Assembly: GCF_000331305.1 (NCBI RefSeq)
Contig: NZ_KB217478.1
Coordinates: 4,018,575 to 4,082,574, forward strand
DNA from: Calothrix sp. PCC 7103
GTDB lineage: Bacteria > Cyanobacteriota > Cyanobacteriia > Cyanobacteriales > Nostocaceae
DNA: 64,000 nucleotides
Direction of reading: 5' to 3'
Of this stretch, positions 1 through 64,000 are shown one piece after another. Position 1 is the stretch's first letter, and the number at the start of each line of letters is the position of its first letter. The position numbers and the translations under genes were made by a program. Below the pieces are notes generated by a model, which saw only the letters and a program-made list of their open reading frames with translations, was not told where the DNA came from and made no database searches.

Positions 1-547
1 CATACCCTTTTATGACAAAACCAAGAAATGCTACTAAACCTCAAATTGCTGCGTAAAGTGCATTAATACAAACATCTTTTAATGTATTTTTGTGGTGATT
101 GTATAACATTTTTATCTCTTAGGCAGACTTAATAAACTATAACAGGATTCAGAAATATAAATTGCTTAAAAGCCGATTTTTAAAGCTTTTACAGCAAAGA
201 TTTTACATCTGAGCGTTTGACTGTAGCTAAACTTCTATTCTTAAATATAGTGTTACAGGCGCCCGCCGTCGGCGCGATTTAATAACGCGCCCTCCGGTTT
301 TATTAGTAAGTATTAGATAGTATTTATATATTAATCTAGATTTTTTTAATTGATAGTTAGATTTAGGAAAGTGATAAATTGTTGTTCACCACTTAATAAA
401 TGAATCGAATTCACGTTGATGTATAGTTGATACGTATTGGTATTGATGTAGGCGCCGACCGTGTTAATCGCCATCACCAAAGCGTGAAAGCCTATCATAC
501 CAATACGTTTACCTTGGAGCGGATGCTTAAGTAAGTGCCATTCCACC
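1..547. other. Intergenic, no supported gene
   Basis: AT-rich stretch at the window edge downstream of the iminopeptidase gene. I see no convincing coding region. A short GC-rich patch near 250-300 contains a GGCGCG/CGCGCC inverted repeat (about 271-292) that could fold into a small hairpin. A short minus-strand reading frame at 346-570 overlaps the end of the next gene and has no recognisable family. Confidence 0.6.
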
Positions 548-1486
548 CTACATTTTATCTGTGGCGCCAATTAAAGCGCTGGTAATTCCAGGTTCGCTCA
601 TTGAGTGTCCTGCATCGGGTACTACAATTAATTCAGCTTCTTGCCATGCTTTGTGTAATTCCCATGCTGATATCATTGGGCACACTACATCATATCGACC
701 TTGGACTATTACAGCGGGAATATTACGAATGCGGTCAACGTTTCTGAGTAATTGGTCGTCATGTTCAAAAAACCCTTTATTCATAAAGTAGTGACACTCG
801 ATACGCGCGAAGGCATCTGCAAATTGACTTTCACCGAAAATTTGCATTAAGCCTTTATCTAGAAATAGTCTACTTGTACTTGCTTCCCATATTGACCATG
901 CGCGCGCTGCTTCAAGTCTTACTTTCATGTCATCGCTGGTTAAGCGCTTATAATATGCTGTGAGCATATCGTGTCTTTCTTCAGGTAGGATAGGTTTTAA
1001 GTATTCTTCCCAAGCATCGGGGAAAATATTACTGGCGCCTTCTTGATAAAACCAGTCAATTTCTTTTTTACGTAGCATAAAAATACCACGTAATATTAAT
1101 CCTTTACACCGTTTGGGATGCGTTTGGCTGTAAGCTAGCGATAATGTACTTCCCCAACTGCCACCAAAAACTACCCATTCATCTATATTTAAGTGTTCGC
1201 GGAGTTTTTCAATATCGCTCACTAATTCCCAAGTTGTATTTTCGCGTAGTTCGGCGTGAGGTGTACTTTTACCGCACCCTCGCTGGTCGAACATAATTAG
1301 GCGCCATTTTTCGGGGTTAAAGAACTGACGATAGTAAGGGGGACACCCACCACCTGGCCCACCATGTAACAGTACTACTGGTTTACCTTGGAGATTACCT
1401 GATTCCTCATAATGAATTGTGTGTAAATCAGAGACTTTTAATTTACCTTCGTTTAAGGGTTCTCGGTGTGGATATAACTCGCGCAT
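548..1486 (-). CDS. pip: Proline iminopeptidase (alpha/beta hydrolase)
   Basis: Cytosolic serine peptidase that removes N-terminal proline from peptides (family S33). The 312-residue protein has the normal family length. Visible landmarks are the oxyanion motif HGGPGGG (residues 41-47), FDQRGCGKS, the nucleophile elbow GGSWGS with Ser110, the catalytic Asp in GRYDVV and the catalytic His in AGHSMSEPG. The ATG at 1486 gives the usual start, MRELYPHREP. The gene is divergent from the dehydrogenase at 1604. The spacer between them contains a degenerate CACAGAG-type repeat. Assignment to the family is secure; the true substrate range cannot be read from sequence. Confidence 0.93.
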   Translation of the reverse strand: MRELYPHREPLNEGKLKVSDLHTIHYEESGNLQGKPVVLLHGGPGGGCPPYYRQFFNPEKWRLIMFDQRGCGKSTPHAELRENTTWELVSDIEKLREHLNIDEWVVFGGSWGSTLSLAYSQTHPKRCKGLILRGIFMLRKKEIDWFYQEGASNIFPDAWEEYLKPILPEERHDMLTAYYKRLTSDDMKVRLEAARAWSIWEASTSRLFLDKGLMQIFGESQFADAFARIECHYFMNKGFFEHDDQLLRNVDRIRNIPAVIVQGRYDVVCPMISAWELHKAWQEAELIVVPDAGHSMSEPGITSALIGATDKM

Positions 1487-1520
1487 TTTCCTCTGTGTCC
1501 TCTGTGTCTCCGTGGTAAAA
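1487..1520. repeat. CACAGAG-type dispersed repeat
   Basis: The minus strand here reads as a variant of the repeat built from CACAGAG and GACACAGAG units. Related copies lie at 6300-6327, 12121-12147 and 55723-55750. It sits directly upstream of the iminopeptidase start. Confidence 0.6.
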
Positions 1521-1603
1521 AACTCAAACTATCGGTATAAACAGGAATTCCTGCACTTTTATATTATGCACAAAGAAAAAGTAATAAATGTGAGAGCTTC
1601 TCC

Positions 1604-2551
1604 ATGAATAGCAAAATATCTAAAGCTGGCGTAGTTGGTGCAGGTCGTGTAGGCGCCGCAGTTGCAAATGCATTAGTTATGATGGGTGTATGTGTATCGG
1701 TTGTACTACATAATCGTAGTTTAGATAAGGCAGAAGGTGAAGCATGGGATATTGAAGATGCTATTCCCCTACTCGAAGAATGCGATATATTACCTACAGA
1801 TAAATACGAAGATTTTAGCGATTGTGATGTTATTGTTATTACAATTGGAGCGCCGACAAAAGAAGGTCAAAGTCGCTTAGAGTTATTGAAAGATAATGCC
1901 GATATTATTAGCTCGACGATTAAAGAACTTGACCGAGTGGCGCCGAATGCTGTTTTAATTATCATTAGCAATCCAGTTGATGTATTAACACGGATTGCCA
2001 TCAAAGCTTCAAATCGACCAGAAAATTTAATAATTGGTTCTGGAACAGTTTTAGATACTGCACGAGTATGTTACCAGCTTGCTAAATTAGTTAATGTTAG
2101 TAAGCAAGATGCCAATGTATATGTTATTGGTGAACATGGAAATACTTCATTAATAGTTTGGTCAAACGCGCAAATAGGCGCCATCCCTTTAGAAAAATTT
2201 CCGCTTCCCCAAGGTGCATCTTTAGATAAAATTAAAGCTGAATATATTGATAACACCCGTAAGCGCGCGTATGCAATTAGTGAGCGTAAAGGTGGTACTA
2301 GCTACGGTATCTCAACTGTAGCTGCTCAACTAGTTGATACTGTTCTGCGCGACGAGAAAAAAGTATTTACTGTGTCAGTAAAAGCAGATGCCGAATATAA
2401 GATAGGTGATGAAGTAATTTTGGGTCTTCCTTGCATTATTGGTAAAAAAGGTATCGAGCGAAAATTGTATATACCATTAAATGATGAAGAACAACGCGCG
2501 CTTGTACATTCAGCAGAAGAATTGAATAAAGCTTATGAATCTTTGATGTGA
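1604..2551 (+). CDS. L-lactate/malate dehydrogenase-family 2-hydroxyacid dehydrogenase
   Basis: NAD(P)-dependent oxidoreductase of the LDH/MDH superfamily, 315 residues. The Rossmann motif GAGRVG is at residues 12-17. The catalytic set is intact: Arg91 (Arg109 in dogfish LDH numbering), Asp151 and Arg154 (D168 and R171), and His178 in GEHG (H195). Two specificity positions are unusual. The Asp that normally ends beta-strand 2 and binds the NAD ribose is Asn37, followed by Arg38 and Ser39, which suggests NADP(H) use. The position that is Gln in lactate and Arg in malate dehydrogenases (102) is Thr85. I therefore do not name it ldh or mdh; a 2-hydroxyacid other than lactate or malate is possible. 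The gene stands alone between a divergent and a convergent neighbour. Confidence 0.85.
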   Translation: MNSKISKAGVVGAGRVGAAVANALVMMGVCVSVVLHNRSLDKAEGEAWDIEDAIPLLEECDILPTDKYEDFSDCDVIVITIGAPTKEGQSRLELLKDNADIISSTIKELDRVAPNAVLIIISNPVDVLTRIAIKASNRPENLIIGSGTVLDTARVCYQLAKLVNVSKQDANVYVIGEHGNTSLIVWSNAQIGAIPLEKFPLPQGASLDKIKAEYIDNTRKRAYAISERKGGTSYGISTVAAQLVDTVLRDEKKVFTVSVKADAEYKIGDEVILGLPCIIGKKGIERKLYIPLNDEEQRALVHSAEELNKAYESLM

Positions 2552-2562
2552 TTGGTTTTGAT

Positions 2563-2589
2563 CCCCCCAGCCCTGCTTGGTAAGGGGGG
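2563..2589. terminator. C6/G6 inverted repeat between convergent genes
   Basis: A run of six C and a run of six G are separated by 15 bases, just after the dehydrogenase stop and before the 3' end of the minus-strand toxin remnant. It can form a hairpin and may end transcription, but no clean T tract follows on the plus strand. Similar C-run/G-run repeats occur near 27180-27250. Confidence 0.45.
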
Positions 2590-2620
2590 CTAAGAAGTTT
2601 TTAAAGTTTTAAAACATGTG

Positions 2621-2891
2621 TTATCTTGAGAAAGCTTCGCGAATTACTGCATCCGTAACTGCTGCAACCTTCATTTTAATTAGTAAGGTATTCAAAGCCT
2701 CTCGACTTTTTTCATTACCTAATTGGCGCCTAAGTAAATAAAATAAATTAGTGACTGCATGTCCAGCAATATAACCTTCTACTTTACCTTGTGCTACTAA
2801 ATCTAAAGCAAGAGCAGATGCCCTAAAAAAAGGTTGTCGTTCGAGTAAAACATCTAAAAGCACAATCGCTATCAAATAATACCCGTTTCAC
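2621..2891 (-). pseudogene. PIN-domain (VapC-type) toxin, frameshifted and truncated
   Basis: VapC toxins are PIN-domain RNases. A GTG at 2891 overlaps the antitoxin stop as GTGA and begins a PIN-like start (KRVLFDS). One extra T soon after it moves the rest into another frame, where the protein resumes as LLDVLLERQPFF and continues to REAFSR. The reading frame then stops about 50 residues short of a normal PIN domain, so the C-terminal acidic residues are lost. The surviving open segment runs 2621-2875. Both the N-terminal frameshift and the missing C-terminus argue that the toxin is dead, apart from sequencing error at the single base. Confidence 0.7.
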
Positions 2892-3154
2892 TGATATTTT
2901 TCCTCTAGATAAGCTAAATACTCTTCCTGTAGTTCGTCCTTATTAAGATTTTCATTCACATTTTTTGGTTGCGATCTACCAATACCTACCAAACTTTGAG
3001 TCCAAGAATTGAGTACAAGAGCTTTATTCGGGTCGGGCAGTTGCTCAATAAAATTAGCAATTGCTTCATTTACAGACAATTGTTGCAACTCTGCCCAACG
3101 CTGTGCTTTTTGCAAAAGTTCGTCATTTAAACTCAATACTATTTCAGTTTGCAT
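2888..3154 (-). CDS. Antitoxin-like protein (DUF6364-like) of a VapBC-type pair
   Basis: 88-residue protein, starting MQTEIVLSLNDELLQ. The N-terminal beta strand followed by two helices looks like a ribbon-helix-helix-type DNA-binding antitoxin of the DUF6364 sort. The acidic C-terminus (EEYLAYLEEKYQ) would be the toxin-neutralising part. An upstream TTG at 3172 would add six residues, but I prefer the ATG at 3154. Its stop overlaps the GTG start of the PIN toxin by four bases, the usual arrangement of a translationally coupled toxin-antitoxin operon. The antitoxin appears intact although its toxin is broken. Confidence 0.65.
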   Translation of the reverse strand: MQTEIVLSLNDELLQKAQRWAELQQLSVNEAIANFIEQLPDPNKALVLNSWTQSLVGIGRSQPKNVNENLNKDELQEEYLAYLEEKYQ

Positions 3155-3367
3155 TTTTCTAGACCATGACAATAAGAGTTAATATAGTTCCACGTTACCA
3201 AAAATAAACTGCTTGAGCCATACAGGTATATTATTGGTATCGAAAGAAATATTCTATTTTAGATTGCATGTACTATTATAATAATTTATGCCTTGTAGAG
3301 CAAGGGCTATTGTGATAGATTAGGGATTCATAAAAGTGAGAGAGAGGTTCATCAGTCTGGGTTTTAT

Positions 3368-3589
3368 GTGGCAAGTAGTAAAAAAGACGCACAAGCAAAG
3401 GCTAGAAAACAACTATGTTTAAAGTTAAAACAACGCCATAATGATGATACCCTTGTTGTTGAAGATAGTATTGCGGATATTGATTATTGTATTGAAATTG
3501 ACAATATTGATAGCTGGAAATTAGTGTTTACGCCTACAATTATAAAAGACTTTTATCCAAAATGTGAATATATTAAGTTGCTCAAGTAG
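3368..3589 (+). CDS. Small hypothetical protein, doubtful
   Basis: A 73-codon reading frame starting at GTG. It has a Lys-rich start (SSKKDAQAKARKQ) and an acidic middle. No family recognised, no clear ribosome binding site, and it lies in a repeat-rich gap. It could be a gene remnant or a chance frame. Confidence 0.2.
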   Translation: MASSKKDAQAKARKQLCLKLKQRHNDDTLVVEDSIADIDYCIEIDNIDSWKLVFTPTIIKDFYPKCEYIKLLK

Positions 3590-3598
3590 CAGATTTGC

Positions 3599-3673
3599 AA
3601 CGGATGTAACGGATGAGTTATTTGTTATGAATAAAATTTGCTTAAAATCGAAGAACTATCCGTTACATCCGTT
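3599..3673. repeat. Perfect 16-bp inverted repeat
   Basis: AACGGATGTAACGGAT at 3599-3614 is matched by its exact reverse complement at 3658-3673, with 43 bases between. Each arm itself contains a repeated ACGGAT. It could be a small non-autonomous element or a long-loop hairpin. Confidence 0.75.
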
Positions 3674-3755
3674 TATTTTAAAGAAAATTTCATGTTGTAG
3701 AAAATTAGCGAACGTATGTTTTACTGCTAAACTATACTTAACACGGGTAAGAAAT

Positions 3756-3844
3756 GTCATTCTGAGCGTAGCGTAATGCGGAGCATTTGCCGCAGGCTAG
3801 AATCTCTAAGATGCTTCACTGCACTACGTTTCGTTCAGCATGAC
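3756..3844. repeat. GTCATTCTGAGC-type imperfect inverted repeat
   Basis: Begins GTCATTCTGAGC and ends GTTCAGCATGAC, which are imperfect reverse complements, with AGAATCTCTAAGATGC in the middle. This matches a repeat type widespread between genes in cyanobacteria and other bacteria. A partial copy (CTCAGCATGACA) lies near 12585. Confidence 0.65.
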
Positions 3845-4077
3845 AAAGTTTATATTCTACCCATTAGCAGTATAAATAAAGTTTTAGATACAGAAGTTGT
3901 AATTAATCGACTGAAAGATAAACTACTAAGGAAACGTTTAGCTTAAACGTGAGGTGTCTCACGATAATTTTGTTGGTAATGGCGCCGGAAAATGCCAAAA
4001 TTATATTTGCTTTGTAACGGCAACGTTACAAATGTCTCTTTATAATAACCAAGAGACTTCCAAAAGTTAAATCAACC

Positions 4078-4148
4078 CTCTTGTGGGGTGGGCATCCTTG
4101 CCCGCCAGATGATTGTAGAACGGGCTTTATATGCCCATTCCACAAGAG
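4078..4148. repeat. CTCTTGTGG hairpin repeat
   Basis: Eighteen-base arms at 4078-4095 and 4131-4148 match with two differences. The left arm runs into a GTGGGGTGGGCATCC block. Related GTGGG(G/A)TGG hairpins lie at 18014-18046 and 63965-63986, so this is a dispersed family. Confidence 0.7.
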
Positions 4149-4212
4149 ATTACACAAAAAATCCACAAGAAAATTATTATTTAGAAGTCTCTAAATTACT
4201 AAACTAAAGGCT

Positions 4213-5220
4213 ATGGGCAGGCAACGTATTCTCTCTGGAGTTCAACCAACTGGTAACTTGCATCTAGGTAACTATTTTGGCGCCATTCGTAATTGGGTGG
4301 AAATTCAAGACCAGTTCGATAATTATTTTTGCGTGGTAGACTTGCACGCTATTACAGCACCTCACAATCCGGCAACGCTGGCTAGCGATACATATACTAT
4401 TGCAGCGTTGTATTTGGCGTGTGGTATTGATTTAGAGTATTCTAATATTTTTGTACAGTCGCATGTTTCTGCCCACAGCGAACTAGCTTGGCTACTTAAC
4501 TGTATTACACCCATGAACTGGCTGACTGATATGATTCAGTTTAAGGAAAAAGCTGTTAAGCAAGGTGAAAACGTTGGTGTTGGGTTGCTGGACTATCCTG
4601 TGTTGATGGCTGCGGATATTTTACTGTACAACGCTGATAAAGTACCTGTGGGTGAAGACCAAAAGCAGCATCTTGAGTTAACGCGCGATATTACAGACCG
4701 TTTCAACCATCTATTTGGTAAGGGAAAAAAGGTATTAAAGTCTCCCGAACCAATGATTCGTAAAGACGGCGCCCGTATAATGAGTCTCACTGACGGCACT
4801 AAAAAAATGTCAAAGTCAGACCCTGCTGAAGGTAGTCGCATTAACTTACTTGACTCACCCGATGAAATTACCAAGAAAATCAAACGGTGTAAAACTGACC
4901 CCATACGCGGTATTGTCTTCGATGACCCAGCGCGTCCCGAATGTCAGAATTTGCTGACAATATATATGTTGTTGTCGGGTAAGGAAAAGGAAGACGTAGC
5001 GGCAGAATGTGCGGATATGGGATGGGGAGATTTTAAGAAGTTGCTAACGGAAACAACGATAAATGCCCTAAAACCAGTTCAAGACAAATACGCTGAAGTC
5101 ATGGCAGATAAGGGTTATTTAGAGTCGGTACTGCGTGAAGGGCGCCGAAAAGCAGAAGTTGTTGCGAACCAAACATTAAAAGACGTAAAAACAGCAATGG
5201 GGTATTCTCTGCCACTGTGA
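4213..5220 (+). CDS. trpS: Tryptophan--tRNA ligase
   Basis: Charges tRNA-Trp with tryptophan in the cytosol. Class I aminoacyl-tRNA synthetase of 335 residues, the normal length for bacterial TrpRS. The ATP-binding HIGH-type motif is seen in PTGNLHLGNYFG near residue 12, and the KMSKS loop as GTKKMSKSDPAEGS near residue 197. The ATG at 4213 gives the conserved start MGRQRILSGVQPTG. It lies 42 bp upstream of the methylenetetrahydrofolate reductase-like gene on the same strand, so the two may be co-transcribed. Nothing unusual in the sequence. Confidence 0.97.
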   Translation: MGRQRILSGVQPTGNLHLGNYFGAIRNWVEIQDQFDNYFCVVDLHAITAPHNPATLASDTYTIAALYLACGIDLEYSNIFVQSHVSAHSELAWLLNCITPMNWLTDMIQFKEKAVKQGENVGVGLLDYPVLMAADILLYNADKVPVGEDQKQHLELTRDITDRFNHLFGKGKKVLKSPEPMIRKDGARIMSLTDGTKKMSKSDPAEGSRINLLDSPDEITKKIKRCKTDPIRGIVFDDPARPECQNLLTIYMLLSGKEKEDVAAECADMGWGDFKKLLTETTINALKPVQDKYAEVMADKGYLESVLREGRRKAEVVANQTLKDVKTAMGYSLPL

Positions 5221-5262
5221 GCTTTCCACATGGGGTAAAGTTGTGTTACAGCTGTACTTAGA

Positions 5263-6204
5263 GTGAAAATGCTCATTGTTATGCTTGATACACTAATACC
5301 AATTACTCCAGTTAAAGTAAGTTCATTTCGTGCTGCTGCTAGGAACGGCGAGTTTCTAGTAACAGCAGAGGTTTGCCCACCGAAAGGAGGTAATCCGCAA
5401 CACATGCTCCAAATGGCGGCGACCCTTAAGGGGAGGGTTCATGCCGTCAATATCACCGATGGTAGCCGAGCTGTGTTACGTATGTCTCCGCTAGTGGCGT
5501 CAGCAATTTTACTTCAAAACGGTATCGAGCCGATATGTCAATTTGCATGTCGAGACAGGAACCGTATTGGATTACAAGCTGATTTGATGGGCGCCCATGC
5601 ATTAGGAATTCAAAATATCCTAGCTTTAACAGGCGACCCTGTAAAAGCAGGCGACCACCCCGACTGTAAAGCTGTCTTCGACCTCGAAGCAGTGCGTTTG
5701 TTGCAAGTTATCCAGAAACTTAATTTAGGAGTCGATTATAACGATAAACCCCTGACCGATGGGGCGTTAGACTTATTTGTAGGCGCCGCAGTTGACCCGC
5801 AATGTAAAAGTTGGTCGGGGTTACAAAGTCGGTTTGAAAAGAAAGTAGAAGCAGGCGCCCAATTTTTCCAAAGTCAGCTAATCACCGATTTTGAAAGATT
5901 GGAAAAATTCATGGATACCATAGCTTTTGGGTGTAATAAACCCATACTTGCCGGGATATTCCTGTTGAAATCAGCCAAAAACGCCGAATTCATCAACCGA
6001 GCAGTACCAGGTGTAAATATACCCCAGCACATTATCGATAGATTAGCGCAAGCTAAAGACCCCTTAGAAGAGGGAATAAAAATTGCTGCCGAACAAGTCC
6101 AAATTGCGCGGCAACTGTGCCAAGGCGTGCATATGATGGCAGTCAAGCGCGAAGATTTAGTGGCGCCAATCTTAGATATGGCTGGTGTTGCGGCAGTTAA
6201 GTAG
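5263..6204 (+). CDS. Methylenetetrahydrofolate reductase-like protein
   Basis: Resembles the MetF TIM barrel that reduces 5,10-methylene-THF to 5-methyl-THF with FAD, feeding methionine synthesis. 313 residues. Family signatures are TAEVCPPKGG near the N-terminus, HAVNITDGSRAVLRMS, the flavin-contact LTGDP motif, and FFQSQLITDFE. The start is uncertain: GTG at 5263, ATG at 5269 and ATG at 5281 are all in frame, and homology only begins around FRAAARNGEFLVTAE. Cyanobacteria carry MetF-like proteins of this type; whether NADH is the electron donor cannot be told. It probably forms a short transcription unit with trpS. Confidence 0.85.
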   Translation: MKMLIVMLDTLIPITPVKVSSFRAAARNGEFLVTAEVCPPKGGNPQHMLQMAATLKGRVHAVNITDGSRAVLRMSPLVASAILLQNGIEPICQFACRDRNRIGLQADLMGAHALGIQNILALTGDPVKAGDHPDCKAVFDLEAVRLLQVIQKLNLGVDYNDKPLTDGALDLFVGAAVDPQCKSWSGLQSRFEKKVEAGAQFFQSQLITDFERLEKFMDTIAFGCNKPILAGIFLLKSAKNAEFINRAVPGVNIPQHIIDRLAQAKDPLEEGIKIAAEQVQIARQLCQGVHMMAVKREDLVAPILDMAGVAAVK

Positions 6205-6299
6205 GTATTGTAAACAAAAAAACATAGACTATCGTAATGCGGCTAGGCTTAACTGGTCGCATTTTTATCTAGGAAAACTATTCCCTCTACGGTTTAAAA

Positions 6300-6327
6300 T
6301 TACCACAGAGACACTGAGTACACAGAG
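6300..6327. repeat. CACAGAG-type dispersed repeat, copy identical to 55723-55750
   Basis: This 28-base stretch begins TTACCACAGAGACAC and is identical to the one at 55723-55750. It is a plus-orientation copy of the dispersed CACAGAG repeat family. Confidence 0.75.
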
Positions 6328-6477
6328 GGAAGGCATTGCGATGAGTCAATTTGGTCTTGTTTTGTAAATAAAAGTTTATTCGTATTAGTTATGTATTAAC
6401 AGCTCTTAGCTGGTGTAGTATAACAAAAGACTATCAGTACAAAAACAAACCAGGTATAGATTCTAGGGAGAGCATAC

Positions 6478-7605
6478 ATGGCTAACCTAAATAATTATGA
6501 TGAAGAATTAACAGAAGATGGTTCAGACGAAGAATACGCGGATGAATATGAACCAGCTACTTTCCGTTATGACCCCGAACAAATAAATATTGTTACTAGA
6601 GAACCTACGATAGAGCAGCTACTAAGGCGAATAGATGAAGAGGCACTTAATTTAGCACCTGATTTTCAGCGTCAAGCTGGTATTTGGAATCCAGATGCAA
6701 AAAGTCGCCTTATTGAATCAGTTTTAATTCGTATTCCTCTTCCAGCATTTTATATAGATGCGACAGATGAAGAATATTGGTTAGTGGTAGATGGGTTACA
6801 AAGACTATCTGCTCTAAAATTATTTGTTACCGATAAAAAATTAAGGCTAAGTGGATTAGAATATCTCACAGAATTTAATGGCAAAACATATGATGATTTA
6901 GAACGTAGATATCAACGTCGTATATTAGAAACTCAAGTCAATGTTTACCTAATTGAAAAAGGTACACCCATTGAAGTAAAATATAATATCTTTAAAAGGA
7001 TTAATACAGGTGGTGTTCCTCTGTCTCCTCAAGAATTACGTCATGCTCTAAATCCTGGGAAATCAAGCAAGTTATTAGTTCGGCTTGCAGATTTAAAAGA
7101 ATTTCAAAGGGTAGTTAAGTTAAATGAATCTAAAAGAAAACGCATGGATGACAGAGAATTTATTCTTGGCTTTATAGCTTTTTATCTTACCCCTTACACT
7201 GAATATTATAAGGATAAAACAAGGGACTTGTTTTTAAGTAAAGCTTTGTTAAAAGCAAACCATATTTCCGATGAAGAGTTTAACCAGTTAGAGTTAAAGT
7301 TTAAAAAAATTATGATTACGGCATTTGACATTTTTGGATATAAAGCTTTCCGTAAAATTTCTAATACAAATCCAAGAACTTATCCTGTAAATAAATCTTT
7401 GTTTGAAGCTTGGTCTGTCTGTCTAAGTAAATTAGATGAGCAACACATTGAAAGATTAAAGCAAAAAAAACAAGAATTGATACATACTTTTAGTAATTAT
7501 GTAGACAATGATAAAGATTTTCTTTCTTCTATATCTCAAGCAGCGAATAAGGTTGAGTATAGATTTACTACCATTCAAAAAATTATCCAAGAAGTGTTGT
7601 CATGA
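6478..7605 (+). CDS. DUF262 (GmrSD N-terminal/ParB-like) protein
   Basis: 375-residue protein with the DUF262 fold, found in the N-terminal half of GmrSD-type and SspE-type defence enzymes, where it binds and hydrolyses nucleotides. After an acidic N-terminal tail the family hallmarks appear: PDFQRQAGIWN (61-71), LIESVLIRIPLPAFY, DGLQRL (105-110) and FKRINTGGVPLSPQELRHA. No C-terminal DUF1524/HNH nuclease domain is visible; the last third is helical and unassigned. Its stop overlaps the next ATG (ATGA), so it is translationally coupled to the ATPase that follows. AT-rich and without GGCGCC sites, unlike flanking genes. Inference: sensor or nuclease part of an anti-phage type cassette. Confidence 0.82.
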   Translation: MANLNNYDEELTEDGSDEEYADEYEPATFRYDPEQINIVTREPTIEQLLRRIDEEALNLAPDFQRQAGIWNPDAKSRLIESVLIRIPLPAFYIDATDEEYWLVVDGLQRLSALKLFVTDKKLRLSGLEYLTEFNGKTYDDLERRYQRRILETQVNVYLIEKGTPIEVKYNIFKRINTGGVPLSPQELRHALNPGKSSKLLVRLADLKEFQRVVKLNESKRKRMDDREFILGFIAFYLTPYTEYYKDKTRDLFLSKALLKANHISDEEFNQLELKFKKIMITAFDIFGYKAFRKISNTNPRTYPVNKSLFEAWSVCLSKLDEQHIERLKQKKQELIHTFSNYVDNDKDFLSSISQAANKVEYRFTTIQKIIQEVLS

Positions 7606-8708
7606 TTAATTCCCTTCGTTTGGTAAACTTCAAAACTTTTGAAAATCAGTTACTTGACTTTAAGCCATTAACTTTACTCTCTGGCGTGAATAGTACAGGT
7701 AAATCATCGGTTTTACAATCATTACTATTGCTGCGTCAATCGTATCAGCAAGAACTACTACCAAAAGAGGGCTTGGCTTTAAACGGTGAACTTATAAGGA
7801 TTGGAACGGCTCAAGATGCATTTTGTGAAAGAGCTAAAGATGATTATATACGCTTTGAACTTACTTGGAAAGATAGCTGCAAAGGAATATGGAATTTTAA
7901 ATATGACCTCGATAAGAAAGAAACCGATGTTTTAGATGTAGTTTCAGAAGAACTTGACTGTGAAGTTTATAGCTCAAGCTTATTTAGCAAGCAATTCCAT
8001 TATCTTCATGCAGAACGTATTGGTCCACGTCCATTTAATGAAATGTCGGATTATCAAGTAAGAAGACTTGGGCAAATAGGTATTAAAGGGGAATATACAG
8101 CACATTATCTTGCTGTGCATGAACGTAAAGCCATTCCGATTCCTGGTCTTAGTTATCCACAAGCTAAATCTATGGATTTGATAGACCAAGTTGAAGCTTG
8201 GATGAAAGAAGTAAGTCCTGGTACCCGTATCAAAATAAATTCAAATCCGGGTATGGATTTGATGAGTTTGCAATACTTTTTTGGAGATAGTAATCCTTAT
8301 CGTGCAACCAATGTAGGGTTTGGAATTAGCTATACATTGCCGATTATTGTCGCTGTTTTAGCCTCTAAACCAGACACTCTTATACTTATTGAAAATCCAG
8401 AAGCTCATCTTCACCCCAAAGGACAAGCAAAAATGGGTGAACTTTTGGCACTTGCAGCAAACTCTGGAGTTCAAGTTGTTATAGAAACTCATAGTGACCA
8501 TGTACTAAATGGAATTCGTCTTGCTGTTAATCGCAGTCAACTTGACCCCGAAAATGTCCAACTTCATTATTTTCAGCGTCAAGAAATAGAAGGAAGATTA
8601 GCTTTGACTGAGGTAGTATCGCCAAATATCGACCGTAACGGAAGAATTGATGAGTGGCCTGATGGCTTTTTCGACCAAATAGAAAAAGATTTGATGGAGT
8701 TAATTTAA
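7602..8708 (+). CDS. AAA/SMC-like ATPase with DUF3696 C-terminus
   Basis: 368-residue ABC/SMC-type ATPase of the AAA15/OLD-like group. The Walker A motif GVNSTGKSS is at about 28-36. The ABC-like centre is VGFGISYTLPII, the Walker B region is LILIENPEAHLHPKGQ (Glu catalytic), and the switch is IETHSDHVLNGIR. The C-terminus (DEWPDGFFDQIEKDL) is the DUF3696 signature. No TOPRIM domain is seen, so it is not an OLD nuclease. It is the middle gene of a coupled trio: four-base overlap upstream, and its TAA shares a base with the next ATG. A decayed paralogue starts at 9755. Inference: the motor or sensor of a defence-like operon. Confidence 0.85.
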   Translation: MINSLRLVNFKTFENQLLDFKPLTLLSGVNSTGKSSVLQSLLLLRQSYQQELLPKEGLALNGELIRIGTAQDAFCERAKDDYIRFELTWKDSCKGIWNFKYDLDKKETDVLDVVSEELDCEVYSSSLFSKQFHYLHAERIGPRPFNEMSDYQVRRLGQIGIKGEYTAHYLAVHERKAIPIPGLSYPQAKSMDLIDQVEAWMKEVSPGTRIKINSNPGMDLMSLQYFFGDSNPYRATNVGFGISYTLPIIVAVLASKPDTLILIENPEAHLHPKGQAKMGELLALAANSGVQVVIETHSDHVLNGIRLAVNRSQLDPENVQLHYFQRQEIEGRLALTEVVSPNIDRNGRIDEWPDGFFDQIEKDLMELI

Positions 8709-9469
8709 TGCATTTTTTGATTAATGAGCTTTCCTTTATTGGCCAAGCCGAAAATGAGTATGAAGCTAACTTGCTAATGATGGTGCTTTTTGAATTGGTA
8801 AAAGCACTAAAACCTATTCAAGGCAGTAAACCAATTTCAACACATAGAATGTTTTTTAGCTGTGCCGTATCACCAGGGTTTACTGTTAAAGACTGGGCAC
8901 ACCAAAAATCACGGAATCCAAAAGAAAAAGATATTGGTTTGCTATTTTTAAAACTTACGACTAAAGGGCCATTTATTGATGAAGTCGAGGGGATACCAGA
9001 AGAATTAAATACTTGTTACAAATGTTATTTTAATGAAACGGATATCTCTAGTAGTTCATTAGCAACTGCTGCATTTTTAAATAGTAAAGGTGCTTTAGTT
9101 AGCTTACAAAATGCACCTGATTTCATGGTTGAAATTGTTCCAGTCAAATTTTATATAAACGGAGATACTTACGAATATATAAAACTTTCTAATTTAACTC
9201 ATGTAACTCAAGTTAGTAAGCTTCGTCGTCTCTATGTTCCCAGTCCTAAGCACGCTATTGGTGGTTGGGGTACTCCAATGGATTTGAGTGATGAAATCGC
9301 TCAAGCAGTCTTAGACAAAGGTCTTTTTGGACAAAGCAAACAAATTTATGGTTACTATAATGGAAAATTTTATGAATTCCAACCTGACAATGCAGGTGGT
9401 TATCATGGATACCCAGTTAATGAGAGTGAGGTTCCTTCTTCAGTTTCTAAACAACTCAAAAAAAGTTAA
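8708..9469 (+). CDS. Unknown protein, third gene of DUF262/DUF3696 operon, toxin-like C-terminus
   Basis: 253 residues, family not recognised. It starts within the stop codon of the ATPase gene (TAATG), so it is translated as part of the same operon. The N-terminal two thirds are mixed alpha/beta with no motif I can name. The C-terminal 60 residues contain YYNGKFYEFQPDN and GGYHGYPVNESEVPSSV, which resemble the compact C-terminal nuclease domains of polymorphic toxins, with conserved-looking Tyr, His, Asp and Glu. This resemblance is from memory and not proven. It has no signal peptide or membrane segment, so it should act in the cytosol. Inferred role: effector of the cassette, or a substrate of it. 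Confidence 0.6.
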   Translation: MHFLINELSFIGQAENEYEANLLMMVLFELVKALKPIQGSKPISTHRMFFSCAVSPGFTVKDWAHQKSRNPKEKDIGLLFLKLTTKGPFIDEVEGIPEELNTCYKCYFNETDISSSSLATAAFLNSKGALVSLQNAPDFMVEIVPVKFYINGDTYEYIKLSNLTHVTQVSKLRRLYVPSPKHAIGGWGTPMDLSDEIAQAVLDKGLFGQSKQIYGYYNGKFYEFQPDNAGGYHGYPVNESEVPSSVSKQLKKS

Positions 9470-9754
9470 ATTTAAAGAACGCGATAAAACACAAGAGCAA
9501 GCTTTAACAGAAGCAAGTTGTTTGCAAGATGAAGTAAACGATATACTATAAGAAGCAGCGAATAAGCTATATTTTACCCACTAATATGTGAAAGGCTAGG
9601 TAAGTAATTGCATCAATTTAAACAAGGTATGTGGGGCAAAAGTATTAGCAACAACGCTGAAATTATTTGTGAAGATAGGAAGCGCTAAGTTTTAGATTTT
9701 TTAACTAATAATAGCAACGTAACTTAAAGAACGATTTATGTGCGGAGTTTTTTT

Positions 9755-10764
9755 ATGATACATTCTTTATTATTAATAAATTTCAAAGTTTTTGAAGAAC
9801 AGCTTTTAAAGTTTCGTCCACTAACTGTACTATCAGGATTTAACAACATAGGTAAATCATCTGCATTACAATCGTTGTTATTATTAAGACAATCCTATCT
9901 GCAAGGAGTTTTAAGCGAGCCTTTGGCATTAAATGGTGATTTAGTATATATAGGAACAGCCCAAGAAGCACTTTTTAAACGAGCGGAAGAGCAATTTATT
10001 GATTTTGAACTTTTTGTAAACCATCAAGAAAAAAGCTGGCAATAGTGTTTTACATACGACTCAAAAGCTAATGTTTTAGAAACTAAAACGGCGCCTACAA
10101 TTTCAGAAATAGATAAATTTTGCCTATTCGGTAGTTCTTTTCACTATCTCCAAGCAGAAAGGATAGGTTTCTGCAAGATTCCTGATTCTGTAGTGCGCCA
10201 AAATTTTCAAATTGGAACAAAAGGTGAGTATACAGCACATTTTTTAAGTGTATTTGGAAACTGGGATATTAATAGAGTAAGTCTTGAGCGAAAAAATTAT
10301 TTGCAAGAAGTTAATACCGCTTGTGAATATTCTGAGCAAAGTACTCCGAACAAATTGTATCATCCCAGGCAAAATCACTTTGTTTGAAAGACCAAGTAGA
10401 AGCATGGATGAGCGAAATAAGTCCTGGAATCAAAATTTTTATCGTTTCAAATGAAGATATTGATTCAAACAGTCTACAATATTGTTTTGAAAATAAAAAT
10501 CATAACAGCAAAAAATATAACTCTACTAATGTAGGATTTGGCATTTCTTCCACTTTACCAATTGTTGTTGCGCTACTTGCGTCTCCTCCAGGTTCGTTAA
10601 TGATTATCGAACATCCAGAGGGACATTTACATCCTAGTGGATCGACTAAAATCGGTAAGTTAATAGCACTTGCAGCAAGTAGTGGAATTCAAGTAATTAT
10701 CGAAACTCATAGCGACCATATTTTAAATGGTATCCGTGTATCAGTACATGGAGGTTTAATTAAC
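9755..10764 (+). pseudogene. Decayed second copy of the DUF3696-type ATPase
   Basis: Clearly paralogous to the ATPase at 7602, from MIHSLLLINFKVFEEQ through Walker A (SGFNNIGKSS), SFHYLQAERIG, GEYTAHFL, DQVEAWMSEISPG and IIEHPEGHLHPSG to THSDHILNGIR. Two lesions are visible. An in-frame TAG after KSWQ (about 10043) replaces what was probably TGG. A one-base deletion in a C run at about 10364-10366 shifts the frame before QAKSLCLKDQVEAWM. Homology stops near 10764, before the DUF3696 tail, and runs directly into a Uma2-type fragment. The DUF262 and third-gene partners are absent from this copy. Confidence 0.85.
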
Positions 10765-11164
10765 GAAGTAGCAGAGTCTCAAAAAGCTGCCTTGGCATTA
10801 CCCGAACTGCGTTGTACATTTGGCGGCGCCACCGTAGTTCCTGATGTTGCTGTATTTCGATGGGGAACGCATACCCCGAACTGGGTCTGGAAGAATTGCC
10901 AACCGCTTTGATAGCCATCCTGACTGGGCAATAGAAATTCTCTCACCAGAGCAAAGCCAAACTAAAGTTCTCCGTAACCTGCTGCATTGCAGTAAAAACG
11001 GTACAGAACTAGGGTGGTTAATTCTTCCAGATGAAGACGGCATTTTTGTTGTACATCCTAACCAACGTGTTGAGCTACTAGAAAGAGCAGACATACTCCC
11101 CATTATTAGTAATATTGACCTATCTCTAACCGTCGAACAAATTTTTAACTGGCTAAATATTTAA
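10765..11164 (+). pseudogene. Uma2-family (DUF820) endonuclease remnant
   Basis: C-terminal part of a Uma2-type PD-(D/E)XK-like protein, a family highly multiplied in cyanobacteria. Visible are LPELRCTFGGATVVPDVAVFRW, then after a shift ERIPRTGSGRIANRF, HPDWAIEILSPEQSQTK and LTVEQIFNWL. An extra G in the GGGG run at 10862-10865 breaks the frame exactly between W and ERIP. The N-terminal third is missing: the fragment is joined in frame to the ATPase remnant. The joint marks a deletion or recombination between two formerly separate genes. Confidence 0.8.
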
Positions 11165-11327
11165 ATTTGAATTGCAATTGGCTAGCTCATAGATTTCGTG
11201 TCAGAGATATGCAACGTTACTTGCTCATTAAACGGTACAGAATTAGATATTTTCTCTTCCTTCAGCTATAAAACTCACTTCCTCGCTACATTTATCTTAA
11301 AAGTGGGAAGTCGTTTGGGTGTTTCTC

Positions 11328-12119
11328 ATGCTGCATCGCTGTACAGAACAAGGCTTAGTTTGTATTACTCAACCTCATCATGCTTGGCTTGCGGGAGAAT
11401 TAGCGCGCGCTTGGGGTAATGAACAATTTGGTAACTTTGCTCCTTTTGATGAAGTTTGTCTAGGCGCCTCTCTACATGATATAGGTTGGGTTACATGGGA
11501 GCAAAAGCCAACGCTAAACCCTGAAACTGGCTATCCTCATAAATTTACACAGTTGCCAACACAAGTACATATAGATATGTGGTCGAGTGCAAAACAGCTT
11601 GCACTTCCGTTTGGGAGATACGCAGCATTACTCGTCTCGTTGCATGGTACAGGATTGTATGAAAGGTTTAGTAACTGGCGAAACTCAAAAGAAGCAACAA
11701 CTATAGTGCAGGATTTTCTTAATCGCGAGTCAGCATTTCAAGAACAACTTATCAATATTCTCAACCAAGATGAATATTTTGCACCATATGCGGCGCCGTC
11801 CATTATCAAACGTAACCAACAACTTGTAGCAACGTGGGATAGTCTCTCAATAATTTTATGTCAAGGATTTACTGAGAAAGAACAAGTAGCAAAAGTTCCA
11901 ACAAGTGACGGAGAAGCTACACTCGAATTAACCTTACTAGAAAAAGAAGGTAATTGTAATCATATAGCAGTATCCCCTTGGGCATTTCAGCAAAGCGAAG
12001 TCAAACTCGTTTATGAAGGAAGACTTTTACCCCACACCTTTGATGACGAAGCAGCTATGCAAGATTATCTAAACAGGAATTGCTGGATAAGTTTAAGCAC
12101 TATATTGAAACCACTTTAA
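11328..12119 (+). CDS. DUF3891 family protein
   Basis: 263-residue protein of the DUF3891 family, function unknown. The N-terminal region carries TQPHHAWLAGELARAWGN and LGASLHDIGW, an HD-like arrangement of His and Asp that suggests a metal-dependent phosphohydrolase-type helix bundle. A further His lies in LLVSLHGTGLY. I chose the ATG at 11328 (MLHRCTEQGLVCITQPHH); a GTG at 11319 would add three residues. It stands alone on this strand between the Uma2 remnant and a convergent small membrane protein. The catalytic role is inference only. Confidence 0.8.
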   Translation: MLHRCTEQGLVCITQPHHAWLAGELARAWGNEQFGNFAPFDEVCLGASLHDIGWVTWEQKPTLNPETGYPHKFTQLPTQVHIDMWSSAKQLALPFGRYAALLVSLHGTGLYERFSNWRNSKEATTIVQDFLNRESAFQEQLINILNQDEYFAPYAAPSIIKRNQQLVATWDSLSIILCQGFTEKEQVAKVPTSDGEATLELTLLEKEGNCNHIAVSPWAFQQSEVKLVYEGRLLPHTFDDEAAMQDYLNRNCWISLSTILKPL

Positions 12120-12120
12120 T

Positions 12121-12147
12121 TTCTCTGTGAACTCTGCGCCTCTGTGT
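12121..12147. repeat. CACAGAG-type dispersed repeat
   Basis: Minus-orientation degenerate copy (TCTCTGTGAACTCTG, CCTCTGTG) directly after the DUF3891 stop. Same family as 6300-6327 and 55723-55750. Confidence 0.5.
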
Positions 12148-12163
12148 TTATTAATTTTTATTG

Positions 12164-12493
12164 TCATGGCAATATTTTAAATTTAATTTTACCTGTAGAG
12201 AGCATAGTATAACCAGCGCTAGCTGCAAAGAAAGATAATGCAAATGATATTAATGAAATGGGAGTAATGAAAATTGTACCGCTTGCAATAGCATAAGTGG
12301 CGCCACCAGCAATTAACAACCACCCATATTTACGATGTTGTTGCGCGTAAGTTAAAATCCATACTCCACATATGGTAAGAATAATTATGGGTAAGCTTTG
12401 AATTAAGTGTCCAGATAAAATGATGCTGCCTGCTAATACTTTCATGCCTGTAAGCATTAATACTAGCCCTGCAATTTTAATTATAAGTTTCAT
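12164..12493 (-). CDS. Small integral membrane protein, unknown
   Basis: 109 residues, starting MKLIIKIAGLVLML at 12493; a TTG at 12535 would extend it by 14 residues but seems less likely. Three to four hydrophobic segments fill almost the whole length, with short polar turns around QQHRKYG and the Lys-rich end GKIKFKILP. No family recognised and no conserved polar residues that suggest a channel or enzyme. It is convergent with the DUF3891 gene. Probably a real small membrane protein on the basis of its hydrophobic pattern. Confidence 0.6.
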   Translation of the reverse strand: MKLIIKIAGLVLMLTGMKVLAGSIILSGHLIQSLPIIILTICGVWILTYAQQHRKYGWLLIAGGATYAIASGTIFITPISLISFALSFFAASAGYTMLSTGKIKFKILP

Positions 12494-12836
12494 GTTTGTA
12501 TATACTAAAAACGACTTAAAGTTTACTTTTAACAAGCGTCACAATCTTTTAGATGCAAAGAAAGCGGGAAAACTGCGTTAACGTACCTCAGCATGACAGA
12601 AGTCTAGATTTTTCCAGTTTGGAGTATAGATAGCTGAAAGAGTGACAATTAAACTTATGTTTGATTTTTTAAATTATGCATTTACTCTTTCTTTGCGTAC
12701 TTTGCGTCCTTTGCGGTTTAATTTTAAATATGTGTTAATTATCAATTAAAGATGTTGGGTTGCGCGGCGCTCCACCCAACCTACAACATTTTTCATCTAA
12801 AATATATGTAACAAATTTCCTTCCCTCCACATAAAC
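12494..12836. other. Intergenic with dispersed repeats
   Basis: No gene seen. It contains a partial CTCAGCATGACA repeat near 12585, a TTTGCGTACTTTGCGTCC repeat of tandem TTTGCG units near 12690-12718, and a GTTGGGT/ACCCAAC hairpin at 12754-12780. The region separates the small membrane protein from the ATPase pair and should contain the promoter of the latter. Confidence 0.6.
12754..12780. repeat. GTTGGGT/ACCCAAC hairpin
   Basis: Seven-base perfect arms flank a GC-rich 13-base loop that includes GCGCGGCGC. This is a known style of intergenic hairpin in Nostocales genomes. It is not followed by a T tract. Confidence 0.55.
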
Positions 12837-14099
12837 ATGCCAAACCCTTACTATGTCGGTGGTCCAGTGCCTTTAGAGTATTTTTTTGGACGCGCGTCAG
12901 AAATTACAACAGCGTTTGACCAAATTTCTAAACGCGCGCATTTAGCAATATACGGTAGTCCTGGTATGGGAAAATCCTCTTTGCTCAGATACTTAGCGGC
13001 GCCTGAAATTTGGAAGAGACGAGGAAAGGACATATCAAAAGTATTTATTGTTTCACTTAGCTGTGCTGGTATTAGTCCGTTTACTCCTTCAGAGTTTTGG
13101 CGCGAAATTTTAAATCGTTTATACGATGATGCTAATGAAGCTTTACGAAGCGATATTGACCAGATATTGGACGATGAGCAAGTCGAAAAAGGAGATTTAC
13201 GACGTATTCTCAAAAAAATTGGACAGCAAGATAAGTTTTTATTACTCCTACTCGATGACTACGATGCGGCGTTGCGTACTAATGACCAGTACACCGAAGT
13301 CGAAATGCTGACTTTTTTGAGTGAGTTTCGCGACTTAGCGGTTCATAGCAACGAAGGTAGATACCTCTCTACTGTTGTCACTACTTTTCGGCGCCTCAAT
13401 GAACTCGGTCCCACTATCACACCCGGTGGTTCTCCGTGGTACAATCATTATTTATTTCGACTGCTGCGACCATTAACGACAAATGAAGTTAGTACCCAGT
13501 TGTTCGTTCAAATTTCTGGTTTATTTAGAGAAGGTGTTTTAAAGATTATTGATGGACACCCAGCTTTACTGCAAAATGCTGGTTATTTGCTGTATGAAAC
13601 CCTTGAAGCTGGACAAACTCCTAATATTGATATTTTTACACGAGACTTTGAAAGCGCTACAGAGCAGTATTTTCGGGATACTTGGAGATTTTCTACTGAT
13701 GAAGAACAAATTTTATTGATGTTAATCGCACTTTGTAATTTACAAGGTCGTTTGAATAGAAATACTCGTTATGGTTTGGGTGATGTTGACCTTGTTTTTA
13801 GTCAGCGCAGTCGAGAACTTGTTGACTTAGAAGAACGAGGTGTAATTCAGCATACAGTTTCTGAAGGCAAAACTGTTTATAGTTTTACTTCTTCGATGAT
13901 GGAGTGGTGGGTTATTCAAGAGATTCAAAATAGCAACGAAGAAAAACTACTAGCACGTGAGAGAGTTTTTCTCAATTTAATGAGTCGTGAACAAGCACAA
14001 AAAACACAGCAAGCTATTCGCTGGTTATGGCAAAATAAAGATATTGTTCAATCTGTAGTTATTACTGTTATTAAACAGTTTTTTGGCGCCCCCGCTTAG
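12837..14099 (+). CDS. STAND/Orc1-like AAA ATPase
   Basis: 420-residue P-loop NTPase. An N-terminal VGGPVPLEYFFGR box precedes the nucleotide-binding domain, as in Orc1/Cdc6-like and novel STAND ATPases. Walker A is GSPGMGKSS near residue 42; Walker B is LLLLLDDYD near residue 136. Residues 260-380 look like winged-helix material (DLEERGVIQHTVSEG, TVYSFTSSMMEWWV). No membrane segment or catalytic effector domain is fused. It is followed after 41 bp by a larger ATPase with the same FFFGRE-type box, so the pair is likely an operon. Cyanobacteria use such ATPases in signalling and conflict systems; the target here is unknown. Confidence 0.75.
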   Translation: MPNPYYVGGPVPLEYFFGRASEITTAFDQISKRAHLAIYGSPGMGKSSLLRYLAAPEIWKRRGKDISKVFIVSLSCAGISPFTPSEFWREILNRLYDDANEALRSDIDQILDDEQVEKGDLRRILKKIGQQDKFLLLLLDDYDAALRTNDQYTEVEMLTFLSEFRDLAVHSNEGRYLSTVVTTFRRLNELGPTITPGGSPWYNHYLFRLLRPLTTNEVSTQLFVQISGLFREGVLKIIDGHPALLQNAGYLLYETLEAGQTPNIDIFTRDFESATEQYFRDTWRFSTDEEQILLMLIALCNLQGRLNRNTRYGLGDVDLVFSQRSRELVDLEERGVIQHTVSEGKTVYSFTSSMMEWWVIQEIQNSNEEKLLARERVFLNLMSREQAQKTQQAIRWLWQNKDIVQSVVITVIKQFFGAPA

Positions 14100-14124
14100 T
14101 TAGATTTGCTGCTAAAATCAAAGT

Positions 14125-14132
14125 AGGGGAGG
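14125..14132 (+). promoter_or_regulatory. Strong ribosome binding site deciding the ATPase start
   Basis: An AGGGGAGG-type sequence lies 8-9 bases upstream of the ATG at 14141 and fixes the start there rather than at the TTG at 14135. Such a clear Shine-Dalgarno is uncommon among the other genes of this window. Confidence 0.6.
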
Positions 14133-14140
14133 TATTGCTG

Positions 14141-16969
14141 ATGGTGTTCTCTGCTACTGAGTACTCAGAAAATCCTTACATAATTGGGCGCCCAATTTAT
14201 GAACCAGAATTCTTTTTTGGGCGTGAAGAACTGTTTAATTTTATTAAGGATAATTTAAATCAGAAAGTACAGGTTATTTTGCTGCATGGTCAGCGGCGAA
14301 TTGGCAAGACTTCTGTTTTATCTCAGATTCCTAATTTTGTTTGTTTAGATAACTTTGAGTTTGTACTTTTATCGTTAGAAGGTAAAAGTCAAAAATTGTT
14401 ACATGAAGTTTTGTATGAATTAAGTGAAGATATTTTTGATTATTTTGATTTTACCAAAGAACAAGTAAAATTACCAACTAGAGAAGCACTAAAAGAGGAT
14501 AAATTAATATTTTTTGATGTTTTTTTACCTCAAGTTTATCAGGCACTTGGTAATAAAAATTTAGTACTTTTACTTGATGAGTTTGATGTTTTGGGTGACT
14601 CTCACTCAGATTCGGCGGTAACTCATTTTTTCCCTTTTTTACTATCGGTTATTCACAGGCAACCGCAGCTTTACATTATACCTGTAGTAGGGCGGCGCCT
14701 GGATGATATGCCAAACCTACTCTCGTTGTTTCGAGAGGCTCCTACTCAAGAAATTGGTTTACTCGATACAACGAATGCAGAACGTTTAATTACTAAACCA
14801 GCGAGTAGTAGTTTAATTTACGAACCAGATGCTATTAATGCCATTTTAGAATTATCAGCAGGACATCCTTATTTTACTCAGGTGTTATGTTTTGCGCTGT
14901 TTAGCCATGCTAGAGAAAAACAACAACCTCATATCACTCGCGCGGATGTATATAACATTATTAATCAAGCAATCGAAATTGGCGAAGCTGGATTAACATG
15001 GTTTAGAGATGGTCTACCAATACCAGAACGAGTTATTTTCTCTACGGTTGCAGAAATGCAGCAAGAAAAGTCTAAATCAGCTGTACTTCAAGGTACACCA
15101 TTAGCATTACTACAAAAACATGGAGTTATCGCTAACGAAGCATTACACAAAGCAGAAACTCGCTTACTTGAATGGAATTTCTTAAAAATTTTTGATGATG
15201 CTAGAATGCTACAAGCAAGTAGCTATGTAGTAACTGTTGAGTTAGTTCGTCGTTGGCTAATTAAACGTTGTCCATTACGTCGAGAAATATGGGAACTTGA
15301 AAAACTTGATGAGTCACTTGTTCATTCTATATACGAACAAGCCATTAAAGAGCGGCAAATTGGAGAATTATTAACCGCACTTGAATTATTCCAGCAGGTT
15401 TTAACGATAAATCCTAATCACTTTCATGCGCTGTTTGAACTAGCAGAGTTGTATTTTGATATTGGAGACTATTATCAAGCTGTAGAACTTTATACAAGGG
15501 CGCATAAAATTGACCCAGTGCGTAATCAAGAAGCTTTAGAGCGCGCGAAACAAAGTTATGCAAATCAAGGTAAACAGTATAATACATTTCGTGGCGCCAG
15601 TAGTAATACTCTTCACGAATCCAGCACTAGTTATAATATTCCTCGACTTGACCTTGAAAAATTTTATCAAGCTTTCAATCCAAGTAGACCTTTACTGCTA
15701 GATAATGCTTTAAACCAGAAATATTATGTTGATTTTGCGTCGGTACGTGGTGGTAAAATAGCGGAGTCTTTAGCACGCACAATTACGCGCATATCTCCAG
15801 AAGCGCCTACATGTCAGTTACTTACGGGTCATATTGGTTGTGGTAAGTCAACCGAACTGCTGCGTCTCAAAGCTGACTTAGAGCAGCAAAGCTTTCATGT
15901 CGTTTATTTTGAATCTAGCTATATATTAGATATGGTCGATGTCGATTTAATTGACATCTTGCTTGCCATTGTCGAACAAGTTGCTGAAAGTCTCAAAGCT
16001 ATCAACATTCGTTTCGAGTCTAACTACTTTACTAAGCTGTTTGGAGAAATCAATAATTTTCTGCAAACACCTCTCGACTTAGAACTAGAAGGATTATCTG
16101 CTGGTGCAGCTAAGATTACCGCGAAAACTAAGGAAAACCCTAATAGAAGACGACAACTGCGTGATTATCTAGAACCTCATACAGATAATATCCTGCAATT
16201 GCTCAATCAAGAACTTTCAAATATAAACACCCAGTTAAAAGCAAAAGGTAAAAAAGGACTAGTTGTTATTATCGATAACCTTGACCGATTAGATATTCAT
16301 ACTTTACCTTCTGGACGTTCGTTACCAGAACATATATTTCTCGACCACAGCGAAGAATTACGCCGTATCAATTGTCATATTGTATACACTGTACCGATGT
16401 CCTTGGTTTTATCGAATGACAATGCTTTGCTACAAAACCGTTTGGGAGGAGGAGTGGCGCCGCGCGTATTGTCTATGATACCAGTACGACATAGAAATGG
16501 AGAAATTAATAGTGTGGGACTAGCGCTAATGCGACAAGTCGTACTCGCACGTGCTTTTCCAGATGTGAGTCCAGATATGAGTCCTGTTGAAAGATTAAAG
16601 TTAATCAAGCAAATATTCGACTCACACTCAACCCTTGACAGGTTGTGTTTAATAAGTGGAGGTCACGTTCGAGATTTACTGGGACTTGTATTTGAATGCT
16701 TACGCGAACAAGACCCGCCCTTTGAGCGAGATACAGTAGAAGCAGTAATTCGACGCTATCGAGACTTTCGGGCAAATCCAATTGATTCTCAAGAATGGGA
16801 TTTAATATTTGAAGTTTTAGAAAAGCAACATATTAAAGATGATGTTAAATACCACACGCTATTAAATAGTCTGTTTATCTTCGAGTACCGCGACACAGAC
16901 GGTTCTTGGTTTGCAATTCATCCCATCTTGGCTGAAACAAAGCAATTTCAATCGTGGTTAGCTTCATAA
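14141..16969 (+). CDS. Double P-loop ATPase with TPR linker
   Basis: About 942 residues in three parts. First, a STAND-like ATPase: PEFFFGREE box, Walker A GQRRIGKTS near 50-58, Walker B LVLLLDEFD, then helical and winged-helix material to about 385. Second, two or three TPRs (LELFQQVLTINPNHFHAL, AVELYTRAHKIDP) near 400-470. Third, a second and different P-loop NTPase with Walker A TGHIGCGKS near 565 and Walker B LVVIIDNLDRLD, ending in EYRDTDGSWFAIHP. The ATG at 14141 has a strong AGGGGAGG ribosome site nine bases before it; a TTG six bases upstream is less likely. Two complete NTPase modules in one chain is unusual and suggests fusion of a sensor ATPase with a second switch. No enzyme effector domain is seen. 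Confidence 0.75.
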   Translation: MVFSATEYSENPYIIGRPIYEPEFFFGREELFNFIKDNLNQKVQVILLHGQRRIGKTSVLSQIPNFVCLDNFEFVLLSLEGKSQKLLHEVLYELSEDIFDYFDFTKEQVKLPTREALKEDKLIFFDVFLPQVYQALGNKNLVLLLDEFDVLGDSHSDSAVTHFFPFLLSVIHRQPQLYIIPVVGRRLDDMPNLLSLFREAPTQEIGLLDTTNAERLITKPASSSLIYEPDAINAILELSAGHPYFTQVLCFALFSHAREKQQPHITRADVYNIINQAIEIGEAGLTWFRDGLPIPERVIFSTVAEMQQEKSKSAVLQGTPLALLQKHGVIANEALHKAETRLLEWNFLKIFDDARMLQASSYVVTVELVRRWLIKRCPLRREIWELEKLDESLVHSIYEQAIKERQIGELLTALELFQQVLTINPNHFHALFELAELYFDIGDYYQAVELYTRAHKIDPVRNQEALERAKQSYANQGKQYNTFRGASSNTLHESSTSYNIPRLDLEKFYQAFNPSRPLLLDNALNQKYYVDFASVRGGKIAESLARTITRISPEAPTCQLLTGHIGCGKSTELLRLKADLEQQSFHVVYFESSYILDMVDVDLIDILLAIVEQVAESLKAINIRFESNYFTKLFGEINNFLQTPLDLELEGLSAGAAKITAKTKENPNRRRQLRDYLEPHTDNILQLLNQELSNINTQLKAKGKKGLVVIIDNLDRLDIHTLPSGRSLPEHIFLDHSEELRRINCHIVYTVPMSLVLSNDNALLQNRLGGGVAPRVLSMIPVRHRNGEINSVGLALMRQVVLARAFPDVSPDMSPVERLKLIKQIFDSHSTLDRLCLISGGHVRDLLGLVFECLREQDPPFERDTVEAVIRRYRDFRANPIDSQEWDLIFEVLEKQHIKDDVKYHTLLNSLFIFEYRDTDGSWFAIHPILAETKQFQSWLAS

Positions 16970-17232
16970 ATCTAAATAACTTTTAATCTTTCCTAGGGCT
17001 GATTATACCGTTCTATAGACTTATTTAAACTCATATTAGCTTCACTTCTAGAGTTAGAGGTATATATCAGTAGGAGTTGCTAATTTAGGAGTGTAATCAT
17101 TAATTGGTTCGTGTATATAACGCGAGCTAATTAAATTTGTTTAAAATTTAAAGAATAAAAAATTTATTCTCAGCAATCATTACTTTTAGTTGACATTTTG
17201 AATTTAATTTAGACATTCAGGAGAAGAACGCA

Positions 17233-18003
17233 ATGAGTCTTAAATCTAATAAATCACGTAATTCTGCTAAATTATTCGGCGCCATCTTTGGTGGAATGTT
17301 GATAGGTTTACCTGCAATTTCAGTAGCACAGCAGGCGCCTGTAAGGAGTGCAGATTCAAAAATTAATCCTTGTCCAAGTATTTTTTACGAAGAACCCCAC
17401 AATAACCGAGTAATGGTTCCCCAAGGATGTACACCCAATGCGTATACAACCCGAATGAATGCTCAAGGTATGGGCATGTCTAACTCTGTAGTGGCGCCAA
17501 CTCCCAATCAAACACGCTTAGGTGTTGGTGGTGAAGCACCACAACCTTTAAATTATCCAAACCAAGGTATTCCCAACAGCCAAATAGACAGCAACACTGG
17601 TAGACGTATAAATGGACCTGCTGGTGGTTATACCAACTTAAGACAGTCTCAACAAAACCAAAGCAATTTGGGTGGTCGATATCAGAATGCTGTTGCAGCA
17701 GTATCTCCTAGTGATGGTCGCGTTACTGTTCGTTTGGTTAACAATACAAATGCGCCAATTATCTTCCAAGCAGTTGGTGATACACAAGTACGTACTTTAG
17801 CTGGTCGTTCTGAAATAGGGCTGCAAGGTCTACGAGTTCCCACAACAGTTACTTTCTATCGTCAAGACCGTGGTTTATTGATGGTGACACCTAGAAGTTC
17901 TGAGTCTGGAGTCTTGGAAGTCACTATGCAGGAAACTACTGATTTTGCAATGGATAGAACTGCACTGCGAATTGAAAATAATGGAAACGTTTTCCTTAAT
18001 TAG
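17233..18003 (+). CDS. Secreted hypothetical protein
   Basis: 256 residues with a Sec signal peptide (Lys-rich start, hydrophobic AIFGGMLIGLPAISVA, likely cleavage around SVAQQA). The mature protein has a low-complexity Asn/Gln/Pro/Gly middle (residues 80-150) and a C-terminal beta-rich domain of about 100 residues (GRVTVRLVNNTNAPIIFQAVGDT to IENNGNVFLN). It probably sits in the periplasm or at the surface. AGGAGAAG just upstream of the ATG supports the start. Family not recognised; similar signal-peptide proteins are conserved among cyanobacteria. It is monocistronic, with a hairpin terminator after its stop. Confidence 0.7.
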   Translation: MSLKSNKSRNSAKLFGAIFGGMLIGLPAISVAQQAPVRSADSKINPCPSIFYEEPHNNRVMVPQGCTPNAYTTRMNAQGMGMSNSVVAPTPNQTRLGVGGEAPQPLNYPNQGIPNSQIDSNTGRRINGPAGGYTNLRQSQQNQSNLGGRYQNAVAAVSPSDGRVTVRLVNNTNAPIIFQAVGDTQVRTLAGRSEIGLQGLRVPTTVTFYRQDRGLLMVTPRSSESGVLEVTMQETTDFAMDRTALRIENNGNVFLN

Positions 18004-18013
18004 TATCCTGTCT

Positions 18014-18046
18014 TGTGGGATGGACGGACAAGGATGCCATCCCACA
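18014..18046. terminator. Hairpin between convergent genes
   Basis: Ten-base perfect arms TGTGGGATGG and CCATCCCACA with a 13-base loop are followed by a T-rich stretch on the plus strand. It fits a terminator for the secreted protein gene and belongs to the GTGGGATGG hairpin family also present at 4078 and 63965. Confidence 0.7.
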
Positions 18047-18054
18047 TGATTTTG

Positions 18055-19113
18055 TTATTTTTTGAGTATTTGGGTTAGCCTATCAATTAAATAAATCTCT
18101 TTTTTACTGTCTTCGAGGGTGCGTGATATCACTATTGCTCGTTCATAGAAGTTGCGTGCGGTTTGATATTTACCTTGTTGTTCGTAGAACTGAGCATATG
18201 ATTCAAATGTTCTAAGTTGCTCTCCTAGGTCTTGCTGCTTTTTCGCGAGTTCTAAACGCTGCGCTAACAATTCAAACGCGCGTTCGTTACGTCCAACTGA
18301 GGTGTGCGCTCTAACTAGTCCATCGATAGCACGATATTCGTTTACACGGTCTCTTGTCATTTTTGCTAGTCGTAAAGCATAGCCAAGTGTACTAATGGTG
18401 TTTTGGTAATCTCCAATCGCCTGGTATGCTTCACCTAAGTTATTATACGTATTCGCTTCAGCTATTGGGTCACGGGTTTGGCGCCTATACGTTAAAGCAT
18501 TTTCATAAAGTTTAATCGCTTTGTTGTAATCACCTAGTCGTGCGCTTGCTAAACCAAGATTACTTAACGATAAACCCTGCCCTTCAATTTCCTTAATACT
18601 GTTTGCTATACTCACAGCTTCTGCAAATGCTTCAAAAGCAGGTGCCGTGTCTCCTTGTTGTAATAGTAAACTACCTACGTTATTTAAACCAAAAACTTGA
18701 CCCCGAAGGTCTTTAGTATCTCGTGCAACTGCAAGACGGCGCCGTGCTGCGTCTTCTGCTTCTTTAAAGCGTCCTAGCTGAATATATGCTTGACTAAGTA
18801 AGTCAAAAGCTAAACCCTCAGCTTTCAAATCATTTTTGAAGTGGTAAAGCTCCAACGCTTTTAGTAATGAGTCTACAGCCTTAGAAGGCGCCTTCTGTTG
18901 AATTTGTTGTTCAGCGATACGCAGTAAAGTATCCGCGTCATCACGCATCTCAGGCATTACCCTTAATTGTCTTGGGTAATGAAGTTGTTGGGTAATATCG
19001 GCGGCGTTTGCGACTGCTGGTAAAAACAGAGAAGTTAAAAGAAGTGTGTAAATATAGGGCCGAATTTTAATTGTTCGTCTGCTTGAAAATAAAGATACTA
19101 GTGTTTGACTCAT
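18055..19113 (-). CDS. Secreted TPR-repeat protein
   Basis: 352 residues. The N-terminus has a basic patch and a hydrophobic signal segment (YIYTLLLTSLFLPAVANA), so the protein is exported. The rest is a row of about six tetratricopeptide repeats of the longer Kinesin-light-chain/Rapsyn style (AFEAFAEAVSIANSIKEIEGQGLSLSNLG, AIKLYENALTYRRQTRDPIAEANTYNNLG), ending at ILKK. TPRs form a protein-binding superhelix; no enzyme domain is present. It lies 82 bp downstream of the sigma-like gene on the same strand and may be co-transcribed with it. The binding partner is unknown. Confidence 0.85.
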   Translation of the reverse strand: MSQTLVSLFSSRRTIKIRPYIYTLLLTSLFLPAVANAADITQQLHYPRQLRVMPEMRDDADTLLRIAEQQIQQKAPSKAVDSLLKALELYHFKNDLKAEGLAFDLLSQAYIQLGRFKEAEDAARRRLAVARDTKDLRGQVFGLNNVGSLLLQQGDTAPAFEAFAEAVSIANSIKEIEGQGLSLSNLGLASARLGDYNKAIKLYENALTYRRQTRDPIAEANTYNNLGEAYQAIGDYQNTISTLGYALRLAKMTRDRVNEYRAIDGLVRAHTSVGRNERAFELLAQRLELAKKQQDLGEQLRTFESYAQFYEQQGKYQTARNFYERAIVISRTLEDSKKEIYLIDRLTQILKK

Positions 19114-19195
19114 AAAAAACTTCCCGTAGTCGGGTTTAAGTAAAAGAATTTACAAACTAATTATTTTTACAAAAAGAACACACATAGCAGTAATA

Positions 19196-19828
19196 CTACT
19201 GAGAAGCTGCCGGAAGAATATTTTCGCCTAAATAGATGGCTCGTATGTCCGTTGGCAATTTGTCCTCTAACATACGATAACCTTCCTGAAGAAAATTTGC
19301 TACTTCGTGAGGTGCGATACCCTCACCCTCAGCTTGAAGGTAAGCAGCAATGCGGGTTTCGCTCCAATGAAATGTTTGTGCCATCAAAACCATTAAGCGC
19401 AGCACTGGGGGTAATTGTTCCAAAGCTTGTTCGACATAGCACCATAATGGTGGTGATGTCGCTTTGAGTGAATAGTGAATTGCTTCTGTGGGTGGTAATT
19501 CAATTTCGTTGATACAATAAGCTGTCATGTTAATCAGCCAATTTTGCAGCGTTAAGTTCTCGTTAATCTGCTGATTCAAATCAAGACCACCAAGCTCATG
19601 GTACACATGTTTCCATGTGAGGGCAAATAAATAATCTGCTTGAACTGGTGAGCGAGCAGAATGGCGAATCAAGGTGTAAACTATAGGACTATAGCGGCAA
19701 AACATCGCCGTGAAGAACTTACCAGCCTCCGGATGCTGCTGGAATAAAGTTAACAGTTCATGGTCGCTATGATGAAACAGTGATTTCACAAGCGGGTGGT
19801 TAGCTTCGGGGAAGTGTGGTATTTGCAC
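19196..19828 (-). CDS. Sigma-70-like (ECF-type) factor
   Basis: 210 residues. The N-terminal part (LLTLFQQHPEAGKFFTAMFCRYSPIVYTLI through ADYLFALTWKHVYHELGGL) fits sigma region 2, and ALEQLPPVLRLMVLMAQTFHWSETRIAAYLQAEG with VANFLQEGYRMLEDKLP fits region 4, the -35-binding helix-turn-helix. It is divergent from canonical sigma factors but of the ECF size and two-domain layout. An anti-sigma gene is not adjacent; the downstream neighbour is an exported TPR protein. It may direct transcription of a small regulon, or it may have become a non-sigma regulator. Confidence 0.7.
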   Translation of the reverse strand: MQIPHFPEANHPLVKSLFHHSDHELLTLFQQHPEAGKFFTAMFCRYSPIVYTLIRHSARSPVQADYLFALTWKHVYHELGGLDLNQQINENLTLQNWLINMTAYCINEIELPPTEAIHYSLKATSPPLWCYVEQALEQLPPVLRLMVLMAQTFHWSETRIAAYLQAEGEGIAPHEVANFLQEGYRMLEDKLPTDIRAIYLGENILPAASQ

Positions 19829-20045
19829 GGGTCGTAACGAAGGATAATTGAAATTTGTTACTAATAACTAAAATAAGCAAGATAAAGTTTAGTTATTTTT
19901 TTGCCTATTTTGGGGAATGTATGATTAAAGCGCAACCGTTTAGACTTGTCTGTAATTGATACACTGGAAACACAGACTTATGATTTAAGTCCTAATCTCC
20001 ATACAATTTGTCATTGACTCCTTTATACAAAACACTTCGTTTTTC

Positions 20046-20633
20046 ATGTTTATAGCAGTTAGTTTAGCTCCCTTTTCTCACCTTACCCTGGCGTCGTTCT
20101 TGCCTGCGCTGGATGGTTTAATGTCTACCCAAGGCATTATGGTAATGCTGCTGGCAGCTTATGCTGGCGCCATGTGGATGTTTTTGACTAGTGCGCCAAA
20201 AGTATACACGGTAATGGTGTCAGATTTAGAAATCGCTCGACAATTATACGAAGGTTTGCTCGATTTACCAGCAGCTGAAGTACCTCTGCACTATTACTAT
20301 AATTACGAACAAACCATTGGCGCCGCCGGAATTGACCCTTTGTATATGTCTACAACTCCCAGCTATTCGGGAAGTCGTAGTATGAGTAATGCAAGTGAGG
20401 GGCTTTGGTATCAACTCAAGAAAAATACCCAACTACACGTCATTACAGGCGCCAGTCTGGGTGCCAAAAATCAACAGCGTCACGTTTGTTTCGATAACGA
20501 TGCACTAGAGTTGATTTTAATGCGTGTGGAAGTACGCGGCTTGAAATTTAAAATTCGTAGTCGCAAGCCCATGAACTTTTTGGTTAAAGATTATGATGGG
20601 CGCGTTATTGAAATGGCAGAAGTCGCAAATTAG
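20046..20633 (+). CDS. Glyoxalase-like domain membrane protein
   Basis: 195 residues. A hydrophobic N-terminal segment (IMVMLLAAYAGAMWMFL, residues 31-47) anchors it in a membrane. The soluble part begins KVYTVMVSDLEIARQLYEGLLDLPAAEVP, the typical opening strand-helix of a vicinal-oxygen-chelate (glyoxalase) fold, and ends in NFLVKDYDGRVIEMAEVAN, the typical closing strand with a Glu ligand position. Whether a full metal site exists is unclear. Such proteins are conserved in cyanobacteria without known substrate. It faces away from the sigma-like gene and is followed by heptamer repeats. Confidence 0.65.
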   Translation: MFIAVSLAPFSHLTLASFLPALDGLMSTQGIMVMLLAAYAGAMWMFLTSAPKVYTVMVSDLEIARQLYEGLLDLPAAEVPLHYYYNYEQTIGAAGIDPLYMSTTPSYSGSRSMSNASEGLWYQLKKNTQLHVITGASLGAKNQQRHVCFDNDALELILMRVEVRGLKFKIRSRKPMNFLVKDYDGRVIEMAEVAN

Positions 20634-20639
20634 TAGAAA

Positions 20640-20666
20640 GTGCTGAGTGCTGAGTGCTGAGTAGAA
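20640..20666. repeat. Heptamer tandem repeat (GTGCTGA)
   Basis: Three tandem GTGCTGA heptamers followed by GTAGAAAGCACTC. This is a short tandemly repeated sequence of the type common in filamentous cyanobacteria, with related arrays at 33603-33658 and around 35640-35765. Confidence 0.8.
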
Positions 20667-20702
20667 AGCACTCATAACTCATAACTCCTAATTCCTAACT
20701 AA

Positions 20703-22454
20703 TTATCGAGCATCACTAATTAGCCATTGGTTAGAACCCGCATCCCATACTAAGGAAAAACGTACCGAAGCAGGAGCTTGTTTACCATTCCTAAGCAGAT
20801 AATTTAATTGTGCATAGACTGTGGCTCTTGAGCCATTTTGCTCTACTAAATTAATTTGATTTACTTCAACTTGTTGAACTTGTCCATCCCACCAACCAGT
20901 GTATGAATCAAAACCTCTAGGGTGAAGTTTACGATTACTTCGCAAAGTAGGAGTCAACTGATTCCAAGTTTTTTGTAAGTTTTTATTATTAATACCGTTG
21001 TAATAATTTTCTACAAACTCTGTTGGTGATGATTGTGCTTGTGGTGGATTTGATAGTGTTTGTGTTGGTATTACTGTAGGAACAACTACATCAGGAGCTT
21101 TTGTATTTGTAATTTCAGGTGTTGGAGTTGGAGACGGTGATGCTAAAGGTTCTGTTGTCTCAATTGGTTCTGGAGTATCGGTTGGAAATTCTGAATCTAT
21201 AGGAGTTGGGACTACTTCTGGTTCACGTGTTCGGGTTGGTCTAGGGGTAATTCGATTTTTAGGTCTTGATATTACAGGTGGTTCAGAGTCATTTTGTGTT
21301 GGAGATGGTGTTGATGTTTGCTCACTCAATGTTGCAACAGGTGTAGGGTCTGTATCTGCAACTTGTTGACCTTGACGATTTAATATTGAAGCTAGAACTA
21401 TTGCACCACTAAGTAAACCAGCACCAATTATGGCACCTATTACAACACCTCTTGTATTACTCGAACGTGGTATTTGAGGTGAGTTGTTTTGATTAATGGG
21501 TGGTGTATTTGCTTGATTATTTGGTTGTTGGTATTGTTGGTTCGCAGGACTGATGGGAATTGTATTTTGTTGTGGTGGATAAGAAGCTTGGTTATAGTTG
21601 GGAGGTTGAGAGTAAGGTCCCGTTGGTATATAGGCAGAATTTTGAGATTGTAAAGCGAAAAGCATGTCTCTAGCACTATTGAAGCGATGCTGAGGCACAA
21701 ACTGTATTGCTTTATCTAACACCATTGCAAAACCTGGTGTCAAAGAACTTGCATACTGGCGCCATAATATTACACCTGTCGCTGGGTCGTTTGGTATTTC
21801 CTGGGGCAATTTGCCTGTTAGTAAAAAGATTGCCGTCATTCCCAAACTATAAATATCACTAGCAAACATTGGTCTACCTACCGACTGTTCACTAGGCATA
21901 AATCCTGGTGTTCCAATTACTATTGACCTTGTGGAATTACCAGAAGGTGTGAAAACTGTACCAATTGTCTCCTTCACAGCGCCAAAATCTATTAGTACTG
22001 GGTTACCATCAAGGTGACGAATAATGATATTATCAGGTTTGATATCACGGTGAACAATACCTCGACCGTGAACATAATCGAGAACAGGTAAAAGACTAAT
22101 TAAAATATCGCGAACGGCATTTTCACTCATAACACCCTGAGATTGGACTTTGGCGTTGAGAGTTTGCCCTTCGATATATTCTTGAATTAGGTAAAACTGC
22201 CCATTCTCAGAAAAATAGGCATACAAGCGGGGAATTTGATTACTATTATCACCAAGTTCCTCTAGAATAGCCGCTTCGCGCTGAAACCGTTCCTTAACAA
22301 GTTGGTAAATTTCAGGATTGTTGTTGATTGGTTTTAGCTGTTTGATGACACAGCGACGCTTGGATGGCATTTGAGTATCTTCAGCAAGGAAGGTTTCTCC
22401 AAACCCACCGCTTCCTAGAGTCTGTATCACGCGATAGCGGGTATTAAGCAGCAT
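20703..22454 (-). CDS. Membrane Ser/Thr protein kinase
   Basis: 583 residues. The N-terminal 270 residues form a Hanks-type kinase: glycine loop LGSGGFGETF, the Lys in CVIKQLKP, catalytic HRDIKPDN, metal-binding DFG and GTPGFMPSEQ. A Gln/Pro-rich linker leads to a single membrane helix (VVIGAIIGAGLLSGAIVLASIL, about 340). A Pro/Thr-rich stretch follows, then a C-terminal domain of about 105 residues (EFVENYYNGINNKNLQKTWNQLTP to WLISDAR) with an NTF2-like look, outside the membrane. It is a paralogue of the kinase just upstream, nearly identical at the N-terminus, so a tandem duplication is likely. The outer domain is probably the sensor; ligand unknown. Confidence 0.9.
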   Translation of the reverse strand: MLLNTRYRVIQTLGSGGFGETFLAEDTQMPSKRRCVIKQLKPINNNPEIYQLVKERFQREAAILEELGDNSNQIPRLYAYFSENGQFYLIQEYIEGQTLNAKVQSQGVMSENAVRDILISLLPVLDYVHGRGIVHRDIKPDNIIIRHLDGNPVLIDFGAVKETIGTVFTPSGNSTRSIVIGTPGFMPSEQSVGRPMFASDIYSLGMTAIFLLTGKLPQEIPNDPATGVILWRQYASSLTPGFAMVLDKAIQFVPQHRFNSARDMLFALQSQNSAYIPTGPYSQPPNYNQASYPPQQNTIPISPANQQYQQPNNQANTPPINQNNSPQIPRSSNTRGVVIGAIIGAGLLSGAIVLASILNRQGQQVADTDPTPVATLSEQTSTPSPTQNDSEPPVISRPKNRITPRPTRTREPEVVPTPIDSEFPTDTPEPIETTEPLASPSPTPTPEITNTKAPDVVVPTVIPTQTLSNPPQAQSSPTEFVENYYNGINNKNLQKTWNQLTPTLRSNRKLHPRGFDSYTGWWDGQVQQVEVNQINLVEQNGSRATVYAQLNYLLRNGKQAPASVRFSLVWDAGSNQWLISDAR

Positions 22455-22543
22455 TACAGTAATGAGCGTTCATGACAAGGGTGTTGCCTTAATATTCTAC
22501 AACTTCTATTTAAATCAGCCGTGTATCACTGCCAGCCAAAAAC

Positions 22544-24283
22544 TTATTTGAAATAATGTAAGTTATTGTCTGTTTGATATTTATCAATATACGTAGCGTT
22601 ACGCATTTCTAAATTTGATAGAAATTTTGAAGAGTCAAATTCTTTTGGAGAGTACTGCGGACGATACCACGACTGTTGATTAAAATGGCTTTGTAATCCT
22701 GGAGTGTCAAAACGGCGCCCTAACCGTGCAAAAATAGAGTTACGCATTATATCCAACTCCAAAGCGCTTTTTCCTTTTAAATCAGCGTCGGTTACTGGTC
22801 GCTGTGATAACCAAGAATAATTATTATTGATTATATTTTTCAGTGTAGTGTTACTGCTTGGTGTTGGGGTTGGTGTAAGGCTAATTGAAAATTGTCTAAA
22901 GTAAAATCGGTCGGTTGGTGCAGAAGCATCAAGACTTGCAAATGTACAATATGCATCTTCATTTTGTAAACCAAAGTTACGTAACAAATCTACACACTTA
23001 TCGCGTGTACTAAATTTGCCTGCATGTACAGCGTATAATTCTTTGCCAGAGAGATTAGGATAATTAGGTATCCAAAATAATCCTGCTTGTTGATATCCTT
23101 TAGCTTTTAATTGTTCAAGTTGCTTATTTGCAGCTTCTTGTTTTGCGTAAGCCGAATCTATAAGAAAATATGAAGAGCTAGGAAGATTTGATATTGATTT
23201 AATACTAGTGTCAGGTAATACAGCGTTTACTGATGGTTTGATTGTAGCAGTATTGGAAGTTACGGGTGTTTTATCTGCAATTCCTAGAGGAGAAAATTTG
23301 GTAAGGGAGAATACAAGTGCTGAGGCGCCAACGATTCCTGCGAAAATTAAGCTAGCACTAAAAATACTATTTCGACTTTTACTTGTAGTAGTAACTGGTG
23401 GTAGTAGTGTTGGCGCTACCTGTACTGTTTTAGGTACTGTTTCCTGGACGTTAGGATGTATAGTTTGTGCAGTGCTTTGTAAATCGTAAATCATATCCGA
23501 CGCACTTAAATAACGTTCACGGGGATGATATCTAATTGCTTTATCTAAGATTTGCTTCAATACAGGACTAACATGAGAAGCAAAATTATGCCAAATTATT
23601 TCCCCTGTTTGGACATCGGTTTCTAACTCGTAGGGTTGTTTACCTGTTAGTAAATAAATAGCTGTTATACCCAAACTATATATATCGCTTCCATACATTG
23701 CCCTACCTGCTGCTTGTTCAGATGGCATGTAACCTGGTGTACCAATAATAATTGAGCTAGTGGGTGTACCTTGGGAGTTTAACACAGTCGCCATCGATTC
23801 GCGCACGGCGCCAAAATCAATCAAAACTGGTTTCCCGTCTTGGCGCCGTACAATAATATTATCGGGTTTAATGTCACGGTGAATTATATGTTTGGTGTGA
23901 ACGTAAGATAAAACAGGTAATAAATTTACAAGCAATTCACGAACTTGATTTTCATTCCAGAATCCTTGATGTAAAAGCTTGCGCGTGAGAGTATCACCTT
24001 CTATCCACTCTTGAACTAAGTAAAATTGCCCATCTGATTCAAAGTAAGCGTATAAATTAGGTATTTGTGTATGGGCGCCACCTAATTCTTCTAATATTGC
24101 TGCTTCGCGTTGAAAGCGTTCTTGTACTAGCTGATAAATTTGGGGATTATTTTGAATAGGTTTGAGCTGCTTAACAACACAACGACGGAGTGACGGCATT
24201 TGGGTATCTTCTGCTAAAAAAGTTTCGCCAAATCCACCACTTCCCAAAGTTTGTATTACACGGTAGCGGTTTTTAAGTAGCAT
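22544..24283 (-). CDS. Membrane Ser/Thr protein kinase with SPOR-like and YARHG domains
   Basis: 579 residues. Hanks-type kinase domain at residues 1-270 (LGSGGFGETF, CVVKQLKP, HRDIKPDN, DFGAVRE, GTPGYMPSEQ). A membrane helix follows near 310 (SLIFAGIVGASALVFSL). The outer part has a SPOR-like segment (YFLIDSAYAKQEAANKQLEQLKAKGYQ, AVHAGKFSTRDKCVDLLRNFG) and a C-terminal YARHG-type domain (MRNSIFARLGRRFDTPGLQSHF, QQSWYRPQY), with ARLG where the family name motif is ARHG. It is 89 bp upstream of its paralogue. The different outer domains imply that one kinase core was duplicated and given new sensors. It probably binds cell-wall material or peptides; this is inference. Confidence 0.88.
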   Translation of the reverse strand: MLLKNRYRVIQTLGSGGFGETFLAEDTQMPSLRRCVVKQLKPIQNNPQIYQLVQERFQREAAILEELGGAHTQIPNLYAYFESDGQFYLVQEWIEGDTLTRKLLHQGFWNENQVRELLVNLLPVLSYVHTKHIIHRDIKPDNIIVRRQDGKPVLIDFGAVRESMATVLNSQGTPTSSIIIGTPGYMPSEQAAGRAMYGSDIYSLGITAIYLLTGKQPYELETDVQTGEIIWHNFASHVSPVLKQILDKAIRYHPRERYLSASDMIYDLQSTAQTIHPNVQETVPKTVQVAPTLLPPVTTTSKSRNSIFSASLIFAGIVGASALVFSLTKFSPLGIADKTPVTSNTATIKPSVNAVLPDTSIKSISNLPSSSYFLIDSAYAKQEAANKQLEQLKAKGYQQAGLFWIPNYPNLSGKELYAVHAGKFSTRDKCVDLLRNFGLQNEDAYCTFASLDASAPTDRFYFRQFSISLTPTPTPSSNTTLKNIINNNYSWLSQRPVTDADLKGKSALELDIMRNSIFARLGRRFDTPGLQSHFNQQSWYRPQYSPKEFDSSKFLSNLEMRNATYIDKYQTDNNLHYFK

Positions 24284-24324
24284 TTGCAGTGTATAATTTG
24301 TTTTATACTAGCAAAATATTACCA

Positions 24325-24352
24325 GTGGAGATGTTACATGTAACGCCTCTAC
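24325..24352. repeat. 28-bp imperfect palindrome
   Basis: GTGGAGATGTTACA and TGTAACGCCTCTAC form an imperfect palindrome of 28 bases. It shares length and outer bases (GTRGAG...CTCYAC) with the perfect palindrome at 29461-29488. It lies between the stress-protein and kinase genes and may be a repeat or terminator. Confidence 0.6.
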
Positions 24353-24355
24353 AAT

Positions 24356-24790
24356 TTAACCAGGTTTTACAATTAAAACAGAACAGGGTGCATCTTCAAC
24401 TACTTGACTACTAACAGAACCTTTGACAATGCGTGTCATCCCTGTTAAGCCACGACTACCTATTACAATTAAGTCGGCTTTATAAATATTGGCAAGACGG
24501 ATAATTTCTTCTGCGGGGTCGCCAATAACTAGTTCAATATCGCTATCGACTCTTAATTCGCTTTGGTATGATTGTAGCTGTTTTTCAACTTGTTGATATA
24601 AAGTAGCCGACGGTTCGGGATGTGGACGGTCGGCAGGAAGGTCATCTAACGAGTTTGATGTTGGAAAAACATGACACAAAATAATCTTACCATCGCTCGG
24701 AAGTAGCAAACGATGTACTGTTTCAATTACTCGGTCGGCTATTCCCGAATCGTCCAAAGCCACTAAAATTTTGTTAAGCACCACTGTCAA
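24356..24790 (-). CDS. Universal stress protein (UspA family)
   Basis: 144 residues, the single-domain Usp size. The start is KILVALDDSGIADRVIETV, with the typical Asp in the first strand. The ATP-binding signature is IGSRGLTGMTRIVKGSVSSQVV, fitting G-2X-G-9X-G(S/T), so it is probably an ATP-binding type of Usp. Cytosolic, role in stress survival in related bacteria. It lies downstream of hisD and upstream of the kinases on the same strand with gaps of 158 bp and 72 bp, so joint transcription with the kinases is possible. Confidence 0.92.
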   Translation of the reverse strand: MTVVLNKILVALDDSGIADRVIETVHRLLLPSDGKIILCHVFPTSNSLDDLPADRPHPEPSATLYQQVEKQLQSYQSELRVDSDIELVIGDPAEEIIRLANIYKADLIVIGSRGLTGMTRIVKGSVSSQVVEDAPCSVLIVKPG

Positions 24791-24948
24791 CCTCCGAGGA
24801 GCGCTCCTGGACTAAAAGTACCAAGGAAAGGTTTGTATTACCCTAAACTTTTAGTTTGCAGCCTAATGGGCATTTTTGCCAAAATTAAGCAGGAAAAATT
24901 AACAATTGATGAAGTGGAAGTAGGGGTATGCCTCCCCTGCTTTTGACC

Positions 24949-26274
24949 CTAATCTGGGTTATCTAACTCAGAATCTGATTCTTTCTGTACTCGGCGCCTT
25001 ACTGAATCAGCGTGAGAAGGTAAACCCTCGGCAGTAGCTAGAGAATCGATGGCGCCTGCGACTTTGGCGAGTGCTATTTGTGAGTACTGAATAATGCTTG
25101 AGTGCTTTAGAAAAGTCTCGACACCGAGCGCAGAAGCATATCTAGCAGCACCTGAAGTTGGAAGCGTATGGTTAGGACCAGCTAAGTAGTCACCAACGGC
25201 TTCGGGAGTGGAATGTCCTAAGAAAATCGCACCTGCGTGACGTATGTCGGTTAACAACGCCCAAGGGTCTTCGACTTCTAACTCCAAATGTTCGGGTGCA
25301 AATTCATTCGATAGTTCAGCTGCGGCTAATAGCGATTCGACGACTACGATTAAACCATAGTGAGCAATCGATTTTTCAGTATCTAGTTGTCGCGGATGGT
25401 CTACTAACTGTCTTTCTACTGCCACTTGGACATTTTTAGCTAGCTTTGCATCGGTTGTTAATAATATCGCTGCTGCCATTGGGTCATGTTCGGCTTGCGC
25501 CAACAAGTCAGCGGCAATATGTACGGGATTTGCCGTTTCGTCAGCAATGATTAGTACTTCGCTTGGTCCAGCCAGCGAGTCAATGCCAACAGTACCGTAT
25601 ACTAGCTTTTTGGCTAGGGTAACGTAAATATTACCTGGTCCTGTAATTACATCAACTTTTGGTATCGTTTCAGTACCATACGCTAACGCACCAACAGCTT
25701 GGGCACCGCCGATTCTGTATATTTCATTAATACCAGCTTCGCGTGCAGCTACTAATACTGCTGGGCTAATACCTTTTCCTGTGCCTGGAGGTGTCACCAT
25801 GACAACGCGAGGGACACCAGCGACTTTAGCCGGAATGGCGTTCATGATTACCGTACTTGGGTACGATGCGCGACCACCAGGTACATATAGCCCTGCACGG
25901 TCTACAGGAGTGTAACGCTTGCCAAGAACAATATCATCATCACCAAAGTGTACCCAGCTTTTAGGGACACGCTGACGATGAAATGCCTCGATTTGCCGAC
26001 ACGCGAGCCGGATTGATTCAAGTAGTTCTTTTGACACCGCTTCGTAAGCTGCGTCGATTTCTGAGGCAGAAACGCGCAGTTCTGGTGCTTTTAAAACTTG
26101 ATTATCAAATTCCGCAGTGTAATGCAATACAGCTTTGTCGCCTTGGCGTTGGACTGCTTGCAACACTTCGCGTACTGTTGCTTCTTTGTGAACAACTTGT
26201 TCTGAGTGAGTGCGATCGCAGATGCGTTGTAGTTCTGCTCGAACGTCTGCCTGCTGAGTGATGATTCGCAGCAT
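24949..26274 (-). CDS. hisD: Histidinol dehydrogenase
   Basis: Catalyses the last two NAD-dependent oxidations of histidine synthesis (histidinol to histidine). 441 residues, the normal length. Seen are GPGNIYVTLAKKLVYG, GPSEVLIIADETANP, the zinc-region AQAEHDPMAAAIL, and the catalytic Glu-His pair in NEFAPEHLEL. The ATG at 26274 gives MLRIITQQADVRAEL. In this organism hisD is not next to other his genes, as is usual in cyanobacteria, where they are scattered. The only GCGATCGC octamer I noticed in the window lies near its start (about 26212). Confidence 0.96.
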   Translation of the reverse strand: MLRIITQQADVRAELQRICDRTHSEQVVHKEATVREVLQAVQRQGDKAVLHYTAEFDNQVLKAPELRVSASEIDAAYEAVSKELLESIRLACRQIEAFHRQRVPKSWVHFGDDDIVLGKRYTPVDRAGLYVPGGRASYPSTVIMNAIPAKVAGVPRVVMVTPPGTGKGISPAVLVAAREAGINEIYRIGGAQAVGALAYGTETIPKVDVITGPGNIYVTLAKKLVYGTVGIDSLAGPSEVLIIADETANPVHIAADLLAQAEHDPMAAAILLTTDAKLAKNVQVAVERQLVDHPRQLDTEKSIAHYGLIVVVESLLAAAELSNEFAPEHLELEVEDPWALLTDIRHAGAIFLGHSTPEAVGDYLAGPNHTLPTSGAARYASALGVETFLKHSSIIQYSQIALAKVAGAIDSLATAEGLPSHADSVRRRVQKESDSELDNPD

Positions 26275-27775
26275 GGAGTAAGGACAATGCCAACTTTAAG
26301 AATATACCCGGTGTCAGAATGAGTTTTACTTAAAACCACCGGAGGGTGGAAGCTTAACTCAAACTTTCTTTTCTAGCTTAACCTGGATTTTTTTTTGACA
26401 CTACAAGTGCAAGTTGACTTGCCGCGCATAGTTATCATTATTTGATTTTCGGTTGGCTAGTAGTCAATGGTCTGATACCGACCGATAGATATCACCCATA
26501 ATACTCGTACAAATTACATAGTTAGAATAAGCTTAAGCCGCATGGGTAATTGGGGATAAGTAAATGATAACAAAAATGCTTGTTTTTCTGAATTTATAGC
26601 TAGTATTTGGTCTTGAGCCAAAACTAAGGATGCTTGACTGTGTTACTTAATAATTATAGAACGTTCCAACCACCCTCCCTTAGCTGACTACTATGCTCGA
26701 TAAATAGCACGCCTGCGCTTCAGGTCAAAGTCAAGAACAGTGACTTTATGCTGGAGTATTTAATTGTAACCTATTTTAATTTATATCACACATTTAATTT
26801 TACAACTTAATAATTACAGATATTAACAGCCCCCCGCAAAGGAAGATGCCCGTAAATCCTCAATTATGCCTTTTTTGTCTAACTCCCTTTTATGGCATTA
26901 TTTTGTTTTATAGACATTACTCTAAATTCAATTATCTGTACGTTTATTTAGCTTTTTTCATAAGCATTTTACTCAATTAAGTATAAATACTTGTATATTT
27001 TAATATTTCCTAAAAAACGTTAATAGATTTAAATAATTTATTATTAAAGTAGCGGATAAACATATATATAATTAAGTAATTTAACTATTTCATAATAGTT
27101 GGGAACCTTTTTAATAAAACAGCCATCGATATATATAGCTCACAATATGACTCGATTAAAATTTTTGTACCCGAATTTATCCCCCTAGCTCCCCTTAATA
27201 AGGGAAAAGAAAACTTAAAGCCCCCGAAGTCGCGTTCTTGTTGGGGGGATTATATTCTTAACCGAGCAGTATTGATATAACTGAAAAAGTACATAGTTAA
27301 AATTATGGTATTTATACATATCTCTATATGTATATATTTTACATAATAGTAAATAAATGAGTAGTTATAATAAAAACATCATGAAAATAAAGTAAATAAA
27401 ATCTTTAAAATGAAAAAAGACTTAAATTTTAGTAAGAAAGTAATGCTTACAACCTGATTTTAAATCTCAGTTTAAATCAATTGGCAAGTAAAATAAGTTT
27501 TTAAATTTTGATTACTGAATTTGCTTCTAACACAATAAAAATTGATTTAGGTAAAGACAATGTGAAATATATGTGAAGTAATTATAAAAATATTGTTCGA
27601 CTAATATTTAAGAGTGCTGACTAAAATTAGTTAGTAGGGTGGACGAACAATGGCGCCGTGCATATGATGGGAATCATATGTATAGCTGATTGGTAGAGCG
27701 CGAACTTTGTGACAGGAAAATATCCAAGTAGCAAAGGAAATCTTGGTACACATACAATGCTATATACCCCCTAAT
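26275..27775. other. Long AT-rich intergenic region
   Basis: About 1.5 kb with no convincing gene on either strand. It contains a C-run/G-run repeat (CCCCCTAGCTCCCCTTAATAAGGG, ending TTGGGGGGAT) near 27180-27250. There is a perfect 8-bp hairpin (CATATGAT/ATCATATG) at 27661-27680, and a short tRNA-D-arm-like string just after it that lacks the rest of a tRNA. The promoter of the GH5 gene must lie here. Long leader or small RNA genes are possible, but I cannot show one. Confidence 0.55.
27661..27680. repeat. 8-bp perfect hairpin upstream of GH5
   Basis: CATATGAT and ATCATATG are separated by four bases, about 95 bp before the glucanase start. It could be an operator or an RNA hairpin in the leader. 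Confidence 0.5.
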
Positions 27776-29440
27776 ATGAAAAGGCGAAGAATTCAGTTTT
27801 ACCAACGATTGTTTGTATTTACTGTTGCATTAGTTGTATTGTTGAGTGGGTTATTGAGTCAATTACCTAACAGCACGATGGGCAATACTGCTGTTGCTGC
27901 TATGAATGTTGAATTCCCACTGTCTACAAGTGGAGCAAGAATTATTGACGCGAAAGGAAAGACTGTTTATCTGCAAGGTGTAAACTGGTTTGGGATGGAA
28001 ACTGAAACTCATGTACCACATGGATTATGGTCGCGTGACTATAAAGAAATGCTTTCTCAGATTAAGAGTTTAGGTTATAACACCATTCGCTTACCATATT
28101 CAGTGGAAGCACTGCGGAGTGATAGTATTTCTGCTGTTAATTACACAATAGGCAGTAATAAAGAACTTGAGGGTAAAACACCCCTTGAAGTGATGGATCT
28201 TGTTGTTAAAGAAGCCGAACGTCAAGGGTTAATGATTGTTCTTGATAGTCACCGTCTTAATACCAAACGTATTCCGGAACTGTGGTATGGCGATGGTTTT
28301 ACTGAAGCTGACTGGATTGACACCTGGCGCCTATTAGCGCAACGCTACAAAAATCAAGCTAATATTATTGGTGCCGACTTGAAAAACGAACCACATGGTC
28401 GAGCAAGTTGGGGTACAAACGACCTAAGTACAGACTGGCGCCTAGCTGCCGAGCGTGCAGGAAATGCGATTTTGAGCATAAATCCCAACTGGTTAATTAT
28501 TGTTGAGGGAGTAGAGTTAAACGTACCAGGACAAAAGTTAACTAACCATTGGTGGGGAGGTAACTTAGAAGGTGTCAGACGTTTTAGAGTGCGATTAAAA
28601 CAGCGCAACAAAATAGTTTATTCGCCACACGAATACGGACCAGGTGTGTTTAATAAACCTTATTTTTCCGATAAAAGCTTTCCTAAAAATATGCTTCAGC
28701 GGTGGGAAACAGGTTTTTATTACATTGCGCGTCAAAAAATAGCACCAATTTGGATTGGCGAATTTGGTGGTAAACAAGTAGATAAAAGCTCAATAGAGGG
28801 TATTTGGCAAAATAAATTAGTTGATTTTATCCGCGAGAAAAATTTAAGCTACGCTTACTGGAGTTGGAATCCTAATAGTTCCGATACTGCTGGAATTTTG
28901 CTCTCAGATTGGCAAACAATCGACGCTCCGAAGCAAGTAATGCTTTCGAGGATATTGCCAGTTAAATATAATCCACCAGTACCAGTCGCGAATAGACCTA
29001 ACGCACTAGTGAAACTTGCACCATCGGCGCCTGTAGAACAATCGGGAAAAGGGCAGTTGGGCAGTTTGCTGCCAGTCTTATCATCTCAGTCTCCTGCCTC
29101 ACCTTCATCTTCCTTACGTTCTTCTGGGCAACTTCAAGTAACAACTAAAATAGATTCTGATTGGCAATCAGGATTTTGTGTGACTTTTAAAGTAGGGAAT
29201 TCCAACTCAACCAAGGTTCAAAATTGGCAACTCACATTCAATATGGACAAAGCTGCTATTAAAAACTCTTGGAATGGCACCTTCAAACAAAAAGACGGTG
29301 AGTACATAGTTACGCCATTAGACTGGGGACGGGTAATTGAACCAAATCAAGTTCGTGATCTTGGTTTTTGTGCCAATAAATTAAATACTGGTGGCGCCGA
29401 TTATCAACCGCGAAACGTCAAAATCACAATAGCATCCTAA
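27776..29440 (+). CDS. GH5 glucanase/cellulase with CBM2
   Basis: Secreted glycoside hydrolase that cleaves beta-1,4-glucans. After a Sec signal (LFVFTVALVVLLSGLLSQLP) the GH5 barrel starts at VYLQGVNWFGMETE. The acid/base Glu is in LKNEPHG and the nucleophile Glu in IWIGEFGG, both present; NHWWGGNLEGV and SYAYWSWNPNS complete the fold. A Pro/Ser linker leads to a C-terminal CBM2-type cellulose-binding module (SDWQSGFCVTFKVGN to VRDLGFCANKLN), with a Cys near each end and surface Trp residues. I chose the ATG at 27776 over a TTG at 27743. It may trim the cellulose made by the cluster at 43.8-54.9 kb or degrade external cellulose. Confidence 0.9.
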   Translation: MKRRRIQFYQRLFVFTVALVVLLSGLLSQLPNSTMGNTAVAAMNVEFPLSTSGARIIDAKGKTVYLQGVNWFGMETETHVPHGLWSRDYKEMLSQIKSLGYNTIRLPYSVEALRSDSISAVNYTIGSNKELEGKTPLEVMDLVVKEAERQGLMIVLDSHRLNTKRIPELWYGDGFTEADWIDTWRLLAQRYKNQANIIGADLKNEPHGRASWGTNDLSTDWRLAAERAGNAILSINPNWLIIVEGVELNVPGQKLTNHWWGGNLEGVRRFRVRLKQRNKIVYSPHEYGPGVFNKPYFSDKSFPKNMLQRWETGFYYIARQKIAPIWIGEFGGKQVDKSSIEGIWQNKLVDFIREKNLSYAYWSWNPNSSDTAGILLSDWQTIDAPKQVMLSRILPVKYNPPVPVANRPNALVKLAPSAPVEQSGKGQLGSLLPVLSSQSPASPSSSLRSSGQLQVTTKIDSDWQSGFCVTFKVGNSNSTKVQNWQLTFNMDKAAIKNSWNGTFKQKDGEYIVTPLDWGRVIEPNQVRDLGFCANKLNTGGADYQPRNVKITIAS

Positions 29441-29460
29441 AATCGTATACATATATATAC

Positions 29461-29488
29461 GTAGAGACCGTAAATTTACGGTCTCTAC
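29461..29488. terminator. Perfect 28-bp palindrome between convergent genes
   Basis: GTAGAGACCGTAAA is followed directly by its exact reverse complement, 21 bp after the GH5 stop and 49 bp beyond the rpoC2 stop. ATTTTGGGG follows on the plus strand. It probably acts as a two-way terminator and is also a copy of a dispersed GTAGAGAC repeat (see 24325-24352). Confidence 0.75.
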
Positions 29489-29537
29489 ATTTTGGGGGTT
29501 CTACAAAGGTATTTTGAAAGAGAAAGACAATTTGTCT

Positions 29538-32500
29538 TTATTCTTCAAAATCATCTTCATCTGCATCATCAGGTTCATCTTCTTCATAATCGTCTTCGTC
29601 AGCAAGGTCGCTAACCTCTGACACCATGAAGTCTTCATCATCAAGGATGGAGTTATTACGACGAGTTGCACCACCGTAGCTGCCATCAACAAGACCTGGA
29701 GCATCTAAGTTGTAGTTACGTGCAGTACGGTCATCGAGAACCATGTCGAGAGAGTCTTCGACTTCATCTAAAACACCAGTGCCCATATCCGTTGAGTAGT
29801 CATCAACGATACCAGGTTCATCATAAGTATTAAAGCCTGTACCTGCGGGAATCAAGCGTCCAATAATTACGTTTTCTTTTAAACCGCGCAACCAGTCAGA
29901 TTTTCCTTCAATTGCGGCTTCCGTTAATACCCGTGTGGTTTCTTGGAATGATGCGGCAGAAATAAAGCTATCGGTATTCAAAGATGCCTTAGTAATACCT
30001 AAGAGCATTGGTGTGTACTGGGCACGGGCGCCACCTGTAATTGCCATTGCTTCGTTAACCTGCTCGATTTGGCGCAATTCAACTAACTCACCAGGTAGCA
30101 TTGTCGTATCACCACCATCATCGACGCGCACTTTCGAGGTCATCTGACGAACAATAACTTCGATATGTTTGTCAGCGATATCAATACCTTGAGATTGGTA
30201 TACTGATTGCACTTGGTCAACGAGGAAGTTTTGAACTTTTTGTAGAGCGACGCTAGCACAAGCATAAATACCGTCTTCATTACCAAGGTTGAAGAACAGT
30301 TCCAAAATTTCGTGAGGGTTAGCAAGACCGTCAGTTAGTTGTTGTCCAGCCGAAACTTGTTGACCATCGGAGATTATTAAGTTTTGTCCGGGTCCAAGAT
30401 TGTAATCTGTAACAACACCGTTTGACTCAATGACTTTAAGTCCAATTGCTTCATCGCCATCGCCATAAACGACTTTGACTTCGCCACTACGTTTTGCCAA
30501 TATACAAGCTTCTTTTGGTTTGCGCGCTTCGAGCAATTCCTCAATTCTAGGTAAACCTTGAATAATGTCCCCAGTTTTCGCACGTTCAAATACGAGTAGT
30601 ACTAAATTATCACCCCGTTGTACTAAGCCACCATCTTCGACTTGTAGTACTGCACCAGGACTAACGCGATAAGGGCGCCCTATACGTATTTTGATAGTTG
30701 AACCAGAAGTAGCCAATGCATTAGAGGAGCTTCCTGAAGCAGACTCAGCATATGAAGATACACTTATAACTTGCCCAGATTCGGGAGCAAATACTCCTGG
30801 CGCCACGGCGGAACCTTCAACTATTAAGTCGCCTTTATTTACTAGAGCCGCCCCAGTTGCGGTTATGTTTAGAACATCGCTGTTACGTAAGACTAAACAA
30901 CGACGTACAGCTTCGGCGCCTTTTTGGACACCACGCACAATACCACCTTCTTTACACAGAATTTGGGTGCGGGCAACTACAGCATTCGGAGCAATTGTTT
31001 GTCCATCTTCGACTTCAAGATTAGTTTGTGTCGATCCTTGAGTTGCATCTGCGGAAATATCGCGACGAATTACTAATGATTCAAGGATTACTAATTGTAA
31101 ACGTTGAATATCAGGGTCTTCGCTATCTGGCACTAGTTCGATATCCGCTGCCAATGGTGAAGCATTATGGTCTTGATCTCCTAGGTCGCTGTCAATTTCT
31201 AATACTAATTGTGTACGTAGAAGTTCTACACCTTCTACTGATTTTACGCGCTCCGAGTCTTTGTATGGAAGGCGTTGTACAGCTCTTAGTTGAATTGAAC
31301 GTCCTGTATGCTGACTTACAGATGTTGTTGATGGCACATCTGGGTCACTTGGGACAGCAAATTCCACAACTGGACGCGATATTAACGCAGGACCTTCGGG
31401 GGATTCGACATACTCGATGTAACGTAGTTCTGTGGCAACTTGCCCCATTAACTCTTCACCAGGTTGTACAAATGTTCCATCGCGTCCCATTACCGCTTCT
31501 GGGTCATCGACCATTAGTAGCTCACCTGGTTTAACTACGACTTCGCGGAGAATGTCGTTTTTCTGGGTGACTTCGATAACACCGCTATTTTGACAGAAGA
31601 TGTCTTTAACAATTTCATCACCTGCGTTGACGAATTGACCATCTTCGACAAGCAACAATGAAATATCTTTGTTGACTTCATGTGTTTCTTCGGGTATCCA
31701 TAATAGGCTACCGCCAACGGTGACTTCGTAGCCAAGTTTGGCTTTGCCCTTTTTCTGGACTTCCACACCTGCGAACTTGAGTAAACCACCTGTGGTGGTA
31801 CGGTAACGGTCGTCAATAAGTTCTGCGACGACTTGACCGTTTTGAACTTTTGTACCCGGAGTTGCACGTAGGTTAAATACTTGGTTGAAGACAGTTGTTA
31901 CCAAGTAATTATTGCGACCTTGAGTACTTTCTTTAGTTACGGTTGCAGAGTCGAGAACTACCGAAGCAGTAATGATTTCAATTTCTCTAGTATTTTTACC
32001 TGGTTCTACAGAAGGCAAACGTACTACACCACCATGAACTGTTGTAAGTTGGGTTTCTGCGAGTACCCCGTTTGTTTCTATACTCGAACCGTTATTTACA
32101 ACTAGTTCGGCGCCTGGTGGTAAGTTGTATACATCACCCGACAAAATCCAGATTAAACCACCGCGTGATGCTGTGGTAGTTGTGTTACCTTGACGGTCAG
32201 TTTTTTGTTCGGCAACAACTTCAGAGAATTTAACTTCACCTGCAAGGTCTGTGGCTACATCTTTTACAGCTTTTTCGGTGTTACCACGTCCACGTCCAGG
32301 TAATAAAACTTCTGCAACAAGTTGGCCGACTTTAACTTTTTGACCACTGTTGACATATAGTGTCGAACCTTGGGTAATAGCAACTTCGGTAACGGTGCCC
32401 GCGCTATCTTCAATTGTGATATTACCGTTGGTTTCGACATATAAAGCATCTTCACCGTGACGGGTACGGTAAGGACGTGTTCTTAATTTTTTGGTAAACT

Positions 32501-33587
32501 TAACCGCGCCTTCGTGTTCAGAGCGTACTTGTTTAGCAACCTCACCTGTGAATACACCACCTGTGTGGAAAGTACGCATGGTTAACTGGGTACCAGGTTC
32601 ACCTATACTTTGCGCGGCAATGATTCCCACGGCTTCGCCTAGGTCTACCATTTTGGCGTGTGCCAAGCTCCAGCCGTAACAATGTTGACAAACTGAACGC
32701 GCAGCTTCGCAAGTTAGAGGAGAACGTACTACTACCGATTGCACACCAGATTTTTCAATACGTTTACCTAATTCCTCGGTAACGGGTGTGTTGCGCTCGG
32801 CAATAATTTCTTTAGTTTTGGGATGACGAACCTGTTCGCCAATAACCCGTCCCATCAAACGAGTTGCCAAAGGTATTAAGGTTTTATCACCTTCGGTCAT
32901 AGCAGTAATTGGAATACCCCGATCTGTACCGCAATCAATTTCCCGAATAATTACGTCTTGGGATACGTCCACTAAACGACGGGTAAGATAACCAGAGTCC
33001 GCTGTACGTAACGCTGTATCAACTAACCCTTTACGGGCGCCGTAAGAAGAAATAATATATTCAGTAACGGTTAAACCTTCACGGAAGTTGGTTTTAATTG
33101 GTAAGTCAATAATTTCACCTTGAGGATTTGCCATCAATCCCCGCATTCCAACTAATTGCCTTACCTGAGAAATATTACCCCGCGCTCCAGAGAATGCCAT
33201 CATGTATACGGAGTTAAGCGGGTTAGTACTCTTAAAGTAGCGAACAACTTCGTCTTTAAGCGCTTCGGAAGTACCGTTCCAAGTGTCAATTACCTTTTGG
33301 AAACGTTCAACTTCTGTAATTTCACCACGAGTGTAGCGTTCTGTTGTAGCGCTAATTTCTTCCTCAGCAGCTTCAAGCAAACTACGCTTGGTTGGAGGAA
33401 CCATCAAATCATCAACACTGATGGAAACCCCTGCTTTTGTCGCATAACGAAAACCCAAATCCTTGAGTTTATCTGCCATTACTGCTGTACGCGCTGTTCC
33501 GTAATTAATAAAAGACCAAGAAATTAAATTCCGCAGTTGGCCTTTATCAACTACACGATTACGAAAAACATAATTCTCGTTAGCCAT
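29538..33587 (-). CDS. rpoC2: RNA polymerase beta-prime subunit, C-terminal part
   Basis: In cyanobacteria and plastids the beta-prime subunit is split; this is the C-terminal half, 1349 residues. It begins [17 protein letters not shown]. The trigger-loop region lies in [22 protein letters not shown], the zinc-binding cysteines in [14 protein letters not shown], and [21 protein letters not shown] follows. A long middle insertion of beta-rich sandwich-barrel hybrid motifs, typical for cyanobacteria, precedes the conserved end ([19 protein letters not shown], here [23 protein letters not shown]). The C-terminus is a very acidic tail ([17 protein letters not shown]). It is last in the rpoB-rpoC1-rpoC2 block, 112 bp after rpoC1. 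Confidence 0.98.
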
Positions 33588-33602
33588 AATAATAAGTTAA
33601 AA

Positions 33603-33658
33603 GTGCTGAGTGTTGAGTGTTGAGTGTTGAGTGTTGAGTGTTGAGTGCTGAGTTTTGA
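33603..33658. repeat. Eight tandem heptamers between rpoC1 and rpoC2
   Basis: GTGCTGA, five copies of GTGTTGA, GTGCTGA and GTTTTGA stand in a row. The reverse-complement unit (TACTCAGCAC) appears twice further along (33669-33701), so the spacer RNA can form hairpins. A typical heptamer repeat array of filamentous cyanobacteria, here inside an essential operon. Confidence 0.9.
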
Positions 33659-33699
33659 ATGTTTCTTATACTCAGCACGAGCGCACTTTCTACTCAGCA

Positions 33700-35577
33700 C
33701 TAACTTGCTAGTGCTTCTTGAATTGCTTTATTGTAAATAACGCGACCTGGCGTAGTACGTACATATTGAGAAAGTACATTTCCATCGGCATCTTCACGAA
33801 CACGGCGGAATTTGTACATTTTTGTAACAGTTCCGTCTGAGTTCTTGTTTTCTTCGATAGGCACTGTATCTGCTTCGGGAGATTCGACTTCTCCATCGAA
33901 TCTGACATATATATAAGCGTGGATATCGACTTGTGCTGACTCAAATGCCATGATTACGTCATCAAGTGAGGCAAAATATTTACCAGCACCTTTTGTTGCA
34001 CCAGGATTTTCTGCGGTTAAATAATATGCTCCCAAAACCATGTCTTGGCTAGGCGTAATAATTGGTCTACCTGTAGCAGGTGACAAAATGTTATTACTTG
34101 CTAGCATTAACAATCGCGCTTCTGCCTGCGATTCTAAGGAAAGTGGGACGTGTACCGCCATTTGGTCACCGTCAAAGTCAGCGTTAAATGCTGGACAGAC
34201 GAGCGGGTGGAGTTGAATTGCCCGACCTTCTACTAATATTGGTTCAAAGGCTTGAATACCTAAACGGTGTAACGTTGGTGCCCGGTTTAGCATTACAGGG
34301 TGTCCTTCGATAACTTCTTCGAGAACATCCCAAACTTGCGGGTCGTTACGTGAAATTAGTTTTTTGGCTGCTTTGATGTTATTAACCATACCGCTGCGAA
34401 TTAAGCGGTTAATAACAAACGGTTGGAATAATTCGATTGCCATTTCTCGTGGCAACCCACATTGGTGGATATGTAATTTTGGACCAACTACAATTACCGA
34501 ACGACCTGAGTAGTCAACTCGTTTCCCAAGTAAGTTTTGACGGAATCGTCCTTGTTTACCTTCGATAATGTCAGATAATGATTTTAATGGACGATTATTG
34601 GCACCTACAACCGTGCGTCCACGACGACCGTTATCGATGAGCGCGTCTACTGCTTCTTGTAACATCCGTTTTTCGTTACGGACGATGATTTCTGGCGCCA
34701 GAATTTCTTGTAAACGTGCTAGGCGGTTATTTCGATTAATTACGCGACGATACAAATCGTTTAAGTCGCTGGTGGCAAATCGTCCACCGTCGAGTTGCAC
34801 CATTGGACGTAAATCTGGTGGAATTACGGGAATAACCGTCATTACCATCCACTCAGGTTTGCTTCCAGTCGCAATAAAGTTATCAATAACCCGCAAACGC
34901 TTAATTAACTTGGCTCGTTTTTGACCTTTGGCTGTGTTAATTTCTTCGCGGAGGTTTTCTGCTTCTTGTTCTAAGTTAATATCAGCAAGCAATCTTAATA
35001 AAGCTTCGGCGCCAATACCAACTTCAACACCAACAAGTTGAGAATCTTCGGCGTAGATTTGGTCTTCGATTTCTAACCATTGGTCTTCTGAAAGTAACTG
35101 CTTGTAGGTTAAAGTTTCAGCGTTACCTTGATTTAATACAACGTAAGAGTTGAAATATACAATTTGTTCTACATCCCGCAATGGCATATCAAGTAGGATG
35201 GATATATAAGAAGGAATACCTTTTAAATACCAAACGTGAGCTACTGGTGCAGCCAACTTTATATATCCCATGCGATGGCGCCGGACTCGCGACTCAGTAA
35301 CTTCCACACCGCAGCGTTCACAAACTATACCACGGTGACGGACGCGCTTGTATTTACCACAGTGACATTCCCAATCCTTTGCTGGACCAAAGATGCGCTC
35401 GCAAAAAAGCCCATCCATCTCTGGTTTCAAAGTACGATAATTTATGGTTTCCGGTTTGGTAACTTCTCCGACGACTTGACCGTTGGGTAATGTTCTTTCA
35501 CCCCATACACGAATTCGTTCGGGTGAAGCCAAGCCGATTTTAACGTAATCGAACTGATTGTTTTGACCTGGTCTCAT
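33700..35577 (-). CDS. rpoC1: RNA polymerase gamma subunit (beta-prime N-terminal part)
   Basis: N-terminal half of the split beta-prime subunit, 625 residues, a core part of cyanobacterial RNA polymerase. It carries the zinc finger ([21 protein letters not shown]), the clamp and lid region ([21 protein letters not shown]), and the catalytic magnesium motif [12 protein letters not shown], all intact. It starts [20 protein letters not shown] at 35577. The spacer to rpoB upstream (196 bp) and to rpoC2 downstream (112 bp) both contain heptamer repeats, longer gaps than the compact operon would need. Confidence 0.98.
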
Positions 35578-35639
35578 TTTAATCTCTTAAGACGGAATTA
35601 AACTTAACAAGTTGTTTAAACACACAGCTATTCACTGCT

Positions 35640-35765
35640 AGGAGTGAGGAGTATTCAATTTTTAGTGCGCTCGTGCTGAGTGGAGTTAAGAGTTATAAAT
35701 TATGAGTTAGGAGTTAAGAGTTAAAACTTCTTTCTACTCAGCACTCATCACTCAGCACTCAGCTA
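35640..35765. repeat. Degenerate heptamer repeats between rpoB and rpoC1
   Basis: Variants of GAGTTAA, GAGTTAG and GTGCTGA repeat through the spacer, followed by ACTCAGCAC units in the opposite sense. Same repeat class as at 20640 and 33603. Confidence 0.75.
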
Positions 35766-35773
35766 TCACTCAT

Positions 35774-38700
35774 TTACTCTTCTTCGTCTGCGTCACGAGA
35801 AGAGAGAGACTCATAGGTGGGTCGTGGTGGAGTACGACGATTACCAACATCTGCCATCAAATCGACTTCAACGTCGAGTGAGCTTCCATCGGTTTGGGTT
35901 TCCACTTTGTGAACCGCAATATCTAAGCCTAGTGATTGCAACTCACGCATTAGTACCTTGAATGATTCAGGTGTACCAGGTCGAGGAATCGCTTTGCCTT
36001 TGACTATCGCGTTTAAAGCTTCGTTACGTCCTTGCATGTCGTCAGATTTGACGGTTAGCAATTCTTGCAGGGTATACGCGGCACCGAATGCTTCGAGTGC
36101 CCATACTTCCATTTCTCCGAAGCGCTGTCCACCTTGCTGCGCTTTACCACCCAATGGTTGTTGCGTAACAAGTGAGTAGGGACCTGTTGAGCGGGCGTGG
36201 ATTTTATCGTCTACTAGGTGTACAAGCTTGAGCATATAGGCAACACCCACTGTTATTGGACGGTCAAATGGTTCGCCTGTACGTCCGTCGTAAACCATGA
36301 TTTTTCCTGGCTCATCCGGGTTATATACCCAATCTTTTCCTGTTTCGTCGCGTGCTTCTTGTAATTTGCCGTGAACAATGGCTCGCGAGGATTCTTCTCC
36401 GTACATTTCATCGAATGGGGTAATTTTGAAGCGTACTCCTAAGTTGTGACCTGCCCAACCTAGTAAACATTCAAATACCTGTCCCACGTTCATCCGTGAA
36501 GGTACACCTAAAGGATTTAGCACGATATCAACTGTGCTGCCATCTGCCAAGTAGGGCATATCTTCTAGTGGGCATATTTTGGAAATAATTCCTTTATTTC
36601 CGTGGCGCCCTGCCATTTTGTCCCCAACTTGGATTTTACGTTTTTGTGCTACATACACACGTACTACCATATTAGCACCAGGAGGCAATTCATCGCCTTG
36701 TTCGCGAGTAAATAGGCGGACATCAACGACCCGTCCTTTTTCTCCGTTTGGTACACGCAGAGAGTTATCACGAACATCACGAGCTTTTTCACCAAATATT
36801 GCTCGTAATAATTTTTCTTCGGGTGGCTGGTCAGATTCACCTTTAGGTGTTACTTTACCAACGAGAATATCTCCAGATTCTACCCAGGCGCCGATGCGGA
36901 TAATCCCTTGTTCGTCGAGTTGACGTAGTGCATCTTCACCAACGTTAGGAATTTCTCGTGTAATTTCTTCGGGACCTAGCTTGGTTTGGCGTGCCTCAAT
37001 TTCATATTTTTCAATGTGAATTGAGGTGTATATGTCGTCTTGTACTAACCGCTCGCTAATTAAAATCGCGTCTTCGTAGTTGTAACCTTCCCAAGGCATG
37101 TACGCGACGACAATATTTTGTCCTAGCGCTAATTCTCCACCTTCGGTAGAAGAACCATCAGCGAGTACTTGCCCAGCTACTACTTTTTCACCCATCCGCA
37201 CCAAGGGTTTCTGATTCAAACAGGTATCTTGGTTTGAGCGTTGGTATTTGGAGAGGTAATATTTTATTTCTCTTACATCTGATGCTTTTGTGGAAATTTC
37301 GCCATCTGCGTTTTTTATTCGTGGACGAACACGAATCTCCGTAGCATCTACGTATGATACATCACCATCTGTACGCGATACTATTACCATCCCAGAGTCA
37401 CGGGCGCCTTGTGCTTCTAGACCAGTACCGACTAATGGACGTTCTGGTTTTAACAGTGGCACTGCTTGACGTTGCATGTTAGAACCCATCAGCGCTCGGT
37501 TCGCGTCATCATGTTCCAAAAATGGAATCATACTTGTAGCAACTGAGACAATCTGTACGGGTGAAACCGCTACACAGTCTACTTGTTCAGGGGTTGTTGT
37601 CGAGAACTCCTGACGGTAACGAATAGGAACTTGCCCTTTTAAATAACCGTTTTCGTCGGTCATTGCGTCACCTGCTGCTACCCGCAAATCATCTTCTTCG
37701 TCTGCGGTCATGTAAACAACGGGCAAGTCTAACCGAACTTTGGCGTTTTCAACTTGACGGTAAGGAGTTTCTAAGAAGCCATATTGATTGACGCGCGCGT
37801 GGGTTGCGAGTGAACCTATTAAACCCGCGTTTGGACCTTCTGGTGTTTCAATCGGGCAAATTCGTCCGTAGTGTGAGGGGTGAATATCACGTACTGCAAA
37901 CCCTGCACGCTCACGAGTTAAACCACCAGGGCCAAGTGCAGAAAGGCGCCGTTTGTGGGTTAATTCTGCTAAAGGATTGGTTTGATCCATGAACTGTGAC
38001 AACTGCGAAGAACCAAAGAATTCTTTGATGGCAGCAACCAACGGTTTCGGGTTAACTAACGAAGCAGGAGTTAATACTTCCGCATCCGATACTGTCATCC
38101 GTTCACGAATTATTCTCTCTAAACGGTTGAGTCCAACTCGAACCTGGTTTTGTAATAATTCTCCTACGCTTCGGACTCGACGATTACCTAAATGGTCAAT
38201 GTCGTCGGTGTTACCTATATCAAATTCGAGGTTGATTAGGTAATCGACTGCTGCTAATATGTCGGTAGGAGTCAAAACGCGCACTGGTTCGGGAACTGAA
38301 AGGCGTAGTTTCTTGTTAAGCTTGTATCTACCTACTCTTCCTAAGTCGTAGCGTTTAGCGTCAAAGAACCGCGAATCCAGCAGTTGTTGTCCTCCCAATA
38401 CTGTTGGAGGTTCACCTGGTCTGAGCTTACGGTACAGCTCCATTAACGCTTCTTCTTCGGAAAACTGTCCTTCTTTTTCAATTGTTTTTTGAAAATACTC
38501 AGGGTGACGTAAAGCATCGAAAATTTCGTTGTCTGATAAGCCAAGCGCTTTTAAAAGCACTTGAGCGCTCAATTTACGAGTTTTATCGATACGTACCCAT
38601 ACCAAATCGTTACGGTCGGTTTCAAATTTCAGCCAAGCTCCTCGGTTTGGTATTAACGAAGCTGAATAAGTACGGCGCCCGTTTTTATCGATTTCTGACT

Positions 38701-39106
38701 TATAGTAAACCCCAGGAGAACGAACAATTTGGTTGACTATAACCCGTTCTGCACCATTGATAATAAAGGTGCCTCGGTCAGTCATCAAAGGCAAGTCACC
38801 AATAAATACGTCTTGCTCTTTGATTTCACCCGTTTCTTTATTAATTAAGCGAGTCGGTACGTACATTTGTACTGCGTAAGTACTATCGCGTCTCTTTGCT
38901 TCCTCAACGCTGTACTTGGGTTCCTTCATTTTGTAGTTTTGACCCAAGAAGTGTAGTTCGAGCTTACCCGTATAATCTGTGATGGGACTAAAGGAATTTA
39001 ATTCTTCTATCAACCCTTCTTCCAAAAACCAGCGAAAACTAGAACGCTGAATTGCAATTAAGTCGGGTAATAGAAAGGCGGGTTCCATTATTGAATCGTT
39101 AGTCAT
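35774..39106 (-). CDS. rpoB: RNA polymerase beta subunit
   Basis: Catalytic beta subunit, 1110 residues, the cyanobacterial length. Landmarks include [23 protein letters not shown], the rifampicin region ([33 protein letters not shown]), the [22 protein letters not shown] block and [12 protein letters not shown] near the active centre. The rifampicin-region residues look wild-type. It starts [20 protein letters not shown] at 39106. It heads the rpoB-rpoC1-rpoC2 unit and is 680 bp from the upstream tatD gene, enough room for its own promoter. Confidence 0.98.
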
Positions 39107-39785
39107 GCCTCTACCTTTATCATCAATATGAGTAAACTGAAGAATTAATACAACAAAAGCGAACTGTATACCAGCATTTACAAGTTTGCCATGCTGCTAA
39201 AATAGCTCCACTAAATTTATGAAGGGATTGCCTAACTTGTTCATGGTAATTTTAGCAAGGGTAATTACCCTCACTCTCTGGTATATTTGCCAAGAATTCG
39301 TAAAGAGCGCAATTACTTTAAGATGAGAGCGCTGATTGTGTATTTTTACTTTGCTCACTTCCCCTCCAAAAGCGCGGTCTTAGTGATAGTAGGCACTATC
39401 GAACCAAGTTGGTAATGTTTAATTGGCTGGATAGGCGCCGTGTCTGCTAAAACTGTGTAAATATTTATGACTTGTAGGAAATAAGATTTTTATATACTTA
39501 GCTTATCGTACTGTGTAAAGTTGACCATTTCTAATTAAGACGCGGCACGACCTTGGGTAAGTAGAGAATAGTCGATATAGACTAATAGTACTTTATGCTG
39601 GCGCGAAGGTGCTGCGGGTTTACGAGATTGTAAAATTTGTATAGACAGGCAGTATACAGGCTCGATTTGCCATACTTACCATTATGACGCAAGCCAGCAG
39701 TTTTTGGAGGAAATAATTTTAGCACATTTTGTCCTCCATCTTAATTACTTGTGAAGTCAGACTAATTATATAGTATAAATTGACT
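39107..39785. other. Intergenic region upstream of rpoB
   Basis: About 680 bp without a gene on either strand, with one GGCGCC near 39434. It probably holds the rpoB promoter and a long leader. I can point to no clear terminator or small RNA. Confidence 0.55.
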
Positions 39786-40571
39786 TTATAGTGCTAATCC
39801 AAAAAGTTGGCAAGCATTTTGGGTAGTCTGAGCCGCTATTGTTTCAACTGGTTCACCTCGCAGTGTGGCAACCTGTTCAGCTACATAACGGACATATGAC
39901 GGTTCATTTCGCCTTGTTCCACGTTTCGGATGTGGTGCCAAGAAGGGACAGTCTGTCTCAATTAAAAGTCTTTCTGGACTAACAATCTTACAGCTGGCTT
40001 GAATCTCTTTGGCATTTTTGAACGTAACGGTACCACTAAAGCTGATGTAAAACCCCAAGTCCATAAACCATTGAGTTTCTTCAGGTGTTCCACCCCAGCA
40101 ATGCATTACACCCCGCAGTCGCTCACCCTTAAGATTTTTCCAACGTTGAAGAACTTCTTTGAGTTGTGAAGTCGCATCACGACAGTGAATGATTACTGGT
40201 TTATTTAAATCAGTGGCGATTTCTAACTGCGCTTCAAATACGAGTAATTGTTGCTCGTAGTTATCTGCCTTATAAAAATCTAGCCCCATTTCACCAATTG
40301 CCACAACTCTCGAATCTGACGACGCTAAAGAACTTATCACGGACTGGGTTTCCATCGTCCATTTAGAAGCATCAAGAGGATGCAAACCGACTGCAAAGCT
40401 CAGTTCAGGCACGCGCGCTGCAATGGCTTGAATACTAGAAAACTCTGATGGCTCGACGCATGAGTGGACTAAATGTACCACACCAGCTTCTTGCCATCGT
40501 GAGCGTACAGAAGCAAAATCTTCTTGAAAAACCTCAAAATTGAGGTGTACATGGGTATCAATCAGTTGCAT
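39786..40571 (-). CDS. TatD-family metal-dependent hydrolase
   Basis: 261 residues, TIM-barrel hydrolase of the TatD family (3'-5' DNase activity in studied members). Metal ligands are visible: DTHVHLNF at the start, Glu in AIGEMGLDF, His in VIIHCRDA, His in GVMHCWGGT and Asp in [16 protein letters not shown]. Cytosolic. It lies between rpsT and rpoB on the same strand, the arrangement seen in many cyanobacteria; the gap to rpsT is 79 bp, so they are probably co-transcribed. The usual HCFSG motif reads HCWGG here. Confidence 0.93.
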
Positions 40572-40650
40572 TTTTAACGTTCATGAATTACCTGGTTCCT
40601 CAATTAGCCTCCTATCTTAACGGCGCCCCGAATATAAGGTTATGCGCTAC

Positions 40651-40950
40651 TTAAGCGGTTGCTACTTGGGTTACGGACTTAAGACGCTTTGCAAGTCGAG
40701 ATTTTTTCCGGGCGCCGTTATTTGAGTGAAGTACACCGCGTTTAACCGATTTATCGATTTTGCTATAAGCCTCAGACATGCGCTCCATTACTTCTGTTTT
40801 GGACTCTTCAGTCGGGCTTGCGGCATAAGCATCTAATGCTACGAAGTACTTTTTCATCAGGGTTTTAACCGCCGACTTATACGACTTATTACGCATCCGG
40901 TTGCGTTCTGCGATTTTGGCACGTTTGAGAGCTGACTTATTATTCGCCAC
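40651..40950 (-). CDS. rpsT: 30S ribosomal protein S20
   Basis: 99 residues, Lys/Arg-rich helical protein binding 16S rRNA in the small subunit. It starts [24 protein letters not shown], and [23 protein letters not shown] marks the conserved C-terminal helix. The ATG at 40950 is certain from homology. It is the first gene of the rpsT-tatD-rpoB block; a sigma-70-like promoter lies 60-85 bp upstream. Confidence 0.97.
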
Positions 40951-41006
40951 TGGTAACTTCCAAAAAATTAATATCTATAAGATGTACACACACTACTAGA
41001 TTTACT

Positions 41007-41034
41007 AATATAGCATTTTTCTTGACAATGTAAA
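41007..41034 (-). promoter_or_regulatory. Candidate promoter of rpsT
   Basis: On the minus strand TTTACA (41034-41029) is followed after 16 bases by TATATT (41012-41007), a fair fit to sigma-70 consensus. It lies 57 bp upstream of the rpsT ATG, so a transcript would have a leader of about 50 bases. Confidence 0.5.
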
Positions 41035-41799
41035 GATTTCAAGAAAACAATTTTTCTCGACCAATACTTGCTTGACTTCCAGATATCACTATATAGCTAT
41101 TTAGTTTATTGACTCTTTTAGCAACAATTAAATCTTCTATATTATATTTTTTTACGATTATAACTACTTATTTAATATTTTTTTGGTTTTGTCGTCAGTA
41201 CAGGGCAAGCTATCGACGAGACGAATGTAATAAAAAACACATATTTGTATAAATACTTAATTAATCAAAAATTAACAATATTGATAGTAATAATACGCAA
41301 ATTTAGTATCTATTTAGTTTATAACTCTGGCAATTTGTGTAATTTAATCAAAATAAATATACTATTGATAGACCATAAAACTACTTATATTTATATTCTT
41401 AATTTTGTATTAATTTTCATTTAAAGTCATTATAAATAATCGAGCCTGCAAGATTTTGAATATTGTTTAGTCAGATATATGTTCTAACTATAACTAATCA
41501 GTTCGGTTAAATGCCGTAATATTACATAAAAAAATCCAACAGTACAATCACACAATTGATACATTGTCTATAAAGGAAAATTCATCAAAAATTTAATCAA
41601 GGTATACGTCTCTTCATGAGCAATATATTGAAAATTTTTGATATACAGACTAAATTGGATACTAAAGCAGTAATCGTATACACTTAGTGCGCGGTAAAAA
41701 TTTGATATAGCCTGATATATTTTTTACAGGGTGATTGCTGTTACTGCGCTAGCGCAGATGTATATTAACTTTGACAAATAACTGAAACATAAATAAGAC
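41035..41799. other. AT-rich intergenic region
   Basis: About 765 bp of very AT-rich DNA between divergent rpsT and the 41800 gene. No gene and no strong repeat seen. It must hold the promoter of the 41800 gene. Confidence 0.6.
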
Positions 41800-42681
41800 A
41801 TGAGCCTCTCAGCATTAGGAAAATTTATTTTACCGCCAGTCATTGCCGCAGCAGGGGTATTTTCTACAATGAGCCTGCCTCTAGCTATGATAGGTGACAA
41901 GCCAGTTGGCATTAGATATGAAGAGGAACCTGTTTTTGATGGCAGAATCAGAGATATTGCTCCTCCATATGTAGTGTTTGTAACGGCTTTAAGTTTTGGA
42001 GTTGGGATTGGGGTTGCTGCAATAGGTGGTTGGCGAAGTTCTGCTCGTAAATCGTCACAGTTTCAACATCAGTTGTCTACCCTAGAAGACGATTTACAAC
42101 AGAAAGAGAAACTACTCAAAGAATTGAAGCTTTCCGAGTCAAGGTTACAAGTATCTGGACTGGCTAGTTTTTTAGATGATGAAGTGCCTTTCGACCAACC
42201 TGCGCTTAAGGCTTTACCCGCAGTTGTCAATCAACCTGTTGTACAAGAGCCAGTTATTGCACAAACTTCAGCCCAAAAGTATCAGCAATACTCTCCAAGT
42301 TCTGTGCCAACTATGGCGCCAAAACCAATAGCAACTCCAAAAGTCGCAACTGCCAGGGTGATGCCTTCTCAACCCACAACTGTTAAAAGCGTGGCATCAT
42401 CGTTTGCGTCTGCGGCATCGGCTCAAGCTTTCTTAAATTACGATAAGCCAAATCAAGTTGCGGATAAAGCATCTGTAAATGATACCCACATTCAACCCTT
42501 AACTTCTGACGGAAGCTTTGAAGCTATACAGCAACAACTTCGAGAAATGATGGAACAGATGCGAGCTATGCAGAACAGTATGCAGCAAATACCTCAAGGG
42601 ACAAGCGTTCAAACAACTCCACCCAATAAATTTCAAGTTTATTACGAGGCGCCAAATTCAAGCGAAACGCGGTTTCAATAA
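41800..42681 (+). CDS. Two-TM membrane protein with coiled coil, unknown
   Basis: 293 residues. Two hydrophobic segments are visible: ILPPVIAAAGVFSTMSLPLAMI near residue 10-30 and PPYVVFVTALSFGVGIGVAAIGGW near 57-80. They are followed by a charged coiled coil (STLEDDLQQKEKLLKELKLSESRLQ) and a long Pro/Gln/Ala-rich tail ending in a Met/Gln-rich helix (LREMMEQMRAMQNSMQQ). The tail probably faces the cytosol. I do not recognise a named family, though similar proteins occur in cyanobacteria. It could be a membrane scaffold. It is convergent with the lipoprotein gene and apparently monocistronic. Confidence 0.65.
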   Translation: MSLSALGKFILPPVIAAAGVFSTMSLPLAMIGDKPVGIRYEEEPVFDGRIRDIAPPYVVFVTALSFGVGIGVAAIGGWRSSARKSSQFQHQLSTLEDDLQQKEKLLKELKLSESRLQVSGLASFLDDEVPFDQPALKALPAVVNQPVVQEPVIAQTSAQKYQQYSPSSVPTMAPKPIATPKVATARVMPSQPTTVKSVASSFASAASAQAFLNYDKPNQVADKASVNDTHIQPLTSDGSFEAIQQQLREMMEQMRAMQNSMQQIPQGTSVQTTPPNKFQVYYEAPNSSETRFQ

Positions 42682-42759
42682 ATTCAATAAAAACGTTATT
42701 AAATTTGGGCGAGTTGGTAAACAACTTGCCCAATATTTTTTATGGATGCTTATTGTTGG

Positions 42760-43569
42760 TTAGCGTAAAAATTCTCTTGCGGAGAGAGGGGCAGTAGTTT
42801 GTCTTGATTTGCCTATCTGAGGTGGAGTGAATGTAGAAGCAATACTTTCAGGTTGAATAATATATCTATTTCCCCAACCATCATTAATATCTTCTGCGAG
42901 TTGCTGTGGTGGCACAGTTTTGAGTGCCGGTAACGGAATCTCTTGAGATAAGCTGGCTTGAACGTATCTATCTCCTTGATTGGTAAACCGTAGTGACTTA
43001 CCTTCGAGCAATTGAACTTGTGGTGCTGACTCGATTGATGTTTGATTTTCTTGATTTTGAATTCTTGGAACTTGACTTTGTGGGTCAAAGGTAGCTGTAA
43101 ACGTTACATCGCTTTCTGGAGTTTGTTTCGAGCTAAGTTGATTTTTCTGCCAAATTTCCTTGTAGCTGCCGTCTGGTGCGACCTGCCAGATATTTAAATT
43201 TGCTTCCCATTTGCCTTGTTTTACTTCCACTATCTTGCGGTCAAGGATAGAACGGTCGGCATCCAAATCTGCACCTACAGTTTGTGGTTCGCTAGAACTG
43301 AGGTAACGAACCGCAGTAATTGCAACTTGACTCGATTCAGGTAAGTTTGTTTCACCTGTAATTGTATATACACCGTTACCGCCTGCTGCTTGTACGTTTT
43401 TTATTTCTAATTTAACTTCGTCTTGTGCTTTTTGTGTACATCCGTAGTTTGTAACAAGCAATACAAAATAAGTTGCTGTTAGTAGAACTTTTGTAGTGTA
43501 TTTTCGGAAACGATAGCAATTGAGAGCTAAATAAGGATTGTACATAGAATATTTACTGAGATAGTGCAA
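42760..43569 (-). CDS. Putative lipoprotein, unknown
   Basis: 269 residues. The hydrophobic segment VLLTATYFVLLVTNYGC ends in a cysteine that could be lipid-modified, although Asn-Tyr-Gly-Cys is not an ideal lipobox. The mature part has beta-rich repeats (GVYTITGETNLPESSQVAITAVRYL, EANLNIWQVAPDGSYKEIWQ) and a Pro/Gln-rich end. The first 30 residues before the membrane segment are long for a signal peptide, so a later start is possible. It is divergent from the cellulose cluster and shares its 195 bp promoter region, which may hint at a linked function. Confidence 0.6.
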   Translation of the reverse strand: MHYLSKYSMYNPYLALNCYRFRKYTTKVLLTATYFVLLVTNYGCTQKAQDEVKLEIKNVQAAGGNGVYTITGETNLPESSQVAITAVRYLSSSEPQTVGADLDADRSILDRKIVEVKQGKWEANLNIWQVAPDGSYKEIWQKNQLSSKQTPESDVTFTATFDPQSQVPRIQNQENQTSIESAPQVQLLEGKSLRFTNQGDRYVQASLSQEIPLPALKTVPPQQLAEDINDGWGNRYIIQPESIASTFTPPQIGKSRQTTAPLSAREFLR

Positions 43570-43764
43570 TTTGTTGGATGTATTGCCTTTATTTTGCCCG
43601 ATTTTTCTCGAAAAAGTGGTATTAAATAGAAAGCTTTATGTGTTCTTGATGTAGTTGATTATCCCGGACAAAATATGTACACTGTCCTCGAATATACTCA
43701 GAATATTTGCTAAAGTGGCGACATCTACCAACCACAAAATTTACAAATCATAAAAATAGGCGAC

Positions 43765-45852
43765 ATGTTGCCCACTGTATTTGAACGTCATAAATTTACT
43801 TCCACGAGACCGACATACAAGCTTTACCTGTTGATGTGCGCTGCTTCCACCTCTTTTCTCTGGGTGTTTGCGACGAGTCAACCCATTAAAGCTCAAGTCA
43901 ATCCTCAATCTGCTGAAGACTTGTTGTTGGTACCAAAGTCACCTCCTACAAAGTCTCAGACACCACAGTCTGTTCCACCACCACCCGGTGAGCAAACAAG
44001 TGCTGTATTGCCTAGTAGCACAGGTTTTGCGAATGTCAATAATCTGGTGCTTTCAAACGAGGCAACTCAATCACTTGGTCAGTTAGAAAACTCGTTTATT
44101 CAGGAAAGTAAGAATACACGCCAAAGCGTTTCTCGACGTTCTAAGAATTCCACACCAGTTGCCTCTTTGAAGACACAGCAGTTCTCTGCTATTGGTGGAG
44201 ATAGTTCACATTCAATAGAACTACAACAAAATAGTTCATTGGTATCGCAAAGTTTAGGACAGTTCAATAGTCAATCGGGTAATACAAATACCCAAGAGTT
44301 TACAGCACCTGGAACGGTGCCTGGGACGGGACCGACATTTAATCAACTATTAAATTCGCAGCCCAGTAACGGTGCAGTTGCTCCTTTACCTCCACTGGTT
44401 GGTGAAAGTCAGTCATCACAGTTCGGCACAAACTTAGTTACTAACACAACTCCAACTTTTAACCAGCTATTAAATAGTTCGACCACATCTAGAGGGAACC
44501 AGGCTAATTTAACTGGCACAGCACCAACTTTTAATCAATTACTTAATGGTCAAAAAGCTGTAAATCAATCTTTTGTTAATAGCAACGCTCCTCTAACATT
44601 CGAGCAAATTCTTAATGCTCAACCAGGTGTTGGACAGGTGTCGGCTCAAAGCGCACCGCTCTCATATGAGCAGATTCTTAATGCTCCTGTTGGCGACCCA
44701 AACCAATCTATGGCTACATCGGTTGCCCCCACGTTTAACCAGATTTTGAATTCGCAAGGTGGAACTTTTCCAACACAAGGTGAGGCAATAAGACAAGAGC
44801 GACTGCAAAGTCAGGCTCGACCGGAAAGAACAACACGACCATCAACAGAAGCGGGGCCTTTACTTAACAGTACTGCGTTGACGGAACCTAGGTTGAGAGT
44901 AGAAGGTGTATACGTTACCCAAAAAGAAACATCGGCACGGGCACGAGTTGCAGGAATTTACCCACTGACTCCAAATGTTTTATTTGGCGCAACGCTTGAC
45001 TTGGTTAGTAATGGTAGTACTTTTACTGACTCGCGTAACGAAGGTTTGAACATTAACGAACTATATTTTGCTACTTCGCTGAATGGTTTACCTAATTTGC
45101 GCTTTGTTGTTGGTCAGTTAGATTTAACTTCGTACTTTGACCGTAATAGCTTTGCTAAAGATGGCGCCAGTCAGTTTTTCAATCCAGTGTTTCAAACTAA
45201 CCCAGCTTTAGCAGCAACAGGTATTGCTTCGCGTCCTAGTTTACTTGTAAACTGGAGCGTTACAGATAATATAGATGCAAAGGCTGCTGTATTTTCTTCT
45301 TCCAATAGCCTAAGTAATTTTACTTTAGATGGATTTGCTGGAGAAGTCGGTGTTCGGTATGGTAACGCGATTATTCGTGGTACTTATGCTACCGACCGAG
45401 ATGGAGGCAACCGTGACTCTTTCCCAGAAATATTCAGCATTGCTAGAGGTTCGGGGCAGTTTGGAATACTTCGTGATGACCGTGAAGAAGCATACGGTTT
45501 AAACGCCGAAGTTTTTATTCCCAATCTTAAATTGGGATTATTCGGTCGCTACGGTCGCTACGAAAACCGCGATGCCAATAGAAGTGCAGATACTTACGTT
45601 TTGGGCGCCAGTTTGTTAGATTTATTTACTCCAGATGACCGACTGGGGATAGCTTACGGGCAAGCTCTAACAAGTGACTCACTTCGCCGTGGAGACCGTC
45701 CTGACGTACTAGAAATGTACTACGATTTTCCATTTTTATCTAATTTAAGACTTGGCTTTACGGTGCAGGGACGCGATAGTTTCGAGGAAACTGTCCTTGG
45801 TATCAGGGTGAAATCTGATTTTGATATAACCCCAAGGGGGAGAGGACGGTAA
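43765..45852 (+). CDS. Outer-membrane beta-barrel protein of the cellulose cluster, with TFNQLLN repeats
   Basis: 695 residues. A signal peptide (LYLLMCAASTSFLWVFATSQPIKA) is followed by a disordered Ser/Gln/Pro-rich region, residues 45-370. That region contains six copies of a [TS][FY][NE]Q[LI]LN motif, near residues 191, 231, 255, 278, 300 and 323. The last 320 residues alternate hydrophobic and polar like an outer-membrane barrel, with OprB-like stretches (VVGQLDLTSYFDRNSFAKDGASQFFNP). Its TAA overlaps the ATG of the TPR gene (TAATG), so the two are made together. E. coli BcsC joins TPRs and a barrel in one chain; here they are separate. Inference: cellulose export pore, with the motif repeats contacting the TPR partner. 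Confidence 0.7.
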   Translation: MLPTVFERHKFTSTRPTYKLYLLMCAASTSFLWVFATSQPIKAQVNPQSAEDLLLVPKSPPTKSQTPQSVPPPPGEQTSAVLPSSTGFANVNNLVLSNEATQSLGQLENSFIQESKNTRQSVSRRSKNSTPVASLKTQQFSAIGGDSSHSIELQQNSSLVSQSLGQFNSQSGNTNTQEFTAPGTVPGTGPTFNQLLNSQPSNGAVAPLPPLVGESQSSQFGTNLVTNTTPTFNQLLNSSTTSRGNQANLTGTAPTFNQLLNGQKAVNQSFVNSNAPLTFEQILNAQPGVGQVSAQSAPLSYEQILNAPVGDPNQSMATSVAPTFNQILNSQGGTFPTQGEAIRQERLQSQARPERTTRPSTEAGPLLNSTALTEPRLRVEGVYVTQKETSARARVAGIYPLTPNVLFGATLDLVSNGSTFTDSRNEGLNINELYFATSLNGLPNLRFVVGQLDLTSYFDRNSFAKDGASQFFNPVFQTNPALAATGIASRPSLLVNWSVTDNIDAKAAVFSSSNSLSNFTLDGFAGEVGVRYGNAIIRGTYATDRDGGNRDSFPEIFSIARGSGQFGILRDDREEAYGLNAEVFIPNLKLGLFGRYGRYENRDANRSADTYVLGASLLDLFTPDDRLGIAYGQALTSDSLRRGDRPDVLEMYYDFPFLSNLRLGFTVQGRDSFEETVLGIRVKSDFDITPRGRGR

Positions 45853-48206
45853 TGAGTATTGAGCAAAAAGGTAAAAGTTCCTTTTGGGTACAAGCGGCAA
45901 TTAAAACCCTTTCCTTTTTTCCTTTGTACTTATTCGTTTTTAGTATTGTTGCCGCATCACCTATAAGTATGATTGCTCCTGCTGTTGCTCAAAAAGCAAG
46001 TAGTTCTGAGCAACGAGGGTTTAACCTTCTCAAAAAAGGTTGGGTGAATGATGCAATTAAAGCTTTCCAACAAGCTTTAAAAAGCAATCCGCAATCGTTA
46101 CAAGCCAAGCTGGGACTAGCTATTGGTTATAAACGAGCAGGAAAAATTGATGATGCGTGGAATGCTTATCAACGAGTATTAGCACAAGACCCAAATAACC
46201 AATTAGCCTTAAAAACAATTGGATTATTTGGTACTTATAAACCACAGTGGCAACAAGGAGGTATTCAAGCACTTTCTAGAGTATTACAGCAAAATACGAA
46301 TGACTTAGAAGCGCGTAATCTGCGGGCTATTCTTTATTTTTATCAAGGTAGACAGTCTGAAGCAGTTGCTGACTTTGAGATTGTGCTGGCAAACAATCCA
46401 GCACCAGAAACGATAATAAACGCAGCACAAGCATACACTTACAACGGCGCCTCTGCTAAAGCTGTGGAATTATTTAACCGTTATCGCAGCACAGGTAAAC
46501 CAATTGTTGGTGATGCTGCTGTTGCCTACGGAAAAGCACTGCGTGAAAGTGGGAATACTGCTGCTTCTGTACAAGTTTTGGAGGCACAACTACAGCGTTC
46601 TTCTGGTCTCGACCGAACAGGAATTGAAACGCGCAAAGAATTGGCTGTTTCGTATCTTGCGAACCAACAACCAAACCAAGCTGTGGCAACACTACAGCCA
46701 TTGCAAGGTAGACCCGATGCCGTATTACCTTTAGCTCGCGCGCTTAATGATATCCGAAGACGCTCGAATAATCCGGCAATCGCACAGCAAGTTGCAACGC
46801 TTTACCGTCAAGCTCTGTCTACAACTCCGAACCCATCAACATCACTTGTACGTGAAGTTGCGGATGTATTTAGTGGTTTGCCTAACGGTGAGCAAGTCGC
46901 AGTCCAACTTTATCGTCAGCTTGTTTCGCAGCAACCAAATGATAAAAGTTTGTTAGTGCGGCAACTGGCGTTAGAAAATAAGCTTGGCTTTATCTCTCGT
47001 GATGATTTACGACAACGCTTAAGTTCAGCACTGCAACCACTACCTTCTGACTCTGTACAGCAACAACAATTAGCTGTTGCCTTAGCAGAAATTAGTACAC
47101 CAGATTCAGAGTTTTTAGCTGTATATCAAAGTTTGGCGGCTAGTCGCAGTGATGTGCCAATGTTATATTTCCGAATTGCACAAATGTACTTGCAACTCGG
47201 TGATACAGCAGGTGCCAGACAAGCTTTAGCTTCTTATACAGCGACTCCCGCAGGCACTAGAGATTTAGCACACCAGTTATTAGCAGCAGAAATCGAGCGT
47301 CGCGAAGGTAGTTTAGATGCAAGTCTGAGACGTTACCAGGCTTTACTGAAGAGTAAACCTGACCGTACCGACATTTACGATGCTGGATTACGAGGGTTTG
47401 CTGGTATTTTGCGGCAGCAGAAACGTTTCGACGAAGCGTTGGTTGTATATGACGAATTAATGAGTCGCAATCCGCAAAGCCAAGAAATGCAGTTAGGACG
47501 TGCAGCGATAGCTTATCAAGCTCGTCGCATATCTGAAACTGAAGCTAAAGGCGTTTTAGAAAATTGGTTATCAACACAGCCAGCAACAAATACACCACCT
47601 GAGTTGTATAGTTTGGTGGAAATATTACCGCTTTATCCTGAACGCGAAGCGCTTTATAACTACTTAGCTGAAATAGACCCTAATAATATTGCCATGCAAT
47701 TGCGGGTAGTTGAAGCGATTTCCAACCGCAGTCCAGCACAAGCACGCGCTCGTGTCAGACAGTTAATAGCAAGATTGCCTCAAAATGCCAGTACCTTTGA
47801 ATTACAAGCCCAGCTAGCAAGAGCAGCAGGTGACTTAAATCAAGCAGGCAAAATTTATGAAAGTGTTCTAGCGCAACAGCCAGATAATCTTGCTGCTCTA
47901 TCAGCACTGGGTGGAATTCGATTCGAGCAACAGCGATTTGCGACAGCAGAAGGTATTTACTCAAAAATCATAGAAGAAAAGCCCGAAGATTTGGATGCCC
48001 GTCGTGCTGCCGCCGATTTGACAGCAATTTTAGACAAGCCGTTGAGCGCACTCGCGCAAATGGAAAATTTACAGGTCGAGAAAATGCGTCAAGGTTCTCC
48101 CGACCCTGAGTTGTCGCAACGAATGCAGCAAGTCCAAGAGGAATTCTTACAACGTCGAGGATTTCAGCCACCTTGGGAAGATTATTTGAGACGGGGAGGC
48201 AAATAG
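45852..48206 (+). CDS. BcsC-like periplasmic TPR protein
   Basis: 784 residues. After a signal/anchor segment (LSFFPLYLFVFSIVAASPISMIAPAVA), TPR units fill the protein: GWVNDAIKAFQQALKSNPQSLQAKLGLAIGYKRAGKIDDAWNAY, NLRAILYFYQGRQSEAVADFEIVLANNP, and a last set near 660-720 (NQAGKIYESVLAQQPDNLAALSALGGIRFEQQRF). It ends at LRRGGK without the C-terminal barrel of enterobacterial BcsC. Located between the barrel protein and the GH8 enzyme, it probably guides the cellulose chain through the periplasm, as the BcsC TPRs do. Start codon overlap with the upstream gene indicates translational coupling. Confidence 0.8.
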   Translation: MSIEQKGKSSFWVQAAIKTLSFFPLYLFVFSIVAASPISMIAPAVAQKASSSEQRGFNLLKKGWVNDAIKAFQQALKSNPQSLQAKLGLAIGYKRAGKIDDAWNAYQRVLAQDPNNQLALKTIGLFGTYKPQWQQGGIQALSRVLQQNTNDLEARNLRAILYFYQGRQSEAVADFEIVLANNPAPETIINAAQAYTYNGASAKAVELFNRYRSTGKPIVGDAAVAYGKALRESGNTAASVQVLEAQLQRSSGLDRTGIETRKELAVSYLANQQPNQAVATLQPLQGRPDAVLPLARALNDIRRRSNNPAIAQQVATLYRQALSTTPNPSTSLVREVADVFSGLPNGEQVAVQLYRQLVSQQPNDKSLLVRQLALENKLGFISRDDLRQRLSSALQPLPSDSVQQQQLAVALAEISTPDSEFLAVYQSLAASRSDVPMLYFRIAQMYLQLGDTAGARQALASYTATPAGTRDLAHQLLAAEIERREGSLDASLRRYQALLKSKPDRTDIYDAGLRGFAGILRQQKRFDEALVVYDELMSRNPQSQEMQLGRAAIAYQARRISETEAKGVLENWLSTQPATNTPPELYSLVEILPLYPEREALYNYLAEIDPNNIAMQLRVVEAISNRSPAQARARVRQLIARLPQNASTFELQAQLARAAGDLNQAGKIYESVLAQQPDNLAALSALGGIRFEQQRFATAEGIYSKIIEEKPEDLDARRAAADLTAILDKPLSALAQMENLQVEKMRQGSPDPELSQRMQQVQEEFLQRRGFQPPWEDYLRRGGK

Positions 48207-48375
48207 TAATTAATAGTAGCGCCTTAACTTGAAAAAGGAAACTTGCAGCCCTAAGTTAATAGTCAAACATAATTCGGGAATAATAAGCACAAGGATAAAT
48301 TTTAAATAAAAAATTTCCTTTTATCCTTTTATCCTTTTGCCCTTTACTTCTTGTTTTAAGTTTCGACTTTGGCCA

Positions 48376-49662
48376 ATGTTTTCAAATCCAATGGTTCTTA
48401 GGATGCGGCAACTTCCCTTATTATTGGCAATTGTTATACCGATTGGTCTTTGTGGTTGTTTCTCAGGTTATTCGTTTGTTAAACAACCTACAGACAAATC
48501 AGTAGATACACCGTTAAGTTCTTCCCAACCATCTGTTGATGGTAGTGCTTCAAGCTTTCTGGCTGCTTTGCCCTCATCTATTCCTAATCGGGAATTATTA
48601 GCGCAAAGTTGGGATGTCTATCGCCGTCGATTTATTCAAAGTGATGGACGGGTAATTGATTACGAAGCCAGCGACCGTTCTACTAGTGAAGGTCAAGCAT
48701 ATGCCATGTTAAGAGCAGTATTGATTGATGATGCTGAGACATTCGCTTTAACTCTGAAATGGGGTGAGAATAATCTCCAGCGACAAGATAAAGGGCAAAA
48801 AACTGATAGTTTGTGGGCTTGGAAATGGGGCAAGCGCGCTGATGGAAGTTGGGGTTCTATCGATAACAATTTTGCCAGTGATGGTGATATTGATGCGATT
48901 ACCGCTTTAATTTTTGCAGCGCGTCGTTGGAATCGTCCTGAATATTTAGAATTGGCACGTACAAAACTCAAAGATTTGTGGCGCCTATCTGTAGCTCCTG
49001 GACCTCTAAATAAACCGTATTTATTACCAGGACCATACGCTGCTTTTGTTCCAAATCCATCAACACTGCATCTTAATCCTTCGTACTTGGCGCCGTATGC
49101 ATTTCGTATCTTCGCTACTGTTGACCGTGAACACGATTGGTTGGGATTGGTTGAAACTAGCTACCAAATACTCGAAAAATCTATTCAGGTTTCAAAAGTT
49201 GGTTTGCCTAGCGACTGGGTATCTTTAGACATCAAAACAGGTCAATATCAAGCGTTGCCCTCGAATAGTCCAATTCAAACTTTATATAGCTTTGATGCTT
49301 ATAGGGTTTGGTGGCGAGTAGGTTTAGATGCTGCCTGGTTTAATTCGAGTCAGGCAAAACAGTATTTAAAGAAGTCAACGCAACATTTAAAGAAAATGTG
49401 GCGTACACAAAGCAAACTGCCCGCGCGCGTTGATTTACAAGGGAATAAACTAGTTGATTACGAAGCGACATCGCAGTATGCAATGCTGTTTTCTGCTTGG
49501 GCAATCATTGAACCAGAACTTGGGCAAGAAATATTGGCGAAAAAATTGTTACCTAGATATCGAGAAGGTATATGGGATGACTATTCATCATATTATACTC
49601 AAAACCTTGCTTGGTTAGGCTTAGTCAGTCCTTCGGTACTACCGAAGCAATTGTTGCGCTAA
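48376..49662 (+). CDS. bcsZ: GH8 cellulase, BcsZ-like lipoprotein
   Basis: Endo-beta-1,4-glucanase of family GH8, needed for proper cellulose export in other bacteria. About 428 residues. Near the N-terminus LLLAIVIPIGLCGC is a lipobox, so the enzyme is probably membrane-anchored. Catalytic features are the acid Glu in TSEGQAYAML and the Asp in ASDGDIDAITAL; LWAWKWGKRADGSWGSIDNNFA is the family hallmark. The start is uncertain: TTG 48337, ATG 48376 and ATG 48403 are in frame; the last places the lipobox closest to the N-terminus. It lies between the TPR gene and bcsB, the usual company of bcsZ. Confidence 0.88.
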   Translation: MFSNPMVLRMRQLPLLLAIVIPIGLCGCFSGYSFVKQPTDKSVDTPLSSSQPSVDGSASSFLAALPSSIPNRELLAQSWDVYRRRFIQSDGRVIDYEASDRSTSEGQAYAMLRAVLIDDAETFALTLKWGENNLQRQDKGQKTDSLWAWKWGKRADGSWGSIDNNFASDGDIDAITALIFAARRWNRPEYLELARTKLKDLWRLSVAPGPLNKPYLLPGPYAAFVPNPSTLHLNPSYLAPYAFRIFATVDREHDWLGLVETSYQILEKSIQVSKVGLPSDWVSLDIKTGQYQALPSNSPIQTLYSFDAYRVWWRVGLDAAWFNSSQAKQYLKKSTQHLKKMWRTQSKLPARVDLQGNKLVDYEATSQYAMLFSAWAIIEPELGQEILAKKLLPRYREGIWDDYSSYYTQNLAWLGLVSPSVLPKQLLR

Positions 49663-49824
49663 GTCATATATACCTTCTTCTTAATGTCTTTAATAAAGTA
49701 TCAAGATTGAAGAGCCAATTATAGGTTATAAAAAGAACAAAATTGTTTTTGGTAATTATAACGAAGACAAGACAGGCTTAATTATCACCAATATCCTAGT
49801 TATCCTTTTATTGTGTAATGTCTC

Positions 49825-52218
49825 ATGAAACAGTTGTTTCTTCTTTCCCAAATCAGTAAGAAAGCGTTTGTTGTCACTTTCTGCTTGCTGCTATTCCCAA
49901 ATGCACTGCCAAGCGCACGTGCAACGAGCAGCGAAGACGTTAATGGTGTTGCTTCGCTTGGACTAAAACTGGCACAAGCAACACCGACAACTCAAACTCC
50001 CAAAAAGACCGATAGTGCAAAGAGTGAAGAAACAACTGATGCATCTACCGCAGCCAATGCAAAAGGTTTAATTACCCACAATCTAGAGTTTAATCGCAGT
50101 CCAATTGTTGGTAATCGAATGCGGTTACGCGGTATTTACTCTGAAGCTCGTTTAGGTTTTACCCGTCCTCGTGGCTGGAAAATTGATAGCAGTACAGGAA
50201 CAGTACAAGCGTTAATTCGCTTTCAGCATTCACCATCGCTTTATGCTAGTCGCTCTAATTTAACAGTGCTTGTCAATGGTAGAAGTGTTGGTAGTACACC
50301 TTTGAACCGCAAGCAGTCTCAAGTTGGTCAGCTACTAGTAAACATTCCACCAAATATACTTCAAGACTATAACGAGCTAACAGTAGTCGGTCAGCAAAAT
50401 AATTCGCCAGAATGTAGTGACCCAAACAGTCCTGATTTGTGGACAGAAATTCTGCCTGACTCTAAGATTACTTTCAAATACCAAAAACAACCGCTTGCAC
50501 TTAACTTTAGCCGCTATCCGTTTCCCATCTTTGACGATTTAGGATTAGAAACAAATAAGATTGTTTACTTACAACCAAGTCAAGCTTCTGCATCATGGTT
50601 AACTGCCGCAGGTCGTTTCCAAGCTGCATTAGGACGGTTAGCTGATTTCCGTCCGATTGAAACTAGTATGGTGTCTAGCGTTGCATCTGTTAAAGATTCG
50701 GAGCGCTTAGTTATTATTGGAACTCCTAGCGAACAACCAGCGTTAGCAGAGCTTAAAGATTTACCATTAAAAATTGCTGGTGGGCAAGTTCTGGATAGTA
50801 GTAATAATCCAGTGCCTAACGAACGAGGAGTGCTGATTTTAGCTAGCTCTAAAAAAGAGGGTGGGGCGCCAGTTATTATCGTGACGGGTAATAGTGCTAG
50901 AGCAGTTGAAAAGGCAGCAAGATTTTTGTCACAGCCTGATTTAAGAAAAATGGGCACAGGTCAAGTAGTTTATGTTGACCAAATTAAAGAAACAACCACT
51001 CCAGGCGCCCGTCAATGGCCGCGTCATTTGCCAGAAGCAAATTCATTCAAACTTAGCGACCTTAGAACCTCAGTTAATAACGAGCCGTTTAAAGATGTAA
51101 CCGTGCAAGGTGCAGGGGCGCCAGCAGTAGATATTGACTTCCGCGCTTTACCTGATGACAGGTTTGTTCGCGGTAGTTCGATGAATTTGGTATATAGCTA
51201 TGGTCCACAAGTTAACCCACGTACTTCTGCGGTTCAAGTTTTTTTAGACGGTAACTTTATCGGTGGTGCGCGTTTAACAAACGAGTCAGGAGAATCTAGA
51301 AAATCATTAAAAGTCGATTTACCTGCAAACCTTGTAAAACCTGATTCAAGGCTACAAGTCTTTTTCCGGATGAATGCGCGTGAAGCATTTGATAGACAAA
51401 AATGCCAGTTTGCTCCAGACCAGCAGCTAACAGGTACTGTTCATGCGGATACAAACTTTGATTTGAAACGCGAAACTTCCGTTCAGCTACCAGATTTAAA
51501 TTTACTCAAGTTTGGTTATCCGTTTGCGGCGCCTCAAGATTTATCTAGAACAGCTATCATCATGCCGCAAAATCCATCTGCTACAGATATGCTGACGCTG
51601 TTGGAATTTACCGAACGTCTAGGAAGATTAAGCAAAGCTGATTCAGTTAAACTTGACGTTTATACACAGGAAAATATACCGGAAAGCGTTCGCAAAGAAG
51701 ATAATTTAGTTGCAATTGGTACACGTGATAAATTCCCACTACCAGATGCGTTGAAAACACCTGGATTTAATTTGAGTCAGCAGTTTACCAGGGGTACAGC
51801 GCAAGCAAGTGTGGTGACTCCGCAAGACGCACAAGGAATGATTAAGCAGGTTATTTCTCCTTGGAATAATCAGCGGGTTGTTTTAGCTTTAACTGCTCAA
51901 ACTGAAACAGGGTTAGAGCGAGTTCGGCAAGTTTTGAATCAAGACCCTTGGTTCTTCCAACTTAAGCAGGATACAGTACTGATTAGTAGTGACAAAAAAG
52001 ACCCTGCACCATATGACCCAGATGCTTTTCAACTTGCTTTCTTTGAAGATTCTCCCAGTGTTAGCCGCGTTGAAGATACGTCTCCACTCAGCAAAATATC
52101 ACGATTAATTCAAGATAATTGGTTGCTATTGATTGTTGGAATTTTGGGTTCATCGCTCTTGCTGTTTGGAATTGTTCAGTTATATCTGAAGCGTTTAAAC
52201 ACAGAGGAAAAAGGGTAG
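49825..52218 (+). CDS. bcsB: Cellulose synthase periplasmic subunit BcsB
   Basis: 797 residues. Partner of BcsA; its periplasmic domains guide the glucan and its C-terminal helix packs against the synthase. A signal peptide (AFVVTFCLLLFPNALPSARA) is followed by repeated carbohydrate-binding-like and flavodoxin-like domains. Examples are RSPIVGNRMRLRGIYSEARLGFTRP, SLYASRSNLTVLVNGRSVGS, GSSMNLVYSYGPQVNPRTSAVQVFLDGNFIGG and the RQKCQFAPDQ cysteine. One C-terminal membrane helix (WLLLIVGILGSSLLLFGIVQLYL) closes the protein. It is followed after 67 bp by bcsA, the reverse of the bcsA-bcsB order in E. coli. Confidence 0.9.
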   Translation: MKQLFLLSQISKKAFVVTFCLLLFPNALPSARATSSEDVNGVASLGLKLAQATPTTQTPKKTDSAKSEETTDASTAANAKGLITHNLEFNRSPIVGNRMRLRGIYSEARLGFTRPRGWKIDSSTGTVQALIRFQHSPSLYASRSNLTVLVNGRSVGSTPLNRKQSQVGQLLVNIPPNILQDYNELTVVGQQNNSPECSDPNSPDLWTEILPDSKITFKYQKQPLALNFSRYPFPIFDDLGLETNKIVYLQPSQASASWLTAAGRFQAALGRLADFRPIETSMVSSVASVKDSERLVIIGTPSEQPALAELKDLPLKIAGGQVLDSSNNPVPNERGVLILASSKKEGGAPVIIVTGNSARAVEKAARFLSQPDLRKMGTGQVVYVDQIKETTTPGARQWPRHLPEANSFKLSDLRTSVNNEPFKDVTVQGAGAPAVDIDFRALPDDRFVRGSSMNLVYSYGPQVNPRTSAVQVFLDGNFIGGARLTNESGESRKSLKVDLPANLVKPDSRLQVFFRMNAREAFDRQKCQFAPDQQLTGTVHADTNFDLKRETSVQLPDLNLLKFGYPFAAPQDLSRTAIIMPQNPSATDMLTLLEFTERLGRLSKADSVKLDVYTQENIPESVRKEDNLVAIGTRDKFPLPDALKTPGFNLSQQFTRGTAQASVVTPQDAQGMIKQVISPWNNQRVVLALTAQTETGLERVRQVLNQDPWFFQLKQDTVLISSDKKDPAPYDPDAFQLAFFEDSPSVSRVEDTSPLSKISRLIQDNWLLLIVGILGSSLLLFGIVQLYLKRLNTEEKG

Positions 52219-52285
52219 TGTAAGTGGGCATTGCCCACCTACTACGAATTAAAGTAAAATCCAAAATCTCGAATCCAAAATAAAA

Positions 52286-54889
52286 ATGTCTTCTTCCTCA
52301 TTTAGAACACCTCCAACACCAAAAGCGCATAATTTTCTTACTAAATTTATCGCTGAGATTGCGCCTCAATTTTTTGACCGCGCACTTGAAAAAGTAGGAA
52401 TTAAGCAGTTCAAGTGGTTAGTACTACTGTCTTTAATACTTTCAATTCCACTGATTATTACGCCGTTAGAAGTTTGGCAACAAGGTGTAATTTCAGTCTT
52501 TTTAGTAGTGCTGGGTCAAATAATTGTTCGTGCAGAAGAACAAGAATCATCGATAGATATTAGCCAGTACTATCACTTATTCATGGTGTGGTTAAGTATA
52601 GTCACAACAATGCGATATTTATATTATCGCGTTAGCTATACTCTTAACTTTGATACTTGGGTAAATGGTATTGCGTGTGGATTACTGTTTGCCGCCGAGC
52701 TATACGCGATTTTGACGTTGGTTTTGGCGTATTTTCAAACATTGAAAATTAAAGAACGTCAACCAATTAGTCTTAATGCGATTCCCGAAGAAGAATGGTA
52801 TTCGGTAGATATTTATATTCCTACTTACAACGAGGACGTTGAGCTTGTTCGCAAAACCGCGCTAGCCGCACAAGCGTGCGAATATGCACCTGGAAAGAAA
52901 ACGGTTTATGTTCTCGATGACGGTCGTCCTGAACGTTATAAGGAAAATGACCCGCGTCGTGAAAAGTTTCGTGGGCGCCGTGAACAACTTCGACAGATGT
53001 GCGAAGAACTTGGCTGCATTCACATGACGCGCGATAATAACGAACATGCCAAAGCAGGAAACATTAATACTGCGTTCCGTAAAACACACGGCGATTTGGT
53101 AATGATTCTTGACTGCGACCACATCCCGTCCCGTCAATTTTTACTGCACACTGTTGGTTTCTTTTACGACCCTAAAGTTTCGTTCGTACAAACACCGCAC
53201 TGGTTTTATAACCCTGACCCCTTTGAGAGAAATTTAGTTACCAGTGGTCGAATTCCAGTTGGTAACGAATTATTTTATAAAGTCTTACAGAAAGGAAACG
53301 ATTTTTGGAACGCTGCATTTTTCTGTGGTTCAGCAGCGATAATTCGTAAAGACCATGCTCTTGAAGTTGGGGGAATTGCAGTAGAAACAGTAACCGAAGA
53401 TTGTCACACTGCATTACGTTTACACGGACGTGGTTATAAGTCGGTTTATTACGACAAAATTATGGTGGCTGGTTTGGCACCTGACACCTTCAACGCTTAT
53501 GTAGGTCAGCAGGTTCGTTGGGCACGGGGGATGGCGCAAATTCTTCGTCTTGAAAACCCGTTGTTTAATTTAAAACATAAGCTATCTCTAGGACAACGAA
53601 TTTGTTACTTAAGTGCAACATCACACTTTTTGTATGGATATCCGCGACTAGTATATGCCGTGGCGCCGACTTTGTTTTTGCTGTTTGGTATCAACTCTGT
53701 TCAGGGTCTTGGTATTGAAACCCTAGCTTACGCAGTTCCACACATTCTGCTATCACTGTTTACCAACCACATTATTTATAAGCACGTTCGTTTTTCCTTC
53801 TGGAACGAAATATTTGAGTTTGTGATGTCGTTCCAAGCTGGATGGGTAACACTACTAGCGCTAATTAATCCTAAACTTGGTTCGTTTAACGTAACTGATA
53901 AAGGGGTTAATATTAGCAAACGTACTTTTGACTGGCAATCAATGCGCGGTCTAGTTATAGTTACCGCTTTAGTTGTTTGCTCATTGCTCGCTGTTCCATA
54001 TTGGCTACTGTTACGTCCTGAAGACTGGCAAGCTGTAATGGTGAACACAATATGGTCAGGGTTTAATATAATTTTGCTATCGAGTGCTTTGTTAGTAGGT
54101 TTTGAGCAGCCGCAAATCCGTACAGCCCATAGATTACAGCGTTGTTTAGCTGTAATGATTTCCGTCGATAATCAAACCTTGATGGGTGAAACGATAAATA
54201 TTTCTGAAACTGGGGCATTAGTTAAGCTTGAATCTTGGCCTAATTTACCTGATGAAGTTCAAATTGAAGTTCATGGCGACTTTACCGCACGCGCAATACT
54301 TACCGCAAGGGTTATACGTCTATCACCAGTAAACGACACAGAAACTCATCTCGCAATTGACTTTATAAATATTACCGATGACCAAAGAGACGCTTTGACT
54401 TTGGTTATTTATTCAGATGTTCGCGAGTGGTACTCTCAAAACCGCGAGTACGCAGACCAACCTTTTGCTTCGCTTGGTTTCTTAGCTACTAGTTTGACTC
54501 GTTCGCTACGCGACATGAAATCAACACAAACCAAAAAAGTTCGCAAGCAAGTGCAAGCGCACGGTCAAATTTATTGGGACGGTCATTTCTTCCCAGGTGT
54601 AGCTACAGAACTTGGGGTTACAGGTTTACGTTTAGAGTTAAATAGTAAGCGTGCTGTTTCCTCCGATAGAACACTGACGCAGCAAGATTTGCAATCAATG
54701 CAAAAGAGTAAACCACTCGTTGGTTTATTATTAAGTCAAGAAGCGGCGCCTGCTTCTCCTAATCGTTTTGTTGCAGAAATTACCTCGGTAATTGAAACTG
54801 GTAATAGTCTTGCAATTGAAATGAATTTCCCTGAGAAGTTTAGAGAGCGTCAATCAACCAAAATTAAACAACTGTTACAAGCGCTTTAG
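52286..54889 (+). CDS. bcsA: Cellulose synthase catalytic subunit with PilZ domain
   Basis: 867-residue GT2 enzyme that polymerises glucose from UDP-glucose and pushes the chain across the inner membrane. Motifs in order are DDGRPE, DCDHIP (DxD), FFCGSAAIIRK, TEDCHTALRLHGRGY, QQVRWARG (QxxRW) and the gating loop FNVTDKG. Membrane helices occur before and after the glycosyltransferase domain. The C-terminal PilZ domain has QIRTAHR and NISETGALV, so cyclic di-GMP should activate it. About 170 further residues follow the PilZ. All catalytic signatures are intact. It is the last gene of the cluster and has a hairpin terminator behind it. No BcsQ, BcsE, BcsG or BcsD is encoded here. Confidence 0.95.
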   Translation: MSSSSFRTPPTPKAHNFLTKFIAEIAPQFFDRALEKVGIKQFKWLVLLSLILSIPLIITPLEVWQQGVISVFLVVLGQIIVRAEEQESSIDISQYYHLFMVWLSIVTTMRYLYYRVSYTLNFDTWVNGIACGLLFAAELYAILTLVLAYFQTLKIKERQPISLNAIPEEEWYSVDIYIPTYNEDVELVRKTALAAQACEYAPGKKTVYVLDDGRPERYKENDPRREKFRGRREQLRQMCEELGCIHMTRDNNEHAKAGNINTAFRKTHGDLVMILDCDHIPSRQFLLHTVGFFYDPKVSFVQTPHWFYNPDPFERNLVTSGRIPVGNELFYKVLQKGNDFWNAAFFCGSAAIIRKDHALEVGGIAVETVTEDCHTALRLHGRGYKSVYYDKIMVAGLAPDTFNAYVGQQVRWARGMAQILRLENPLFNLKHKLSLGQRICYLSATSHFLYGYPRLVYAVAPTLFLLFGINSVQGLGIETLAYAVPHILLSLFTNHIIYKHVRFSFWNEIFEFVMSFQAGWVTLLALINPKLGSFNVTDKGVNISKRTFDWQSMRGLVIVTALVVCSLLAVPYWLLLRPEDWQAVMVNTIWSGFNIILLSSALLVGFEQPQIRTAHRLQRCLAVMISVDNQTLMGETINISETGALVKLESWPNLPDEVQIEVHGDFTARAILTARVIRLSPVNDTETHLAIDFINITDDQRDALTLVIYSDVREWYSQNREYADQPFASLGFLATSLTRSLRDMKSTQTKKVRKQVQAHGQIYWDGHFFPGVATELGVTGLRLELNSKRAVSSDRTLTQQDLQSMQKSKPLVGLLLSQEAAPASPNRFVAEITSVIETGNSLAIEMNFPEKFRERQSTKIKQLLQAL

Positions 54890-54926
54890 TACTAATGCTG
54901 TAATAAAAATAACAATTTTCTTTTTG

Positions 54927-54951
54927 TCCCGGTTTCTCTTTGATGCCGGGA
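54927..54951 (+). terminator. Terminator downstream of bcsA
   Basis: TCCCGG and CCGGGA form a stem around a 13-base loop and are followed by TTTGTTTATTTG. It sits 38 bp after the bcsA stop and probably ends the cellulose operon. Confidence 0.7.
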
Positions 54952-55135
54952 TTTGTTTATTTGTACTTTGTTTGCATGACCTGTTTTTATTGGTCATTAA
55001 CTGCATTGGAGCGGCGCCGTGTTGTTGAAATAATTTCGTCGTAGCTTTACATTTTATCTTAGGTGCCCTTTCTGCTGTACAATTAGTTTTATTGTAAGTG
55101 TAGAAATACAATTAAGATAAAATTTATACTTTGTT

Positions 55136-55678
55136 ATGACAACAGAAAGTTATGTTGCTTTAGCGACTCTAGAATACATTCCTTACATTGATGATAATGG
55201 TCAATTATCTGAAAATTTTCAAGGTAAGATTGGAGTGTATGCAATTTTTGATACCGATAAAAATTTACAATTTATTGGGTATTCGCGCGATGTTTATTTA
55301 AGTCTAAGGCAGCATTTGGTTCGATTACCTGATAAATGCTATTGGGTTAAGGTTCAAACGATTGAACGTCCTAGTCGCGCAACTTTAGAAAATATTGAAA
55401 AAGCTTGGATTGAAGAAAATGGCGCCGTTCCTGTTGGGAATGGTGAAAATAAAGATGTTTGGACTCAGCCTGTAAATGTTAAAAATTTGATGACTGAGGA
55501 GGAGAAAGTTAATTATAACAGTCCCAATAATGACGAAATGGCGCAAATTAAAATTATTAAGAATGTCGCTCGTCGGGTAGAGGCAGAGATTTTAAAAGTT
55601 TTAGAAGCGCGCGGTTTACAAGCTCAGATTCGATTTAATCCTAAGTTGAAGGAAGAAGGTTTACTCGATTTAAAGTAG
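55136..55678 (+). CDS. GIY-YIG nuclease superfamily protein
   Basis: 180 residues. The GIY-YIG core is seen as GKIGVYAIFDTDKNLQFIGYSRDVYLSLRQHL, with the Arg of the active site in GYSRD and the Glu candidate in LENIEKAWIEENG. Such stand-alone proteins are conserved in cyanobacteria and occur fused to glutaredoxin in plants (N-terminus of GRXS16). It has no extra DNA-binding domain. The C-terminal helix pair (IIKNVARRVEAEILKVLEARGL) is probably part of the family. Cytosolic; its natural substrate is not known. It is monocistronic between bcsA and the GH116 gene. Confidence 0.8.
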   Translation: MTTESYVALATLEYIPYIDDNGQLSENFQGKIGVYAIFDTDKNLQFIGYSRDVYLSLRQHLVRLPDKCYWVKVQTIERPSRATLENIEKAWIEENGAVPVGNGENKDVWTQPVNVKNLMTEEEKVNYNSPNNDEMAQIKIIKNVARRVEAEILKVLEARGLQAQIRFNPKLKEEGLLDLK

Positions 55679-55722
55679 AATTCGGTAGAGGCGCTTTGAT
55701 TAGATTTTTTTAGTATATATAT

Positions 55723-55750
55723 TTACCACAGAGACACTGAGTACACAGAG
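55723..55750. repeat. CACAGAG-type dispersed repeat
   Basis: Identical over 28 bases to 6300-6327, located about 45 bp after the GIY-YIG gene and 89 bp before the GH116 gene. Confidence 0.75.
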
Positions 55751-55838
55751 TAATATTTGGTTGACTGTCTTACCCATGACTTGAGCAATATCTAGTTGAT
55801 GAGTTAATTTCAAGAGCGTAACGTCAACGCTGCTATGA

Positions 55839-58259
55839 ATGGTAATGACACAATTTAAGAATGGAATCCCTGCTTGTGCCTGGAGTCGTCCTATTGGTTT
55901 GGGTTGGAGTCAGCCTTATACTGTCCGCTATGCAAGTAATATAGATGATGGACCTTGGCATGGTATGCCTTTGGGTGGTTTCGGCGCCGGTTGCATTGGA
56001 CGTTCTCCGCGTGGTGATTTTAATTTTTGGCATATCGATGGTGGGGAGCATGTTTTTCAAAATATCCCCGCTTGTCAATTTAGTGTTTTTGAGTCTACTG
56101 AAAATACTAAGCAAGCTTATGCTTTGTCCACTGAGGCGCCACAAGATGATAGTCTCAAAACTTGGAAGTGGTACCCGTCAGATACGAATGGTACTTATCA
56201 CGCTTTATATCCTCGGAGTTGGTTTGTATACGAACATCAAACGAAAGCACAATTAACTTGCGCGCAGTTTTCACCAATTTGGGCAAATAACTATAAAGAG
56301 AGTAGTTATCCTGTAGCTGTATTTGTTTGGAAAGCTACTAATCCAACTGATGCACCTGTTACTATCAGCATTATGCTTACCTGGCAAAATATGGTGGGCT
56401 GGTTTACTAATGCTTCTAAATCTCCAGAAATTGTACTTCGCGATGATGGTAGTCCTGTATACGAATATCAGCCACGTTTGAATGAAAGTAAAGATAATTA
56501 TAATTTTATAGTTGAAAATACTGATAAAATTGGCTGCGTTTTAGCTCGTTCTGGAATTGTTACTCCTAGTGAAGAAGGCGAAGGTGAGTGGTGTATTGCT
56601 ACTCGTAAGCAACCAGGTGTTGAGGTGTTCTATCATACTCGTTTTAATCCTGTTGGTACTGGGGATGATGTATGGAACAGCTTTGAATCTGATGGTTCGT
56701 TACCTAATATATTAGATGCAACACCTGCCGACCACACTGAACAAGTCGGCGCCGCGTTAGCTGTAAGAATAACATTACAACCTGGGCAAACATTAGAAAT
56801 TCCATTCACATTGGCTTGGAATTTTCCTATTACTGAATTTGCCGAAGGTGTTAAATATTATCGTCGCTACACTGACTTTTTTGGACGTAGTGGTAAGAGT
56901 GCTTGGGCTATTGCATCTACTGCATTAGATGAATATCAACAATGGTGGTGCCAAATCGAAGCATGGCAACAACCAATTCTTGAGCGTCAGGATTTACCCG
57001 ACTGGTTTAAAATGGCTTTGTTTAACGAGCTTTATGATTTGACGGCTGGTGGAACGTTGTGGAGTGCCGCTACTGATATTGACCGTTACGGGCAGTTCGC
57101 AGTGTTGGAATGTTTAGATTATCGCTGGTATGAAAGTTTGGATGTGCGTCTTTATGGTTCATTTGGACTGTTAATGCTGTTTCCTGAATTGGAAAAAGCT
57201 GTAATACGTGCTTTTGCACGCGCTATTCCTAACAGTGATGACCGCACCCGCGTTATCGGGTATTACTATGTTATTGGCGCCGAAAGTCCATTAGCTATTC
57301 GCAAAGCTAAAAATGCAACTCCCCACGATTTAGGGGCACCGAATGAACATGTTTGGGAAAAAACTAATTACACTGCTTACCAAGATTGTAATTTGTGGAA
57401 AGATTTAGGCAGTGATTTTGTACTACAGGTATATCGTGATTTTATTCTGACGGGTGGTACTGATTTTAAGTTCTTGGAAGAATGTTGGGATTCTGTAGTT
57501 TGTACCCTTCATTATCTTAAAGGGTTTGACTTGGATAATGACGGTATTCCTGAAAATTCTGGGGCGCCTGACCAAACTTTTGATGATTGGCGTTTACAAG
57601 GAGTTAGTGCTTACTGCGGTGGTTTATGGTTATCAGCGTTGCAAGCGGCTATTTCTATGGGGACAATTTTGAAAATAGCTTCCCAAGCACTTGATACGCC
57701 AAAACTTGATGAGAGTATCAATACATTTCAATCTTGGTTAGAACAATCGTTACCTGTTTATCAAGCAAAACTTTGGAATGGACAGTATTATCGTCTTGAT
57801 AGTGGTAGCGGTTCCGATGTTGTAATGGCTGACCAACTGTGTGGTCAATTTTACACCCGATTGTTAGGATTACCTGATATTGTTCCGATTGAATGCGCTC
57901 ACTCTGCCCTGAAAACAGTTTACGAAGCTTGCTTTCTCAAGTTTAATGACGGTAAATTTGGCGCCGCAAATGGGTTAAAACCAGATGGTTCCCCCGAAAA
58001 CCCTAAAGCTACACACCCACTAGAAGTTTGGACGGGTATTAATTTTGGTTTAGCTGCCTTTTTGGTACAAATGGGCATGAAAGACGAAGCTTTGAAGCTA
58101 ACCGAAGCCGTTGTTCAACAAGTTTACTCTAACGGTCTGCAATTCCGTACTCCCGAAGCGATTACTGCCTCTGGGACTTTCCGTGCCTGCGTTTATTTAC
58201 GGGCAATGGCTATTTGGGGAATTTATCTAACCATGAATCAATCTATGAGCATTTCATGA
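55839..58259 (+). CDS. GH116 glucosylceramidase-like glycosidase
   Basis: 806 residues, homologous to non-lysosomal glucosylceramidase (GBA2) and bacterial GH116 beta-glucosidases. The N-terminal beta-sandwich domain begins with MPLGGFGAGCIGRSPRGDFNFWHIDGG. The C-terminal alpha/alpha barrel contains FNELYDLTAGGTLW, DLDNDGIPEN and PDQTFDDW, regions that include the active-site acids in this family. There is no signal peptide, so it should work in the cytosol, perhaps on glycolipids or on glucosides. The first start at 55839 is GTG/ATG-adjacent (MVMTQFKNGIPACAWSRP); a start two residues later is equally possible. It stands alone on the plus strand. Confidence 0.82.
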   Translation: MVMTQFKNGIPACAWSRPIGLGWSQPYTVRYASNIDDGPWHGMPLGGFGAGCIGRSPRGDFNFWHIDGGEHVFQNIPACQFSVFESTENTKQAYALSTEAPQDDSLKTWKWYPSDTNGTYHALYPRSWFVYEHQTKAQLTCAQFSPIWANNYKESSYPVAVFVWKATNPTDAPVTISIMLTWQNMVGWFTNASKSPEIVLRDDGSPVYEYQPRLNESKDNYNFIVENTDKIGCVLARSGIVTPSEEGEGEWCIATRKQPGVEVFYHTRFNPVGTGDDVWNSFESDGSLPNILDATPADHTEQVGAALAVRITLQPGQTLEIPFTLAWNFPITEFAEGVKYYRRYTDFFGRSGKSAWAIASTALDEYQQWWCQIEAWQQPILERQDLPDWFKMALFNELYDLTAGGTLWSAATDIDRYGQFAVLECLDYRWYESLDVRLYGSFGLLMLFPELEKAVIRAFARAIPNSDDRTRVIGYYYVIGAESPLAIRKAKNATPHDLGAPNEHVWEKTNYTAYQDCNLWKDLGSDFVLQVYRDFILTGGTDFKFLEECWDSVVCTLHYLKGFDLDNDGIPENSGAPDQTFDDWRLQGVSAYCGGLWLSALQAAISMGTILKIASQALDTPKLDESINTFQSWLEQSLPVYQAKLWNGQYYRLDSGSGSDVVMADQLCGQFYTRLLGLPDIVPIECAHSALKTVYEACFLKFNDGKFGAANGLKPDGSPENPKATHPLEVWTGINFGLAAFLVQMGMKDEALKLTEAVVQQVYSNGLQFRTPEAITASGTFRACVYLRAMAIWGIYLTMNQSMSIS

Positions 58260-58931
58260 CATTTTTGACATCCCTCTCCGGATTGATGACTAGGTTGGTA
58301 GAAAAGTAGTGTGAGCTTATTAGTCAAATATCTTTGCTTTCGCAAGATACTTGGCTAAACTCACCTTGCTACCTTCATTACAAATCTTCAAATGTTTCTC
58401 AGTAACAAAATGCCTGTAAAAATTTTTATTCAAACAGAGAATAATAGCATAAGTGTCAATATTTTTTACATTAGAGTCTGTAATTTAATCAGAAAATCCT
58501 TGTTTTAACAACTTTAAAAGTACCACAGTTAGTTCTTAAGTATACAGGCTACTGAGTTTGGTAAGAATGAAAATCAATTTAGTTTTCAGTGAAATTTTGA
58601 TAAAGCACAAGAAGTTTTTTAAAGAAATAAGTCAAAATATTATAAAAATGTATTACAAATTAATTAGGTACTTTAGTAGCTCAAGTAGTATGTCGAAGAT
58701 GTGGTTTCAGTACAAGCCTATGTTTGATGTAATTCCACAACACAGTCTGGTAAACAAATATAAGGTGTTAATGTTGTAACTAAAAGCACATTTTAACCTG
58801 TTTTAGAACAGTAGTAAAGGATTTTACTTCGGGTGTCTAAAAATAAATTGAAAACCAACTTAGCACAAAGTTTGTTGCTTGATATTGACAGCTTGTATCT
58901 AATTTCATAAGCGTACTTAAATAGAATCCCC
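58260..58931. other. Intergenic region with hetC control sequences
   Basis: About 670 bp upstream of hetC. An NtcA-type site is at 58814-58827 (listed). A TCCGGA hexamer lies at 58277-58282, too far away to be tied to hetC with confidence. A short frame at 58558-58779 shows no family resemblance and is probably not a gene. Confidence 0.55.
58814..58827 (+). promoter_or_regulatory. NtcA-type binding site upstream of hetC
   Basis: GTAAAGGATTTTAC fits the NtcA consensus GTA-N8-TAC exactly. It ends 104 bp before the hetC ATG. A TAN3T box (TAAATT, 58844-58849) follows after 16 bases, closer than the usual 22, so the exact promoter is uncertain. In Anabaena hetC is known to be directly activated by NtcA under nitrogen limitation, which supports this reading. 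Confidence 0.65.
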
Positions 58932-61900
58932 ATGAACTTCTCTCCGTTGTTACGAGTTCAGGGAGAGCATTTAAATCATCTACATGTTGATAATGTGCTT
59001 GCTCCCACTCCTGAAGCAACTATTAACCGATTATTTAGGTTAGTTGCAGGGGATACGAGTCTCAGTTTTACAGCGGAGTTTTATGAAGCTTGGAAGTTTA
59101 AAGAGTTCTCGCTTGGTGATGAGTTGATGGACTATGAAAGTCCAAAAGATACCCTTTATTTGGTTTGTAGCGGACGTGTAAGGTTATTGGGGTATGAACA
59201 AGAGTCTGCACGTAATATATCAGCGCAGTTGCTTGATGTTGGAGAAAGTTTTGGTGCAGATGGATTATTCTACGCGAATTTATTACCGTATCGTGCTGTT
59301 GCTGCTTCCAATGTTGCTGTAGTGGAGTTGGCAAAAGCTAATTTAAAAATTTGGTTACAACGTGCTGAAAATTTTGAATCATATCTTCTTGGTACTGTCG
59401 AAACTCGGCAAAAGTTGATTTTCTGGAAAACCTGCACTTCTTTGCGCTCTTTAACAAGTCAAACTTTGCAGCATCTATCACCGTACTTTGCGCTTCGTAC
59501 AGTTAACACAGGTGAATTATTACCGTCAGCGACTCCTGCTTCCTTGGGACGTTATTGGTTAATGTCTGGTCGCACTGAGCAGCAAGATGCTCAAGTTGGT
59601 TATAGCTGGGGTTATCCGGATATTGCATCACCTGCATTCAAGGCAGAAACTGAATTAGTTGTATGTCATCTACCTGTTGAAAATTGGGAACTGGTCAAAC
59701 CTTTTCTAGCATTACAGGACTTTCAGCAAGAAAATCGTCAAGTTGAGTTACATGAAATTGAGTTAAATCAAGTTGAGTTAAATCAAGTTGAGTTAAATCA
59801 AGTTGAATCAAACAATATTCAAACAGCAACTACCTTTGAATTAAACAATAATACTTGTCAACAGAGTCAAAAATACAACAAACAAAAATACAACAAACAA
59901 AAATACAACAAAAAATATCCGTTCATTGCACAGCAAAGTTCATCAGATTGCGGCGCCGCGTGTTTGGCGATGATATGTAAATACTGGGGTAAAAAAGTTA
60001 GTTTAAATACATTACGCCGTTCGTCCCAAACAAATCGTATTGGTGCCACGCTTTCATCTTTAGCTGATGCAGCAGTCAATCTAGGTTATTCTTCAGTAGC
60101 AGTACAAGCTAATTTGACCGCTCTTGCTTGGCGCCATTCTCCGTGGATTGCTCACTGGCAAGGTAATCATTATGTTGTTGTTTGGGGAGTTAGTTCTAAT
60201 TATGTAATCATTTCTGACCCGGCAGTCGGCAAGCTAAAGTTACCTATATTGGAATTTGAAGCTAACTGGACTGGTTATGCTTTAATGCTGGAACCAACCG
60301 AACGATTACAACAGCTACTAGACGAGAAAACATCACTTGTTTATTTTGGGCAGTCACTGTGGAAGTACCAATCTTTAGTTCTACAAATTGTGATTGCATC
60401 ATTAGTTATGCAAGTTTTTGGGCTAGTTATGCCAGTAATAGCTCAGATTGTTATCGATAAGGTAATACCTGCACGCATGTCTGTAGCACTAAATATTTTT
60501 GCTTTGGGCTTTTTGGTCTTTGGTATCTGGCGCTTTTGTATCAAAACAGCACGTCAATACCTGCTCGACTATTTCTCAAATCATATGGATATTAGCTTGA
60601 TGAGCGATTTTATCCGTCATGTTTTGGAACTACCATTGCAGTTTTTTGAACAGCGACAGGCAGGAGATATTATCAGTCGTGTTGAGGAAAACCACAAAAT
60701 TCAAACATTTTTGACTCGTCGCGCGTTCGGTATCACTCTAGATGCGCTATGTGCATTTTTGTGTTTAGCATTAATCGCTTACTACAATTTGCACCTAGCT
60801 CTACTTGTTCTTGCGTTAACTGTACCTGTTGCTGTGTTCACGATAAATACAAGTCCTTCGTTAAAACGCATATCGCGAGAACTCGCTATTGATACAGCAG
60901 TGCAGAATCATACTGTAAATGAAATGATAACTGGTATCACTACAATCAAAAGCTTCGGCGCCTCTAGATGGATGCGTTGGCATTGGGAAGAACGGTTTGT
61001 AAACACTATCAAAACACGACTCCGCTATCAAAGACTCTCAAATAACTTACAACTTACTAACAATTTGATAAATCATGCCAGTAGTACTTTAGTTTTATGG
61101 TATGCAGCTAGCTTGATGATACATGACCAGCTATCGTTCGGTAAGTTTATAGCTTTTACTATGCTGGTGAGTAGCATTATCAATCCAGTTTTGGCGTTGG
61201 TTGAGTTGAAAAACGATATTCATTCTGTGGTTGTTTCTATCGAGCGACTCAACGATGTTTTACTTTCCTCTCCTGAAATTAGGGATAAAGAGTTAGAGAT
61301 GGCGCCAATTCAGGGTGAAGTTCGTTTTGAGAATGTCAGTTTTCACTATCCAGGTGAGGAGCGTAACGCGCTGCAAAACATCTCGTTTGTGATTAAACCT
61401 GGGCAAAGAGTTGGTATTGTTGGCGCTTCTGCTGCGGGTAAAACTACGCTGTTAAATTTGCTGTGTGGTTTATATAAACCAGATGCTGGCAGGATTTTGA
61501 TTGATGGGCATGATATTTGCACAGTGTCATCTGAAACGCTTTTGACGCAGTTAGGAGTTGTGCCAGCTTCTATATTTATATTTTCAGGCACCGTTTTGGA
61601 AAATATAACCTTATTCAGCCCATTTACATTTGAAGAAGTCAAAAATGCGGCTCGAACTGCTGGCGCCCACGATTTTATTGAGTTACTACCCTCTGGCTAC
61701 GACACTTTGATTGGCGCCCCATCGAAAACACTGTCTAAAAAGCAGCATTATTTAATTGCCATAGCTCGGGCTTTGATTCGCAAACCGAAAATGTTGATTT
61801 TGGATGAACCAACGAGCGCACTTGATGTGGGAACCGAAAACTTACTCAAGCAGAACCTTTCACGTGGCGCCCTTGGTTGTACAACATTTATCGTTAGTCA

Positions 61901-62027
61901 CCGCTTGAGTCTCCTTTCCAGCACTGACCGTATTTTAGTACTGGATAGAGGTATTATTGTTGAAATTGGCAGACATCACGAATTATTCGCAAAAAGCCAG
62001 TTGTATTCACATCTAGTAGTGCGGTGA
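58932..62027 (+). CDS. hetC: Heterocyst differentiation ABC exporter HetC
   Basis: 1031 residues, a peptidase-containing ABC exporter required early in heterocyst differentiation in Anabaena. The N-terminal 55-150 region is a cyclic-nucleotide-binding-like domain (LYLVCSGRVRLLGYE, GESFGADGLF). A linker (270-330) is made of VELNQ and KYNKQ tandem repeats. A C39 peptidase follows with Cys in QSSSDCGAACLAM, His in WQGNHYVVV and Asp in ISDPAVG, so it looks active. Then come six membrane helices (about 475-760) and the ATPase with Walker A GASAAGKTT, EPTSALD and the SHR switch. The signature, normally LSGGQ, reads LSKKQ. Identity rests on domain order and on hetP lying downstream. It likely cleaves and exports a double-glycine-type peptide. 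Confidence 0.87.
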   Translation: MNFSPLLRVQGEHLNHLHVDNVLAPTPEATINRLFRLVAGDTSLSFTAEFYEAWKFKEFSLGDELMDYESPKDTLYLVCSGRVRLLGYEQESARNISAQLLDVGESFGADGLFYANLLPYRAVAASNVAVVELAKANLKIWLQRAENFESYLLGTVETRQKLIFWKTCTSLRSLTSQTLQHLSPYFALRTVNTGELLPSATPASLGRYWLMSGRTEQQDAQVGYSWGYPDIASPAFKAETELVVCHLPVENWELVKPFLALQDFQQENRQVELHEIELNQVELNQVELNQVESNNIQTATTFELNNNTCQQSQKYNKQKYNKQKYNKKYPFIAQQSSSDCGAACLAMICKYWGKKVSLNTLRRSSQTNRIGATLSSLADAAVNLGYSSVAVQANLTALAWRHSPWIAHWQGNHYVVVWGVSSNYVIISDPAVGKLKLPILEFEANWTGYALMLEPTERLQQLLDEKTSLVYFGQSLWKYQSLVLQIVIASLVMQVFGLVMPVIAQIVIDKVIPARMSVALNIFALGFLVFGIWRFCIKTARQYLLDYFSNHMDISLMSDFIRHVLELPLQFFEQRQAGDIISRVEENHKIQTFLTRRAFGITLDALCAFLCLALIAYYNLHLALLVLALTVPVAVFTINTSPSLKRISRELAIDTAVQNHTVNEMITGITTIKSFGASRWMRWHWEERFVNTIKTRLRYQRLSNNLQLTNNLINHASSTLVLWYAASLMIHDQLSFGKFIAFTMLVSSIINPVLALVELKNDIHSVVVSIERLNDVLLSSPEIRDKELEMAPIQGEVRFENVSFHYPGEERNALQNISFVIKPGQRVGIVGASAAGKTTLLNLLCGLYKPDAGRILIDGHDICTVSSETLLTQLGVVPASIFIFSGTVLENITLFSPFTFEEVKNAARTAGAHDFIELLPSGYDTLIGAPSKTLSKKQHYLIAIARALIRKPKMLILDEPTSALDVGTENLLKQNLSRGALGCTTFIVSHRLSLLSSTDRILVLDRGIIVEIGRHHELFAKSQLYSHLVVR
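59757..59816 (+). repeat. 15-bp tandem repeat inside hetC (VELNQ units)
   Basis: Three nearly identical copies of GTTGAGTTAAATCAA plus one degenerate copy encode the linker pentapeptide VELNQ. Copy number can change without a frameshift because the unit is a multiple of three. Confidence 0.9.
59871..59915 (+). repeat. 15-bp tandem repeat inside hetC (KYNKQ units)
   Basis: Two exact copies and one near copy of AAATACAACAAACAA encode KYNKQ repeats directly before the C39 peptidase domain. A second in-frame expansion in the same linker. Confidence 0.9.
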
Positions 62028-62965
62028 ACCTAACCTTAATTAATTATTTATGCTTAAATAATTGCAAATAATTATCGAATAGTAGTTAGGAGATTATTTT
62101 TAATGCTAGATTACCTAAAATTTTTACATATCGCATCACTTAACTATCCTGTAATTACAACAATCAGCTTGTTAAAAACCATATATTGAGCGTTTTTACT
62201 ACTTCCTAGTTTGCTACGTATTATGATTTACAACCCTTAGTTACTACCTTGAAACCAGTACTGCTAAAAAAGTCATCCGGGTGAAAACCTACTTTAATAC
62301 AAAAATTATAATTACTTCACTCTAAATTAGCATTGATGTGTTAGCGCTAAATGCTTATGTAGCAAGAACTTTAACAAAAAAACTTACTTCCTTAACAAAC
62401 TGTAAAAAAATTATTGATATGCAGTTGCACCACCACCAATTTTGTCAGTATTACCTACAAATTATTTCTTCATCGTTGGTTCACAAACCTCAGTTAGTGC
62501 TACAATTTTCTGGGGGCAATTCGCTAGAACAAAAAAATAAAACCTAGTCACAGTGGGGGGTACGACCCCTCAATTAATTAATAACAAGGGGACAAAACGT
62601 GAAGTTGCACATCACTTAAGTGAATTTGAAAAATGATTGAGTAAATTTGACTAAGAAGGTGCCAGATTGGCAGATGACATCCACAGCAAAAAATAGTGTA
62701 AGTACGAATGTTGTTATTTCAAGCTAAAGCTAAACATTTTCCTGTCTGGATTCAGTGGCATATGTACAAATACTTAATCAAGGAAAAAAAACGTAGTGAG
62801 TAATACTATTTATCTCAAAGTTAGTTAAATCAATAAGATGATGGCGCCAATAATTGAGAGGATAACTGCATCTACCAACACCCAGCAAAGTCTACTGTCA
62901 CCGCTCGCATGACTTGAGCAAACAGTATCGATGATAAACAGTTAGATTTCCACATAGGTCAACTA
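62028..62965. other. Long gap between hetC and the small membrane protein gene
   Basis: About 940 bp. A 69-codon frame at 62338-62547 starts at GTG, has no recognisable motif and is probably not a gene. One GGCGCC lies near 62843. The region probably holds the promoter of the downstream genes; I could not identify an NtcA or other known site. Confidence 0.5.
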
Positions 62966-63400
62966 ATGAAAAGAATCATCAGGTCAAATGCAGTCAAAAC
63001 CTCAAACGAGCTTACTTCCTTTGTACCAACTAAGGAGGTAAATGTATCAGTTATGGAAGATAGTGCTAATTCAGTATCTTTGCAGACGATATTGAATCGG
63101 CAACCCTTGGTTGTTCCTTACCTAGTTGTTTTAAGCGGTATTGCTTTTTTAGCAATAAGCTTAATTTGGGCAATGAATACCAGAGTTGAAGAAGCTAGCT
63201 TGCATTTTGAACTGGCGCCATCAATTGGCAGAGAAAAAGCGCTTAAAACAGTAAATTCAGTAAATTATCAAACTGCCATCAAAATTATACCAAAACAATT
63301 TAAAACCACTGAGGCGCATATCAAGTATCAAGCCAAGCAGCCTACACACGTTAGATTTGTCCACACTTATCGAGTAGTCGATATGTTTTTTGAGGAATAA
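62966..63400 (+). CDS. One-TM protein resembling the N-terminus of HlyD adaptors
   Basis: 144 residues with one membrane helix (YLVVLSGIAFLAISLIWAMN, about 52-71). The stretch before and around it (SANSVSLQTILNRQPLVVP, then VEEASLHFELAP) resembles the N-terminus of cyanobacterial HlyD-type membrane-fusion proteins, which typically have SLQT-L-QP before their single helix and a short acidic turn after it. The long coiled coil and lipoyl/barrel domains of HlyD are missing. Located between an ABC exporter (hetC) and hetP, it might be a reduced adaptor for HetC, a decayed one, or an unrelated small membrane protein. The frame is intact and ends in VDMFFEE. Confidence 0.55.
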   Translation: MKRIIRSNAVKTSNELTSFVPTKEVNVSVMEDSANSVSLQTILNRQPLVVPYLVVLSGIAFLAISLIWAMNTRVEEASLHFELAPSIGREKALKTVNSVNYQTAIKIIPKQFKTTEAHIKYQAKQPTHVRFVHTYRVVDMFFEE

Positions 63401-63481
63401 CTAATGGTAAATATATCTTAAGATTGTTCGTCGTAGATATTCAATAGAGTCTTTTAGTTCGATTCCATTTTATTTTATTTA

Positions 63482-63952
63482 ATGAGTGAAACCATGAGTC
63501 AAGATAATCCTGGTATAAGCAGCAATTTTAAAAAGCCTGTTCACCCTGAACAGTTTGACCAAGTAGTTGAAGCAATTTTAGCTGGCAAATATTCTTGGGC
63601 TTGTGTATTAATGCTACGCTTTGCTGGGTATAACCCTCTGCATTATATTCCTTATCGGACTTACAACCGACTGCTCAAAGACAACTCACAAGAAAAGGCA
63701 AACAGCCAGAAAGATAATAATGGTGCGGCGCCAGCATCTGAGAAGTCTTCTCACAATAGCATTCCATCAAGTTGCCTAAGCAAAATTAAAGACTTGGCAT
63801 ACATGGAAGTCGTGGGCAAGCAAAAAAGAGAAATTAGAGGAGGTAATTTAGACGAATGGTTATCAGCACAAATGCACGAAAACCTGTCCAACGAATCGCA
63901 GTTACAGCCAGACAAACAAAATAGTTGCCTCAAAATGTGTGAATTCAACTAA
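63482..63952 (+). CDS. hetP: Heterocyst commitment protein HetP
   Basis: 156 residues. Controls commitment to heterocyst formation downstream of HetR in Anabaena. The conserved HetP core is seen at [48 protein letters not shown], with the second conserved part at [29 protein letters not shown]; Ser/Asn-rich linkers separate and follow them. Cytosolic, no enzyme motif. The start may be ATG 63482 or ATG 63494; both lie before the conserved core. It follows hetC on the same strand as in Anabaena, but here 1.45 kb lies between them and includes an extra gene. A hairpin follows the stop. Confidence 0.92.
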
Positions 63953-63964
63953 ACCCGGAATGTG

Positions 63965-63986
63965 GGGTGGGCATCCCTACCCACCC
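63965..63986. terminator. GGGTGGG/CCCACCC hairpin after hetP
   Basis: Seven-base arms with an eight-base loop (CATCCCTA) start 12 bp after the hetP stop. It may terminate hetP transcription and is a copy of the dispersed GTGGGGTGGGCATCC repeat also at 4078. Confidence 0.6.
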
Positions 63987-64000
63987 AGTAATTCAACATC

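Follow-up and report, generated by a model that had tools for sequence, protein, structure and literature searches.

Three overlapping genes in the genome of Calothrix sp. PCC 7103 encode a DUF262 protein, an ATPase and a protein with no Pfam match above cut-off. To which system do they belong, and what might the third protein do?

Identification of a Menshen Operon

In the window, the whole 64,000-nucleotide stretch that was analysed, the genes follow one another on the forward strand, each with an ATG start: gene 1 at 6478..7605 (375 aa), gene 2 at 7602..8708 (368 aa) and gene 3 at 8708..9469 (253 aa). Read from the sequence, genes 1 and 2 overlap by 4 bases (ATGA) and genes 2 and 3 by 1 base (TAATG), confirming the single coupled operon, and its coordinates, proposed in an earlier note on this DNA. 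Since the 4-base overlap recurs in 39 of 51 NsnA loci from other genomes, coupling of NsnA to NsnB is above chance.

Against the PADLOC models, the product of gene 1 matched NsnA (8.1e-131, residues 6-374; runner-up PD-T4-2_A, 1.7e-36), that of gene 2 NsnB (1.8e-130, residues 1-368; runner-up HEC-03B, 3e-35) and that of gene 3 the NsnC model PDLC03898 (7.6e-114, residues 1-252). Gene 3 matched 13 families, every one an NsnC model, and PDLC03898 found nothing in 14 control genomes. The NsnB family by itself is unspecific, with matches in all 14 control genomes and at 29 places in its own genome; it is the trio that identifies the system. We show here that the operon encodes NsnA, NsnB and NsnC, ordered and coupled as is usual for Menshen. 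The earlier note could name no defence system for the trio and held that an existing name would overturn its view; PADLOC names it Menshen, and that part of the view is given up. All three frames are full length with their motifs kept, and on sequence grounds the locus is an intact member of this known defence system, with a predicted anti-phage role for the window copy.

The only Pfam match of NsnA is GmrSD_N/DUF262 (PF03235, 1.2e-23). Its nucleotide motif, VDGLQR, lies at residue 104, and some form of this motif occurs in all 53 NsnA proteins examined; together with the PADLOC match, this places the protein among the DUF262/ParB-like NTPases. NsnB matches AAA_15 (PF13175, 1.8e-25), DUF3696 (PF12476, 4.7e-21) and AAA_21, retains Walker A and Walker B, and is classed as an OLD/SMC-like ATPase with a C-terminal DUF3696. 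Both classes had been anticipated from the open reading frames, as had the lack of DUF1524: Pfam gave no match to this HNH nuclease in any of the three proteins, nor to TOPRIM in NsnB, NsnC or elsewhere in the trio.

Linkage and Distribution in Other Genomes

A search with the NsnA of the window gave 51 loci in other genomes, and 9 more (L091-L099) were picked for carrying the window's type of NsnC. In 43 of the 51, both NsnA and NsnB reach 330 aa or more and are followed immediately by a third ORF, so the suggested linkage of the third gene held up in the gene-order check; L060 stands at a contig end, and 7 of the 51 have a part broken or missing. The NsnC model PDLC03879 matched 42 of 45 third-gene proteins (44 loci plus the window) at 1e-5. 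The third gene is short, 194-231 aa, in four of the 43 trios (L016, L024, L034, L048).

NsnA is patchily distributed: at 1e-40, 23 of the 292 cyanobacterial genomes searched carry it. The window's NsnC type was found in 11 of 386 genomes. Ten of these 11, among them the genome of the window, have NsnA one gene upstream and in the same orientation; nine of the 10 loci are full trios, and the NsnC match in G064, also among the 10, contains an in-frame stop. The eleventh genome, G385, has a broken NsnC copy and no detectable NsnA, and G245 carries a trio plus a separate broken copy with NsnC inverted. Searched alone, the tail was detected in 9 of 386 genomes at 10 places, every one inside an NsnC place.

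Two of the 45 third genes match PADLOC CARF_DUF2103 (best 5.9e-13). Visual inspection places them in L058 and L061; the two tails are alike and perhaps form a further type.

The NsnC Tail Is Shared with Competition Toxins

Gene 3 gave nothing above the Pfam cut-off and no NCBIfam match. Its AlphaFold model scored pLDDT 91.8 and pTM 0.81. In NsnC a conserved N-terminal domain is joined to an exchangeable C-terminal domain. The N-terminal domain (residues about 1-165, 8708..9202, forward strand) is common to NsnC proteins with differing tails; it is perhaps PIN-like, its fold being unsure. The toxin-like tail occupies residues 172-253 (9221..9466, forward strand). The earlier description of gene 3 as a possible toxin-like effector stands, while its placement in an unknown family does not, NsnC being a described protein.

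A protein search with gene 3 returned 126 relatives. Among the best 120 of these 126 (P0001-P0120), P0001-P0100 cover 66-100% of the query, while P0101-P0120 cover 28-46% of it, at the C-terminal end and with 46-65% identity. Of these last 20, five carry the name filamentous haemagglutinin, one is annotated as a VENN pre-toxin and one as a pretoxin-HINT protein; the others are unnamed or hypothetical. The match is reciprocal: all six CDI-type tips tested scored 4e-24 to 7e-27 in the tail of PDLC03898, and NsnC calls made with this PADLOC model in places lacking NsnA and NsnB therefore need care. Among the matches listed, 14 residues are identical in more than 90% of both sets, 100 NsnC and 20 other proteins: Y176, K181, H182, M191, L193, A198 and L202 in the first half, and Y214, Y222, F224, D227, H233, G234 and P243 in the second. 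Because the matches are reciprocal and these residues shared, we conclude from the alignments that the window NsnC ends in a CDI-type competition toxin tip, common to polymorphic toxins, through a transfer that may have run either way. The tail model resembles 5T87, and NsnC tails look like RNase-type toxins; a BECR fold is possible for the window's tail.

YoeB- and CDI-type toxins usually come with a neutralising partner. When ORFs of at least 60 aa within 1.5 kb downstream of 44 loci were clustered, no conserved downstream gene emerged as an immunity candidate, the largest cluster comprising 4 of the 44 loci. Because a partner is usual and yet no such gene was found, NsnC is probably held in check by NsnA/NsnB or by its own N-terminal domain.

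Effector Exchange on the NsnA/NsnB Backbone

Tails in the 43 trios were 31 RelE-like, 3 CDI-like and 9 other or short, counts that are not prevalences, since the loci were fetched with the window's NsnA; the RelE-like tail model behind the typing comes from aligned rows that are for the most part the very loci it was applied to. A careful tree of NsnA plus NsnB kept 44 of 53 rows; L057-L059, L061-L065 and L091, two of them with a CDI-like tail, were left out for long branches or remoteness. In this tree the window belongs to a supported group (96/88) of 18 rows, with 16 RelE-like tails, one short third gene and, in the window alone, a CDI-like tail. A single grouping of the 11 CDI-like as against the 29 RelE-like rows was rejected (log-likelihood 136.8 lower, p-AU 3.3e-5). 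At least four changes of tail type are required in the careful 44-row tree and six in the quick 53-row tree, each change being a gain or a loss that the tree does not separate. Tail types are nevertheless clustered on the tree (none of 500 shuffles was as low), and exchange is therefore occasional. These trees indicate that effector genes are exchanged, occasionally, on the NsnA/NsnB backbone.

The flanks bear on the same point. Upstream of the operon lie a tryptophanyl-tRNA-synthetase-like and an MTHFR-like gene (window 4213-6204), and the same pair, with a tRNA synthetase of the W/Y family, precedes 12 of 60 Menshen loci. Nine of the 12 are complete, all with a RelE-like tail, and two (L027, L028) come from one organism. 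Judged by eye, the broken L089 and L090, with remains of a CDI-like NsnC, also lie behind an MTHFR-like gene. The shared flank marks either a common chromosomal site or an integration hotspot. NsnA plus NsnB of the window and of L017 compare at 74% over 738 columns. Since flanks match while tails differ, the effector gene differs at one chromosomal site while NsnA and NsnB stay similar.

Neighbouring Genes

Directly behind the operon and outside the system is a decayed NsnB remnant (9755..10764, forward strand) with stops and frameshifts. It matches NsnB at 2.4e-35 and 2.9e-49, with internal stops, and its best relatives, about 55-60% identical, are NsnB proteins from other loci; we assign it by similarity to another Menshen-like system. 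An ORF with a partial Uma2 domain (10844-11164) overlaps its end. Two adjoining AAA_16/nSTAND-like ATPases, the second of which carries TPR repeats, occupy window 12837-16969 with only weak PADLOC matches, and at 2621-3172 on the reverse strand a small PIN_3 protein lies beside a DUF6364 protein, the two being likely toxin and antitoxin. Elsewhere in the same genome (C7, about 7.952-7.956 Mb) is an operon of an AAA protein, a 349-aa protein and a DUF262 protein; this type of operon (L008:1492-3759, L003:1510-3084) matches PADLOC candidate PDC-M55 A, B and C.

Proposed Mechanism and Alternatives

We favour, with somewhat better than even confidence, an anti-phage operon in which an NsnA/NsnB sensor restrains NsnC, whose tail, likely an RNase, stops translation on infection. 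For NsnC we infer the target, RNase activity, restraint and activation. The ParB-like NTPase NsnA and the OLD/SMC-like ATPase NsnB would form the sensor and hold NsnC harmless, standing in for an immunity protein. Infection would free or activate NsnC. Its tail would then act as a small nuclease, with tRNA or rRNA as the most likely substrate, and by halting translation would close down the infected cell ahead of phage production.

A DNA-targeting, restriction-like Menshen is unlikely. NsnA, like other DUF262 proteins, would recognise phage DNA, perhaps modified, and NsnB would act on DNA. The attack, on phage DNA rather than on host RNA, would come from NsnC or some other part; according to PMC10952713, DUF262 senses DNA modification in GmrSD, SspE and probably Dazbog, and an OLD nuclease is ascribed to Menshen. 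Against this, the trio has no DUF1524 or TOPRIM match and NsnC tails resemble RNase-type toxins. We consider it quite improbable that the operon is a competition or addiction (toxin-antitoxin) module to which the defence known from other Menshen systems does not transfer: the tail is indeed common to competition toxins and YoeB, but Pfam and NCBIfam give NsnC neither a carrier nor a secretion domain, the 44 loci show no conserved downstream immunity candidate, and both NsnA and NsnB match a defence system over their full length. Equally improbable is a decaying, non-functional operon, for although the adjoining second NsnB has decayed, the loci behind the MTHFR-like gene in G245 and G385 are broken and 7 of 51 fetched loci have a part broken or missing, the window's three frames are full length with motifs.

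The sensor-and-RNase reading can be carried further, to a proposal to which we give an even chance. Menshen would be a socket in which a fixed NsnA/NsnB sensor and an adaptor, possibly an inactive PIN-like domain, accept RNase tips both from competition toxins and from toxin-antitoxin toxins. The sensor would replace the immunity protein, and at one cyanobacterial chromosomal site the entire effector gene would have been swapped with the sensor left in place. The informative detail of the window Menshen, as its alignments and trees indicate, is an effector tip common to competition toxins and exchanged on a sensor backbone. The third gene thereby gains a specific, testable role, that of a CDI-type toxin tip in a phage-defence effector, a link between the weapons that bacteria use in competition and those they use against phage. 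Important residues are predicted, and the question is raised of how the toxin stays silent in the absence of an immunity protein.

Comparison with Known Systems

Menshen was reportedly first described by Millman et al. in 2022, and the title of Li et al. 2025 (NAR, gkaf357) announces domain polymorphism in it; given that title, we do not claim tail polymorphism as new. The operon shares with Menshen all three proteins, the gene order and the coupling. It differs in a CDI-type NsnC tail, where most NsnC fetched with the window's NsnA (31 of 43) are RelE-like, and in an NsnB lacking a TOPRIM match, where PMC10952713 attributes an OLD/TOPRIM nuclease to Menshen. The same paper lists DUF262 and not DUF1524 in the system and states that resistance disappears when the DUF262 gene is lost; a table in a 2026 review gives the mechanism as unknown (PMC12926258). 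GmrSD, SspE and BrxU also have a DUF262 domain with the nucleotide motif, but the Menshen trio has no DUF1524 nuclease and keeps ATPase and effector in separate genes.

With CDI and polymorphic toxins (CdiA-CT, filamentous haemagglutinin, VENN and HINT pre-toxins) NsnC has in common the C-terminal 80 residues and a model like 5T87. Unlike them, it lacks a carrier or pre-toxin domain as well as a conserved downstream gene as immunity neighbour, and its tip sits on the NsnC N-terminal domain within an NsnA/NsnB operon. PARIS (AriA-AriB) likewise pairs an OLD-type ATPase with an effector, and NsnB matches AriA at 1.4e-28. However, NsnB scores far better against the NsnB model (1.8e-130), the trio includes a DUF262 protein, and AriB is not matched, gene 3 matching NsnC models only. 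In PARIS, according to PMC12839542, a phage protein is sensed by the OLD-type ATPase AriA, which then switches on the tRNA-cleaving AriB, and we take this as a working analogy for how Menshen might be restrained and activated.
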